Source of the DNA: Planctomycetaceae bacterium
GTDB lineage: Bacteria > Planctomycetota > Planctomycetia > Pirellulales > Pirellulaceae
Direction of reading: 5' to 3'
Length of the DNA: 39,204 nucleotides
Assembly (NCBI GenBank): GCA_002702965.1
Contig: PADE01000161.1
Location: 18,225 to 57,428, forward strand
The notes below the pieces were generated by a model. The model was not told the origin of the DNA, did no database searches, and saw only the letters and a program-made list of their open reading frames with translations. The first letter of the stretch is position 1. Every line of letters starts with the position of its first letter. This document shows positions 1 to 39,204 of the stretch, piece by piece. A program made the position numbers and the translations under genes.

Positions 1-771
1 TTCCTGGCGGTGGGGCTGGTCCGTCCGCACGTGCCTCTGGTGGCCCCCGAGTCGTTCTTCCGCCAGTACCCGGCGGCCGAGATGAAGCGCGCTGTGCGGA
101 TCGCCGACGATTGGTCCGATATCCCGGTTGCCGGAAGATCACTCAGCGCGCAGCGCATTGGGTTGGCGGGCAAGCCGGGGGCGCAACAAGGCGTGCTGTC
201 GGCCTATTACGCGGCGGTGGCGTTCATGGATGCCCAGGTGGGCCGATTGCTCGACGCGCTGGAGCGCGGGGGACTCGATCAGAATACCACCGTGGTGTTT
301 ACCAGCGATCACGGTTACCACCTGGGAGAACACGACTTCTGGCAGAAATTGAGCTTGCACGAGGAATCGGCCCGGATTCCGCTGGTGATCGCGGGACCGA
401 CGATCGCGTCGGCGGTGACCGACAGCCTGGCGCAGCAAATCGACCTATTCCCGACATTGGCGGACCTCGCTGAGCTGCCGGTTCCCGCGCACTGCCAGGG
501 AAAGAGCCTGATCGAAGTGCTCCGTAATCCGGGACATCGCGTCCACCGACAGATTTACTGCATGAAACGAGGCGGTCACCTGTTGCGCAGTGATCGCTGG
601 GCGTTCCTGTCCTACCGAGACGGTTCGGCCGAGCTGTACGATATGCGGGCCGATCGGCGCCAGTTCACCAACCTCGTCGATCAGCCGGCTCAGGCGGAAG
701 TCGTGGAGCAGATGCGCGCTCAGTTAACAGCGAAGCTCGCCCAGATCAACGCCGCGGCCGGACGTCGCTGA
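1..771 (+). CDS. Sulfatase (iduronate-2-sulfatase-like), C-terminal part; 5' end lies outside the window
   Basis: Reading frame is open from base 1 (FLAVGLVRPHVPLVAPESFF). Contains sulfatase C-terminal motifs: TTVVFTSDHGYHLGEHDFWQKLSLHEESARIPLVIAGP and ELYDMRADRRQFTNLVDQP. TGA at 769-771. Confidence 0.93.
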   Translation, partial: FLAVGLVRPHVPLVAPESFFRQYPAAEMKRAVRIADDWSDIPVAGRSLSAQRIGLAGKPGAQQGVLSAYYAAVAFMDAQVGRLLDALERGGLDQNTTVVFTSDHGYHLGEHDFWQKLSLHEESARIPLVIAGPTIASAVTDSLAQQIDLFPTLADLAELPVPAHCQGKSLIEVLRNPGHRVHRQIYCMKRGGHLLRSDRWAFLSYRDGSAELYDMRADRRQFTNLVDQPAQAEVVEQMRAQLTAKLAQINAAAGRR

Positions 772-861
772 GTGCTGTCAGATCATGTTTCTGGTCGCTG
801 ACCGGGGATCGTTCGATCGGGGGGTGTCGCCGGGTCTTGGCGGCGGTGGTCTGATCCCCGG

Positions 862-867
862 TACAAT
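862..867 (+). promoter_or_regulatory. Candidate -10 element (TACAAT) upstream of the MFS gene
   Basis: TACAAT followed by acGGC, 68 nt before the ATG at 935; resembles TAGAAT elements upstream of other genes in the window. Confidence 0.3.
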
Positions 868-934
868 ACGGCTGCTGTACCGGGCGGTCGGGAGGGACAG
901 GTTACCGGGGCGCTGCACCGGAGGAAGTAGGTCG

Positions 935-2248
935 ATGCCAGAAAGAGAACATCACATGTTGGCTTCGCCGCCCGGCGCATTTCGCCGCGCCCAGTGGCGG
1001 ATGCTGTTGGCCACCATGCTCTGCTACCTGTTCTATTACACAGGCCGGCAGACGATGGGTTTTGCCATTCCCGGCATCGAGCGGGAATTGGGGCTCCAGA
1101 AATACCAGTTGGGCTGGCTCAGCACCGCGCTGTTGTGGACGTATGCGCTGGGGCAGGTGATCAATGGGAACCTGGCCGATCACTTGGGCGGCCGACGCAT
1201 GATGAGTCTCGGCGCCATTCTCTCCTGTGGACTCAACTGGGTGCTTAGTTTTGGTGGTGGCTTGGTCGGCCTGATCGTCCCCTGGTCGCTGAACGGGTAT
1301 GCGCAGGCGATGGGCTGGGCGCCCGGTTGCAAACTGGTTTCCAATTGGTGGTCGCGCGACGAACGCGGCTACACGTTTGGCTGGTTGGTATTCGCCGCCG
1401 GGATGGCCTCGGTGCTCTCCTACGTCACCTCGCTGCTAGTGATCGATGTCTACCAGCTCGACTGGCGGTGGATTTTCCGGCTGCCGGTGCTGCTGATGCT
1501 GGTGGGCGGCGCGGCCTTTTTCTTACTCGCGCGCGATGCTCCCAGTCAGCTGGGATTTGATGAACTGACCGACGGAGACGAGCAGGCGCCAGCTTCCCAT
1601 GCGGAGGATGACACGGTCTGGGACCGCTACCGAGTGGTGCTTGGCAATTGGAGGATCGTGGTTACTGGGATCGCTATCGGTTTTCAGAATAGCGCCCGCT
1701 ACGGCCTACTGATCTGGGTGCCGGTTCATTTTCTCGGGGCCGATTTCAAGCAGGGTGGAGGCCGCTGGATTTCTGTCATCCTGCCCCTCGGGATGGCGCT
1801 CGGTGCGCTCAGTAGCGGTTGGATCTCCGACCGGCTGTTCGGGGGTCGCCGCGGTAGCGTGATCTCACTCTTCATGCTGGCCGCCGGCCTTTCGGCGCTG
1901 GGGATGTACGCGCTTCCCGCAGGTAGTCCATGGGGCGTTGCGGCCCTCTTTTTGTGCGGTTTTTTCGCCTATCCGCAGGCGCCCTTCTTTGCCCTCGCCC
2001 CCGACCTGCTGGGCAGGAGATACGCGGCCACCGGGGTCGGTATCATGAACGCCTTCGCCTACGTCCTGGCGGGCCTATGCGAGCCTTTTATCGGTGCGAT
2101 GATGGAGCGTTTCCCGGTCCGCCGACTGGTGACCGATGCCGCCGGGGTGACGACCGAAGCGCTGCTGGACAATACGGCGTTGGTCTTTCCGATTGTGGCC
2201 GGGTTGTGCTTTTCTAGCGCCTTGGTGGCCCAGTTGATTCGCCGCTAA
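935..2248 (+). CDS. MFS transporter, OPA/GlpT-like (organophosphate/sugar-phosphate antiporter type)
   Basis: About 12 hydrophobic segments; N-terminus LCYLFYYTGRQTMGFAIPGIERELGLQKYQLGWLSTALLWTYALGQVINGNLADHLGGRR is typical of MFS. The ORF track starts at 785, but ATG 935 is preceded by gaggaag. Confidence 0.88.
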   Translation: MPEREHHMLASPPGAFRRAQWRMLLATMLCYLFYYTGRQTMGFAIPGIERELGLQKYQLGWLSTALLWTYALGQVINGNLADHLGGRRMMSLGAILSCGLNWVLSFGGGLVGLIVPWSLNGYAQAMGWAPGCKLVSNWWSRDERGYTFGWLVFAAGMASVLSYVTSLLVIDVYQLDWRWIFRLPVLLMLVGGAAFFLLARDAPSQLGFDELTDGDEQAPASHAEDDTVWDRYRVVLGNWRIVVTGIAIGFQNSARYGLLIWVPVHFLGADFKQGGGRWISVILPLGMALGALSSGWISDRLFGGRRGSVISLFMLAAGLSALGMYALPAGSPWGVAALFLCGFFAYPQAPFFALAPDLLGRRYAATGVGIMNAFAYVLAGLCEPFIGAMMERFPVRRLVTDAAGVTTEALLDNTALVFPIVAGLCFSSALVAQLIRR

Positions 2249-2420
2249 AACCTCCGCCGCTCGGTACCAGCCTGGCACGACGTCGACGGCCGGCCTCTCG
2301 CGACGGGTGTTTTCATGTTTCTGGTGGCCTTTGATTTGCAGTGGCCGCAGAAACGGGTAGTCTTACGGACAGCGCGGCGGTCGCCGCCACGAGATCCCTC
2401 TGTTTCCTGAGGAGAGAAGC

Positions 2421-5400
2421 ATGCGCTGGGTCCTGTCCGTTACCGCCTTGGTTTGCCTCGGTCCCGTTTCTCTGGGTGTCGCCTCCGATTGGCCGATGTG
2501 GCGTCACGACGCGGCCCGCAGCGGTGCCACGGCTGGCGCCCTACCGGACCAGCTGGCGGTTTCCTGGTGGCGCGACTTGCCCGCCAACCATGTGGCCTGG
2601 GAAGAGGACCCGCGGATTCAGTTCGACGCCACCCACGAGCCGATTGTCGTTGGCCAGACTCTGATGGTGGCATCATCCCGGACCGACAGTATCACCGCCC
2701 TGGATACGCGCACCGGCAAGCAGCGATGGGTCTTTTTTGCCGACGGCCCGATTCGCTTTGCCCCCGTTGCGCGGCGGGGCGCGATCTACTTCGGTTCTGA
2801 TGACGGCCACGTCTACTGTGTCGACATCGCATCGGGGAAGCTGGTCTGGAAATTCAATGCGGCTCCGACCGGCCGCTTGGTCGTCGGGAACGAGCGCCTA
2901 ATCTCGGTCTGGCCGATTCGCGGTGGCCCGGTCGTCGGCGGTGACAAGCTCTATTTCACGGCCGGTGTCTGGCCGTTCGAGGGGACATCGCTGTACGCCC
3001 TCGACTTGGCCGCCGCCGACGGACAGCTGCCGCCGCACACGGTGACCCAGTTGGACAACGTCTCGCCACAGGGTTACCTGGTCTACAACCAGCAGCGACT
3101 CTACATCCCGGGTGGGCGCGCCAAGGCGACCTGTATCGACATCCGCTCCGGGAAAATCGTATCGCTCAACTACAACTCGTCGGGCAAGACCGACTACCAC
3201 GTCGCCAGCGCCGGACCGATGTTGTTCCACGGCGACAAGGTGTTCCATACACAGCTAGCGAGGATGATGCCCTGCGAGGGACACCGGCCCGTTTCTGACG
3301 GTCACACTTTTTTTGCCGGAAACGCGACCGGTGTTGTCGCTTTCAACATCGATCGCCGACGGACCATCAAGGGCAAGGATCGCAAGGGCAAAGATGTCGA
3401 AAAGGATGAAGTTCCCCAAGTCTGGCAAGTCGCGGTCGAGACCGGAGCGGCCAAGACGGTACCGGTCGAAGTCTACTGCCAGGCGGGCCCACGGGTTTTC
3501 GGGTGTCGTGGTGAGTCGGTGTTTGCCGTCCAATTGGGTGCGGGGGATGCTCCGCCAACGGTCGCTTGGAAAGCCGCGATCGAAGGTCAGCCGACGTCGA
3601 TGGTCGCCGCCGATGAGCGTCTGTTTGTGGTCACCCGCGGTGGCCGGATTTACAGTTTTGCCAACGTCGATGGTGCGCCGACGGCGCACCCGCTCGAGCC
3701 CACGCCAGCAACCCCGGCTGCGGCCGAGCTCAAACAGCAGGTTTCCCGGCTTGTCGGACGGGCCGCAGATCCGGCCGGTTATTGTCTGGTGTTGGGGTTG
3801 ACCACGGGTCAACTCGCGCTGGAGTTGGCTCGCCAGTCTGACCTGCGGGTGATCGCGGTTGACCAGGATCCGCAGGTCGTGCGCGACTTACGGCTGCGGG
3901 CGTTGGCGGAGGGGATCGATCCGCCCGCCCTATCGGCCCGCGTTGCCGATCCGCGGGACATTCAGCTACCTCCTTATCTGGCGACGCTGATTACCTCCGA
4001 ACGGCCTCAGTCGCTCGGCCTGACGGACGCCCGACAGGTGGCCCGTCTGTACGCCAGTTTGCGCCCCTACGGTGGCAGTTGGGCCGCTCCCATGGCGGCT
4101 GAGACGGGCGGGCGGCTGGAGGAGCTGGTGCAAGCCAAGACATTACCGCAGGCGGAACTCAGCCGCGAAGCGGGCTGGGTGGCGCTGACCCGCGTGGGGG
4201 CCCTGCCCGGCGCAGCCGACTGGACGCACGAATACGGAGATGCGGCGAACACGCTGATGTCCCAGGACCAACTCGTCAGAGCTCCGCTGGGGCTGCTCTG
4301 GTTCGGCGGGCCGGCCAGCAATGGCGAGCTCTACTACAACCGGCATTACTGGGGACCCGGGTTGACGGTCGTCGACGGGCGGATGGTGGTCCAGGGCCCG
4401 CAGCGGTTGGCGTCGATCGACATCTACACCGGGCGTGTCCTCTGGAAGCGCGAAGTCCGCGACGGGAGCGGACCGGGTCGCCGGGGCAATTTCTTTGAGA
4501 AGGAAAAGCCGGGTTACCACTTCGTGGCGGTTTCCGACAGCGTCTACCTGGTCTACCCCGACCACTGTCTGCGGCTCGATCCACAGACCGGCGAGACGCT
4601 CGCCGAGTTGAAACTGCCCTCGCCGGACGACCGGTTTGGCAAAGTCCGGGTGTGGCGTGACCAGTTGATTGTGACCGTTTTCCGCGAGCATGAAAAATTG
4701 GGAATGATGCCCCTGGCGATTACCGCTATCGATCGGTTTAAGGGTGAACTGAAGTGGACACGTGACGCATCTTATAGTGTGCCGTTGGTGGCCGTCGGCA
4801 AGGACACAGTCTATTTCTTTGACGGCGTGCTCAAAGACCTGTACGACGCTGCGAAACGGCGCGGTCTGGTTCCCGAGTCCGAGCCGTTTCGGTACCTCAA
4901 GGCGCTCGATGCCAAAACCGGAAAACCGCTCTGGGAGCGCACTACCAGTCGCGTTGTGACCTGGCTGGGATATTCCCAACAGCACGACATTCTGGTGGTT
5001 TCGAACAAGCGAGGAATCGATGCCCTGCGGGGCAAGGACGGCGAGGAACTCTGGAAGAAAGACGAAGAGGCCCCCGGCTTTGGCGGGCACCCCGAGAATG
5101 TCTGGGACAAGGTCATCGTCTCGGGGGATTTAGTGATCGATCAACGCGGCCCCGGTCGCGCCTTCCAGATCCAGTCGGGAAAGGTGGCCGAGCAGACCCA
5201 CCCCATTACCGGCGAGGCGGTTCCCTGGCAGTTCACCAAGACCGGCCACCACTGTAACTACGCGATCGCCAGCCCTCACCTGCTGACGTTTCGCGCCGAT
5301 GTCGCCGGGTTCTTCGACCGCGAGACGATGGGCTCGGCGCGGCTGCCGGGATTTCGCTCGGGCTGTCGCAATAGCTTGATTCCCGCGGGCGGGGTGCTCA

Positions 5401-6029
5401 ATGCGCCGAATTACGCGCACGGCTGCAGCTGTAGCTACAACCTGTTTACGTCGCTCGGTCTGGTGCATGTCCCCGACGTCGATCTGTGGACCTACAATGC
5501 GCTGAAATCACCACAGTCGGCGTCGCGCAGGTTCGGGATCAACTTGGGTGCACCGGGGGACCGCCTGGCCGCGGATGGAACGCTATGGATGGAATTTCCC
5601 AAGTCGGGCGATCCGTCTGCCAGCCTGGAAGTTCAAGTCGATGGAGAGAAGTTGAAATGGTTCCGGCAGCATTCTAGTAAGGTGCAAGGTGGGCGACTCA
5701 AGTGGGTGGCCGCATCGGGGGTGGAGGGGGCCTCGAAACTTCGGGTAACCCTGCCGGGCACCGAGTTGTCGCAGCGTCGTTACCAAGTCAATCTGTTTTT
5801 CCTGGAACCGAACGCCGGCCAGACGGGCCGCCGTCTGTTTGATGTCTCGATTCAGGGGCGCGAGGTGTTGAAGGACCTCGATGTCGCCCGTGAGGCGGGC
5901 GGGTCGGGGCGCAGTCTCGAAAAGCGTTTCAACGGTGTGTTGGCAAAAGACCAGATCGAAATCTCGTTTCGCGCCTCGCGGGGTGAGTCTGTGATCTGCG
6001 CCGTGGAGGTGATCGCGGAGTCCCAGTAG
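2421..6029 (+). CDS. Secreted PQQ-like beta-propeller protein with an internal methyltransferase-like module and a C-terminal malectin-like domain
   Basis: Signal peptide MRWVLSVTALVCLGPVSLGVA. Repeated blades such as ALDTRTGKQRWVFFADGPIRFAPVARRGAIYFGSDDGHVYCVDIASGKLVWKF. Internal CLVLGLTTGQLALELARQSDLRVIAVDQDP. C-terminus YQVNLFFLEPNAGQTGRRLFDVSIQGREVLKDLDVAREAGG is malectin-like. SD gaggagag before the ATG. Confidence 0.9.
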   Translation: MRWVLSVTALVCLGPVSLGVASDWPMWRHDAARSGATAGALPDQLAVSWWRDLPANHVAWEEDPRIQFDATHEPIVVGQTLMVASSRTDSITALDTRTGKQRWVFFADGPIRFAPVARRGAIYFGSDDGHVYCVDIASGKLVWKFNAAPTGRLVVGNERLISVWPIRGGPVVGGDKLYFTAGVWPFEGTSLYALDLAAADGQLPPHTVTQLDNVSPQGYLVYNQQRLYIPGGRAKATCIDIRSGKIVSLNYNSSGKTDYHVASAGPMLFHGDKVFHTQLARMMPCEGHRPVSDGHTFFAGNATGVVAFNIDRRRTIKGKDRKGKDVEKDEVPQVWQVAVETGAAKTVPVEVYCQAGPRVFGCRGESVFAVQLGAGDAPPTVAWKAAIEGQPTSMVAADERLFVVTRGGRIYSFANVDGAPTAHPLEPTPATPAAAELKQQVSRLVGRAADPAGYCLVLGLTTGQLALELARQSDLRVIAVDQDPQVVRDLRLRALAEGIDPPALSARVADPRDIQLPPYLATLITSERPQSLGLTDARQVARLYASLRPYGGSWAAPMAAETGGRLEELVQAKTLPQAELSREAGWVALTRVGALPGAADWTHEYGDAANTLMSQDQLVRAPLGLLWFGGPASNGELYYNRHYWGPGLTVVDGRMVVQGPQRLASIDIYTGRVLWKREVRDGSGPGRRGNFFEKEKPGYHFVAVSDSVYLVYPDHCLRLDPQTGETLAELKLPSPDDRFGKVRVWRDQLIVTVFREHEKLGMMPLAITAIDRFKGELKWTRDASYSVPLVAVGKDTVYFFDGVLKDLYDAAKRRGLVPESEPFRYLKALDAKTGKPLWERTTSRVVTWLGYSQQHDILVVSNKRGIDALRGKDGEELWKKDEEAPGFGGHPENVWDKVIVSGDLVIDQRGPGRAFQIQSGKVAEQTHPITGEAVPWQFTKTGHHCNYAIASPHLLTFRADVAGFFDRETMGSARLPGFRSGCRNSLIPAGGVLNAPNYAHGCSCSYNLFTSLGLVHVPDVDLWTYNALKSPQSASRRFGINLGAPGDRLAADGTLWMEFPKSGDPSASLEVQVDGEKLKWFRQHSSKVQGGRLKWVAASGVEGASKLRVTLPGTELSQRRYQVNLFFLEPNAGQTGRRLFDVSIQGREVLKDLDVAREAGGSGRSLEKRFNGVLAKDQIEISFRASRGESVICAVEVIAESQ

Positions 6030-6031
6030 CC

Positions 6032-7120
6032 GTGAAGTCGGGTGATTGCCAGACGGATGCCCCGGTTTGGGTCGACAGCGCCGACTCCGATTGGCCCGCG
6101 CGCCGCGGTGGTCCGGATCCCTCGATATTGGCGCTGCGCCGTTGCCCGATTATCGAGTCGGCCTGGCACGCGACCCATCAACTGCTCTCTGATGCGATGG
6201 TGTTGTTGGAGCGGCGACTCCACGAAACGCCCGTCCGAACGGTCGCGGTTTCTGGTTCACTGGGACGGATGGAGAAGACCGCGCACTCGGACCTCGACCT
6301 GATCGTGGTGCTCGAGGATGACGCGGCTGGCTGTGACGTGCTCGCCGAAGCGGCCTACGCCCAGGTCCGCCAATCGCTGCAGTCACTCGGACTTTGCGCT
6401 CCCCGAGAGGACGGAATTTTCGCCCGCTCCAGCAGTCAGGCGACACTCTGTGATCCGCTCCGGCGCGGGACGATCGCCGAAGATCCGGAGGTTTTTGGGA
6501 AACGCATCCAGTGGTTACTCGACTGCCAGCCGATTTATGGATTTGCGGCCTACGACCGGCTGTTTGACGCCGTGCTCGATTGGTACGCGGTCGTCACCGG
6601 CGACCCGCTGCGCGATGAGCCGGCCGGGTATCTGATCAATGACCTGCTGCGCTACTTCCGCGCGATTTGCGTCGATTGCCAATGGCGCGGCCGCGATGAT
6701 CCGGGGTCTTGGCGGCTGCGCAATCTCAAGTTGCTGCATACCCGACTCGTATCGTGTGGGGCCCTACTGGTGTCATTGGGCGCGTCGACTCGCGCGGGTC
6801 AGAAGGAGGATTGGCTGCGACGCCAATTGCGGTTTACGCCGTTGGAACGTTTGGCGCGGGTCTTCCAACTACACGATCAGGGGGGTGCGCTCAGCCGGAT
6901 CCTGGAACGCTACGAACGATTCCTCGATTTCTATGGCAATCCCTCCTTGCGCGCGGAGCTGATCACCCCCGGTGGCCCTCCAGAGGGTGCTCCATCGGAC
7001 CACCCTCTGTACCGCAGCCTGCGCGACAATGCGAATCAGATTCAGGACGAGCTGGTACGGTTTGTCCTCGCTCGACACGGGGATTGGAGCGACGCGTTTT
7101 TCCGCTATCTGATTCTGTAG
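6032..7120 (+). CDS. Nucleotidyltransferase-like protein (DUF294/GlnD-type nucleotidyltransferase fold)
   Basis: Motif AVSGSLGRMEKTAHSDLDLIVVLEDD matches GSxxRx(n)SDxDL. GTG start only 2 nt after the upstream stop. Confidence 0.72.
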   Translation: MKSGDCQTDAPVWVDSADSDWPARRGGPDPSILALRRCPIIESAWHATHQLLSDAMVLLERRLHETPVRTVAVSGSLGRMEKTAHSDLDLIVVLEDDAAGCDVLAEAAYAQVRQSLQSLGLCAPREDGIFARSSSQATLCDPLRRGTIAEDPEVFGKRIQWLLDCQPIYGFAAYDRLFDAVLDWYAVVTGDPLRDEPAGYLINDLLRYFRAICVDCQWRGRDDPGSWRLRNLKLLHTRLVSCGALLVSLGASTRAGQKEDWLRRQLRFTPLERLARVFQLHDQGGALSRILERYERFLDFYGNPSLRAELITPGGPPEGAPSDHPLYRSLRDNANQIQDELVRFVLARHGDWSDAFFRYLIL

Positions 7121-7124
7121 GGGT

Positions 7125-7498
7125 GTCGTCTGTCGGGATTCGATTTCCCAGGCCTTTACTGTCAGCGGCGTTGCGCCCTAGGTCCGCGCGTTCGTGGAGA
7201 AGACGTTCGCTGTCATCCAGTCCGGGCAGCTGTGTGCGATGGCCGGGTATTTCTTGGTTGCTCGAGAAGACCTGCTGCCCGACCTCTTTCGCTGGATCGT
7301 TGCCAATGAGACCTGGTCACCGACGGCAAACTGACCGACTTTCAATTCTATCTGGACCAACACATCGAACTGGACGAATACCGTCATGGGGTCCTCGCCG
7401 GGCGGCTGCTAGAGAGTCTTCGTGGGGGTGACGACCGGCTGTGGTCCGCTGCGGAACAGGCGGCTATTGACGCATTGCGGGCTCGACTGCCGTTCTGA
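7125..7498 (+). pseudogene. Decayed 3' remnant of a DUF3050 family gene (5' truncated, in-frame TAG, one frameshift)
   Basis: Translated by eye. Frame with codons starting at multiples of 3: SISQAFTVSGVAP*VRAFVEKTFAVIQSGQLCAMAGYFLVAREDLLPDLFRWIVANET (TAG at 7179-7181). A shift near 7305-7320 then gives LVTDGKLTDFQFYLDQHIELDEYRHGVLAGRLLESLRGGDDRLWSAAEQAAIDALRARLPF (TGA 7496-7498). REDLLPDLF and YLxxHIELDxxxHGxLA are DUF3050 C-terminal signatures. Confidence 0.72.
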
Positions 7499-7534
7499 GA
7501 TGGCGGCTCGGACTCGCTAACGGTATTGCGCTGA

Positions 7535-7568
7535 CGCACAATGGCCGCGTATCCGGTGCGTCATTGTG
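7535..7568. terminator. Candidate bidirectional terminator / inverted repeat between convergent units
   Basis: CACAATG (7537-7543) and CATTGTG (7562-7568) form a perfect 7-bp inverted repeat; a nested ACGCAC/GTGCGT pair overlaps it. It lies between the + strand DUF3050 remnant and the - strand LMF gene. Confidence 0.3.
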
Positions 7569-7586
7569 ACGGTGTGCGTCGTCGTC

Positions 7587-9107
7587 CTACCGGCGTGATC
7601 GGTCCTCGATCAGCGCGTTGTTTTGCTCAAGCGCGGATCGGGAAAACACATCGCTTTGAGAAATCTTTTCCCGGCCCCACCAATCTCCGTCCGGATGGTC
7701 CGTCTCGCTGAACTCGTAGCGATAGAAGACAAACCGGATGTATCGCGGCGGATCCCGACCGGACCGATCCGTAACCAGCAGTGCACGTACCGATGGTGTG
7801 CCGAGCGTCAGGTGCCGAGCGAGCGATAGTAGCCAGTCGCGATGTCCGGGCGGGTAGAGTGCGGCGAACCACATCTGCCAGTCCAGGCGAGGGAGGTGGG
7901 GCGCCACGATGCCGGGTGGACGGTGCGGGTCCCCCGGTTTCCACCGGAACTCGTGCGCAAACCAGTGCTGGCCGTCGGCGCTTCCTTCGATCACGATTTC
8001 CGTCCGGCTGGTTGTCATCACGCGAAACAGACCGTAGCCATTGATCGTTCGCAGCCAACGCATGCGATCCAGCAGTTGACGTCGCGCCACGCGCAGCAGG
8101 TAGCGATCGCAGCGTTCCAGACCGGTGGCGATCGGCGCAGGAATCGATTGGGCTTGCGGGTTGCGTTGGGCCATGCGGTACGTTTTCACCAGCTCGTCGA
8201 GGAGTGTCAGCGCGCTCACCGACATCAGGCCGATCAATAGTGCCATCGCGGGCATCTGTTTCCAGTCACGCGTTCCAATACGCGGGATCTCCGGGGAAGC
8301 GGTTCCGCGCCGCGGCAGTAGTCGCTGTAGTAGCGCGTCGTCTAGTAGCGGAACACAGAGTGTTGCGGTAAGCAGGTTGAAGAAACCGTAGTTTCCGGTG
8401 ATTTGAATCAGGCATTGCAGCGCGATCATCGAGAGGCTGGCGAGGTGCCGCAGTCTGCGGCCGGCGAAGATCCCAAACGGGACGAGCAACTCGATCGCCA
8501 GCGTGATCACGACCGTCGACTTGTGCCACCAGGCGGGCAGGTGATGGACATGCCAACTGATCCAGTTGGGTAACGGCTGCGTCTGATAGTGATAGCTCAT
8601 GGCGGTCAGGTCGCGCCAGGTGGGGTCGCCCGACAGGAGTTTGGTGGCACCCGACAGGAACATCAATTTGAACAACAGGCACCACAGGGCCCAGCGACCG
8701 AGTCGCTGGACGGTCGCTTCACCATCGGGTTGGGGCGTTCGCCGCGTGCGGCTCCAGAACAGGCCAAACAGTGTGGTTTCCAGCAGCAGCGTGTCCCATT
8801 GAAAATCGAGGAACGGGGCGGTGATGAGGGACAGACGCAGATAGAGCACCCACGCAGCGGCCATACTGACGCGGGGGAGAATGCCGGCAATCAACAGCAA
8901 GGCGGCAACCGACCCTCCGCCGCACAGTAGATGAAGCGTGTTGTCGGCGCCAGAAGGCTGGATCCCCTGACTGCCGATCAGGCCGTGGATTTGTGTCCAC
9001 AACGAGACAAAGGCGATCAGGTGAGAGATTCCCAGCAGGCGCAGAAAGAACCGCTGCGCGAGCGAAAAATCGCCCTCTCGAAAGGGTTCGTGTGAGCTGG
9101 CGGACAT
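7587..9107 (-). CDS. Lipase maturation factor (LMF1-like) integral membrane protein
   Basis: Multiple TM segments plus LMF C-terminal signature INGYGLFRVMTTSRTEIVIEGSADGQHWFAHEFRWKPGD...PHLPRLDWQMWFAAL...YIRFVFYRYEFS. Start at ATG 9107 is inferred (ORF track 9233). Confidence 0.9.
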   Translation of the reverse strand: MSASSHEPFREGDFSLAQRFFLRLLGISHLIAFVSLWTQIHGLIGSQGIQPSGADNTLHLLCGGGSVAALLLIAGILPRVSMAAAWVLYLRLSLITAPFLDFQWDTLLLETTLFGLFWSRTRRTPQPDGEATVQRLGRWALWCLLFKLMFLSGATKLLSGDPTWRDLTAMSYHYQTQPLPNWISWHVHHLPAWWHKSTVVITLAIELLVPFGIFAGRRLRHLASLSMIALQCLIQITGNYGFFNLLTATLCVPLLDDALLQRLLPRRGTASPEIPRIGTRDWKQMPAMALLIGLMSVSALTLLDELVKTYRMAQRNPQAQSIPAPIATGLERCDRYLLRVARRQLLDRMRWLRTINGYGLFRVMTTSRTEIVIEGSADGQHWFAHEFRWKPGDPHRPPGIVAPHLPRLDWQMWFAALYPPGHRDWLLSLARHLTLGTPSVRALLVTDRSGRDPPRYIRFVFYRYEFSETDHPDGDWWGREKISQSDVFSRSALEQNNALIEDRSRR

Positions 9108-9385
9108 CGTCCGGCGCCCTGGTAAGGGGGTCCAAAAGCGTTCAGGTGTACGGGCGGCGGTCCCTTGGGGCGCGCGACCACAACCTCGCAATGCGCCAGA
9201 AACGGCCGCTCCTACAAGACACGCGTTGGTCAATCAGGATACCATGATCGTCACCACCCGCGGTGTGTGATTCCCCGCTGGCGATCCGATCGCCTGACGC
9301 TCGCCACGCCGAAACCGAGGTGAGCGGATGACGGGGTGACTGCCAGATCGCGTCGCGGGCGAACGGTCTTGGTGCGAGTGGAAGT

Positions 9386-9844
9386 ATGACAAAGTCTGGA
9401 CAAACCGATCGGTCTCGCACCACTTGCGGTCCCGAGGTCGACTCGTCGGAAGCGGTTGCCGAGCGCAGCGGTAGCAGGCGGCTGTTGTATCTGCTGCTGG
9501 CGGCGCTGTTCTTCGCGCTGGGCCTGATCGGTATCTTTTTGCCGCTGTTGCCGACGACCCCTTTGATGCTGTTGACCAGTTACTTCTTGGTTCGCTCGTA
9601 CCCGCCACTCAATGACCGTCTGTTGCGTTCTCGACTGATCGGGCCGGTGTTGCGTGATTGGCAGCTGCGCCGTGGGGTTCGCAGGAGGGTCAAGTTCAAG
9701 TCGATCGTGTTGGTGGCGGTGGTCGTCGCCGCGAGTCTTGCGCTGTCCGAGCTGCCCAGTTGGTTGAAGATCGCGATTGTCGCCGTGGCGAGCGTCGGAA
9801 TCATCGTCATTCTCAAGTTGCCATCGATCGACGATTCGGTCTAA
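9386..9844 (+). CDS. DUF454 (YbaN-like) small inner membrane protein
   Basis: LLAALFFALGLIGIFLPLLPTTPLMLLTSYFLVRSYPPLNDRLLRSRLIGPVLRDWQLRRGV is characteristic of DUF454. Confidence 0.88.
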   Translation: MTKSGQTDRSRTTCGPEVDSSEAVAERSGSRRLLYLLLAALFFALGLIGIFLPLLPTTPLMLLTSYFLVRSYPPLNDRLLRSRLIGPVLRDWQLRRGVRRRVKFKSIVLVAVVVAASLALSELPSWLKIAIVAVASVGIIVILKLPSIDDSV

Positions 9845-9866
9845 CGACCTCGGCCAGTCGCGGCAG

Positions 9867-12800
9867 TCACTCGTTTCGCGCGGGGAGTTTTCGCGGGTAG
9901 TCAGGCGGCACGGGAACCTCGACGGGGTCTTCCTGGATGCGTTTGAGGAGATGTGCGACAGCGGCTTCCAATTGGGCGTCGCTGCCGTTGAACGTCGCGT
10001 GGGGCAGGTTGTCGACGACTACGTCCGGATCGACCCCGTGCCCCTCGATGAGCCATTGTCGTTCGGGACCGTACACGGCGGTCTGTGCTGCCGAGGCATA
10101 ACCACGGTCGACCAGGCGATTGTTGATGCTCAGCCAAATCTCGCCACCCCAAGTACGGGTGCCGATCAGCGGGCCCAGCTTCAGGCGACGAAAACCCTCG
10201 GCGAATGCCTCTCCGTCGGAGGCGGTGCGTTCGTTGCAGAGCACGACCATGTGTCCGCGAAAAGCGTACTGCATGTTCCAGTAAGGGGCACCGACGCGGG
10301 GTTTCCAGTAGAACCAGGCTTGGCGGAGCAATTTTTCCAGGATCCAGCTGTCGATATTACCACCCCGGTTGTGTCGGACGTCGACGATCAGCCCCTGGCG
10401 CTGGAAGACCGGGTAATAATGCCGGGCCCACTGGGAGATATCTTTGGAGGTCATGGCGCGCAGATGCACGTAGCCGAGCTTTCGTTCTCCCTGTTTCTCG
10501 ACCGCCAGGCGACGCGAGTACTCCCATTCGTCGTACCGCAGGTTGGCAGCCTCGACGGGGGAAATGGGCTTGACGATCACCCGCCGCGACGCCTCGGCAT
10601 CGGCGTCACGCACCTGCAACAGCACTGGTTTCCCCGCCTGGTTGCGCAGCAGTGCGCCCAGCTGGGGAGCTGACAACGTAGGCACCCCGTTGACCGCCTC
10701 GATGACTGCGCCCGGTTGGAGATCCACATCGGCTCTGGCGAGTGGGGAGAGCTGATCGGGCAGGTCCGGGTCGGTCTGGTAAACGTGTTCGACCCGGTAG
10801 CCACCTCGCTCCTCGTCGCGTCGGAAGGTGGCACCTAGCGAGCCCGGGAGAATTTGTTGTTTTGCGGTTCGGTGGTCACCGCCTCGCACATAGATATGTA
10901 AGGCCTCGAGTTCTCCCACCATTTGGGCGATCAGGTCATTCAGCTCGGCCCGATCGGTGACACGCTCGACCAGCGGAAGATGTCGCGTGAGAATCTGTTT
11001 CCAGTCTATGTTGTGCAGATTCGGATCGTAAAAATAGTCGCGTTCCATGCGCCAGGCGTCGACGAACATAGCCCGCCACTCGGCCACGGGATCGATCGAA
11101 AAGGTCCAGCTGTCCAACGCGATGCGAGACGCATCGAGTTTTGGGGATGCTTTGCCGTTCGCTTCGATGACGTACAGCTTGTCGTTTTTGTGAAGCAGTA
11201 GTTTCTTGAGATCGAGAGAAAAGTCATACGACTTGATACCCGACAGAATCGCGGTCAGCTCGGCTTTGTGTTTGCGTTCCATCGCCTTGAGTGTCCGCGG
11301 CTGCGGTTGAGCAGTGGCGCGCGAGACAAGGTACAGGTGTGTGGTTGTGACGGTTAATCGGGAGTAGTTGCCTGCCGCCAGCGGAACCCGCGTGAGGCGA
11401 CTGGCGATGCCTTCCAAATCGATCAGCACCGCCGGTTGGGGAGTCGGTTTCTCGGTCTTTTTCTCGGTCTTTTCCTCGGTGGTTGTTTCCGTTTCGCCGA
11501 CAAGTTCGTTTGGCGGCAGGAACGGAGAACGCCCCTTCCGCCGCAATGACAGTTCAAAGACTTCAGTGGTCCGATCAAAATAGGGTTCCGGTTGTCGCAG
11601 TCCCCAGGGACTGCTCACGAGGGAGGAAAAATGACGATCGGAGAGGAAATACAACCACCGGCCATCGGGACTCCAACTCGGTGAGTAATCGTCGTAGCGG
11701 TCCGTCGTCACCGCGGTCGTGGTCTGATCGTCGAGGTGATGAAGGTGGATGCGGCCGTTGTGGTTGGGGGCATCCGCCACGTAGGCCAGCCAATGGCTAT
11801 CGGGGGACCAGGTGAGATCTCTGAAGTTGAAATACTCCGATTGTCCGATGCGGACCGTTTCCTTGGTGGCGACGTCGAGTTGCCAGAGATGGTGGTTCTT
11901 GTCGCGGAAAGCGATCCACTTGCCGTCGGGTGACGGGACTGGTGGGTAGCGAAAGACGGCGCCATCGCGGGACAGCTGCTGCGGTGCTTCCAGTCCGCCC
12001 GCATGCAGGCGATGAAATTCGAATTCACCGGTCGTGTCGGACAACGCGACCAACTGGTTGTTGTCCGCCAGGAAGCGCGCGCCGCGGAACCGCACACCCG
12101 TTTGTCGCGTGACACGGACGCGCCGCCCCTGCTTGGCCGGCGTGACAAACACATTGCCCCGCACGGTCAGAGCGATGCGGCTTCCGTCGGGTGAGAGATC
12201 GAGTGCCGTCAGATACTCCAGCGGTTTCTCGATCCACTTTTGGCGGGTCTGTTCGAAGTCCGAGGAGAGCGTGATCGAAAGTCGCTGATCCTTACCTTCT
12301 GCAATCGAATACAGATACAGATCGGCGCCCCGTTGGTAGACGATGTGCCCTTCCGAAAGGCTGGGTGACAGAGCGTCGAACCCCGCGTGCTTGGTATGTT
12401 GCCGAAGTTCCTCTCCGGTGAGGTTCATCGACCACAGATTCATTGCGCCGTCACGGTCGCTGGCGAAATAGAGCCGGTCGTTCCAGAGCATCGGATCGCG
12501 GCTCGTGCCCTCGTAATTCGCGGTGAGCGGGATCGCCTCGGGAGTTGCCTGGGTAAATTTCCAGAGCGTTTCGGCGGTTCCACCGCGATAACGTTTGGTA
12601 CTGCTGGACTGTTTGGAGAGCCGCGTAAAAAACAACGTGTTGCCGTCGGGTGTCCAGCTCGCATCACTCGCCTGATGGAGTGGTACCCGCTCGATCGCGC
12701 GTGTTCTTGGATCGATGAGAACGAGCTGGGTATTGGGGAGCGTGGCGTAGTGCCGCGTCGTGTAGGCCACGCGACCGTCCGGGCTCCAGCCGACAACCCG

Positions 12801-13136
12801 AGACGACTCACCGTCGTACGTCAAGCGACGGGGCAGACCACCGGCCAAGGGCATCGTATACACTTCCCGAGGGCCCTCGTAGCCGGCCGAGAATGCGATC
12901 TGTGCGCCGTCGGGCGAAATGGCGGCGCGTGTCTCCTGGGCCGCGTGGGTGGTGAGCCGAGTCGCGGGTCCGCCCGCGCTCGAAACGCGCCACAGGTCCC
13001 CTTCCGCGGTAAAGACAATCGTGTCCTGGTGGATCGAGGGGAAACGAAAGTACCCGCGTGTGGGCGATTCCTGGGCGACGGCCGTTGCGGAAAGAGCCAG
13101 CGCTCCCAGTACGGCAAAGATCCAGCGAGTGTTCAT
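9867..13136 (-). CDS. Tricorn protease homolog (S41 family peptidase with propeller, PDZ and C-terminal peptidase domains)
   Basis: Signal peptide; WD40/TolB-like repeats (SPDGAQIAFSAGYEG, SPDGRVAYTTRH, SPDGRWLYFLSDRHFSS); PDZ-like region; DVRHNRGGNIDSWILEKL and NERTASDGEAFAEGFRRLKLGPLIGTRTWGGEI S41 motifs. Confidence 0.93.
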   Translation of the reverse strand: MNTRWIFAVLGALALSATAVAQESPTRGYFRFPSIHQDTIVFTAEGDLWRVSSAGGPATRLTTHAAQETRAAISPDGAQIAFSAGYEGPREVYTMPLAGGLPRRLTYDGESSRVVGWSPDGRVAYTTRHYATLPNTQLVLIDPRTRAIERVPLHQASDASWTPDGNTLFFTRLSKQSSSTKRYRGGTAETLWKFTQATPEAIPLTANYEGTSRDPMLWNDRLYFASDRDGAMNLWSMNLTGEELRQHTKHAGFDALSPSLSEGHIVYQRGADLYLYSIAEGKDQRLSITLSSDFEQTRQKWIEKPLEYLTALDLSPDGSRIALTVRGNVFVTPAKQGRRVRVTRQTGVRFRGARFLADNNQLVALSDTTGEFEFHRLHAGGLEAPQQLSRDGAVFRYPPVPSPDGKWIAFRDKNHHLWQLDVATKETVRIGQSEYFNFRDLTWSPDSHWLAYVADAPNHNGRIHLHHLDDQTTTAVTTDRYDDYSPSWSPDGRWLYFLSDRHFSSLVSSPWGLRQPEPYFDRTTEVFELSLRRKGRSPFLPPNELVGETETTTEEKTEKKTEKPTPQPAVLIDLEGIASRLTRVPLAAGNYSRLTVTTTHLYLVSRATAQPQPRTLKAMERKHKAELTAILSGIKSYDFSLDLKKLLLHKNDKLYVIEANGKASPKLDASRIALDSWTFSIDPVAEWRAMFVDAWRMERDYFYDPNLHNIDWKQILTRHLPLVERVTDRAELNDLIAQMVGELEALHIYVRGGDHRTAKQQILPGSLGATFRRDEERGGYRVEHVYQTDPDLPDQLSPLARADVDLQPGAVIEAVNGVPTLSAPQLGALLRNQAGKPVLLQVRDADAEASRRVIVKPISPVEAANLRYDEWEYSRRLAVEKQGERKLGYVHLRAMTSKDISQWARHYYPVFQRQGLIVDVRHNRGGNIDSWILEKLLRQAWFYWKPRVGAPYWNMQYAFRGHMVVLCNERTASDGEAFAEGFRRLKLGPLIGTRTWGGEIWLSINNRLVDRGYASAAQTAVYGPERQWLIEGHGVDPDVVVDNLPHATFNGSDAQLEAAVAHLLKRIQEDPVEVPVPPDYPRKLPARNE
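11448..11483. repeat. Short 12-bp coding repeat (tttctcggtctt x2 plus a degenerate copy) encoding an acidic/Lys-rich linker
   Basis: tttctcggtctt at 11448-11459 and 11460-11471, then ttcctcggtggt; encodes TEEKTEKKTEKPT in the tricorn homolog. Confidence 0.75.
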
Positions 13137-13234
13137 GGCGTTGCGATCTCCTCAAGCGATGTGGGGAACCGTCCAGCGGTGTTGGCGATCACCATCGACA
13201 ACACGATCGGGGTACCACAAAGAGGTGTTGTCAG

Positions 13235-15238
13235 TCATTTGTTCAGGGTCCGGGCGACGCGGAATCCCCAGTTGTCGGCTTTGAACGAGAGGGCGAATAT
13301 CCACCGGGCCGTACAGCGGGTGTCGGGTCCCGGTTGGACATAACCGCCACCGCGCAAGGCCCGTTGCGTCTGGTTCGTGACTTGCTGGTCGCCCGGATCG
13401 TGATCGCTGGCGACTGCGGGGGACTTGGGAAACGATTTCGCGGCGATGGTCGTCCATTCCATAGCGTTTCCCAGAACATCGAACAGCCCGAATTCATTGG
13501 GTAGGCCGCGCCCCACTTCCCGCAAACGCTTGTTGCCGGAGTTCTTGGTGTACCAGGCGTAGCGGTCCAGCAGCGCTTCGGAATGGGCGAAGAAACGGTT
13601 GGAGGTCGCACCCGAACGGGCGGCGTACTCCCATTCGGCTTCGGTCGGCAGGCGATAACCGGTCCGCTGCAAGCAACCTGCGGCGATCTTCATGCCGGCG
13701 TTGTACTTCCCTGCAGGATTGGGCTGGTAGCACCACTCCTGCTCGGGAATGTTTTCCTGCCGGTTCAACCAGTTGCAGAACTCGGCGCACTGGTACCACG
13801 TGATCCGCGTCACCGGGCAGGCGAGGCTGGGTGCGATGTCTTCGTTGCTGTTCGTGTCGGGTTTGAACTGGCGAAACAGCTTCAGCGTGATCTCGAGGGC
13901 CGCTTTTTGAAGTCGACGAATGGTGGTTTGCTTTTTCAGCGCCAGCTGGCGCTGTTGCTGGACGCGTTCCAGGAGTGTGCGCGATTCGGAGTTATCGGGG
14001 GGTAACAACGACTCCGCCAGATCGAAGTCGCCGCGTTCAAACGCGCACTGCGCATACGCCAGAGACGCTTCACGGGCACCCTCTGCGGACAGGTGGTTTC
14101 CGGGCCACAGCGAACTCGCTTGTTCAAATCCAAACAGGGCGCGCGAGAAGAGCTCGTAGTCGCCCGCTGTTTTTGCCTGCCGAAGTGTCTCCTGGGCGGC
14201 CTGGGCCAACGCCCGGCTCTCCTGGTGGTTGGCGTACACGCGCAAGGCAGCTTGAAAGTCCTGGACCGTGGTGAACCGATGGGTCGGATCGGTTTCCATG
14301 GCGCGCTGCGCGATCTGGATCAGTTCGTCATCGCGCGAGGTGGGTTCGACACGATTGACCGCCGCGTGCTGCAGGCACTCCATCAGGTTGCGACCTGCAT
14401 GCGGCGGTCGGCCGGTACAAATTTCATAGAGCACGGCCCCTAGCAGGTAAATGTCAGTGTGACGCCCGATGGCGGTCAACTTGCCCTGCGCCATCTCGGG
14501 TGACAAGTAGGCTGGGGTACCGCAGCAGGCGTGCTGGTCGGGGGCAGCCCGCGCGCATTCTTCGATCGTGATGCCGAGTCCCCAATCGACCACCAGGACT
14601 TCGCCAAAATCCCCGACCATCACGTTTTCGGGCTTTAGGTCACGGTGCAGGACACCGCGCGAATGAGCGAAGGCGACAGCGTTACAGACGCTCTCCAGGA
14701 TGCGGAGGTTGTCGACTTCCTGTTTTTCGGTGAGGTTCTCTGCCCAGGGAATCCCCTCGATGCGCTTCATCGAATAGAACACCGAGGGCCCGTCGATCCC
14801 CACATCGTAAACGCGAACAATATTGGGGTGTTCCAGTTGCCCGGTGAGCGTCGCTTCACGAAGAAACTGCGATTGGGTTTGCGCTTTGTCGGCGGTGCTG
14901 TCCTTGATCGTTTTGACACAGACGGTGCGAGCCAGCGAGGTTTGCCGGGCCTGATACACGACGCCCGTCGCCCCCTCTCCGAGTACGCGATCGACCACGT
15001 AATCGGATTGGCGGGGAGCAACCGACGGATCCTCTTGGCTCACATGGCGCGCATTCGGCGAAGCCAACGCGTCGCGGCTGGTGACGGCTTTCGGTTCGCC
15101 CGTCGCGCCGTCGTGCGTGAGCGTTTGATCGATCCGAGTGTCGTTTGCCAAGGACTGAATGGTCTGCTGCCAGTTGCCGGTGACGTCTGGTGAAAACGCG
15201 CGAAAGTCACCCGTTTGGTCAAAATTCGGGGAGGGCAT
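13235..15238 (-). CDS. Serine/threonine protein kinase fused to a C-terminal FGE/sulfatase-modifying-factor-like domain
   Basis: Kinase motifs VLGEGATGVVYQA, VCVKTIK, VLHRDLKPENVMVGDFGEVLVVDWGLG, GTPAYLSPEMAQG. C-terminal FGE-like RLPTEAEWEYAARSGATSNRFFAHSEALLDRYAWY...GRGLPNEFGLFDVLGNAMEWT...GFRVARTL. Start 15238 chosen because the longer ORF overlaps the next gene. Confidence 0.92.
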   Translation of the reverse strand: MPSPNFDQTGDFRAFSPDVTGNWQQTIQSLANDTRIDQTLTHDGATGEPKAVTSRDALASPNARHVSQEDPSVAPRQSDYVVDRVLGEGATGVVYQARQTSLARTVCVKTIKDSTADKAQTQSQFLREATLTGQLEHPNIVRVYDVGIDGPSVFYSMKRIEGIPWAENLTEKQEVDNLRILESVCNAVAFAHSRGVLHRDLKPENVMVGDFGEVLVVDWGLGITIEECARAAPDQHACCGTPAYLSPEMAQGKLTAIGRHTDIYLLGAVLYEICTGRPPHAGRNLMECLQHAAVNRVEPTSRDDELIQIAQRAMETDPTHRFTTVQDFQAALRVYANHQESRALAQAAQETLRQAKTAGDYELFSRALFGFEQASSLWPGNHLSAEGAREASLAYAQCAFERGDFDLAESLLPPDNSESRTLLERVQQQRQLALKKQTTIRRLQKAALEITLKLFRQFKPDTNSNEDIAPSLACPVTRITWYQCAEFCNWLNRQENIPEQEWCYQPNPAGKYNAGMKIAAGCLQRTGYRLPTEAEWEYAARSGATSNRFFAHSEALLDRYAWYTKNSGNKRLREVGRGLPNEFGLFDVLGNAMEWTTIAAKSFPKSPAVASDHDPGDQQVTNQTQRALRGGGYVQPGPDTRCTARWIFALSFKADNWGFRVARTLNK

Positions 15239-15338
15239 GGCCGTCACCTTCGTTGCCGAATCGATCGGTATGGTAAAGCGATTCTGATCGGCGATCTCGG
15301 GGCGTTTACCGGTTGGGGGGGATGGATCTCCCCGGGGA

Positions 15339-16469
15339 CTAGACCAGACGGAGCGTCGCCAGTAGTAGGTCGGCTTGCTTGGCAGCGCCTCGTTGATATC
15401 CCTGACCATCGTAACAGGCGATCAGTGCCCGCCGCTTGTCGAGTACGTGAAAATCGGGGTAGGAGACATCGCGCCCCCAAATCAAGGGCATGTGGGTGAC
15501 CCACCGCAAACGTTTTTGTTCGCGGTCCAGGCGGAAGATACCGGTCCGGGTGGTTCCCGGTTGATCGTCGGGAAAGGACTCGCTGCTGGTGCGACCGGCG
15601 ACCAGGACGGTGTCACCGACCAGGGCCGCTGCGGGGCCACCCAAGCCGTTGATCGGAGAGGACTCCCACGTCGTGTAAGGCGGTTTGGAGATCGAGAGAC
15701 GTCCCTGACGAGTGAAGGCCAACAGCGAATCGTCGGGCAGGAACAAAAGGCTTGTTTCGGTGAAAGCGCCTTGCAGAATGGTCGAAACCGGTTGCCATCG
15801 TATGCCGTCGGTGGATTGCAACAACTCGACACGCCGGTCACCCCGCATGATGTCAGCTGCCACGTAGTACCGGCCGCGATGGGCGACCGGTTTCCACCAG
15901 GAGAACGTTGGATCGTAGCATGGCTGGGGTGGACTCCAATGGTGACCGTCGTCCGATACGCTCACCTGGGTGTCGATCGGGTCGCCCCTTTGGCTCGCGG
16001 CATCACAACGGACGACATAGGCGAACAGTCGGGCGGGGGTTACCAGCATGTGGACTTCTGCGTCGTCGCCCGGGGTGTCGAGGGCCTCGGTCAACTGCCA
16101 TTGACGCGGCTGATTCGCCGTCGATTTGAGCAGGCTGATGCGGCCGTCGCTGGAGAGGTGTTCGGAGCCGGAGCGAAAAAAAATCCAGTAGTGGTTTTTC
16201 CAGAAGAAGATCGATGGCCGACCGTTCCAGCGGCCATCGGCATGAATTTTCTCGACACGTTCCAAGAGGACATCCGGCCCGTTCGCTGATCGATTGGAGT
16301 GCGCCACGCCACCGCGTGCCGCACTCGCCAAAGGTCCCCAACCGGGTAGGGCCGCGGTGGCCAAGGCGGTTTGTACAAAGGCGCGCCGCGAGCGATTCCA
16401 GCCTGAGGGTATCTTCTGGCGTCGAATGGGGATACTGGTTGGGGCCCGTCCGTTGTGCGGGGAGCTCAT
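15339..16469 (-). CDS. Tat-exported sialidase/BNR-repeat-like protein (exo-alpha-sialidase-like fold)
   Basis: N-terminus NRSRRAFVQTALATAALPGWGPLASA is Tat-like. Repeats DGRISLLKSTANQPRQW, DTQVSVSDDGHHWSPPQ and RVELLQSTDGIRWQPV are BNR/Asp-box-like. ATG at 16469. Confidence 0.72.
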   Translation of the reverse strand: MSSPHNGRAPTSIPIRRQKIPSGWNRSRRAFVQTALATAALPGWGPLASAARGGVAHSNRSANGPDVLLERVEKIHADGRWNGRPSIFFWKNHYWIFFRSGSEHLSSDGRISLLKSTANQPRQWQLTEALDTPGDDAEVHMLVTPARLFAYVVRCDAASQRGDPIDTQVSVSDDGHHWSPPQPCYDPTFSWWKPVAHRGRYYVAADIMRGDRRVELLQSTDGIRWQPVSTILQGAFTETSLLFLPDDSLLAFTRQGRLSISKPPYTTWESSPINGLGGPAAALVGDTVLVAGRTSSESFPDDQPGTTRTGIFRLDREQKRLRWVTHMPLIWGRDVSYPDFHVLDKRRALIACYDGQGYQRGAAKQADLLLATLRLV

Positions 16470-16681
16470 GATGGTTGTTTCCCGGTAAAGGGTTGGGAAT
16501 CCCGGGCCGTGGGGGTTCCCGGTATTCGCACCGCGGATCTGGAAGGGCGTGCCCGGCCGCCGTGGTTCCGCGCCGTTCTCTTCCAGCCGGCGTCGAGGTC
16601 GACAGTATAGCCTTGCCATGGGGCGCCTGCAGCGTTCCGAGGGCTCACGGCGCCGGTCCGGCGTCTTGTCCCGTCACCTGA

Positions 16682-16687
16682 TAGAAT
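16682..16687 (+). promoter_or_regulatory. Candidate -10 element TAGAAT upstream of the SGNH hydrolase
   Basis: tgaTAGAATgagCGG, 56 nt before ATG 16743. Confidence 0.35.
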
Positions 16688-16742
16688 GAGCGGCCCGCCA
16701 GAGCGACGCGTGGTGCCCTGGTCCCTTGAGGAGACTCCCATC

Positions 16743-17885
16743 ATGAACGAGTTTTCGTTCGACCGCCGACAATGGCTCGCCGGATCGGTTGCGGCGCTCT
16801 GGTTGCCGACGGCCGCCGGCCGCCTGTTGGGCGCGGTGCCGCCGCGCACCACAGGCGGCATCGATTGGTACAACCCGCAACAGTGGGGCGTGGAGGGCAA
16901 GGGGTGGCATCAGACGGCCCGCTATTACGATCGGCTGCCCGGCCGTGCCGAACAGTCGGTGCGTGGGGCGGTCTGGAATCTGAGTCGCCATTCGGCTGGT
17001 ATGCAGGTTCGTTTCCAGACCGATGCCAGCGAGATTCATGCCCGATACGGGCTTTTTTCGCCACGGCTGGCGATGCCGCATATGCCGGCGACGGGCGTCA
17101 GTGGGCTCGATCTCTACGTCCGCGGAGAGGATGGCGCGGAGCGCTGGCTGGCGGTGGCCATGCCGAAGTCGCAGCAGGTGGAACTCAGATTGACTGCGGA
17201 CCTCGACCCTCCGGGTGAGGGCACACAGCGGAGGTATACGCTCTATCTGCCACTCTACAACGGCGTCGATCGTTTGGAGATCGGGGTGCCGACTGGAACG
17301 CGGTTTATGCCCGAGGCTCCGCGTCGAGAAAAACCGCTGGTGTTCTATGGCACCTCGATCATGCACGGTGCGTGTGCCTCTCGACCCGGGATGTCGATTA
17401 CCGGAATTCTGGGGCGCCGGCTCAACCGCCCGGTGATCAATCTTGGATTCTCTGGCAACGGTCGGATGGAATCCGAAGTAGGTGCCTTGCTCACCGAACT
17501 CGACGCGGCGGTCTACGTCGTGGATTGTCTGCCGAACATGCGCGGTGCGGAAGTCCGACAACGCGCGGCGCCGCTCGTCCAGCAATTGCGTCGCGCCCGG
17601 CCAGAGACTCCCATTCTGCTGGTGGAGGATCGGACCTACGGGTACGCGCATTTGCGCAAGGCGTCTCGCCAAAGGCATCGCGCGAGCCGGCTGGCGTTGC
17701 GCGAGGCATTCGAACAGCTCACGGGGGCGGGGATTTCCGGAATCTACTACCTGGCGGGCGAACGGCTGCTCGGCGGGGACGGGGAGGCGACGACCGACGG
17801 GTCGCATCCCAATGATCTTGGCATGGTACGCTACGCCGATGCGTATGAGCCGCTGCTGCGCGAAATCCTGCAGGCCGCCGCTTAA
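16743..17885 (+). CDS. SGNH/GDSL-type hydrolase, likely Tat-exported
   Basis: KPLVFYGTSIMHGACASRPGMSITGILGRRLNRPVINLGFSGNGRMESEVG (blocks I-II) and TDGSHPNDLGM (block V D-x-x-H). N-terminal FDRRQWLAGSVAALWLPTAAG. SD tgaggaga before ATG 16743. Confidence 0.88.
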   Translation: MNEFSFDRRQWLAGSVAALWLPTAAGRLLGAVPPRTTGGIDWYNPQQWGVEGKGWHQTARYYDRLPGRAEQSVRGAVWNLSRHSAGMQVRFQTDASEIHARYGLFSPRLAMPHMPATGVSGLDLYVRGEDGAERWLAVAMPKSQQVELRLTADLDPPGEGTQRRYTLYLPLYNGVDRLEIGVPTGTRFMPEAPRREKPLVFYGTSIMHGACASRPGMSITGILGRRLNRPVINLGFSGNGRMESEVGALLTELDAAVYVVDCLPNMRGAEVRQRAAPLVQQLRRARPETPILLVEDRTYGYAHLRKASRQRHRASRLALREAFEQLTGAGISGIYYLAGERLLGGDGEATTDGSHPNDLGMVRYADAYEPLLREILQAAA

Positions 17886-17928
17886 GTGTCCACTGGCACC
17901 GTTCTAGAAAACAGCAGGGAGAAGGCCG

Positions 17929-20385
17929 ATGCGATGTGAAACGTACCACGTCGGCTTGCTGTGGCCGGCAATGACGGGCGGTGTCGGCAGGCTATTCGCG
18001 ATCGCCGTATTACAGATGGTTCCGCTCCTGAATGCGGCGGATTACTGGGTTGCGGTGGGTGGCGATGATCGTCACGACGGACAATCGCCGGAACAGGCGT
18101 GGGCGTCGCCCTCTCGAGGCCAGCCAACCCGAATCAGGGAGCCGTACCAGTCGGGACAGCGGACCTTGGCGGTTGATTCTACCGACGGGTTTCTCGATGT
18201 TGGGACGGTGATCGTCAACGGCCAGAGCCGTGCTTACGACCGCAAAACCAAGGGCACCATCCAACTCAATCGGCCCTTTGGATTCGATGCGACGATTGGT
18301 ACGCGCGTGTTGGATGGCACCGTTCTCGACGGGCGTTCTTTTGCTCCCGGGGACGTGATTCACCTGGTGGGCGGCGCATTTGTCGATCGTTCACTGCGGG
18401 TCGAACAATCGGGACGAGTTGGGCACCCAGTCACCTATCGCTGCGCCCCGGGGCAACGGGCGGTCCTGCTCCCGGAACGATTTGATCAAGCGGGGATTCG
18501 TGTCGGGTTTTCCGGCGGTCCGCGCACCGAACACGTCGCTCTGGTTGGATTGGCAGTGCGTAACCGCCACGACGGGAACCACGGGGCGCCTGGAATCGAC
18601 CTGGTCGGTACCAGCCACGTGGAAGTCCGCGATTGCGACATTGAAATCTCAGGACGTGACATCAACGGCGACAATAACGCCATCCGACTGGTGGACGCCG
18701 AGCGTGTTCGCCTGCAAGGCTGTCGTCTCCGCAGTCAATACGCCAACGGCGTGGCGGCCTGGGGAACGCGAGAAGTGGAAATCGAACGTACGCTTGTCTA
18801 CGAGTCGTTTCAGGGTATTGTCGCCGGCGGTGGACGTTACCGGAGTGACTTGACGATCCGCAACTGCACGGTCTACGCGACCAACCAGCACGGCGGGATC
18901 AATGCCGAAGCTCCCAGCCGCGTGACCGTGGACGATTCGCTGATTGTTCAGATTCCCTCACTCACCGAAGCGGCGCTAGCGGGCACCGGCTCCGGGGACC
19001 ACAATTGCCTTTGGCACACGGCCCGTCGATACGACGACGAGTGGAATGCCACCGGCTCGCCTGGCGCAGGCGAGCACGATCTTTACAAGGATCCCCAGTT
19101 TCTTTCGCTCGATCCCCGCAGTCCGCGATTCTTGCGGTTCACAACGGATTCCCCGGCCGCGACGGCCGGCCGCGGGGGCGCGCATGTCGGTGCCTTTGCG
19201 CCCGTCACGGCGCGGAGTTTGCCTTCAGCGCCACAGGTCGATGTCGTCGACTTTGGTGCGCGCGGTGACGGCGTCCAAGACGATACGGAAGCCGTCTTGA
19301 AGGCGCTGGCGGCGGTTGCACCGGGCGGCACGCTTCTGTTCCCACCGACCGATCATCACTACCTGATCGGCCGGACGATTGAATTGGACCGCAGCGACCT
19401 GCGCGTGGCCGGCGCAGGGGCCACGTTGAAACTGCAGCCAGGTGTGGGGCGAATCCATCTGATTGCGATTGGTGGCGCTGGTCCCACCCGATCGATTGTC
19501 GAGAATGTGGTTGTCGAGGGTTTGACATTGGATGCCAATTACCATTCCCAACCCCAACAGCGCGCCGGGGGCATTCCTCGTGGTATCTGGGTTGAGCATG
19601 CGCATCGGGTCAAGATCAAGGATGTGACGATTCGCGACTGTTTTTGCGGGTTGAGTTTCTCCCGTCATACCCGTTCCGCGTCCGCGATCAATGTGACAGT
19701 GACCGACTGGGATCACGATGCGTTCGGCGCATCGGGTTGGGGTGGCAACGGGAGCTGCACGGATATTCGTTTTGCCGGCTGTCGGGCAATCGACACCAGC
19801 CGCTGCGTGAAAGCCTGGGAGATCGAGGAAGGGGCCCAGCGGGTCGAGTTACAGGATTGTCTGATCGAGAATATTGGCGGAACGGGAACCGGTTTTTACG
19901 TACGCCACCACGAGTACCGTTGTCCATTGCTGGTGGATGATGTCCGTTTTCAGCGCTGCCGCGTACGCAATATCACGGGGGCCGGGTTCTTGATCACAAC
20001 GGTACCGGGCCCCACCATCCGCCCTCAGATTCGCACCCGCAACGTACGGCTCATTGACTGTGTTTCGGACGCTCCGGTGACGATTGCCTGCGGGGTGGAA
20101 TCGGTCCTACTCGAGGGTTGCCAATTTTCCGCAGCCACCGGAATCGGTTGCGAAGGGCGCAATGCCCGGCCGGCCGAGCGAGGGCCAAAGTGGCCCGTCC
20201 GATCGGTGACAATTACCGGGGGGACATTCGGGAAGTTGATCATCAATGCGCAGGCGGGAAATCCCTCCGGGCGCCTCGATGACCCGGCGATCCCGAACTA
20301 TGTGCCACGCATTCGACTTCGCCGCCTGCAACGCGATACACCGATTGAAGTCTCAGGTAAGGCTGCGGAGTTGGTCCGAGATTGA
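17929..20385 (+). CDS. Secreted protein with two right-handed parallel beta-helix modules (second is pectate-lyase-3-like)
   Basis: First helix: HVALVGLAVRNRHDG..HVEVRDCDIEISG..VRLQGCRLRSQYANGVAAWGTREVEIERTLVYES. Second: VDVVDFGARGDGVQDDTEAVLKALAAVAPGGTLLFPPTDHHYLIG..NVVVEGLTLDANY..VKIKDVTIRDCFCGLSF. SD cagggagaagg. Confidence 0.87.
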   Translation: MRCETYHVGLLWPAMTGGVGRLFAIAVLQMVPLLNAADYWVAVGGDDRHDGQSPEQAWASPSRGQPTRIREPYQSGQRTLAVDSTDGFLDVGTVIVNGQSRAYDRKTKGTIQLNRPFGFDATIGTRVLDGTVLDGRSFAPGDVIHLVGGAFVDRSLRVEQSGRVGHPVTYRCAPGQRAVLLPERFDQAGIRVGFSGGPRTEHVALVGLAVRNRHDGNHGAPGIDLVGTSHVEVRDCDIEISGRDINGDNNAIRLVDAERVRLQGCRLRSQYANGVAAWGTREVEIERTLVYESFQGIVAGGGRYRSDLTIRNCTVYATNQHGGINAEAPSRVTVDDSLIVQIPSLTEAALAGTGSGDHNCLWHTARRYDDEWNATGSPGAGEHDLYKDPQFLSLDPRSPRFLRFTTDSPAATAGRGGAHVGAFAPVTARSLPSAPQVDVVDFGARGDGVQDDTEAVLKALAAVAPGGTLLFPPTDHHYLIGRTIELDRSDLRVAGAGATLKLQPGVGRIHLIAIGGAGPTRSIVENVVVEGLTLDANYHSQPQQRAGGIPRGIWVEHAHRVKIKDVTIRDCFCGLSFSRHTRSASAINVTVTDWDHDAFGASGWGGNGSCTDIRFAGCRAIDTSRCVKAWEIEEGAQRVELQDCLIENIGGTGTGFYVRHHEYRCPLLVDDVRFQRCRVRNITGAGFLITTVPGPTIRPQIRTRNVRLIDCVSDAPVTIACGVESVLLEGCQFSAATGIGCEGRNARPAERGPKWPVRSVTITGGTFGKLIINAQAGNPSGRLDDPAIPNYVPRIRLRRLQRDTPIEVSGKAAELVRD

Positions 20386-20473
20386 TTCCCAGTGGACTGC
20401 GCAGCGTGGCCGTTGCGGGCAGCGGTTCGCGGGCATTCTGATTCAGGGTTTTAACGAGGAGGGGAACCGAGTG

Positions 20474-21376
20474 ATGTCGAATGGGACTACGCTTCTGCGC
20501 CGCCGCGCGTTCCTGTACCGTGGTGGGTTGTGTCTGCTGACGGGTACCGCGCCCTGGCAACGGGCGGCCCGTTTGATGGCCGAAGACACGGTGACCCCGC
20601 GCCTGCGACTGGGGTTGATCACCGACTTGCACTACGCCGACAAGGCGCCCTCTGGATCGCGGCATTACCGGCAGACGATTGACAAATTGACCGAAGCGGC
20701 CGGGCGGTTCGCCGTCGACAAACCACAGTTTGTGGTCGAACTCGGGGACCTGATCGATGCCGCGGACTCGGTTGCGGTGGAGCAGCGTTATCTCAAACGG
20801 ATCCAACGCGAGTTTTCGCAGCTCGCGTGTCCACGGCATTGCGTGCTGGGAAACCACTGTGTCGATACGCTCACCAAGCGGGAATTTCTGGACGGAGTTT
20901 CACAGCCCAAGTCGTTTTACGCGTTCGACGCGGCGGGCTACCACTTCATCGTTTTGGATGCCTGCTTCCGCAGTGATGGTCGGCCGTATCAGCGCAGAAA
21001 TTTTGACTGGACCGATCCGAATATTCCGCCACACGAAGTCGAGTGGTTGCAGGCGGACCTGGCGGCCACGGGGCACAAGACGATCGTGTTTGCACACCAG
21101 CGGCTCGATCCGGCGGGCAACCACTCCGTCAAGAACGCCGCTCAAGTGCGCCGTGTGCTGGAAGCATCGGGCAAGGTGCTGGCGGTGTTTCAGGGGCACA
21201 GCCATGAGAACCACCACGCCTTGATCAACGGAATTCACTACTGCACGCTGGTCGGCATGGTCGAAGGTTCGGGCCAGAAAAACAATGGCTATGCGACGGT
21301 CGATCTGCACGCCGGGGATGTCATCCGTCTGACCGGCTACCGTCGGCAACAGAACTATCGCTGGGCTGCCGATTGA
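20474..21376 (+). CDS. Metallophosphoesterase (calcineurin-like), likely Tat-exported
   Basis: RLRLGLITDLHYADK, FVVELGDLIDAADS, RHCVLGNHCVDTLTK, KTIVFAHQRLD, VFQGHSHENHHALINGIHY. Internal start ATG 20474 (or GTG 20471) after gaggagggg; ORF track 20246 overlaps the upstream gene. Confidence 0.9.
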   Translation: MSNGTTLLRRRAFLYRGGLCLLTGTAPWQRAARLMAEDTVTPRLRLGLITDLHYADKAPSGSRHYRQTIDKLTEAAGRFAVDKPQFVVELGDLIDAADSVAVEQRYLKRIQREFSQLACPRHCVLGNHCVDTLTKREFLDGVSQPKSFYAFDAAGYHFIVLDACFRSDGRPYQRRNFDWTDPNIPPHEVEWLQADLAATGHKTIVFAHQRLDPAGNHSVKNAAQVRRVLEASGKVLAVFQGHSHENHHALINGIHYCTLVGMVEGSGQKNNGYATVDLHAGDVIRLTGYRRQQNYRWAAD

Positions 21377-21404
21377 GGATCAGAGCGACGCCGCACAGTG
21401 AGCT

Positions 21405-22457
21405 TCAGCGGGTTTCGAGCGTAATCGTCCGAAACACGAGGTAGGCGACGCCGCCCGGTGCACGGGGAGTGGCCTGCAGCCGGACGGTCTGTTTGCCGAG
21501 TGGGCGAGCGAAGGGGATGGTCCGCGTCTGTCCCGATACCAGCTCGGTGAACGGGACCGCGATCCGCTGCGCGCCAACGGTCAGCACCAGGTCACCGACT
21601 CCGGCCAGTCCCAACACCTCGAGATGGGCGACCGTGGCGTCTGCAGGAGGTGTCACCAGGTCGACCGTCAGTGCTCCGTAGTCGCGGTCGGCTCGATTGC
21701 ATCCGACAAAATTGGGTTGATGGAGCGGGCGGTAGACGACGCGCCCTCCCTTCCGCTCGGCGGGCTCCAGGTGAATCGTCCCCCGCCGACCACGAAGAAT
21801 GTCGACTCGGGGGTCGTCGAGGTACTCCAGCGGATCGAGGCCACTCGCTTTCCATTGCTGATACCAGAGATCCGACTGGTTGGTGATCGCCCAGGCGCGA
21901 CTCCGGCGGTCGGCCCGCAACGCAGCGATGTCGGCCAGGTCGTCAAGGGCGCCGTCCGGCCGGCGGAAGTAGCTACCCCAAGTAATGTCGAACAGCCGCC
22001 AGCGGTCCCCGTAAAACACCTCGACACAGATGTGGCTGTGGTTTGTTTCCGGCTGCGCACCTCGAAAATAGAATTCGACCGGTCGTGCCCGCAGATCCAG
22101 GCGGCGGGCGATTTCCAGAAAAGCCGCCACGTGGTTGCCACAGATTCCAGCATTCAGCCGCAGGCATTCTTCTACGCTGCTCGGTAATTTCTGTTTGGTG
22201 GCGCTGAGCACCGAGTAGTTCAGCGAACTCAAACGCGATTGCACGAAGTTGGCGGTCGCCAGGCTGGAAAAAAACTCGGCGGCGACCGAGCGATTGCCGC
22301 GCGCCAGATGGTCGGCCTGGCGGCGGACCTGCGCGACGGCGCGGTCGGTGAATGGAGTGGGCGGGGGATCCGCGGCGTGATTCGTGATCGCCGCGAGCCA
22401 GCAGCTCAGCGCGACAGCCTGCGCCCCGAAACGGGGGAGAAAAACACAGCTTGGCAT
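21405..22457 (-). CDS. Secreted transglutaminase-like (papain-fold) protein
   Basis: Cys-His-Asp context: LNAGICGNHVAAFLEIARRLDLRARPVEFYFRG...NHSHICVEVFYGDRWRLFDITWGSYF. N-terminal hydrophobic signal. Start 22457 ATG (alternative GTG 22478). Confidence 0.78.
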   Translation of the reverse strand: MPSCVFLPRFGAQAVALSCWLAAITNHAADPPPTPFTDRAVAQVRRQADHLARGNRSVAAEFFSSLATANFVQSRLSSLNYSVLSATKQKLPSSVEECLRLNAGICGNHVAAFLEIARRLDLRARPVEFYFRGAQPETNHSHICVEVFYGDRWRLFDITWGSYFRRPDGALDDLADIAALRADRRSRAWAITNQSDLWYQQWKASGLDPLEYLDDPRVDILRGRRGTIHLEPAERKGGRVVYRPLHQPNFVGCNRADRDYGALTVDLVTPPADATVAHLEVLGLAGVGDLVLTVGAQRIAVPFTELVSGQTRTIPFARPLGKQTVRLQATPRAPGGVAYLVFRTITLETR

Positions 22458-22559
22458 CCGAGGGAACTCCGAAAACACTCCCAGATAGGTTATTATGCGA
22501 CCCCGTCAGCGACACGTCGCGCGAGGCTTTGAATCACCACAGAATAGCGGGAATGACTG

Positions 22560-23576
22560 ATGCGCCCAAACGACAATCGGCTTTTCCATACACGACGAGG
22601 GTTTTTGGCGACCGCGGCGGCGGCCGGAGGGTGCCTCGCGGCGAGGCCGTTGCCCGCTGCCGAGAAACCGTCCGAGAAGGCCCAGATTTGTCTCACGCTC
22701 GATCTCGAGATGAGTCGGCATTATCCACAGCGCGGCATATTTGAGTGGGATTTCCAGAAAGGGAATCTCGATGATGCGACCAAACGTTATGCGGTCAAAG
22801 CGGGAGAGCTGGTCCGTGATCGAGGTGGAATCATCCACTATTTTTGTGTGGCGCGTGTGCTCGAGCAGCCCGACGTGGCCTGGCTCAAACAACTCGCGAA
22901 GACGGGCCACCCGATTGGCAACCACACCTACGACCATGTGAATGTCAAAGCGACGACGGTGCCGTCCGTACAGTTTCGCTTTAAGCGCGCCCCCTGGCTG
23001 GCAGGGGGCCGCAAGCCCCCGCAATTGATTCGCGACAACATTCAGTTGGCGGACGCGGCGCTGTCGATGCGAGCCGGTATCCAGAGCCGCGGTTTTCGGA
23101 CCCCGGGTGGTTTTCACTCCGGTTTGGACGAACGTCCGGATCTCCAGAAGATGCTCCAGGAGTTGGGCTTTACGTGGATCAGTTCCAAGTATCCACGGCA
23201 TCTGGCGGGTAAACCGTTCGAGAAACCGACCCCCGACATACTCGCCTCGGTGGTCGCGGCCCAAGCGCAAGCCCAGCCCTACGTCTACCCCGGCGGCCTG
23301 GTCGAAATTCCGATGAGTCCGGTGAGCGACGTGCATGCGTTCCGGTCCACCCGCTGGAAGTTGGACTGGTTCTTGGAAGCCATTCGCGGCGCGGTTGAGT
23401 GGGCGATCGAGCACAGGGCGGTCTTTGATTTTCTGGCCCACCCCTCCTGTCTGGGCATCGAGGATCCCGCCCTGGAGACGATGCAGATGATCTGTGAGCT
23501 CGTCAAGCAAAACGCGGATCGAGCGGAAATTGTCAGCCTCGATGCGGTGGCTAAGCGCGTACTGGCACAAAAATAG
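22560..23576 (+). CDS. Polysaccharide deacetylase family (NodB fold; D-x-E first motif), Tat-exported
   Basis: Tat signal HTRRGFLATAAAAGGCLAA. CLTLDLEMSRHYP (motif 1 variant), GHPIGNHTYDHVNV (H-x-x-x-H), SRGFRTPGGFHSG (R-x-P-x-G), FDFLAHPSCLG. Confidence 0.88.
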   Translation: MRPNDNRLFHTRRGFLATAAAAGGCLAARPLPAAEKPSEKAQICLTLDLEMSRHYPQRGIFEWDFQKGNLDDATKRYAVKAGELVRDRGGIIHYFCVARVLEQPDVAWLKQLAKTGHPIGNHTYDHVNVKATTVPSVQFRFKRAPWLAGGRKPPQLIRDNIQLADAALSMRAGIQSRGFRTPGGFHSGLDERPDLQKMLQELGFTWISSKYPRHLAGKPFEKPTPDILASVVAAQAQAQPYVYPGGLVEIPMSPVSDVHAFRSTRWKLDWFLEAIRGAVEWAIEHRAVFDFLAHPSCLGIEDPALETMQMICELVKQNADRAEIVSLDAVAKRVLAQK

Positions 23577-23612
23577 TTCGATCGCATGGGCCGGAAATGA
23601 CGGAGGGGAACC

Positions 23613-23654
23613 ATGATTGCTACCCTGTTCGAGATCGGCAGTGGAGACTCGTAA
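23613..23654 (+). CDS. Putative 13-codon mini-ORF/leader peptide MIATLFEIGSGDS
   Basis: ATG at 23613 preceded by cggaggggaacc (strong SD), stop TAA 23652-23654, about 20 nt before the next gene start. Confidence 0.3.
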   Translation: MIATLFEIGSGDS

Positions 23655-23674
23655 GAAATAAAGGTGCTGGACGC

Positions 23675-25216
23675 ATGCTGGTCGGTTATGTCAGTGACGA
23701 GGATTACGTGGCGATCCCCGACTGTCTGGTCCACGTCCAACAAGACGACGTGGTCTGCGATGTCCGATCGAGTGCCAACGGTGCGATCTATGCGGACGTG
23801 ACAGCTGGCCGTTACCGGATCACGTTGGCGAGTCGGGGGCACAGTTCGAAGTCGGTCGAGGTCGATGTCGGCGGAGAGCCGGTTCAGTTTCGCTTGCCGA
23901 CCGATCGGATGTACGGTCTGATGTGGCCCAAATGGAGCCGCAGTGGCGAGGTGTCTGAGTACTGTGTCCACAGTACCGAGGCATTCCGACTGGATCTTTG
24001 GCGTTACGGTTGGGAGAAGGAATGGGTCCGCAGCTACGGCTGGTGCGACGAGCACGGACCGCGCGCCATGACCCAGATTCTCCCGGATGGCGATTTCACA
24101 CAGACCGGCGTGAAGTGGAACCGCACCGGATACACGCTGGAATTTCAGAAACACGGGCTTGTCACGCCACAGCGCAGCGGGCTCTATTTTCTCCACGCCC
24201 AGAAACGTAGCGGCGAGACCTGCGTCTTTCCCTGGATCGTTTCGCCTGCCGAGCCGCAGGCGCAGGTCGCGGTGCTGTCATCGACCCTGACCTGGAATGC
24301 TTACAACCGGTTCGGCGGTCGCAGCAATTATTTCAGTCAGGATGCGCTTCCCGAGACGCCCGTCGTCAACGCCCGTCAGGACCTGGGGCGTTACCTGAGG
24401 CCAGACGAGTGGCCGTTTGGTGAACACGGCGCCCCGCTCTCTTTCCAACGCCCCGAACCGGACAGCCAGGTTCCTGTGGAAGACCGGATCACCGATCCGA
24501 TCGCGGGTCGGATGGGTTCGGCGCTGGCGCCAGGCGAATGGCGGCTGTTGGGATGGCTGGAACGCGAGGAGTTTGCCTACGACCTCTATTCGGAGACCGA
24601 ATTGCACTTTGACCGGATCGATCTGGATCGCTACCGCGTGCTGGTGTTGAACAACCATCCCGAGTACTGGACCGCCCCGATGTACCGGCGGGTCAAGGAG
24701 TGGGTCTACGACCGCGGCGGCAAGTTGGTCTATCTGGGTGGCTGTGGTCTGTACGCCGAGGCGGAACTTCCCGACGAGGCGACGATGCTCTGTCGTCAGG
24801 AGGGCGCGCACGATCAACGTGGAGAGTCTGAAGCTCAGCTGCTGGGGGTTGCATATTCACACGGTGGTTTTCAGACCGGTGCCCCCTACCGGGTGCTGGC
24901 CGGCGACCATTGGGTGTTCGCCGGCACCGGTCTGGCTGCGGGGGACCTGTTTGGCCATCGAAGCCTGCACGAGCGCTGTCCGGGTGGCGCCTCGGCGCAC
25001 GAATTGGACAAAATCAGCCCGCATTCACCCCCCGGAGTCTGCCACCTGGCCAAGGGAGAGAACCCCGATCAGAGCGGCGCCGACATGGTCTGCTTCGAGA
25101 CGCCCAGCGGTGGGGCCGTGTTCGCCGCGGGGTCAATGTGCTGGACACTCTCTCTGCCGATCGACGACGGGGTTTCCGCGGTGACCCGCAACGTGCTGCG
25201 GACGTTTCTCGGTTGA
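23675..25216 (+). CDS. N,N-dimethylformamidase beta-subunit-like domain protein with an N-terminal Ig/carboxypeptidase-regulatory-like domain
   Basis: VLSSTLTWNAYNRFGGRSNYFSQD, RYRVLVLNNHPEYWTAPMYRRVKEWVYDRGGKLVYLGGCGLYAEAEL, and C-terminal GGAVFAAGSMCWTLSLPIDDGVSAVTRNVLRTFL are typical of the DMF-ase large-subunit family. Start ATG 23675 gives MLVGYVSDEDYVAIPDCLVHV. Confidence 0.85.
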   Translation: MLVGYVSDEDYVAIPDCLVHVQQDDVVCDVRSSANGAIYADVTAGRYRITLASRGHSSKSVEVDVGGEPVQFRLPTDRMYGLMWPKWSRSGEVSEYCVHSTEAFRLDLWRYGWEKEWVRSYGWCDEHGPRAMTQILPDGDFTQTGVKWNRTGYTLEFQKHGLVTPQRSGLYFLHAQKRSGETCVFPWIVSPAEPQAQVAVLSSTLTWNAYNRFGGRSNYFSQDALPETPVVNARQDLGRYLRPDEWPFGEHGAPLSFQRPEPDSQVPVEDRITDPIAGRMGSALAPGEWRLLGWLEREEFAYDLYSETELHFDRIDLDRYRVLVLNNHPEYWTAPMYRRVKEWVYDRGGKLVYLGGCGLYAEAELPDEATMLCRQEGAHDQRGESEAQLLGVAYSHGGFQTGAPYRVLAGDHWVFAGTGLAAGDLFGHRSLHERCPGGASAHELDKISPHSPPGVCHLAKGENPDQSGADMVCFETPSGGAVFAAGSMCWTLSLPIDDGVSAVTRNVLRTFLG

Positions 25217-25258
25217 CCAGGGAGTCCGCGCGCTGCGGTACAGATAAGGGGATTCCTG

Positions 25259-26650
25259 ATGAGTGAAGCCGATCACAACGTCCGATCCACTGCTGCGGAC
25301 GCTGCGCCTACCCGTATCCGCTGGATGGTGTTGGCGCTGGTCTCGTTTGCCTCGGCCAGCGCGTATCTGACGCGGCACTGTATTGCTGCCGCCAATACGA
25401 CGATCCAAGAAGATCTCGGCTTTAACGACCAGCAGATGGGGCGGATCATGAGCGCCTTTGCGCTCGGCTATCTGTTTTGCCAGGTTCCCGGGGGCTGGCT
25501 GGGGAACCGCTTTGGCACGCGGTTCGGATTTGCCTTCATCAGCCTGGTGTGGTCGCTGTGCAGCGTCTGGTCGGGGATCGCTTCGTGGTTCTGGAATCTG
25601 TGGGCTTCGCGATTTTCGCTCGGCATTTTTCAGGCGGGGCTGACCCCGATTTCAGGGAAAATCCTGCAGGACTGGATCCCTCTTCGACACCGCGGCAAGA
25701 GCAGCTCATGGATCGGCGCGAGCATGTCGCTGGGCGGCGCTTTTACGATGTGGTTTACCGGCTGGCTGCTGCAGCGCGAGTACGGTTGGCGGGCGATCTT
25801 CAACGTGTATTCGCTGGTCGGCATCCTGTGGGCAATCCTGTTCTATTGGTTTTTTCGTACGTTTCCAAGGGAGCACGCTGGGGTCAACGCGGCCGAACTG
25901 GAACTGATCGAGGTGTCTGCGGAATCGGAATCAAATGTGGACGAACGGAATCCGGTCGCGCACCGCAGGGGACCTGCACGAAGCCACGACGAAACAATCG
26001 CCCACGCCAGCGGAGGTGGGGTGGTGTTCTGGAAAATGCTCACCAGTGCTTCGATGTGGGCGCTGAGTATCCAGTCGTTCTTTCGAGCGGCCGGATACGC
26101 GTTCTTCGTGACTTGGTTCTTCGCATTCTTGGAATACGCCCACGGCATGACCAAGTCCGAGGCAGGTTTCTACAACAGCCTGCCGTTGATGGCGGTGATT
26201 GTGGGAAGTCTCTCCGGTGGTCTGATCGTCGACCACTTGTGGCGTGCCACGAACAGCAAGTGGATCAGCCGTAGTGGAACGGCGTGTGTTGCGCTGACTG
26301 TCTGCGCGTTCTTCACGTATGCTTCGACGTGGACGTCCTCAGCGGAACAACTGGCGACGGTCATCGCAATCGGCGCGTTGTTTTCAGGAATCGGCAGTCC
26401 GGCCGCCTGGGCGGCGACGATCGACATGGGCGGCCGCCATACTGCGGTCGTGATGGGAACCATGAACATGGCGGGTTGTGTGGCCGGTGTCGTACTGCCG
26501 ATTGTGCTGGGAAACTGGTTCGATCGGATTAAACAAACGGGTGGCGACTGGGATCCCGTAATCTATTTACATGCCGGCTTCTATTTGTTGGGCGCGGTGA
26601 GTTGGCTGTTTGTCAATCCGAGCCTGTCGCTGGATGCCGAGGACGTTTGA
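25259..26650 (+). CDS. MFS transporter (ACS/anion:cation symporter-like)
   Basis: TM-rich; YLTRHCIAAANTTIQEDLGFNDQQMGRIMSAFALGYLFCQVPGGWLGNRFGTRFGF, SRFSLGIFQAGLTPISGKILQDWIPLRHRGKSSSWIGASMSLGGA. Confidence 0.92.
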   Translation: MSEADHNVRSTAADAAPTRIRWMVLALVSFASASAYLTRHCIAAANTTIQEDLGFNDQQMGRIMSAFALGYLFCQVPGGWLGNRFGTRFGFAFISLVWSLCSVWSGIASWFWNLWASRFSLGIFQAGLTPISGKILQDWIPLRHRGKSSSWIGASMSLGGAFTMWFTGWLLQREYGWRAIFNVYSLVGILWAILFYWFFRTFPREHAGVNAAELELIEVSAESESNVDERNPVAHRRGPARSHDETIAHASGGGVVFWKMLTSASMWALSIQSFFRAAGYAFFVTWFFAFLEYAHGMTKSEAGFYNSLPLMAVIVGSLSGGLIVDHLWRATNSKWISRSGTACVALTVCAFFTYASTWTSSAEQLATVIAIGALFSGIGSPAAWAATIDMGGRHTAVVMGTMNMAGCVAGVVLPIVLGNWFDRIKQTGGDWDPVIYLHAGFYLLGAVSWLFVNPSLSLDAEDV

Positions 26651-26752
26651 GAGGTACCAGGCGGAGGGGTGCTGACCGTTTGTGGCGGTCCGTGCGGTGC
26701 CGAGACGGGAAGTGGGCAAACCGGAGCTCTGGACGGGGGATGAAGGAAACCG

Positions 26753-27649
26753 ATGCTGTTTGACACACATACCAACTTGATGTGGTATCCCGACCATCTG
26801 TCGGACGAATTTGTCGAGTTCGCCTGGGAAGCCAAGCGGGCCAAGATGAAGCTCTCGGATGATGTCTACTTCGCCGGCAGCGACGTCAAGGAGGCGAATG
26901 CCTTCGACTCCCGCCCGGAGCAGCTGCTGGAGGCGACCGCCGAGGCCGACCGCGTCATTGTCTTTGGTATTCAGGCTCCCTTTACGGGGATCACCGCCGA
27001 TCAGGAGCGGATCGCCGCATTCGTTCAGCAACACGCGGACCGGTTTGTCGGCTGGTGCAGTGTCGACCCGAACGACGAGGAATGCGTCGATCAACTCGAA
27101 TACTACGTCAACGGTCTGGGGCTGCGTGGTCTGAAGTGTTCACCGATCTACCAGAACTGGGATCCCCAGGACCCGCGACATCTGCCGCTGTTCCGGAAGG
27201 CCGAACAGCTGGGGATCCCCGTCAACATCCATCAGGGGACATCGTTTGTCCGCCCCGGACCTCTCAAGTACGCCAACCCGATCCAGCTCGAGGATATCGC
27301 CATTGCCTGTCCGGACCTGAGGATCGTGATCGCCCACATGGGGCATCCCTGGGAAGATGAGTGCGTGGTTCTGATCCGCAAGCACCCCAACCTGTACGCC
27401 AATATCTCGGCGCTGCACTACCGACCGCTGCGGCACTACCAGGCTTTCATGTCGGCGATCGAGTACGGCGTCGAACACAAGTTGATTTTTGGTTCCGATT
27501 TTCCGTCGGCCACGCCGTCCCAGGTCATCGCCGGTCAGCAAAAGGTCAACCGGATTGTCGAGGGGACGGCGCTACCGCGGATTTCCGACGAGATGATCCA
27601 CAACATCATCTACGAAAACTGGAAACGGTTTCTTCCCGAGCATGTTTGA
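26753..27649 (+). CDS. Amidohydrolase_2 (ACMSD-like) TIM-barrel protein
   Basis: LFDTHTNLMWYPDHL, GLRGLKCSPIYQNWDPQDP, IPVNIHQGTSFVRPGP, LRIVIAHMGHPWEDE, LIFGSDFPSATPSQVI. Confidence 0.9.
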   Translation: MLFDTHTNLMWYPDHLSDEFVEFAWEAKRAKMKLSDDVYFAGSDVKEANAFDSRPEQLLEATAEADRVIVFGIQAPFTGITADQERIAAFVQQHADRFVGWCSVDPNDEECVDQLEYYVNGLGLRGLKCSPIYQNWDPQDPRHLPLFRKAEQLGIPVNIHQGTSFVRPGPLKYANPIQLEDIAIACPDLRIVIAHMGHPWEDECVVLIRKHPNLYANISALHYRPLRHYQAFMSAIEYGVEHKLIFGSDFPSATPSQVIAGQQKVNRIVEGTALPRISDEMIHNIIYENWKRFLPEHV

Positions 27650-27681
27650 GCCGCGTGGTAAAGTCCTGCGCGCGACGTCGG

Positions 27682-28494
27682 TCAGCTTGTTCGCTGGCGC
27701 CAGTGCCGGAACAGGGGTTGCACGTCCGCGGGCAACGCCTGGTAGGCTTCATTCGGAATCGAGGGGACCCGGTTTTCGTCCCGTCCCGATTCCCCACACA
27801 GCCGCCGCCGTTCGTCCGACTCCGGTCGCAGTACTTCTAAGTTGAGCCACCAGGGGGCGTAGCGGACCGCCAAGGCGACTCGAGGTTCGCCGGTTTGATT
27901 GGCTGCGGTGGCGTGCCACAGGCGGCTGTCCATGACCAGCACGCTACCCGCATCGCCGGAGATCTGGACTTCCCCTGACAGCTGCTGGTGCGGGTCGGGT
28001 CCGGCGACGGAGGTCGGATTGGAATCACGTCGATGGCTGCCCGGTAGTACCAGCGTGCCCCCATTCTGTTGGCAGAACGGAGAGAGCATCCAGAGTGTGG
28101 TAATGTGCATCCGCAGGTCGGGATAGGGGGCCGGCAGGCGCCCGGCGTTGTGCTGGTTGAACGGCCAGTCGGCGTGCCAGCCGCCCCGCTCGTTTCCGAG
28201 CTCGTTGACGATCGCGGAAGTGAAGGAGATCCGTAGATGTTCTCCCAGACACTCCGCCAACAGCGCCGTGAGTCGGGGTTCGACCAGGTAGGGTGCAAAG
28301 CAGCGGGTGTGATTGACCAGTCCGGGGACAAAACCGACATGCCGGGGCGCACCGTCCCCGCGGTGTTCGGCCACCACCGCCAGCACCTCGGCGCGGACCG
28401 CCGGTAATTGCGTCGCCGGAATGACTTGCGTGAGCATACAGAAGCCACGCTTGTCGAGGGCATGCAGCTGGTCGGCGAGTGTGTTGGATTCCAT
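27682..28494 (-). CDS. Phytanoyl-CoA dioxygenase (PhyH) family Fe(II)/2-oxoglutarate oxygenase
   Basis: GGWHADWPFNQHNAGRL (H-x-D), TTLWMLSPFCQQNGGTLVLPGSHR, VLVMDSRLWHATAANQTGEPRVALAVRYAPWW (distal His and Arg). ATG 28494 MESNTLADQLHALDKRGFCML; the longer ORF N-terminus looks non-coding. Confidence 0.92.
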   Translation of the reverse strand: MESNTLADQLHALDKRGFCMLTQVIPATQLPAVRAEVLAVVAEHRGDGAPRHVGFVPGLVNHTRCFAPYLVEPRLTALLAECLGEHLRISFTSAIVNELGNERGGWHADWPFNQHNAGRLPAPYPDLRMHITTLWMLSPFCQQNGGTLVLPGSHRRDSNPTSVAGPDPHQQLSGEVQISGDAGSVLVMDSRLWHATAANQTGEPRVALAVRYAPWWLNLEVLRPESDERRRLCGESGRDENRVPSIPNEAYQALPADVQPLFRHWRQRTS

Positions 28495-28658
28495 CGCGGT
28501 GGATCGATCCCTCTGGTGGGACGCTTCAGGGTGGTAGATTGGCTCCCAGGCCGGGCCGTCGGATGGAGCGGTGGGCCTGTTCCGGGTTTGAATGTAGCGG
28601 GCCCGCCCGGGTCGAGGCAAATCGAGCGCGCTGGCTCGCGAGCGGCGCCAGGCGGAGT

Positions 28659-28664
28659 TAGAAT
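28659..28664 (+). promoter_or_regulatory. Candidate -10 element TAGAAT upstream of the SASA-SMP30 gene
   Basis: gtTAGAATtgcCGG, 48 nt before ATG 28712. Confidence 0.35.
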
Positions 28665-28711
28665 TGCCGGTCGCCTTGAATTCAACAGTCGTGAACGCGG
28701 GGAGAAATGAT

Positions 28712-31006
28712 ATGAGATGGCCGATCTTGGTATCGCTGCTGTTGACGATTGGTGTCGGCGACTTTCTGCCGGCGGCGGTCAAACTCCCTTCGGTGATCGG
28801 CAGTCGAATGGTACTGCAGCGAGACCAGAGCGTACCGATTTGGGGTTGGGATGATCCAGGTACCGAAGTCACGGTCAGTCTGGCTGGACAAAAAGTTTCC
28901 GCGACCGCCGCGGCCGATGGCAAGTGGCTGGTACGCCTGTCTGCCTTGCAGGCGGGAGGCCCCCACCAAATGGTGATTCAGGGGACGAACCGGGTCACGG
29001 TTGAGGACATACTGGTCGGTGAAGTCTGGCTCTGTTCGGGCCAATCCAACATGGAGTGGACCGTCAGTCGTTCGTTGAATCCCCAGCAGGAGATTGCCTC
29101 GGGAAATCACCCTCGGATCCGGCACATCAAGATTCCGCACCGCCCGGCCGATGCCCCACAGGACAACGTCCCCTCAGGGGGCTGGCAGGAGTGCACCTCC
29201 AAAACGGTGGGAGCGTTTACCGGTGTGGGTTATTTTTTTGCCCGCCACCTCCAGGGCGAGCTCGAGGTTCCGGTCGGGCTGATCGGTTCCAATTGGGGCG
29301 GTACGCGGATCGAACCCTGGATTCCCCCGGTCGGGTTCCAGCAGGTGCCCGCACTACAGTCGATCACCGACAAACTGGCTGAGTTCCCCTCCAAGAATGC
29401 CGCCGGACAGGTCGACCCTCAGACACCACTGGCGCTCTACAACGGCATGATTCACCCGCTGTTGCCGTTTCCCATACGCGGCGCCCTGTGGTACCAGGGC
29501 GAGTCCAACAACGGCGAAGGGATGTTGTATCACGAGAAGATGAAAGCCCTGATCGCGGGTTGGCGTTCGCTCTGGAAGAACCCGGAGTTGCCGTTCTTGT
29601 TCGTGCAACTGGCACCCTATCGCTACGGCGGAGATCCGACTAAATTGCCCGGAATCTGGGAGGCGCAACTGGAGACGCTCTCGGTACCGGGGACCGGGAT
29701 GGCGGTGACGACCGACATCGGTAACGTCCGAGACATCCACCCCCGCAACAAGCAGGAGGTGGGCAGACGCTTGGCGCTATGGGCTCTGGCGGACACCTAC
29801 GGCCAACCAGAAACGATTTTTTCCGGGCCGCTCTATCGGTCGATGCGGATCGAAGCAAACCGCATTCGTGTTTTCTTTGACTACACCGCCGAGGGACTCA
29901 AGTCACGGGACGACCAGCCGCTCAGCGGGTTCCAGATTGCCGGGTCGGACGGTGCGTTTGTCACCGCCACCGCCGCGATCGACGGAGAGACGGTCGTCGT
30001 GTCCGCCGAGTCGATTACCGATCCGATCGCGGTCCGTTTTGGCTGGCACCAGGAGTCCGAGCCAAATCTCTCCAACGGGGTCGGACTACCCGCTTCTCCG
30101 TTTCGCACCGAGGGCGATGACCGGGGGAAGCTCCCGGCGCCGAACGTCGTCGCGACAGAGCAACTGTTTACCGTGGCCGAGTATTGCGAAGGTGTCGTCT
30201 TTGACCACGCTGGATTCGGTTATATTTCGCACGGCGAGACCATTACCCGGTTTTCGGTTGATGGCAAGCATGATGTTTGGGCGAAAACGGGTGCTCCGAA
30301 CGGCCATAAGGTATTGGCCGACGGCACGCACCTGGTCTGCGACGCGAGTCATCACGCGGTACTGCACCTGGCAGCTGACGGCAGCCTGCTCAAGCCGGCT
30401 TCCCAGGCCTGTGGTGGCGTGTCACTGCGGGGCCCCAACGATTTGTCTCTGGACGTACCCCACGGGGGATTTTATTTCACCGATCCGGGCGGGAGTAATC
30501 TGGAGAATCCGATCGGCACGATCCACTACGTGGATCGCGCCGGGGTGACCCATTTGATCGATGGGGGCCTGGCGTATCCCAACGGAATCGTGGTACGGCC
30601 CGACGGTCGCTCGCTGCTGGTTGCCGAAAGCCAGAAAAACCGGATTCTGATCTACGACGTGCTGTCACCCGGAAAAGTGGGTCCGCGGCGGGTGTTTGCC
30701 CGATTGCCGAACAAGGACGTGGACCGCGGACAGATCGACAACCAGCCTGATGGCATCTGCCTGGATGCGGCGGGCAACCTGTTTGTGGCGCACTACGGCA
30801 TGCAGCAGGTTCAGGTACTGAACCGGCGTGGCCGGCTGATCGCGCGGTACGCGGGTGGCAATTTGACGACCAGTAACGTCGCGTTTGGCGGGCCACAGAT
30901 GGACCACGTGTTTGTGACCGGGGCTTTAAAGGAGGGACGAGGTGGGTTGTTCCGAATCCCGCTGGGCGCACCTGGCCTGGTGATCCTACCGGAAAAGTCT
31001 CGTTAA
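28712..31006 (+). CDS. Fusion protein: sialate O-acetylesterase (SASA/SGNH) followed by SMP-30/gluconolactonase-like propeller
   Basis: SASA: GEVWLCSGQSNMEWTVSRSLN, VPVGLIGSNWGGTRIEPW, GALWYQGESNNGEG, VTTDIGNVRDIHPRNKQEVGRRLALWAL. SMP-30: GTHLVCDASHHAVLHL, GPNDLSLDVPHGGFYFTDPGGS, YPNGIVVRPDGRSLLVAESQKNRILIYDV, QPDGICLDAAGNLFVAHYG. Continuous frame. SD ggggaga. Confidence 0.92.
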   Translation: MRWPILVSLLLTIGVGDFLPAAVKLPSVIGSRMVLQRDQSVPIWGWDDPGTEVTVSLAGQKVSATAAADGKWLVRLSALQAGGPHQMVIQGTNRVTVEDILVGEVWLCSGQSNMEWTVSRSLNPQQEIASGNHPRIRHIKIPHRPADAPQDNVPSGGWQECTSKTVGAFTGVGYFFARHLQGELEVPVGLIGSNWGGTRIEPWIPPVGFQQVPALQSITDKLAEFPSKNAAGQVDPQTPLALYNGMIHPLLPFPIRGALWYQGESNNGEGMLYHEKMKALIAGWRSLWKNPELPFLFVQLAPYRYGGDPTKLPGIWEAQLETLSVPGTGMAVTTDIGNVRDIHPRNKQEVGRRLALWALADTYGQPETIFSGPLYRSMRIEANRIRVFFDYTAEGLKSRDDQPLSGFQIAGSDGAFVTATAAIDGETVVVSAESITDPIAVRFGWHQESEPNLSNGVGLPASPFRTEGDDRGKLPAPNVVATEQLFTVAEYCEGVVFDHAGFGYISHGETITRFSVDGKHDVWAKTGAPNGHKVLADGTHLVCDASHHAVLHLAADGSLLKPASQACGGVSLRGPNDLSLDVPHGGFYFTDPGGSNLENPIGTIHYVDRAGVTHLIDGGLAYPNGIVVRPDGRSLLVAESQKNRILIYDVLSPGKVGPRRVFARLPNKDVDRGQIDNQPDGICLDAAGNLFVAHYGMQQVQVLNRRGRLIARYAGGNLTTSNVAFGGPQMDHVFVTGALKEGRGGLFRIPLGAPGLVILPEKSR

Positions 31007-31168
31007 GACGCTGGTTGTTGTGGGGGATCAAACCGACGCGAGTGTTGCGCTGCGTCCGATCTGTGGCGCACTGCCGCTTCGGGGAACTGGTGTGCTGTGA
31101 TTGGAGTGGGCCAGCGCTGGCCCCCGCGCTGCGGATGGCAGACGGACTCCAAGCAAGAGGAGCGAGCG

Positions 31169-32005
31169 ATGACAGCTGCGGTTGGCGAACACCAGGGACA
31201 GATCGCCGTGGTAACGGGTGCGGCGCAGGGGTTGGGATTGGGGATCGCTCAGCACCTAGCGCAGCGCGGCGCGGAGGTTGTGATGGTCGACCGGCAAGGT
31301 GAAAAGGTGACCGCCGCGGCCGCCGAGCTGACCGACACGGGGCTCACGGTGCGCGCGGCCTGTGCGGATGTGACCTCCAGTGACCAGGTGCACGAGCTGT
31401 TTCGGGATGTGGCACAACAGGATGGACGTATCGACATCCTGGTCAACAACGCCGGTTTGGGTCAGGATGTGGCCGCGATTACCGAGCTGAGTGACCAGCA
31501 CTGGCAGCAGGTGATCGACGTCACCTTGACCGGTACCTTCTTTTGTTGTCGCAGCGCGGGGCGGTGGATGCGCCGTCGCGAATCGGGCGCGATCGTTAAT
31601 ATTTCGTCGATCAACGGTATCAATCCGGCCGCGCTGGTGGCCGCATACAACGTCGCCAAAGCGGGCGTCATCAGCCTGACACGGACGTTGGCGCTGGAGC
31701 TGGCCGCCTATGGCGTACGCGTCAACGCGGTTTGTCCTGGACCGGTCTACACCGACTTTAACCGCCGTGTAATGTCCCAGCGGTGCGAGTCTTTGGGGAT
31801 TGAAGAAGACGAGATGATCGAGCGGGTCCGGCAGGCCATTCCGCTAGGTCGCTGGGGTCAACCGTCAGATATCGCTCATACGGTCGGTTTCTTGTCTTCT
31901 CCGGCTGCCGGTTGGATCACCGGCGAAGTGGTACGCGTCAGCGGCGGTCTGGAGGGCGTTTCGGCGGCGCCGCCGAAGCAGCCGCTACCTGAAGATCAAC
32001 CCTGA
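31169..32005 (+). CDS. SDR family NAD(P)-dependent oxidoreductase
   Basis: IAVVTGAAQGLGLGIAQHLAQRGAEVVMVDR (Rossmann TGxxxGxG), DILVNNAGLGQD, GAIVNISSINGINPAALVAAYNVAKAG (S-Y-x-x-x-K), VRVNAVCPGPVYTDFN. SD gaggagcg. Confidence 0.95.
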   Translation: MTAAVGEHQGQIAVVTGAAQGLGLGIAQHLAQRGAEVVMVDRQGEKVTAAAAELTDTGLTVRAACADVTSSDQVHELFRDVAQQDGRIDILVNNAGLGQDVAAITELSDQHWQQVIDVTLTGTFFCCRSAGRWMRRRESGAIVNISSINGINPAALVAAYNVAKAGVISLTRTLALELAAYGVRVNAVCPGPVYTDFNRRVMSQRCESLGIEEDEMIERVRQAIPLGRWGQPSDIAHTVGFLSSPAAGWITGEVVRVSGGLEGVSAAPPKQPLPEDQP

Positions 32006-32081
32006 GTGGGTTCCCAGCCGGGGTCCGGGTCTGCGGGCAGACTCTGTCCGTCGGACTGATCGACGGCGCGTTCGGATCGGC

Positions 32082-32087
32082 TAGAAT
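32082..32087 (+). promoter_or_regulatory. Candidate -10 element TAGAAT upstream of the second PQQ-propeller gene
   Basis: ggcTAGAATagCGG, 94 nt before ATG 32181. Confidence 0.35.
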
Positions 32088-32103
32088 AGCGGTGCCCGAA
32101 GGC

Positions 32104-32134
32104 GGATCTCGTTGGTGGATCTCGTTGGTGGATC
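32104..32134. repeat. 13-bp direct tandem repeat (ggatctcgttggt x2 plus partial third copy) in the 5' leader
   Basis: ggatctcgttggt at 32104-32116 and 32117-32129, then ggatc. Confidence 0.85.
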
Positions 32135-32180
32135 GGTACCGGATGGGCGTCACCCAAAGCGCGACTCAAAGGAGATCACG

Positions 32181-35100
32181 ATGCAGGTCAACTCGGTTGT
32201 CGGTCGAGGTCGGAGGTTTAAGGCGCTGGTCTCAGTGGCGTTCATGGTGGGTTTCGCGGGAGCGAGTGTTGGTGTGGCCAGCGAGCTTTCTGAGCAATTG
32301 GCGCGACGCGCCGGGCTGAAACGGGCGGTGACGGCACTGCTCGGAACGGACACGGAAGTGGCCGTTGATCTGGCGCACACGACGGAGTGGTTGATCCACG
32401 TGCGCATGCCGAGTGGCGCCAAAGGGCTGCGCGATCTGGCGCAACAGGCCGGGTTAGGGATCGACCGGCTCGTCGCCGAGAATGGGCCGCTGGACCGCTT
32501 GCCGTACGCGGACAACACGCTCGATGTGCTGATCGCCACGGAGGCCGGAGGGGAGGCGTTGAGCGACCTTTCGCTGTCCGAGATCCTGCGTGTGCTGCGA
32601 CCCGAGGGAACCGCCATCATTGGAAAAGCGCTCCAATCCAACGGTGCCGATGCTGACCCCGCAGCCCTCAAGAAATGGGCCAGCGGTGGCCGCACGACCG
32701 AGGTGGCTGAATGGAGTGACGACACGGGGACCTGGGTACAATTCGGCAAGCCGCTCCCTGCCGGGATCGATGAGTGGACACACTGGGAGAAGGGACCGGA
32801 TAACAATCCGGTCTCGACCGACTCGGTCATTCGGGCGCCCTACATGACCCAGTTCATGGCAGATCCTCTATACATCGGTATGCCATCGGTGACCACTGCC
32901 GCGGGGGGCCGGACGTTTCTGGCGATTGGACACATCGCCCATCACGCGCGGGAGTGGGACACGCTTTACAAGCTGATCGCCCGCAATGGCTACAACGGCA
33001 CGGTGTTGTGGTCCCGCGACCTGCCGGACGGCTATCAGGTCCATCGGTCTGCCTTTATCGCGACGCGAGACACGTTCTACATGATCAACGGGGACCATGC
33101 TCTGCTACTGGATCCTGCGACCGGCCGCGAACTCGGCCGTGTGCGATTGCCGGGCGTGCCCGGATTCTGGAAGTGGATGGTGCTGCGCGACAACGTGCTG
33201 TTCGTGCTGACGGGGAAACGCGAGCCGGGGACGCGGGCCATGAAGGGCGATCGCACCTTTGGTGGCTGGAGTTGGGGTGATTTGAGCGCCGGTTATTACG
33301 GGAAAGACGTACCGTACGGGTTCGGGCATACGTTAGCGGCCTACGATTTGAAGGAAAAACAGTTGCTTTGGAAGCACCGGGAAGAGACGCTAATCGATTC
33401 GCGGGCGATGTCTTTACAGGGCGAGAAAATGTTCCTGTTCTGTCCGGACAAACACGTCCGCTGCCTCTCGACGACCCAGGGGGAGGTGATCTGGACCAAT
33501 GACGATCCGCAGGTTCGAAATCTGATCCAACAGCCGGGAAAGGGACTCACCTCCACACCCGGTTTTCGCACGATGTGTATCACCATGGCCAGCCCGGATG
33601 CTTTGGTCATTCAAGGCCAGACACGCATGAACGTGACGGCGCTTTCCACCAAAGACGGGTATGTGCTCTGGACGAAACGGAAGGTGACCAACAATCCCAA
33701 CGCCATCTTCGTGGATGGCAAAATCATTTTGGGAGTCGGCCAAGGGGGAACGCATGTGGCGATCGACCCGCTGTCGGGCAAAGAATTAGAGGACCTCAAG
33801 TTCCGCAAGACAGCGTGTACGCGCCTGACCGCCAGTGGCGATTCGTTTTTCTGCCGCGGTGAAGGGACACTGCGTTACGACCGGGAATCGAAACGGGTGT
33901 TGATCGATGGGGCGCAACGCCCTGCCTGCAACGACGGCGCGATCCCCGCGCACGGCCTGTTGTATTTGGGGCCTTGGCAGTGCGACTGCAATCTCAGCTT
34001 GATCGGCAACATAGCCAAGTGTTCGGCGGGCGATTTTGATTTTGATCGCCGGGCGACGGCGGCTGAGAACCTTACCGTCGGTCGTGATGACCTGACCCAG
34101 GTGAAGGCCTTTCCGATTACGAATCGTGATTGGCCGACTCTCCGCGCCGACAATGACCGCTCTTCGTCGACACAGGTTAAGACGCCCACGTCGGTGCAAC
34201 GCCGTTGGCATTTCCTGCCCGACCGCGACTTCCGACCGGTTCCGGCGGTGGCAGCGGGCGGCCTAGTCTTCAGCACCGGTACCGATGGCGCTGTGCGGGC
34301 GATCGTTGCAGACACCGGTGAAGTCAGCTGGGTCTTTCCGACCGCGGGTCCGATTAAGCAACCCCCCACACTCTGGGGGGATCGCCTCTACGTCGGATCG
34401 GGTGACGGACACGCCTATTGCCTGGAAGCCGCTAGTGGAGAACTGTTGTGGAGTTTTCGCGCGGCGCCGATCGAGCGGCACATCATGGTCTACGGCAATC
34501 TGACGTCGACGTGGCCGGTTAACAGTGGGATCCTTGTCGACCAGGGCACCGCCTATCTGGCGGCCGGTATCGTCGACCACGATGGAACTTATGTCTACGC
34601 ACTGGACGCGATTACCGGCGAGATCCGCTGGCAGAACAACGCCAGCGGACATCTCAGTCCGGCGCTGCGCAAAGGGGTCAGCGTGCAGGGCAACCTGTCG
34701 CTACTGGGAGATCAACTGTTACTGGCGGGTGGGAACCAGGTCTCACCGGCCATTTACGATCGCCGCACGGGCGAATGCCGAGCCAAGCCATTTGATCAGG
34801 GGCAGCCCAAGGCCAACGCCGGCCAGTTTGTCGGCGTGTTCCAGAAGGTGTCGGTCATGGTCGGTGGTCGAATTCTCTATTCGGCGGCTGAAAATGTGGC
34901 CACCAAAGGGTGGTTTAATGTCTTCGGCCGGAGCGCTGCGTACCGCTTCAACAGTGGAGGAATTCCGCCAGCCTGGAACGACGATACGTTGGCGGTCGTG
35001 GACTTCAAGCACGGCAAAGTCGCTGCCTGTGACAGCAAGATCGTGGCCGCGCAGATCGATCAGGGCTACGGCGATACCACGGAACGACGAGGTTGGCTAC

Positions 35101-35417
35101 GCAGTATTTCGACTTCGCTGCGCGAGCAGGGTGCGATGCGCTGGCAGTCGGATCTGGACGAGGGAAACAAGTTTGAAACGATCTCTCTGGCGGTCTCTCC
35201 CAATGCGGTGGTGGCGGTACTCCGGTTCCAGCAGCGATTTCGTTCGCAGACACAGTGGTTTGTGGTGGCGATGAACGCAAAAACGGGAGCCGAACAGTTC
35301 CGCCATGAACTCCAGGTGGATCCGCTCCCCGGAGGATTACTGGTGGATCGCGATGGCCAGGTGATCGTGACCATGATCGACGGCGGTCTACTCTGCTTGG
35401 GTGGTAATGACCCTTAA
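32181..35417 (+). CDS. Secreted PQQ-like beta-propeller protein with N-terminal methyltransferase-like module
   Basis: Signal-like N-terminus; LDRLPYADNTLDVLIATEAGG..LSLSEILRVLRPEGTAII is MTase-like. Propeller blades: ALSTKDGYVLWTKRK, AIVADTGEVSWVFPTAGPIKQPPTLWGDRLYVGSGDGHAYCLEAASGELLWSFRAAPIE. SD aaggagatcacg before ATG 32181. Confidence 0.9.
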   Translation: MQVNSVVGRGRRFKALVSVAFMVGFAGASVGVASELSEQLARRAGLKRAVTALLGTDTEVAVDLAHTTEWLIHVRMPSGAKGLRDLAQQAGLGIDRLVAENGPLDRLPYADNTLDVLIATEAGGEALSDLSLSEILRVLRPEGTAIIGKALQSNGADADPAALKKWASGGRTTEVAEWSDDTGTWVQFGKPLPAGIDEWTHWEKGPDNNPVSTDSVIRAPYMTQFMADPLYIGMPSVTTAAGGRTFLAIGHIAHHAREWDTLYKLIARNGYNGTVLWSRDLPDGYQVHRSAFIATRDTFYMINGDHALLLDPATGRELGRVRLPGVPGFWKWMVLRDNVLFVLTGKREPGTRAMKGDRTFGGWSWGDLSAGYYGKDVPYGFGHTLAAYDLKEKQLLWKHREETLIDSRAMSLQGEKMFLFCPDKHVRCLSTTQGEVIWTNDDPQVRNLIQQPGKGLTSTPGFRTMCITMASPDALVIQGQTRMNVTALSTKDGYVLWTKRKVTNNPNAIFVDGKIILGVGQGGTHVAIDPLSGKELEDLKFRKTACTRLTASGDSFFCRGEGTLRYDRESKRVLIDGAQRPACNDGAIPAHGLLYLGPWQCDCNLSLIGNIAKCSAGDFDFDRRATAAENLTVGRDDLTQVKAFPITNRDWPTLRADNDRSSSTQVKTPTSVQRRWHFLPDRDFRPVPAVAAGGLVFSTGTDGAVRAIVADTGEVSWVFPTAGPIKQPPTLWGDRLYVGSGDGHAYCLEAASGELLWSFRAAPIERHIMVYGNLTSTWPVNSGILVDQGTAYLAAGIVDHDGTYVYALDAITGEIRWQNNASGHLSPALRKGVSVQGNLSLLGDQLLLAGGNQVSPAIYDRRTGECRAKPFDQGQPKANAGQFVGVFQKVSVMVGGRILYSAAENVATKGWFNVFGRSAAYRFNSGGIPPAWNDDTLAVVDFKHGKVAACDSKIVAAQIDQGYGDTTERRGWLRSISTSLREQGAMRWQSDLDEGNKFETISLAVSPNAVVAVLRFQQRFRSQTQWFVVAMNAKTGAEQFRHELQVDPLPGGLLVDRDGQVIVTMIDGGLLCLGGNDP

Positions 35418-35485
35418 GGAAAAGGGCCGCGGGCGCGCAGAGAGTGGTGGACGGTGGCTCGTGTCCGCGACCGAATTCCCTGCGC

Positions 35486-36580
35486 TCAGGGCGTGACGCA
35501 GGCCCGCATCACCGAGCGGTCGGCTGCTTGACGGAAAGCGTGGTTGATCTGTGCTAGCGGAAAGCAGGCTTCGATCAGCTCGCCAAACGGCAAGTTCGTC
35601 CGTTCGCGGAGGACGAAATCGTGCGCCTGGATCAGGTGCCGTGGATGATAATTGTGGATTCCGCGCAGTGTGATCATGCGCTGGACCAGCAGATTTGCGT
35701 CAAACGTGATGTCGGCACCGGGGCTCACCAGGCCGGCAGTCGTGTACCGTCCACCTTTGCGCAGCATCTCGAGTCCGGCGGGAATCACACCGGCGACTCC
35801 GCAGACTTCGAGGACCGCGTCGGCCCCATCGGGGGGTGTCTCGCGGCGCACTGCCGCAATCAGGTCGTCCCCCACGAAGTCATCGGCATTGAGCGTGCAG
35901 GTAGCGCCGAACCGGCGCGCGGTTGCCAGCCGCGCGGGGATCGTGTCGATTCCGATCACCCGTGTCGCCCCGCGCGCCCGTGCCATCGCCACACCGTAAA
36001 TGCCCAGCAGTCCCAGCCCCTGGATGACCACTGCGTCGCCCAGACCGATCTGGGATGCTTCGCAGACCGATGCCATCGTCGCCGCGGCGCAGTTGAGAGG
36101 TACGGCTTCTTCGTCGCGTAGTTGGTCAGAGAGCTTGAGCACTCCGGTGCCGGGCATCACGTAGCAGTACTCGGCGAACCCACCCAGGAAGTGGGGTTCG
36201 GAATCAGCCGCTTCGTGACCGTATTTACGGAGTCCGCCAGCCTTTTGCGGTAAGTCGTGGAGGTCCTGGTAGTAATCCGTGCCGTCGTGGAAGAACTCGG
36301 TCCAGGTAATGCGGTCGCCGACGGCCAGGGTCTGACCCCGTAGGTCACAACGCATTTGCGATCCCTGCTGATCGATGGTTCCGATGATCTCGTGTCCGAG
36401 AATTCCCGGGCAGGGGTTGGGGCGCTTACCCTGCCAGGAATGAATGTCCGAGCGGCAAATCGAGCTCATCGAAATGCGCACCAGTAGTTCTCCGTCGGCC
36501 ACCGGGCGGAGTGGAAATTCCCGGATCTCAAACGGTTGGTTGGGCGATTCGTAGACCGCGGCGCGGGCTGTGGTTGTCAT
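35486..36580 (-). CDS. Zn-dependent MDR alcohol dehydrogenase, phosphonate-catabolism-associated type
   Basis: GELLVRISMSSICRSDIHSWQGKRPNPCPGILGHEIIGTI, AVVIQGLGLLGIYGVAMARARGATRVIGID, cofactor-domain motifs. ATGA overlap with the phosphonoacetate hydrolase gene. Confidence 0.9.
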   Translation of the reverse strand: MTTTARAAVYESPNQPFEIREFPLRPVADGELLVRISMSSICRSDIHSWQGKRPNPCPGILGHEIIGTIDQQGSQMRCDLRGQTLAVGDRITWTEFFHDGTDYYQDLHDLPQKAGGLRKYGHEAADSEPHFLGGFAEYCYVMPGTGVLKLSDQLRDEEAVPLNCAAATMASVCEASQIGLGDAVVIQGLGLLGIYGVAMARARGATRVIGIDTIPARLATARRFGATCTLNADDFVGDDLIAAVRRETPPDGADAVLEVCGVAGVIPAGLEMLRKGGRYTTAGLVSPGADITFDANLLVQRMITLRGIHNYHPRHLIQAHDFVLRERTNLPFGELIEACFPLAQINHAFRQAADRSVMRACVTP

Positions 36581-37845
36581 GGGGCTGGGGTTTTCCGTTT
36601 GTTGCTGCGGGTACCATTGATCGCGAAGTCGAAGATATCGTAGTTGTTGAGAGGCGTGTGACCAATCCTCGCGGAATACGTGGACGTCAGCGGGTGCGAG
36701 AGAAGAAAGGGGACTCGTTGCTCTGACAGACCACCATGTGATCGAAGCCGATAGGATCCCAGCGCGCTCAGGTCGTGCTCACCACACCGCTTGCCGATTG
36801 CGAAGTGCGGGTCGCTGAGCACGACCAGATCGGCTTCGCGGTCTGCGGGCAAGGAGAAACGCTGGCAGGCTTCGTCACGGGGCCAAGCCCCGTCGATACC
36901 CGGCAGCTGTCGGATGAAATCGAGTACCGTGGGGACTGGCAGGACTCCGCAATAGACTCGCGCGAACCCGCCCAGCGCCCCGTGGTGTACGACGTAGGGG
37001 TCGGTGATCGGTAAGATGACTTTGGCTTGATCGTGGCCAAACGCCCGTTGTAACTCGTCTTGCAAGTAGACCACCTGTGGGCTCCCGTCGTCACGGGACT
37101 TGTCGCTCATGCCGTGGTCGGCGACGATCCCGAGAACGATGTCCAGCTTGGCTAGCTCACCGATCCGCTCGTCGAGCTGGCGGTAGAAGCGATTGGACTG
37201 AAACGATCCAGGAGCGAACTTGTGTTGTACGTAATCGGAAAGTGACAGGTAGACTAAATCGTACCGCTCGCGCTCGAGCAAGCGAATGCCCGCATCGAGG
37301 ACGAACAGCGACAAATCCGCCGAGTAGACATCGGGCAGCGCGCGTTCCACAAGTTCGAGTACCCCCTCGACGCCGTGTTGACTGTGTGTACAGAGGTCGG
37401 CGCATTCGGCCGAGAAACAGACAAACCGTGAGTCGACGCGTCCCGCAGCCAGCAGCCTGCACAGTTTATCCTTGGCCGAGATCGCCGCCACGCGGGCACC
37501 GCGAGACGCGAATCCTGCCAGGATGGTCTCGGCGCGCAACAAGCGGGGGTCATCCATCATGACTTCGACGCCACGCTGCGTGTCGAGAAAGTAATTGCCC
37601 GAGATACCGTGTTCGCTGGGCGGGAGTCCCGTGACAATCGAGACGTTGTTGGGGTTAGTAAAACTGGGCATGGCGCTGTGGGCAATCTCGTAGAAGCCTC
37701 CCTGCTTGAGCTGTGCCAAATGCGGCAGGATCCCGTCCTGGAAACCTCGCTCCAGATATTCCGGGTCGCAGCCGTCAACGCAGACCACAACCACGGGGCG
37801 CTCGGGCCAACGGTAGGTGATGTCGTTGATTGTGATGTTCGGCAT
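36577..37845 (-). CDS. phnA: Phosphonoacetate hydrolase (alkaline-phosphatase superfamily)
   Basis: MPNITINDITYRWPERPVVVVCVDGCDPEYLERGFQDGILPHL, SAMPSFTNPNNVSIVTGLPPSEHGISGNYFLDT, GIVADHGMSDKS, YRLRSHGGLSEQRVPFLLSHPL. Start ATG 37845 inferred from family-like N-terminus. Confidence 0.85.
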   Translation of the reverse strand: MPNITINDITYRWPERPVVVVCVDGCDPEYLERGFQDGILPHLAQLKQGGFYEIAHSAMPSFTNPNNVSIVTGLPPSEHGISGNYFLDTQRGVEVMMDDPRLLRAETILAGFASRGARVAAISAKDKLCRLLAAGRVDSRFVCFSAECADLCTHSQHGVEGVLELVERALPDVYSADLSLFVLDAGIRLLERERYDLVYLSLSDYVQHKFAPGSFQSNRFYRQLDERIGELAKLDIVLGIVADHGMSDKSRDDGSPQVVYLQDELQRAFGHDQAKVILPITDPYVVHHGALGGFARVYCGVLPVPTVLDFIRQLPGIDGAWPRDEACQRFSLPADREADLVVLSDPHFAIGKRCGEHDLSALGSYRLRSHGGLSEQRVPFLLSHPLTSTYSARIGHTPLNNYDIFDFAINGTRSNKRKTPAP

Positions 37846-38103
37846 CGCGGGCACCGGCAGACCAGGGAACAGCGACGGACTCATCAACCGGGTCGTGACG
37901 ACCCCGTCCGCTGCGGGCAATGTAGCAGAACCGGTTGCTGGGAATCTGGCCACTTCGGTAAACAGGATGAAGGTCTGGCTAGATTGCGTTAGGATGACTC
38001 ACTGGTCGCGGGATGTGTGGGACTGCGCCGTTCACTGCGTGGTTGTCACCGTAGCGGCACGAACCCGTGGAAACAGCGGACGCTGACAGCAGAGGAGAGA
38101 TCG

Positions 38104-38958
38104 GTGAACCGACGCTCATCATTTGTCGTTTTCGGCTTGTGGGGCACCGCGTTGTCGTTCACGATCGGAAGCGACCAACTCCCGGAGGCGACGTCCGAAA
38201 AACCGATTCAGGTGATCGCGCACCGCGGCGCGAGTGCTGATTTTCCCGAAAACACACGTTCCAGCACGTTGGCCGCTGTGGCGTCCGGCGCGACGGTGAT
38301 CGAGATTGACCTGCGCACAACTCGGGATGGGCATCTGGTGGTACTGCACGACGCTCTTCTCGACCGAACGACAACAGGGCGTGGCCCGGTCGGCGAGAAG
38401 ACACTCGCCGAGATTCGTCAATTCGATGCGGGGAGCTGGTTTGATCCACGTTTTCGCGATCAGAAAGTGATCGCGTTGGAGGAGGTTTACGCGCTCTGCC
38501 GCGGCAAGCTGAACGTGTTACTGGATCTCAAAGAAACGGGAGTCGATTACGATCGCAACGTAGCGGCTCGGGTGCGCGCCGGTGGCGACGCCCGGCGGAC
38601 GATCATCGGCGTGAGAAGCGTTGCACAGGCCAAGCGGTTTCGCGAGCTACTGCCGCAGTCGCGTCAATTGGGATTGATCGCCCGTCCTGCAGAAATCGAG
38701 GCGTTTGCCGGCGCCGGCGTTGCGATGATTCGATTGTGGCCTCGGTGGTTGGAGGACACCGGGCTGATCGAACGGGTCAGGAAGGCCGGTTGTGGTTTAC
38801 ATCTGAATGGCAAGCTGGGAACCACCGAGGAAGTCGTCCCGCTCCTGCGGTACCGACCCGATTCGCTGTCCAGCGATGACCCGGCGCAATTGGTAAAGAC
38901 GCTCAAACAGTTGGGTCGGAAAGTGAGACAGCCCGGGCGGGCACCGGGTCGGCGGTGA
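38104..38958 (+). CDS. Secreted glycerophosphodiester phosphodiesterase (GDPD) family protein
   Basis: IQVIAHRGASADFPENTRSSTLAAVASGATVIEIDLRTTRDGHLVVLHDALLDRTTTGRGPVGEKTLAEIRQFDAGSWF. GTG 38104 preceded by gaggagaga. Confidence 0.92.
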   Translation: MNRRSSFVVFGLWGTALSFTIGSDQLPEATSEKPIQVIAHRGASADFPENTRSSTLAAVASGATVIEIDLRTTRDGHLVVLHDALLDRTTTGRGPVGEKTLAEIRQFDAGSWFDPRFRDQKVIALEEVYALCRGKLNVLLDLKETGVDYDRNVAARVRAGGDARRTIIGVRSVAQAKRFRELLPQSRQLGLIARPAEIEAFAGAGVAMIRLWPRWLEDTGLIERVRKAGCGLHLNGKLGTTEEVVPLLRYRPDSLSSDDPAQLVKTLKQLGRKVRQPGRAPGRR

Positions 38959-39204
38959 TTTCGCACACCGACGGAATTGCCTCTCGCCATGTTGCCGCGG
39001 CGATGGCCGCGATTTCGCTGGCGGAGTGCTTTCGGTTGCCGTGTTGGGCAGCGCTCCGGCACAGCAGTTGAGATCCTCCAGGGTGAACCGCGGCCCGCGC
39101 GCTACTGCCGTCGTCCGATGTGCCGGTTCTGGATGTGACGATCAACCGCGATTGAATGAGTTACTAGGCCAGCCCCGGAGGAGTTTCTCGTTCAAGCGCA
39201 CCCG

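Follow-up and report, generated by a model that had tools for sequence, protein, structure and literature searches.

Genes for a DMF-ase-like protein, an MFS importer and an amidohydrolase form the conserved core of a planctomycete gene cassette, and their linkage is beyond chance. In the clade to which the DMF-ase-like protein of this cassette belongs, the aligned sequences carry a new, clade-wide replacement by Cys of the residue equivalent to Asn547 of DMFase. The cassette may serve the catabolism of an amide-type (N-acyl amino-acid-like or similar) organic acid, including its transport, C-N hydrolysis and carbon-skeleton conversion, a reading from sequence to which we assign a probability of about 0.5.

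Gene layout of the locus

The window, i.e. the whole stretch of 39,204 nucleotides that was analyzed, lies on contig C241 of a planctomycete genome (G000; 7.2 Mb, 302 contigs). Among named relatives, the closest is a marine MAG labelled 'Planctomycetaceae', obtained from the Red Sea. The features of the locus are as follows:

22479-22559, divergent intergenic region between a transglutaminase-like gene (-) and the deacetylase gene (+), likely the promoter region
22560-23576, + strand, NodB-fold deacetylase (polysaccharide deacetylase family; PF01522, E 1e-7)
23675-25216, + strand, DMF-ase-like protein, Cys-type, 513 aa (PF20254, E 5e-55; hhalign; Foldseek)
25259-26650, + strand, ACS-type MFS importer, 463 aa (PF07690, E 2e-47)
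26753-27649, + strand, PF04909 amidohydrolase, here called amidoH1, 298 aa (PF04909, E 1e-36)
about 27682-28491, - strand, PhyH family oxygenase, convergent with the operon (PF05721, E 2e-17)

The four + strand genes, with gaps of 98, 42 and 102 nt, are placed as the sequence-only reading had placed them, their assignment to the NodB-fold, DMF-ase-like, MFS and amidohydrolase families agrees with the Pfam matches, and the PhyH gene faces the operon and is followed by a SASA-SMP30 fusion and an SDR, as described. The open reading frame of the DMF-ase-like protein opens at 23597. Its start is best put at 23675, because homologues begin with MLVGYVSDE and a Shine-Dalgarno-like AAAGGTG precedes that ATG, and the gene thus likely spans 23675-25216 on the + strand. 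Promoter and terminator scans gave no signal above chance, and no sigma-70 match was found at 22479-22559.

Elsewhere in the window, 35486-37953 (-) encodes the phosphonoacetate hydrolase PhnA (TIGR02335, 542 bits, above the cut-off), which overlaps by 4 nt an alcohol dehydrogenase nearest to TIGR03366 (a proposed phosphonate-linked family; 273 of 328 bits), and this region is likely a phosphonate module. A 1101-aa protein (32112-35417, +) combines a weak methyltransferase-like N-terminal match with PQQ/BamB-type beta-propeller repeats, and a Ser/Thr protein kinase (13235-15409, -) has a C-terminal GldK-like (formylglycine-generating-enzyme-type) region.

Conservation of the cassette

Full-length homologues of the DMF-ase-like protein (E <= 1e-80) were found in 46 of 197 related genomes, and more came from Acidobacteriota, Latescibacterota, Gemmatimonadota, Chloroflexota, Verrucomicrobiota, Armatimonadota and Actinomycetota. 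Orthologues of amidoH1 (77-93% identity, with the next drop to 43%) were present in 15/197 Pirellulales genomes, and all 15 also carry a DMF-ase-like gene (hypergeometric p of 4e-11 by genome and 2e-7 by genus, uncorrected for phylogeny); among the genes examined, seven of these 15 genomes have Asn-type DMF-ase-like genes alone. A grouping of the DMF-ase-like gene with the MFS gene and/or amidoH1 recurs in most of L147-L160 and in L188, L191 and L196, and the DMF-ase-like/MFS/amidohydrolase grouping was found in other planctomycete genera; the MFS partner is also present in an acidobacterial MAG. The sequence-only reading had made its operon depend on conserved co-occurrence in relatives, and for the DMF-ase-like, MFS and amidohydrolase genes such conserved neighbourhood was observed. 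Its proposal that all four genes form one operon-like cassette holds in part: these three are linked across genera, whereas the deacetylase is linked within the genus only.

The deacetylase adjoins a DMF-ase-like gene elsewhere only in L147 and L199 (the latter partial), both of the same genus, and was therefore dropped as a core member. Its translation contains HTYDH and LAH motifs, the former, as NHTYDH, matching the H[ST]xxH metal motif of NodB carbohydrate esterase 4, and its PF01522 match is above the cut-off; a search for a PDB relative found none. With its linkage to the cassette limited to the genus, and with a Tat-like signal (TRRGFLATAAAAGG; TAT model score near the cut-off), it is accessory rather than a core step. 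The PhyH, SASA-SMP30 and SDR genes lie beside the cassette in the same genus only (L123); none of them was found next to it in the further relatives that were examined. With synteny confined to the genus, we dropped them as pathway members, and with them the oxygenase, dehydrogenase and lactonase steps that had been suggested.

The DMF-ase-like protein and its Cys clade

The DMF-ase-like protein consists of a CarboxypepD_reg-like N-terminal domain and a DMFA2_C catalytic domain, and hhalign matched it to DMFases and acylase-like proteins (probability 100, E 7e-40). A structure model built from 99 sequences reached a pLDDT of 95.6 (an earlier one from 9 sequences was poor, at 59), and a Foldseek search with it returned, by far at the top, DMFase (6lvb, E 1e-20) and N-acetyl-(R)-beta-phenylalanine acylase, both of which are amide hydrolases.

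Residues were mapped onto Paracoccus DMFase, with functional residues taken from PMC7686228 and numbering for the window according to the 513-aa protein. The HPEYW motif noted earlier is retained, and Y210 (=Y399), H328 (=H519), E330 (=E521) and E443 (=E657) are kept. The equivalents of the DMFase Fe ligands Y399 and E521 and of H519 are invariant in 99/99 family members, as is that of the catalytic Glu657. For the second Fe tyrosine, Y440, hhalign sets opposite it F248, which is aromatic and not conserved as Tyr; an alternative candidate, the Tyr before PLSF, is Gly in the window protein. The oxyanion Asn547 of DMFase is replaced by C357, a change that the sequence-only reading had not noted. 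Since N547A inactivates DMFase (PMC7686228) and the whole clade has Cys at this position, the window protein cannot simply be taken to hydrolyse amides. The gene for the small subunit DmfA1 is not adjacent in the window, where the neighbours are the deacetylase and MFS genes; a dmfA1-dmfA2 pair is present, for comparison, in L134. With the Asn547 residue replaced and no small subunit gene beside it, we rejected filing the window protein as a DMFase.

At the Asn547 position, the 99-sequence alignment has 17 Cys versus 82 Asn. Cys occupies it in all 17 full-length members of the window clade, and Asn is also found in true DMFases and acylase-like proteins. The Cys proteins form one clade (SH-aLRT 100) with one change on the tree when diagnostic columns were removed, the tree being a quick one with SH-aLRT support and no bootstrap. 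Two further positions differ in this clade: the conserved Tyr/Phe before PLSF is Ala, Gly or Ser, and the Thr beside the catalytic Glu is Leu. The equivalents of Y399, H519, E521 and E657 are 100% kept in its 17 members.

In 13 of these 17, the MFS orthologue lies at most three genes away on the same strand. AmidoH1 is nearby in eight (the L147 copy being cut by the contig end), and the MLE enolase described below in four, plus L191 with a broken reading frame. The Cys-type gene often stands beside another C-N hydrolase gene: the NodB deacetylase (window, L147, partial L199), a penicillin amidase (L150) or a member of the FmdA (formamidase) family (L152, L157, partial L194). In L149, L153 and L191 it is in tandem with a second, Asn-type DMF-ase-like gene, and no further C-N hydrolase was recognised beside it in L155, L158, L159, L160 and L188. 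The three tandems, from Fuerstiella-like MAGs, are natural pairs for comparing both active sites. A penicillin amidase gene lies directly upstream of the DMF-ase-like gene not only in L150 but in L037, with weak PvdQ similarity in the latter.

Transporter, amidohydrolase and recurrent partners

The best NCBIfam match of the MFS protein was TIGR00893 (D-galactonate transporter subfamily), at 184 bits against a cut-off of 395. In most relatives its orthologue adjoins the Cys-type DMF-ase-like gene or the amidohydrolase gene. The amidohydrolase had been called ACMSD-like, and this stands at the superfamily level, as it has the PF04909 barrel; however, it has no NCBIfam match, its best PDB relative is the uncharacterised BB4693, and an ACMSD-like function was therefore dropped. 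The N-terminal HxH metal motif of ACMSD is HxN in 21/21 amidoH1 orthologues (DTHTN in 20, DIHTN in 1); all 26 paralogues of amidoH1 have HxH. A second, paralogous PF04909 amidohydrolase with the conserved HxH occurs in 30 genomes; 13 of the 15 amidoH1 genomes are among them, and its gene is often found divergently upstream. The window's genome has it away from the cassette as a candidate pathway gene.

In other genomes, amidoH1 neighbours the MFS orthologue, an MLE (muconate-lactonizing) subgroup enolase and a DHDPS-family protein. Orthologues of this enolase (61-77%) were found in nine genomes, all nine amidoH1-positive. The window's genome carries it on contig C224, unlinked to the cassette, in a cluster whose gene order seems to match that in a sister genome, where an M28 peptidase gene and a DHDPS-family gene flank the enolase; in this genus, the DHDPS protein beside the enolase is closest to 5-dehydro-4-deoxyglucarate dehydratase. 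The same cluster in the genus (L201, L202) also contains genes for a BNR-repeat protein, a 7-bladed lactonase and a PQQ-type protein. With its MLE KxK/K pattern intact, the enolase comes closer to the entries for N-succinylamino-acid racemase and muconate cycloisomerase than to those for sugar-acid dehydratases. Hydroxyproline catabolism was considered and rejected, the second NCBIfam match of the enolase, cis-3-hydroxy-L-proline dehydratase, being far below its cut-off.

Furthermore, M28, M19 and M81 peptidases, a class IV aminotransferase and an N-acylamino-acid-racemase/epimerase-like enolase recur nearby. An MLE enolase of one cluster is beside or near Asn-type DMF-ase-like genes in 12 loci, several with a 4-nt overlap, and FmdA-family genes lie upstream of Asn-type genes in Gimesia-like genomes. 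In Jiangella (Actinomycetota), an Asn-type gene occurs with genes for a peptide-binding protein, DHDPS, MFS and MLE enolase; Jiangella muralis is a carrier of the Asn-type cassette that can be cultured.

Proposed function and alternatives

Gene identity, conserved linkage, co-occurrence, altered residues and predicted fold, as read from the sequences, are the basis of the following model. The MFS protein would import an amide-type organic acid, and a C-N hydrolase would open the amide. The Cys-type DMF-ase-like protein, with its DMFase fold, His/Glu/Tyr/Glu set and changed oxyanion position, may be an enzyme that acts on a related amide intermediate. Finally, the amidohydrolase, in other genomes together with the MLE enolase (racemase, epimerase or cycloisomerase) and the DHDPS-family lyase, would convert the carbon skeleton to central metabolites. 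The amide-type uptake and catabolic role suggested by the sequence-only reading thus fits the conserved neighbours and the recurring C-N hydrolases, peptidases, MLE enolase and DHDPS-family lyase, and, taken together, the observations support a cytoplasmic catabolic cassette directed at amides. The acylase among the structural relatives, the enolase of racemase/epimerase type and the nearby peptidases and aminotransferase favour a substrate that resembles an N-acyl amino acid; sugar-acid chemistry is possible.

Against an amide cassette speak the Cys at the Asn547 position and the seven amidoH1 genomes with Asn-type genes alone. Partners also differ from locus to locus, and in the window neither the enolase nor the lyase is linked to the cassette. 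In addition, the MLE subgroup includes muconate cycloisomerases, the DHDPS protein of the genus is nearest to 5-dehydro-4-deoxyglucarate dehydratase and the MFS protein to the galactonate-transporter group, affinities that would suit a route for sugar acids or cyclic acids just as well. In sugar-acid (uronate/aldarate) catabolism, the MFS protein, closest to TIGR00893, would import a hexuronate-type acid, the amidohydrolase would be a lactonase, and the enolase would act as dehydratase or cycloisomerase. The DHDPS protein would be a KdgD-like dehydratase, in line with the 5-dehydro-4-deoxyglucarate dehydratase similarity of the one beside the enolase in the genus, and amidases would only strip amide or N-acetyl decorations. 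The PF04909 and MLE families include known lactonases and cycloisomerases, and the NodB deacetylase in the window would suit such a role. However, all NCBIfam scores are far under their cut-offs, the MLE KxK/K pattern and nearest relatives of the enolase point to racemases and muconate cycloisomerases, and peptidases and an aminotransferase recur nearby, so that we consider this route rather doubtful. That the genes are merely neighbours with no common pathway would agree with the lack of promoter or terminator signal beyond chance and with the genus-only linkage of the deacetylase, PhyH, SASA and SDR genes; it is very improbable given that the neighbourhoods recur across planctomycete genera, the MFS partner reaches an acidobacterial MAG and co-occurrence is strict.

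A separate question concerns the Cys-type protein itself, which might be a catalytically dead or repurposed paralogue, such as a binding or regulatory subunit, while the neighbouring amidase and amidohydrolase do the work. Three active-site-region positions are changed clade-wide (N to C, Tyr/Phe to Ala/Gly/Ser, T to L), and a second amide hydrolase often accompanies the gene; nevertheless, the four DMFase residue equivalents are intact in 17/17, and the invariance of the Cys itself speaks for a function and not for decay. We regard a dead or repurposed paralogue as unlikely. We tentatively propose, at well below even odds, that the members of the Cys clade constitute a new subfamily of enzymes with the DMFase fold, their chemistry changed by the oxyanion Asn to Cys replacement (e.g. 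thiol-dependent acyl transfer or hydrolysis, or altered metal use), and that they work alongside an HxN amidohydrolase and an MLE racemase in an undescribed planctomycete pathway.

To our knowledge, very few proteins with the DMFase fold have been characterised, and understanding of the unusual mononuclear iron site of this amidase is poor. A ready comparison set is offered by a large family, mostly from planctomycetes, in which a catalytic residue has undergone one clean natural exchange: Asn- and Cys-type paralogues coexist in single organisms, as tandem genes in the case of Fuerstiella-like MAGs, and the window's own genome has Asn-type paralogues on contigs C184 and C194. The cassette points to an undescribed route of amide use by marine planctomycetes. 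Within the searchable papers, we found none that combines DMFase with planctomycetes or gene clusters.

Comparison with known systems

The cassette-partner enolase shares the KxK and metal-ligand pattern of known MLE enolases (N-succinylamino-acid racemase 2p88, L-Ala-D/L-Glu epimerase 1jpm, muconate cycloisomerase), but scores below all NCBIfam cut-offs and is unlinked in the window's genome. Similarly, amidoH1 has the domain and the conserved Lys/His/His/Asp motifs of COG2159/PF04909 amidohydrolases (BB4693, PDB 3irs; ACMSD, lactonases and decarboxylases by superfamily), but HxN replaces the first metal-binding HxH, and it reaches no curated family. The window protein resembles the DMFase large subunit (Paracoccus DmfA2, PDB 6lvb, PMC7686228) in its catalytic fold, HPEY and the Y399/H519/E521/E657 equivalents. 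It differs in length (513 versus 762 aa), in having a CarboxypepD_reg-like domain in place of any matching domain I-II N-terminal sequence, in the N547 to Cys change, in an equivalent of Y440 that is not clearly kept, and in the absence of an adjacent small subunit gene. N-acetyl-(R)-beta-phenylalanine acylase (PDB 8huy, 8i5a) has the same fold (Foldseek E about 1e-20) and the HPEY and E-L-D motifs, yet is only 17-18% identical to the window protein and has Asn at the oxyanion position; because this acylase shares the fold, the fold is not limited to DMF.
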